In this document: piece after piece, positions 1 to 9,318 of the stretch
Position numbering within the stretch: position 1 is the stretch's first letter
Layout of the letters: each line of letters begins with the position of its first letter
Source of the DNA: Chloroflexi bacterium RBG_13_46_14
Lineage (GTDB): Bacteria; Chloroflexota; Dehalococcoidia; Dehalococcoidales; UBA2162
DNA length: 9,318 bases
NCBI GenBank assembly: GCA_001796415.1
Contig: MGML01000145.1
Location: 1 to 9,318, forward strand
Direction: 5' to 3'
Notes under the pieces: generated by a model
The model's database searches: none
Told to the model about the DNA's origin: nothing
What the model saw: only the letters and a program-made list of their open reading frames with translations
Position numbers and translations under genes: made by a program

Positions 1-1
1 T

Positions 2-289
2 GTTGTTTGGAACTACTCGGAAGATGAAGATAGATACCTTCGCGCCCAGCGTTTGAACAGCGACGGCTCCGAGCTCTGGGGAGACGACGGGATAAAGGTC
101 TCTACAGCACCTCCGTATTGGGCAAAGTTTTCGGTACCGGCCAGGGTATCACCTGATGGTACCGGCGGTTTCACCATTTCCTGGGCTTCGGGCAACAACA
201 TCAAGGATAGAACATCGTCATATATCCAGAGAATAAGCGCCGAAGGTGAGTTGTTATGGGGAGAAGATGGAATCAGGCTCGGGCCATAA
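2..289 (+). CDS. 3' end of a secreted repeat protein (probable beta-propeller), truncated by the window edge
   Basis: The open frame enters from the left edge and ends in TAA at 287-289, so only the last 95 codons are visible. Two copies of a motif stand out: 'QRLNSDGSELWGDDGIKV' near the start and 'QRISAEGELLWGEDGIRL' at the end, about 60 residues apart. The segment between them is a beta-rich stretch containing 'SPDGTGGFTISW'. This spacing and the alternation of Asp-Gly turns with Trp-Gly strands are typical of beta-propeller blades in extracellular bacterial proteins. The N-terminus is not in the window, so a signal peptide cannot be checked, although every following gene has one. It ends 23 nt before the next start, consistent with cotranscription. 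The protein reads through cleanly with no lesion. The exact family and function are not determinable from this fragment. Confidence 0.8.
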   Translation, partial: VVWNYSEDEDRYLRAQRLNSDGSELWGDDGIKVSTAPPYWAKFSVPARVSPDGTGGFTISWASGNNIKDRTSSYIQRISAEGELLWGEDGIRLGP

Positions 290-300
290 TTGACCGAGTT

Positions 301-306
301 AGGAAG
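301..306 (+). promoter_or_regulatory. Ribosome binding site that selects the TTG start of the LRR gene
   Basis: AGGAAG lies 6 nt before TTG at 313. The longer in-frame ATG at 256 has no such site, overlaps the end of the preceding gene and would put 19 charged or polar residues before the signal peptide. Confidence 0.6.
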
Positions 307-312
307 ACGAAA

Positions 313-1320
313 TTGAAAAAGCTGTTAACATTATTAATATTGATAAGTATACTTGTCTTAACATCCTGTGGTTCTGATAAAGAACCCGGCGTGGTGGTGG
401 ATTTTCCGGATGAGAAACTTGAGGAGTTGATAAGGGATTACACTAACAAAGATGAAGGTGATATATATTCAAGCGACCTTGAGAAAATAACATCCTTACA
501 ACCTTCCGGATTTGATACCTCCACTAAAATTGAAAACCTTACCGGGCTGGAATATTGTACCAATCTTATAAAACTTGACCTGAACAATCAGGATATCCGC
601 GATCTTTCCCCGTTGAGTAGTTTAACAGGACTCACGGAGTTAATTCTGTATGCGAACGAAATCCGCGACATTTCACCACTGGCTAACCTGACAGAGCTTA
701 AACATCTGAATCTGAATAAAAATCGTGTACGGGATTTAACTCCTCTAGCCTCACTGGTAAATTTAAAATACCTGTTTGTTGAAGGAAAGATTAAAGATCT
801 TACACCGTTGACCTCGCTTATTAATCTCGAAAACCTTACTCTATCGAATATCGCCGCTGACGATTTATCTCCCATTACGAGCCTTGAAAACCTGACAAAA
901 CTAAATATAAGCGGAGATAACCTGACGGATATCTCGCAACTGACAGCACTCGTTTGGCTTAAAGAACTTACTATTACGAGTAGTCCTCTGGCTAATATCT
1001 CGCCAATCGCTTCTTTAATAAATCTTGAATTCATCAACATGACGGGAAATCAAATAGCAGATGTTTCCCCGCTTTCGTCGCTGAACAGGCTGACCAGACT
1101 CTATCTGGGGAAAAACAAGATTACGAACCTGTCTCCGCTGACCGGGTTGGAAAATCTTCATACGCTGCTTCTCTACGATAACCTGATAACGGATATCAGC
1201 CCTCTCCTGCAACTCAGCCAACTTAAAAATCTGGCAATTAAGGACAACCCGCTCAGTGAGAAGTCGATAAATGAGTATATTCCTCAGCTTGAAAAAAACC
1301 ATATTGAGGCTGACTGGTAA
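313..1320 (+). CDS. Internalin-like leucine-rich repeat lipoprotein
   Basis: This 335-residue predicted lipoprotein begins at TTG 313, giving 'MKKLLTLL...VLTSC' with the lipobox cysteine at residue 19. An in-frame ATG at 256 exists, but it would bury the signal peptide behind 'GRRWNQARAIIDRVRKTK'. Residues about 30-70 ('VDFPDEKLEELIRDY...GDIYSSDLEKITSL') match the N-terminal cap seen before internalin-type LRRs. From about residue 73 to 315 there are roughly eleven repeats, mostly 22 residues, with the pattern D(L/I)SPL..L..L..L.L..N.I. One repeat, 'DLTPLASLVNLKYLFVEGKIK', has 21 residues. The last repeat runs into a short C-terminal tail ending 'HIEADW', with no LPXTG-type anchor. Internalin-family LRR domains are known to bind proteins, so a surface binding or adhesion role is inferred; the partner is unknown. 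It lies 25 nt upstream of the next lipoprotein gene. Confidence 0.9.
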   Translation: MKKLLTLLILISILVLTSCGSDKEPGVVVDFPDEKLEELIRDYTNKDEGDIYSSDLEKITSLQPSGFDTSTKIENLTGLEYCTNLIKLDLNNQDIRDLSPLSSLTGLTELILYANEIRDISPLANLTELKHLNLNKNRVRDLTPLASLVNLKYLFVEGKIKDLTPLTSLINLENLTLSNIAADDLSPITSLENLTKLNISGDNLTDISQLTALVWLKELTITSSPLANISPIASLINLEFINMTGNQIADVSPLSSLNRLTRLYLGKNKITNLSPLTGLENLHTLLLYDNLITDISPLLQLSQLKNLAIKDNPLSEKSINEYIPQLEKNHIEADW

Positions 1321-1345
1321 CATATTTAATAGAAGGAGTGAAAAA

Positions 1346-2299
1346 ATGAAGAAGTTGATTACTACAGGAATACTGCTGATACTTTCAGCGGCTTTACTGC
1401 TGCCGGTGGCAGGATGTGGAGAGGAGACTAACGGGCTTGAACAGCCTGAAGAAACAGAACCGGTTGCTTCGGAATCAAACCGCTGGGTGGAGCTTCTCAA
1501 TGTCATTCCGGAGAATGATACAACGGTCAACGCGGTGTATATGCAAGACATTGCTTATCTTCACGAACGACAGACAGAATTTCCCGATGCGGAACCATAC
1601 GCGGTGATGAGGCTTTCGATGACCGGTAGTTCAGGTCTTTTCCGGCATTACTTCGATATGACCGACCCGGAAGCTGACGTCCCGGGAGAATACAGGGAGA
1701 CTATCGGTTTTACGCTGGAGGAGGTTGGGCAGATGATTACTTCCGGCATCCAACCGTATATCTACGAAGCCTACCGGGGAAATTTCGATGAAAAGGTTAT
1801 CGATAACGCGGTAAAGACCGGTCCCCGCAGTGATGAGCTTGAGATCATAGAATACGGTGATATGGAGTATTACCGCTGGGGCGAGGATAACGCGGCAAAC
1901 CTGAACGAGCGCACCCACGTCCGCCCTCTCGGCAAAGGACACCGCCTGGCATTGCCGGGTGATTTCGCGTTCTGGGTAACCTGGGATGAAGGGATCGAAA
2001 CCATGATCGACTGCTATAACGATACGGTCGGTTCTCTGGCTGATATCGATGAGTACAAGCTCATGGCGGAAGGGCTGAGTATACTGGATGCTTTCAGCGG
2101 ATACATGACGACCGATACGAATTCGTACGACGAAGTGAAGGATTACCTGGAGAGAGAGAGGAACTGCCCGAACGGGAAGGACATGATGAACGCTTTGAAC
2201 TGTATCTGGAGGACGTATCCCTGCTTAAACCATACACAGCCCTGGCGACAGGAGCGGGGCTTGACTCAGATGGCTACTACCTTGCAATCGTACTGGTAA
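1346..2299 (+). CDS. Lipoprotein of unknown family, copy A; reading frame shifted at a GA repeat
   Basis: ATG 1346 follows AGAAGGAG with 7 nt spacing. The product starts 'MKKLITTGILLILSAALLLP' and has lipobox VAGC with Cys24, then an acidic linker. It is a clear paralog of the gene at 2566. Over 91 residues beginning 'NAVKTGP' I count about 45 identities by hand, including KTGP (157-160), WGED (178-181), 'GHRLA', 'MID.Y' and 'SLAD'. I do not recognise the family. The similarity stops at about residue 270, where the frame runs through (GA)5. The remaining 47 or so residues ('NCPNGKDMMNALNC...QSYW') have unusual Cys content and no match to the paralog. The expected C-terminus continues in another frame to 2541. 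Removing one GA unit restores a 397-residue protein, against 398 in the paralog. As written, the gene makes a truncated 317-residue product with an aberrant tail. Confidence 0.85.
   Translation: MKKLITTGILLILSAALLLPVAGCGEETNGLEQPEETEPVASESNRWVELLNVIPENDTTVNAVYMQDIAYLHERQTEFPDAEPYAVMRLSMTGSSGLFRHYFDMTDPEADVPGEYRETIGFTLEEVGQMITSGIQPYIYEAYRGNFDEKVIDNAVKTGPRSDELEIIEYGDMEYYRWGEDNAANLNERTHVRPLGKGHRLALPGDFAFWVTWDEGIETMIDCYNDTVGSLADIDEYKLMAEGLSILDAFSGYMTTDTNSYDEVKDYLERERNCPNGKDMMNALNCIWRTYPCLNHTQPWRQERGLTQMATTLQSYW
1397..1428 (+). repeat. 32-bp perfect direct repeat, copy 1 (signal-peptide end of the duplicated lipoproteins)
   Basis: The 32 bases encoding the end of the signal peptide, the lipobox and 'GEE' are identical to 2617-2648. 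They lie inside a wider tandem duplication whose start codons are 1220 nt apart. Recombination between the two would delete one paralog. Confidence 0.85.
2150..2159 (+). repeat. (GA)5 dinucleotide tract at the frameshift point of copy A
   Basis: Five GA units sit where the coding frame changes. Loss of one unit gives '...DYLEREELPEREGHDERF...', which joins the upstream frame to the conserved downstream frame. Dinucleotide tracts are known slippage sites for polymerases, although five units is short for classic phase variation. Confidence 0.8.
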
Positions 2300-2541
2300 A
2301 TCCAGACAGCAACACCGCTGAAGAGAATGCTTCTATACTTGAGGAGCGAATCGAAAATACCATGGACATCTGGCAGGGAAGGCTGTGGTCTGAAATGGCG
2401 ACCGGCGTAACGGTAGAAAGCCGGGACAGACTGACCCTGGCGAAACTCTACGGGCCTCCCAGCGAGTTCTGGCCCGACCGGTTCGGAAGCCTTGGTGTTG
2501 TGGGAACAGGTGCGTTCGAACCTTTGCTTGTTCATGAATAA
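2161..2541 (+). pseudogene. Out-of-frame C-terminal part of lipoprotein copy A
   Basis: This stretch reads as 126 residues ending in TAA at 2539-2541, but one frame away from the start of its gene. It contains 'LLKPYTALATGAG', 'NPDSNTAEENASILEERIE', 'LTLAKLYG' and a terminal 'LLVHE'. These match 'LLKPFSSFVTGAG', 'NPDEKTAEDNVSLLEARIN', 'FTIAKLYS' and 'LLLHE' in the neighbouring paralog, in the same order and at similar spacing. It has no signal peptide and no start codon with a plausible ribosome site, so it is not a gene of its own. No further stop or frame break occurs in it, which suggests that the lesion at 2150-2161 is recent, reversible or an artefact. Confidence 0.85.
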
Positions 2542-2551
2542 ATAGAAATGG

Positions 2552-2557
2552 AAGGAG
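2552..2557 (+). promoter_or_regulatory. Ribosome binding site fixing the start of lipoprotein copy B
   Basis: AAGGAG lies 8 nt before ATG 2566. An in-frame ATG at 2548 precedes this site and would add 'MEGDLR' to the signal peptide, so 2566 is preferred. Confidence 0.7.
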
Positions 2558-2565
2558 ATTTGAGA

Positions 2566-3762
2566 ATGAAGAAGATGATTAAAACAGGGATAATACTGAT
2601 GCTCTCAATGGCCCTGCTGCTGCCGGTGGCAGGATGTGGAGAGGAGACCCAAGGACTTGAACAGTCCGAAGAAACGGAAGATGCTTCTACGGAACCAAAC
2701 CGCTGGCTGAAGTATTTGCGGATCCTTCCGGAGAATGAAACCACTCTTGCAGGGGCATGTATCCAGACAAGTGATTACACCGATATCCTTCAAGGTTACT
2801 ATGCCGAACAACCAGAAGAACCGATTCTGCCCGTCGAACAACTTGCCTTCAACAATTTACAGCTTTTCAATAACCGGTCTTACACCGATGAAGAGTGGAA
2901 AAACACACTGGGTTTTACCATTGACGATGTAACGGCAACAATAATTGCCACTGCCGGCCCGCCTTCAGAATACCAGGCCATATACGGGACCTTCACCGCC
3001 GAAGATATCGAGACTGCGGCGAAAACCGGCCCTTTGCAGGAACATCTTGAAATAAAATCGCACGCCGGGTTTGAATACTATAGCTGGGGAGAAGACAGAG
3101 CCATACATATGGACTGGCGGAGCAACATACGCAATCTTGGCAGAGGACACCGGCTTGCTTACGTGGACGGGTTCGCCCTCTGGATGATCTGGACGGAAGG
3201 TGTCGAAAGCATGATAGACGCCTATGCGGGCAATGTACCTTCCCTTGCCGATAAGGAAGATTACCAGCTTCTTGCCGCCGAACTTGAAAAAACAGGCGTG
3301 GTAACAGCTTTTTTCTCCTCTGAAGTACTGAGTTTAACAGAGTTTATTGAACGCACTCGCGAACACTTAACGGATGTGGAAGGATCTGCATTCGAAGAGC
3401 AGAACCCGTTAGGAAACGAACCGTTGCTGAAACCATTTTCCTCTTTCGTCACCGGAGCCGGTGAAGATGAGAACGGAAGGTATATGGTAATCATCCTGCT
3501 GAATCCGGACGAGAAAACCGCTGAAGATAATGTTTCACTACTTGAAGCTAGAATCAATGAATCGGAAATGTTCCCGCACACGACGAATCCTGATATGAGA
3601 AATATCAAATGGACGGATGACGATGCGATTGAATCGATTGAGATTACCAGCCGGGGACGTTTTACGATAGCGAAGCTGTATAGTGAAGTAATTTACAGAT
3701 GGAAGTATTTCCACTACTGGGGAACTATAGGCCCGTACGTCCCGTTATTGCTGCATGAATAG
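2566..3762 (+). CDS. Lipoprotein of unknown family, copy B (intact paralog)
   Basis: The 398-residue product begins 'MKKMIKTGIILMLSMALLLP', with lipobox VAGC and Cys24 followed by an acidic linker 'GEETQGLEQSEETEDAS'. Conserved with copy A are a 'P.N.T' segment after 'NRW', 'GFT(I/L)DDV', 'KTGP', 'EYY.WGED.A', 'LGRGHRLA', 'W.EGVESMID.Y', 'SLAD', 'LLKP', 'NPDEKTAEDN', 'AKLY' and the final 'LLLHE'. The order is the same throughout, which defines a small family made of an N-terminal alpha/beta-looking region and a C-terminal module. I do not recognise it and assign no function. The stop is TAG at 3760-3762, 15 nt before the next start. The next gene lies in the same reading frame, so this TAG alone separates the two proteins. 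The gene sits 24 nt after the end of copy A and probably shares its transcript. Confidence 0.88.
   Translation: MKKMIKTGIILMLSMALLLPVAGCGEETQGLEQSEETEDASTEPNRWLKYLRILPENETTLAGACIQTSDYTDILQGYYAEQPEEPILPVEQLAFNNLQLFNNRSYTDEEWKNTLGFTIDDVTATIIATAGPPSEYQAIYGTFTAEDIETAAKTGPLQEHLEIKSHAGFEYYSWGEDRAIHMDWRSNIRNLGRGHRLAYVDGFALWMIWTEGVESMIDAYAGNVPSLADKEDYQLLAAELEKTGVVTAFFSSEVLSLTEFIERTREHLTDVEGSAFEEQNPLGNEPLLKPFSSFVTGAGEDENGRYMVIILLNPDEKTAEDNVSLLEARINESEMFPHTTNPDMRNIKWTDDDAIESIEITSRGRFTIAKLYSEVIYRWKYFHYWGTIGPYVPLLLHE
2617..2648 (+). repeat. 32-bp perfect direct repeat, copy 2
   Basis: Identical to 1397-1428. The rest of the two genes has diverged to about half amino-acid identity, so this perfect stretch is either constrained or has been homogenised by gene conversion. 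Confidence 0.85.
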
Positions 3763-3767
3763 TTCGC

Positions 3768-3772
3768 GGGAG
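3768..3772 (+). promoter_or_regulatory. Ribosome binding site of the TolB-like propeller gene
   Basis: GGGAG lies 5 nt before ATG 3778 and 8 nt before ATG 3781. Both starts are possible and differ by one Met. The second has the more usual spacing. Confidence 0.5.
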
Positions 3773-3777
3773 AGTGT

Positions 3778-4668
3778 ATGATGAAGAAACTGGCAAGGTG
3801 CATCATTACCTTACTGATTTTTACGGTCGTAATTCCGATATTGTCTTCCTGCGATAATAAGAATGCACCACCGGAAGAAACCGACTCCACTGACGATGAG
3901 ATTACACGGGAAATCAGGGAGATCGGTGAGAATATCCATTATTCCTCGCAATGTATCTGGGGAGACTTGTTTGTCGGGATTAAATACGTATATAGCCAGG
4001 GGCTTGACGAACAAAATATTATCATCTTCAATCTGGAAACGGGGGGAAAAGAACTCCTGCTGGAATTCGATCCGCTGTCTTACCGAGTTGATCCACCGGC
4101 GGTTGAAGGCAATCTCCTCGTCTGGTCTCAGGCTGATGTAAGCGGCAAACAGCCCGATGAAATAAGGCTGGACACTCTCAACTATGATATCTTCGTGTAT
4201 GATATGGATACCGGTGAAACAAGGCAGATTACCGACGACGAATACGTGCAAAGGGGAGCGCTGGTCTCCGGCGAATGGGTAATCTGGCTGGACAGCCGCC
4301 ACGGTACAGGAGAACGTTATCCTTATCCCCCTCCTTTTGATGTCTACGCTTATGACCTTAATACCGGGAAAGAGAAAAGACTAACTTCAGCCACCTCCGC
4401 CGAGGGTTATGACCATCTGGCAATCAGCGATAACCTGGTAGTCTGGAGCGATAACCGCTTCGGTGATCCGGAGGTGAAAAGCCGCCCCGGCAATGTAGCC
4501 GACTACAACAATGAAATTTACGCTTACAATCTCAAGACAGGAGAAGAATATCGGATTACAAACTATGAAGGTAACGACCATTATCCGGCGATTCACGGGA
4601 ACCGTATCGCCTGGCTGAGGCAGATAGACCTGAGAAAAGCGGATATCATGGTCTATGATCTTGAATAG
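3778..4668 (+). CDS. TolB-like beta-propeller lipoprotein, ended early by an in-frame TAG
   Basis: The product has signal peptide 'KKLARCIITLLIFTVVIP' and lipobox LSSC with Cys25 (counting from 3778). It then carries propeller blades of the form 'I..YD..TGE...IT......P.I....V.W.D.R'. Four linker/strand motifs can be lined up: 'YDMDTGETRQIT', 'YDLNTGKEKRLT', 'YNLKTGEEYRIT' and 'YDLE*DEETRVS', where * is the TAG at 4666-4668. An earlier, weaker blade contains 'IFNLETGGKELL'. The stop therefore falls inside a blade, at a position that is Thr in the other three. The protein as written has 296 residues and an unclosed propeller; with readthrough it would have 407. TolB-like propellers are known protein-binding modules, and some relatives have enzymatic partners, but no catalytic domain is present here. 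A surface binding role is inferred. Confidence 0.88.
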   Translation: MMKKLARCIITLLIFTVVIPILSSCDNKNAPPEETDSTDDEITREIREIGENIHYSSQCIWGDLFVGIKYVYSQGLDEQNIIIFNLETGGKELLLEFDPLSYRVDPPAVEGNLLVWSQADVSGKQPDEIRLDTLNYDIFVYDMDTGETRQITDDEYVQRGALVSGEWVIWLDSRHGTGERYPYPPPFDVYAYDLNTGKEKRLTSATSAEGYDHLAISDNLVVWSDNRFGDPEVKSRPGNVADYNNEIYAYNLKTGEEYRITNYEGNDHYPAIHGNRIAWLRQIDLRKADIMVYDLE

Positions 4669-5001
4669 GATGAAGAAACCAGGGTGTCAAGTAGCGGTTA
4701 TGCGGCTTATACTCCTGCTATCTATGAAGACCTTGTAGTCTGGACGGACGCACGGTCCAGCAAGGGTAATATCACCAACGACGTTATTGAAAACGGCGTC
4801 CCGGGAGGAGCTGATATTTTCGGGTATGATTTCACCTCCGACGAAGAATCGCTGCTTATTCCCTCCGAGATCGAAAGGGAATCCGAAGAAAGGACTCTTC
4901 GCCGGGTACTGATGTTTCCAGTGATATCTGAGGACTATCTGGTTTACACCTGGGGGCGGCAGATAAGACCCATCGTATATGTAGAAAACATACAGAGGTA
5001 A
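4669..5001 (+). pseudogene. Detached C-terminal blades of the TolB-like propeller
   Basis: Directly after the TAG the same frame continues for 110 residues to TAA 4999-5001. It holds 'DEETRVSSSGYAAYTPAIYEDLVVWTDARSS' in two pieces that complete the interrupted blade. A further blade, 'IFGYDFTSDEESLLIP...VISEDYLVYTW', follows, and then a short tail. There is no signal peptide. A GTG at 4684 has only AGG immediately adjacent and would start mid-blade, so independent translation is unlikely. The intact frame and good blade pattern show that the region was recently, or still is, part of one protein with 3778-4668. Confidence 0.82.
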
Positions 5002-5005
5002 GTTA

Positions 5006-6172
5006 ATGAGAAAATTCGTTGTTACCCTGATAACCGCTATCGTTGTATTTCCGGTACTCTCATGCGCGCCGGAAAACGACCTGCCTTCACAACTAAACGA
5101 ACCTGAGTCTCATTCCGTTGAATCATTTTCTGTCGGCGAACCGGTCCTGGACCTGTTGTATACCGATGGCAAGATCTGGGCCGGTACATCAGGGGGAGTA
5201 TTTCGGTGTGATCCTAAGACGGGAGAGACGCAACAATACACAGAAGATGATGGCCTGGGCAACAACACGGTCAGAAAGATAACGAAAGATTGTAACGGTA
5301 ACATCTGGGTTACCTGCTATATAGACGGTGTATGCAAATTTGATGGAATAGAATGGCAGCATTTTACGGTTGAAGACGGACTGATAAGTGACGATGTAAT
5401 TACCCTGGCTGCTGATAGCCATGGCGGCGTCTGGGTCTCCGCGTATTGGGGTGTCAGTTACTATGACGGGGCAGAATGGAAATCATTTACCAGTCTGGAC
5501 CCCGATGCTATGGTGGTTGGCGGTGAAAACCCGAATAATCCTGATGCCGTACTGCTGGAAGGCGTAGATCTGGGTGCCGCTGATGTTATCTTTATCGACA
5601 GCAGGGGTATGGTCTGGTTCAGCAACCGGCATGACGGCGTGACACGTTTCGACGGTGAAAACTGGACGCTCTTTTCTTCTGAAACCGGAATGGAAGCACG
5701 CGGTGTCAGCGCTATTACTGAAGATAAAGATGGTAATCTCTGGTTTGGCAGCATGACGGGGATTACGTGCTATGACGGTTCTCAATTTACACTCCAAACC
5801 GTTGAACAATACCAGTCTATTATACCGCGTCCATATGTCCAGGATATCAAGGAAGATACTAAAGGTACTATCTGGGTTGCTGCTTACGGGGGCGGCGTCA
5901 GTCATTATGATGGAACAGACTGGCAGGTCTACACTCGCGCGGAAGGTCTGCCGGGTGAAAACGGTCGTTTTATCTTTTTCGATCCTGAAGGCAATCCGGG
6001 AGTAGTAACCGCTGAAGGCGTTGGCTTCCTGAAGGAAACAGTCTGGAAACTTCTGACCGAGGATGATGGTATTCCGGACGGTAAGATCAGGTCTGTTACT
6101 ACTGATGACACAGGTTCAGTGTGGTTCGGCAGCGAGACAGGTGAGATCAGTCAGATGAATCGGGTGCCGTGA
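5006..6172 (+). CDS. Reg_prop-type seven-bladed beta-propeller lipoprotein
   Basis: ATG 5006 follows AGAGG at 4994-4998, which overlaps the upstream stop region. The 388-residue product starts 'MRKFVVTLITAIVVFPVLSC' with the lipobox cysteine at residue 20. It contains eight copies of the motif '(D/E)..G.(I/V)W......GV..(Y/F)DG..W..(Y/F)T...GL', as in 'CNGNIWVTCYIDGVCKFDG' and 'DTKGTIWVAAYGGGVSHYDG'. The last copy probably closes a seven-bladed ring. About 28 residues are inserted after the third motif ('LDPDAMVVGGENPNNP...'), and the seventh motif is degenerate, lacking its Trp. This is the two-component regulator propeller repeat, known as the periplasmic sensor part of hybrid histidine kinases. 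Here no kinase, transmembrane or response-regulator domain follows, so it is a stand-alone lipid-anchored propeller whose ligand or partner is unknown. Confidence 0.92.
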   Translation: MRKFVVTLITAIVVFPVLSCAPENDLPSQLNEPESHSVESFSVGEPVLDLLYTDGKIWAGTSGGVFRCDPKTGETQQYTEDDGLGNNTVRKITKDCNGNIWVTCYIDGVCKFDGIEWQHFTVEDGLISDDVITLAADSHGGVWVSAYWGVSYYDGAEWKSFTSLDPDAMVVGGENPNNPDAVLLEGVDLGAADVIFIDSRGMVWFSNRHDGVTRFDGENWTLFSSETGMEARGVSAITEDKDGNLWFGSMTGITCYDGSQFTLQTVEQYQSIIPRPYVQDIKEDTKGTIWVAAYGGGVSHYDGTDWQVYTRAEGLPGENGRFIFFDPEGNPGVVTAEGVGFLKETVWKLLTEDDGIPDGKIRSVTTDDTGSVWFGSETGEISQMNRVP

Positions 6173-6209
6173 TAAGCTGTACAGTCTTGAATGATAAAGG
6201 AGTCTGTTG

Positions 6210-7004
6210 ATGAGTAAGGTATGGCTTGTATTGATAATGGCCATGGTAATACTTATGAGTTTCCTGCCGTGTATAACTGGTTGCAATGACCAGGACGCAG
6301 TTGAAGAAGCGCCGGTATCCGAATCATCCGGGAAGCAGCTTCCTGAAATTACTAACCTTGAGCTTGCTCAGCCTTATAAAATCATTGGTGAAAGAAGCCT
6401 GGCGATTGAAGAAGGTTATGACAGAAGCGTCGGACGCTGGCTGATAACCTCTGAAACGGCCGCCGGTTTCGAGGAGCGCGCCCAGACGGTAGTGAAGTCA
6501 GTAATCGATCTTTATACTCTCTACAAGAGGGATTTTACATCGGTAACGCTAATCGCCAGGGATGATCTGGAAAGGCTTGATTATGCCTCGGCAAGTTTTG
6601 CCGCTGACGGACTTGGGCCGGAAGGTATGACCGGCTCCGCCCCGGCACAGCATTCTTACTGGAAAGTGCGTGCCACCGATTACATGTACAGCGAAACCGA
6701 ACTGGAAATAGCCAGGTTGTGGTGGGAGAATATCGACCGCTTTCCGCAGACCGATTTACTCAGCAGTTGCAGTTATGATGAAGAGGCACTCAGGCAATAT
6801 GTTGCTGATACTCTCGGAATTTCTTACGAAGATGTGAGTTATGGCAAAGCGAAAGAAATAAGAGAGTATGATGTGGAGACGCTTCTCGGTGATTGGACTG
6901 TACAAGCTGCGGAATATCGTACGGCTACGGCAGAACCTGACGTTATTGTTGAACCGAAACCCGGTCATCGCCTTGGTAACGCCACCCTAACGCAACGGAG
7001 GTGA
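6210..7004 (+). CDS. Lipoprotein of unknown function (possibly DUF4875-like)
   Basis: ATG 6210 follows AAAGGAG at 6196-6202 with 7 nt spacing; a TTG one codon upstream is less likely. The 264-residue product has signal peptide 'MSKVWLVLIMAMVILMSFLP' and lipobox ITGC with Cys25. Residues about 50-125 ('YKIIGERSLAIEEGYDRSVGRWLITSE...ERAQTVVKSVIDLYTLYKRDFTSVTLIARDD') look like the small alpha/beta domain that compares a rate or exponent-like 'R..I...T' strand with a helix and an 'F..V.L' strand; this recalls DUF4875, but I cannot confirm it. The second half contains 'SCSYDEEALRQYVADTLGISYEDV', a helical segment, and ends 'GHRLGNATLTQRR'. It ends 1 nt before the next start, whose ribosome site lies inside its last codons. 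That spacing suggests translational coupling. Confidence 0.85.
   Translation: MSKVWLVLIMAMVILMSFLPCITGCNDQDAVEEAPVSESSGKQLPEITNLELAQPYKIIGERSLAIEEGYDRSVGRWLITSETAAGFEERAQTVVKSVIDLYTLYKRDFTSVTLIARDDLERLDYASASFAADGLGPEGMTGSAPAQHSYWKVRATDYMYSETELEIARLWWENIDRFPQTDLLSSCSYDEEALRQYVADTLGISYEDVSYGKAKEIREYDVETLLGDWTVQAAEYRTATAEPDVIVEPKPGHRLGNATLTQRR
6997..7004 (+). promoter_or_regulatory. Strong ribosome binding site overlapping the upstream stop
   Basis: GGAGGTGA matches the anti-Shine-Dalgarno sequence well and includes the TGA of the preceding gene. The next ATG is 1 nt away from its end, so spacing from the GGAGG core is about 4 nt, on the short side. Confidence 0.65.
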
Positions 7005-7005
7005 C

Positions 7006-8136
7006 ATGAAATTACATGGACCGGCAATACTGATACCGGCATTTATGGCTGTACTATTAATCGCGGGAGTGTTGAACGGATGCGCTCCACCGGAACTGCC
7101 TTACCTGATGCCGGTATCCGAGTTCTCCTTCACCGGCTTCTGGGATGAAATACTGAATACCACCGGGGCCAGTGGCAACCGTACACACCTGCAGTCGTTC
7201 GACCTGCGTACCAGAGAGGATAAGATTGTGTACAGTTCAGCCATGTTCAGCAGCTACGATAACGAGGGTAATCTCTTCAGTTTCGCAATCGTTACGGATT
7301 CCCAAGGGCAGCTCGAATGGTTAGGAGGAGACCTTCAGGAAGAAATACCTGAAAGACCCATGTACGATCCTGCGGAAACGTTCGCTGAACTGGACAGCAT
7401 CGGGATAGAATCAATTATCGACGGTGCAAAAAGCACCGATATCAGAATCGATTACATCTACGATGAGCGACATTGCAACTACGCCGATATGTACCGATTA
7501 GACAATGGTGAACTACTGCCGCTGCGTGAAGTCTCTTTCCGGAAAGACGCTTGCGCCGCAACGATTCAGGTCCTTCGTTCCTGCTCACGTGATGCAGACA
7601 CTCCCTTCGCCCTGGGGATGTTTCGATCAATGGGTGAATGGTGGTTTACCGGAAACGATCTTAAAAAGGCTGAATCGGTAGTATTGGCGAAAAACCAGCA
7701 GAGACCGGAGTTCGTCAGTTTTTTAAAGGGCATATACAACACAATACCGGAAGGCTGGGAAATGAGACTCAGTACCCATGAAGGCTATATGGATTCGCCG
7801 CAGGGATTGGAAGAGCCTCTTTTCAGGCTGGATTTCGAGGATACGGAGAACTCGTTTTCAATAGTACAGGACCCGACGAACACGACGATCTCTCCAAATC
7901 TGCGTTTGTTTTTCTATGATATCAAGGAAAAAGAAGCCATCATGAAGATAATCGAAGAGCAGGAGAAATATTCGTGGGATATCCCGTTATACTATGATGA
8001 AAGTCCTCTCTATATTGCGGTAACATCGCCGGTATATATCAACTGCGGCCGGTATGAGGATGAGGCGATGATGTATTATGAACCCCTTGAGGAGGCATTG
8101 AAAAGTTTTTTTATGGAAGAAAGAAACCGCACTTAA
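7006..8136 (+). CDS. Lipoprotein of unknown function, coupled to the gene upstream
   Basis: The 376-residue product begins 'MKLHGPAILIPAFMAVLLIA' with lipobox LNGC and Cys26. The mature part seems to have two halves. Residues about 35-215 have beta-rich segments such as 'SFDLRTREDKIVYSSAMFSS' and 'FSFAIVTDSQGQLEWLGG'. Residues about 235-372 include 'IPEGWEMRLSTHEGYMDS', 'LFRLDFEDTENSF' and the helix 'IKEKEAIMKIIEEQEKYSW', ending with 'AMMYYEPLEEALKSFFMEE'. I recognise no family, catalytic motif or metal site. Only 1 nt separates it from the gene at 6210, so the two products may act together or be made in fixed ratio. The frame is clean. A T7 run at 8106-8112 near the end is a minor slippage-prone spot but would change only the last few residues. 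Confidence 0.88.
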   Translation: MKLHGPAILIPAFMAVLLIAGVLNGCAPPELPYLMPVSEFSFTGFWDEILNTTGASGNRTHLQSFDLRTREDKIVYSSAMFSSYDNEGNLFSFAIVTDSQGQLEWLGGDLQEEIPERPMYDPAETFAELDSIGIESIIDGAKSTDIRIDYIYDERHCNYADMYRLDNGELLPLREVSFRKDACAATIQVLRSCSRDADTPFALGMFRSMGEWWFTGNDLKKAESVVLAKNQQRPEFVSFLKGIYNTIPEGWEMRLSTHEGYMDSPQGLEEPLFRLDFEDTENSFSIVQDPTNTTISPNLRLFFYDIKEKEAIMKIIEEQEKYSWDIPLYYDESPLYIAVTSPVYINCGRYEDEAMMYYEPLEEALKSFFMEERNRT

Positions 8137-8173
8137 CTGAAAGGAAACAACTGCGAAAAATTTACCTGGATAT

Positions 8174-8281
8174 ATGAGAAGAACCGGATTATTAGTGTTA
8201 CTCATGGCATCAGTACTGTTTTTCCCGGGTTGTGACGATACGAAAATAACCTCGACGCCGGAAATCGACTGGTCGATATAA
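8174..8281 (+). CDS. Very short lipoprotein-like ORF (35 aa), possible gene remnant
   Basis: ATG 8174 opens 36 codons ending in TAA at 8279-8281. The peptide 'MRRTGLLVLLMASVLFFPGC' is a complete lipoprotein signal, with two Arg, a hydrophobic core and a PGC lipobox at Cys20. Only 15 residues follow ('DDTKITSTPEIDWSI'). The ribosome site is weak (CTGGA shortly before the start). It lies in the 191-nt gap between 8136 and 8328, the widest gap in the cluster. No homologous sequence continues in any frame after the stop. It could be a real tiny lipoprotein, comparable in size to lysis or entericidin-type lipoproteins, or the stub of a longer lipoprotein whose body was deleted. The stub reading fits a region with two other broken genes. 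The rest of the gap shows nothing I can support. Confidence 0.5.
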   Translation: MRRTGLLVLLMASVLFFPGCDDTKITSTPEIDWSI

Positions 8282-8327
8282 GTTTCGAACATTTAAGAGT
8301 TAGGCTTAAAAGAATGGTTGGCAAAGT

Positions 8328-8717
8328 ATGAAGCACAGTTTTGTCAAAGCGATTACAGCTGTTTTACTGCTAACGGTTCTTTTTCCGGTGGTTTCCTGTA
8401 GTGATACCGTTGAGGATGCGGGTGCTGAAATAATGTCTCCGGCAGAGAAGGCGAGCGGGATCATCGGTTTGCCGGTGCCCCTGCCTGAGTACCTGCCGGA
8501 CGGTTATGAGATCCGGTCCATCGATGTAGAAGGAGACGCGGTACACAGATTCTGGGATATATCCGTTTTGATAAGCGATTCCGAAGACCTGGATTCCTCG
8601 AATAATATCAGCATGGATATCCACTGGTTTTATCCGGGGCTGAAACCCATTGATGTTGAAAAGGTTGCTGAATCGATGACGCAGGTTGCGCCGTTCTCCG
8701 GAAGCTGGCTGGATTGA
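8328..8717 (+). CDS. Small lipoprotein with a DUF4367-like 'YLPDGY' motif
   Basis: The 129-residue product starts 'MKHSFVKAITAVLLLTVLFP' with lipobox VVSC at Cys24. After a short acidic linker it reads 'IGLPVPLPEYLPDGYEIRSI'. This resembles the opening of DUF4367-type domains, where a 'P.YLPEGY' segment leads into a beta-sheet, as in many Firmicute and Chloroflexota envelope lipoproteins. The remaining 75 or so residues ('DISVLISDSEDL...NISMDIHWFYPG...VEKVAESMTQV') could hold only part of that domain, so the protein may be C-terminally shortened. It ends in a tandem TGATAA. The ribosome site is poor (GCAAAG just before ATG), and no better in-frame start exists upstream. The next gene starts 35 nt later. 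Its role is unknown; the family assignment is tentative. Confidence 0.75.
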   Translation: MKHSFVKAITAVLLLTVLFPVVSCSDTVEDAGAEIMSPAEKASGIIGLPVPLPEYLPDGYEIRSIDVEGDAVHRFWDISVLISDSEDLDSSNNISMDIHWFYPGLKPIDVEKVAESMTQVAPFSGSWLD

Positions 8718-8752
8718 TAACCCGCAAACAGAAAAGGAAGGAATGATAGTCT

Positions 8753-9318
8753 ATGAAATATAGATTACTATACTCGATACTGATTCTTAGTCTATCGGTA
8801 GGGTTGCTTACCGGCTGTGGAGATACCCGTCCCGATTATAAAGAAGTCGTTGAAAAAGCTATCGAAGCCGCTGATCAGGTACAATCATACCGGATCGAGA
8901 TGATAAGCAACAGTGTAGAGCAGGGAAATACCGGTCAAACAAGTACGCTTATGGAATTCGTCGCACCGGATCGCCTTCACACGTTTACCCACATGTCAGG
9001 GGGAATCAGCAGTAACGAAGAGATGATCCAGATAGGGACGACAATGTATACACGAGAGAATAACACCGATGACTGGCACGTCCGCGACTGGGAGGATGAA
9101 AGAATGGCTGCCCGCGATCTTGCTGGTGGGGTACTTCTGTCTTTCAATGAGCTTGTAGACGTGAAAGAACTCAAGGATGAAGAGATAGACGGAATAGATT
9201 GTTATCACTGCACCGGAAGCATGAATATGCAGGGCCAGCAGGAAGAGGAACTTGCCTCGTTAGACGAGTCCGATCCTTATTACGAACAACGGAAGCAGGT
9301 GTATGAATCTATTGAATA
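8753..9318 (+). CDS. LppX/LolA-like lipoprotein, cut by the window end
   Basis: ATG 8753 is preceded by AAGGAAGGA at about 8734-8742. The frame stays open to the right edge, giving 188 complete codons with no stop. The signal 'MKYRLLYSILILSLSVGLLT' leads to lipobox LTGC with Cys22. The mature start has a helix 'YKEVVEKAIEAADQVQSYRIEM', then paired strands: 'STLMEFVAPDRLHTF', 'EEMIQIGTTMYTREN' and 'DDWHVRDW'. The order helix, 'SYR', 'PDR', 'IG..MYTR', 'W' is the usual layout of LppX/LprG and LolA-like lipoprotein domains, a half-barrel that holds lipids or hydrophobic ligands in known members. 'IDCYHCTG' at about residues 144-151 carries two close cysteines that could form a disulfide or bind metal. 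Ligand and partner cannot be told, and the C-terminus lies outside the window. Confidence 0.85.
   Translation, partial: MKYRLLYSILILSLSVGLLTGCGDTRPDYKEVVEKAIEAADQVQSYRIEMISNSVEQGNTGQTSTLMEFVAPDRLHTFTHMSGGISSNEEMIQIGTTMYTRENNTDDWHVRDWEDERMAARDLAGGVLLSFNELVDVKELKDEEIDGIDCYHCTGSMNMQGQQEEELASLDESDPYYEQRKQVYESIE

Follow-up and report, generated by a model that had tools for sequence, protein, structure and literature searches.

Frameshift pseudogenes produced by slippage in short repeats are found in bacterial genomes generally. Changes in the length of dinucleotide tracts have also been connected with switching, and in the Mycoplasma mod gene an AG tract of 12 or 10 units within the coding gene has been proposed to act in this way (PMC3498834). 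The tract length taken as a starting point differs among studies. A Campylobacter survey uses a cut-off of 6 or more units for dinucleotide tracts (PMC6321876), while a Haemophilus study listed such tracts from 5 units (PMC2651432). In the four Haemophilus genomes of the latter, all dinucleotide loci (8/8) had 5 units, and 7/8 were invariant in overall length (PMC2651432). Assembly errors are in addition a known source of apparent pseudogenes (PMC11017572). The GA tract described here, at which a predicted lipoprotein gene leaves the reading frame of its family, has five units and does not reach the cut-off of the Campylobacter survey (PMC6321876).

Results

Gene order of the window

The window, i.e., the whole stretch of 9318 bases that was analysed and probably a whole metagenomic contig, carries a series of successive + strand genes, and the majority of them have lipoprotein signals by our own reading of the sequence. 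Besides more small genes, the following features were found:

313-1320, + strand, leucine-rich-repeat (LRR) lipoprotein, 5' of copy A, TTG start inferred
1346-2299, + strand, copy A in its ATG frame, lipoprotein of 317 aa, lipobox LLPVAGC read from the sequence
2150-2160, + strand, GA tract (GA)5G, where the family frame is left
2158-2541, + strand, family-like C-terminal piece of copy A, read in the other frame, with 127 codons before the TAA at 2539-2541
2566-3762, + strand, copy B, intact paralog, lipoprotein of 398 aa
3778-4668, + strand, N-terminal part of a beta-propeller lipoprotein, up to and including TAG 4666-4668
4669-5001, + strand, remainder of the beta-propeller gene in the unchanged frame
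5006-6172, + strand, two-component-propeller protein
6207-7004, + strand, DUF4875 protein

A scan of the window for promoters and terminators gave counts no different from shuffle expectation, and the tandem repeat finder reported no repeats. The very short ORF at 8174-8281, with a lipoprotein-like signal (FFPGC) and a stop about 15 residues past the Cys, may be what is left of a further lipoprotein gene. One relative (P0046, 635 aa) combines the lipoprotein family with an LRR domain in a single protein. This fusion, together with the LRR lipoprotein gene immediately upstream of copy A, suggests a functional link between the LRR protein and the family of copies A and B.

The change of frame in copy A

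The ATG frame of copy A extends from 1346 to a stop at 2297-2299 and encodes 317 aa, the last ~45 residues, past the tract, being out of frame. The C-terminal piece (2158-2538) has no internal stop and, as read in the window, contains the peptide LTLAKLYGPPSEFWPDR. Identity to copy B was 39% for the N piece (271 columns, E 4e-67) and 36% for the C piece (136 columns, E 7e-21), and the C piece reached up to 93% identity to A-type relatives. Both pieces are homologous to uninterrupted relatives and lie in different frames, the pattern by which frameshift pseudogenes are recognised.

The switch point was located by scoring both frames column by column against eight relatives with equal spacing. 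The N frame scored +4.0 per column before the switch and -1.6 after it, and the C frame -2.1 and +4.4, respectively. The switch could be placed anywhere in 2150-2163. All switch points at which the N-frame codon ended between 2149 and 2161 shared the best score, and the next one listed beyond this range scored lower; the frame offset in the profile scan was 2 nt. The tract (GAGAGAGAGAG at 2150-2160) begins at codon 269, about two-thirds into a gene that has ~398 codons in relatives. The sequence-only reading had placed the departure from the family frame at the GA tract, and the scan agrees. It had also described a conserved, stop-free C-terminal piece in another frame, which was recovered here, with 127 codons in place of the 126 claimed.

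From the CTG of DYL to the CTG of LPEREG there are 14 nt in the window and 12 nt in L001, a locus of the Dehalococcoidia isolate W403 and the only close relative compared by DNA. L001 is in frame and has AAAAGAGAGG, i.e., (AG)3, at the site. The DYL-LPEREG linker consists of four residues in eight of the 14 full-length A-type proteins and is longer in the other six (6/14), so the site varies in length in whole codons. With the L001 spacing 2 nt shorter and four residues in 8/14 proteins, a net gain of two bases in the window, as first proposed, holds as the simplest description.

The tract is the sole dinucleotide run of at least five units in the window and lies just where the frame switches. 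Under a first-order Markov model of the window, 0.09 such tracts are expected, and at least one occurred in 9% of 300 simulations. Comparison with related sequences, which had been put forward as a check, did not find the tract kept: alternating Glu/Arg/Glu was present at the site in none of the 14 full-length A-type relatives (protein level), and the DNA of L001 has (AG)3 instead. Copy B is also without such a GA tract.

Relatives of copy A and identity of the family

Searching with copy A gave 20 proteins, including the window's own (P0064), and thus 19 others. Fourteen are full-length A-type relatives of 390-409 aa with a single frame through the site; this set omits P0064, the shorter P0077, P0078, P0079 and P0080, and the B-type P0009. 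Since it contains full-length rows only, calling its members intact is partly circular, and for this reason the count among all 19 is also given: P0078 and P0079, which are shorter A-type proteins, likewise cross the site in one frame, bringing the number to 16 of 19, while P0077 and P0080 stop before the site and P0009 is of B-type. P0078 and P0079 carry the C-terminal core by a motif test that was strict and missed many full-length members.

The named relatives belong to Dehalococcoidales and other Chloroflexota MAGs, from which the taxonomic placement of the window was taken, and the closest listed relative of copy B is P0002 (84% identity). In the genome searches, 8 of 156 genomes contained nine matches and 5 of 393 contained seven, some genomes being common to both sets; most matches were distant, and none had stops within the matched part. 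The scan of genome contigs with copy B alone found no relative, and the contig scan with the A-type alignment found one locus.

Copy A belongs to the family by homology over both of its pieces and by its lipobox, read from the sequence. Neither Pfam nor NCBIfam gave a convincing match to the family, which could be described. Among 70 members (alignment A2, which omits P0020, P0022, P0029, P0046, P0061, P0064 and P0077-P0080), Pfam returned 12 families, each in one or two of the 70 and with a best E of 0.0026; DUF3352 was found in one. The profile search of PDB gave no match at E 0.1 or better, and PHROGs gave a single match (E 0.099). A phage or viral origin was considered and rejected, as copy B had no match in phage records (tblastn) and the A-type alignment had no relative in viral contigs.

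Constraint on the C-terminal piece

The mean ratio of C-piece to N-piece divergence was 0.85 for the window (range 0.31-1.26) and 1.11 for 91 pairs of relatives (range 0.35-3.99). In six of the 14 relatives, similarity was 9 to 17 points higher for the C piece than for the N piece (e.g., 92% vs. 75% for P0067 and 93% vs. 77% for P0070), and in the other eight it was 1 to 10 points lower. Compared with L001, dN/dS was 0.116/2.70 for the C piece, the dS of which is near saturation, and 0.172/1.06 for the N piece. The claim that the C-terminal piece is still under family constraint is borne out by this absence of excess divergence against the 14 relatives. No decay following the change, in the form of extra stops or excess C-piece divergence, was found in copy A, which leaves a change that is recent, reversible or else not real. 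As constraint was not found to be relaxed, copy A, if the change is real, is a fresh frameshift and not a demonstrated old pseudogene, and the data fit a very recent event only.

The interrupted beta-propeller gene

Two genes 3' of copy A, the beta-propeller gene (3778-5001) contains an in-frame TAG at 4666-4668, which the sequence-only finding on copy A does not mention. The position is occupied by Ser in five and by Thr in one of the six full-length relatives aligned; the alignment comprised these six and three short proteins out of 38 listed, P0082 and P0083 being near-identical. Past the TAG the frame is unchanged, and among the six full-length relatives the piece is 73-76% identical to five and 43% identical to the sixth, P0090. 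TIGR04275 scored above its cut-off in the relative P0082. Two cluster genes are thus interrupted by different types of change, a frameshift in copy A and a stop codon in the propeller gene. The latter is compatible with a paralogous cluster that is undergoing turnover, or with poor assembly.

P0081, a protein from an ENA contig, is 100% identical to the propeller product over its first 238 residues and then continues into unrelated sequence. At this level of identity the base calls in the matched part agree between the two deposits. The match ends before the TAG and so neither confirms nor denies it; P0081 reaches neither the TAG nor the GA tract, and it may come from the same sample as the window. 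Among the other propeller relatives, P0117 consists of the second half only. The end of P0098 looks, in our reading of its letters, like an out-of-frame local repeat, and P0098 is possibly another frameshifted copy in the group.

Variation among the cluster genes

ACFLXY has one A-type, two B-type and one propeller protein (tags 00515, 00520, 00530 and 00535). Copy A itself is modestly mosaic: it is closest to P0074 in alignment columns 120-180 and to members of the P0065/P0067/P0070/P0071 type past column 180. A recombination joint as the origin of the frameshift was rejected, because the change of partner lies near column 180 and the tract near column 276. P0069 resembles P0066 in its first part and P0072 in its last part and could be an assembly chimera. 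In L005 (G042; genome, order of W403), a family member is represented by its second half alone, directly after a frame that is sulfatase-like by our own reading of the sequence; L005 may be a copy that has lost its 5' part, or the contig may be chimeric. Between A (1360-1479) and B, DNA identity is 77-80% at the signal-peptide ends and 40-70% in later 60-base blocks, a difference suggestive of gene conversion or of a leader under stronger constraint.

The family proteins listed in the searches with copies A and B, excluding the window's own, have at least 360 aa in 71 of 78 cases and are shorter in the other seven. Three of the short ones, P0029, P0061 and P0077, have 259-272 aa and terminate within or close to the linker in which copy A changes frame. 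One of them is on a contig of 1562 bases, and the other two have no contig listed; their ends may be contig ends, and natural short forms are also possible. If such forms are real, the truncated product of copy A need not be dead.

The dispensability of A-type members was assessed on five contigs of more than 25 kb with B relatives of at least 65% (P0004, P0005, P0008, P0010 and P0011). An A-type protein is listed for three of the five; sharing of a contig was deduced from equal listed size, with neighbouring locus tags as further evidence in two pairs. For the two relatives whose contigs have no A-type protein listed, a database gap could be the reason.

Discussion

On balance, the results favour a recent slippage frameshift that, in a Dehalococcoidales-like genome, truncated a paralog which is probably dispensable, and we hold this explanation to be probable, with no great confidence. 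Copies A and B are paralogs lying next to each other and belong to an uncharacterised family of lipoproteins in uncultured Dehalococcoidales and other Chloroflexota. The linker in front of the C-terminal part contains the GA tract, which would have grown by two bases, most likely by replication slippage, and this gain would throw translation out of frame. The resulting 317-aa product, deprived of the conserved last third, would be non-functional or altered, and this would be tolerated since copy B remains. Copy A would then be nothing more unusual than a newly formed pseudogene or a truncation allele, in a cluster whose members are duplicated, recombined and lost over time. The possible turnover is indicated by the set of members in ACFLXY, the mosaic nature of copy A, the second disabled gene nearby and the half gene of L005. 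We infer that the change is real and recent. On the other hand, the two disrupted genes within a contig of 9.3 kb also fit poor assembly, and short forms are uncommon in the family (7/78 with less than 360 aa).

The main rival explanation, which we regard as a good deal less probable though it deserves serious attention, is a sequencing or assembly error in the metagenomic contig, an option that the sequence-only reading had named alongside recent breakage, in which case the real gene would be in frame and would encode a full-length lipoprotein. It would agree with the conserved, stop-free C piece, with the intact state of all 16 A-type relatives crossing the site and with the presence of a second disruption (TAG 4666-4668) on the same contig. 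That second disruption, however, is a stop codon in an unshifted frame and not an indel, so one type of error does not explain both. The 100% match of P0081 over 238 residues also argues against error, although it falls short of both TAG and tract and is maybe from the same sample.

It is unlikely that copy A is a contingency locus in which slipped-strand mispairing at the GA tract reversibly switches the gene between full-length and truncated forms, as the sequence-only reading had suggested it could be. What speaks for it is that tract and change of frame coincide, the tract being the window's sole dinucleotide run of at least five units, that the gene encodes a predicted lipoprotein and that its C piece is kept intact. 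The tract, however, is short (five units plus one base), lies far from the 5' end (codon 269 of ~398), is not kept in relatives (0/14; (AG)3 in L001) and has no counterpart in copy B, and all 16 of the A-type relatives crossing the site are in frame. The more specific proposal of a young contingency locus, in which the five-unit tract would switch the predicted lipoprotein between full and short forms with paralog B as the constant partner, must be regarded as quite unlikely. If it were true, P0029, P0061 and P0077 would hint at a use for short forms. If reads were mixed in tract length, the gene would represent a phase-variable gene of the SSR type in a group for which none is among the literature matches listed.

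Programmed ribosomal frameshifting, by which a -1 shift would reach the C frame and yield both full-length and short products, is hardly credible: the C frame is indeed -1 relative to the N frame and open back to the stop at 2050, which leaves a wide overlap of frames, but no X XXY YYZ heptamer (the only motif type tested) lies in frame within the overlap 2050-2299, all three in the ATG frame (1681, 1777 and 1780) precede the stop at 2050, and the relatives use a single frame.

For the favoured recent slippage frameshift, a recently broken copy matters little beyond annotation, where copy A should carry a frameshift flag and the propeller gene should be marked as interrupted.

Among the nearest sequences, JW712_04965/04970, JW762_01830 and ACFLXY_00515/00520/00530 are uncharacterised Dehalococcoidales/Chloroflexota lipoproteins of the same family by sequence. 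As in the window, A- and B-type members are close together by locus tag in JW712 and ACFLXY; unlike copy A of the window, the A-type members of both are full length (398 aa each). The Mycoplasma mycoides mod gene (AG12/AG10; PMC3498834) and the dinucleotide loci of Campylobacter (PMC6321876) are systems in which the length of a dinucleotide tract in the coding sequence sets the frame, as it does here. Compared with these, the tract of copy A differs in having only five units, in lying late in the gene and in being unkept in relatives. With slippage pseudogenes, copy A has in common a single small change of tract length, with the rest of the gene conserved. It likewise has intact relatives and an intact paralog, and there is no notable difference from pseudogenes of this kind.
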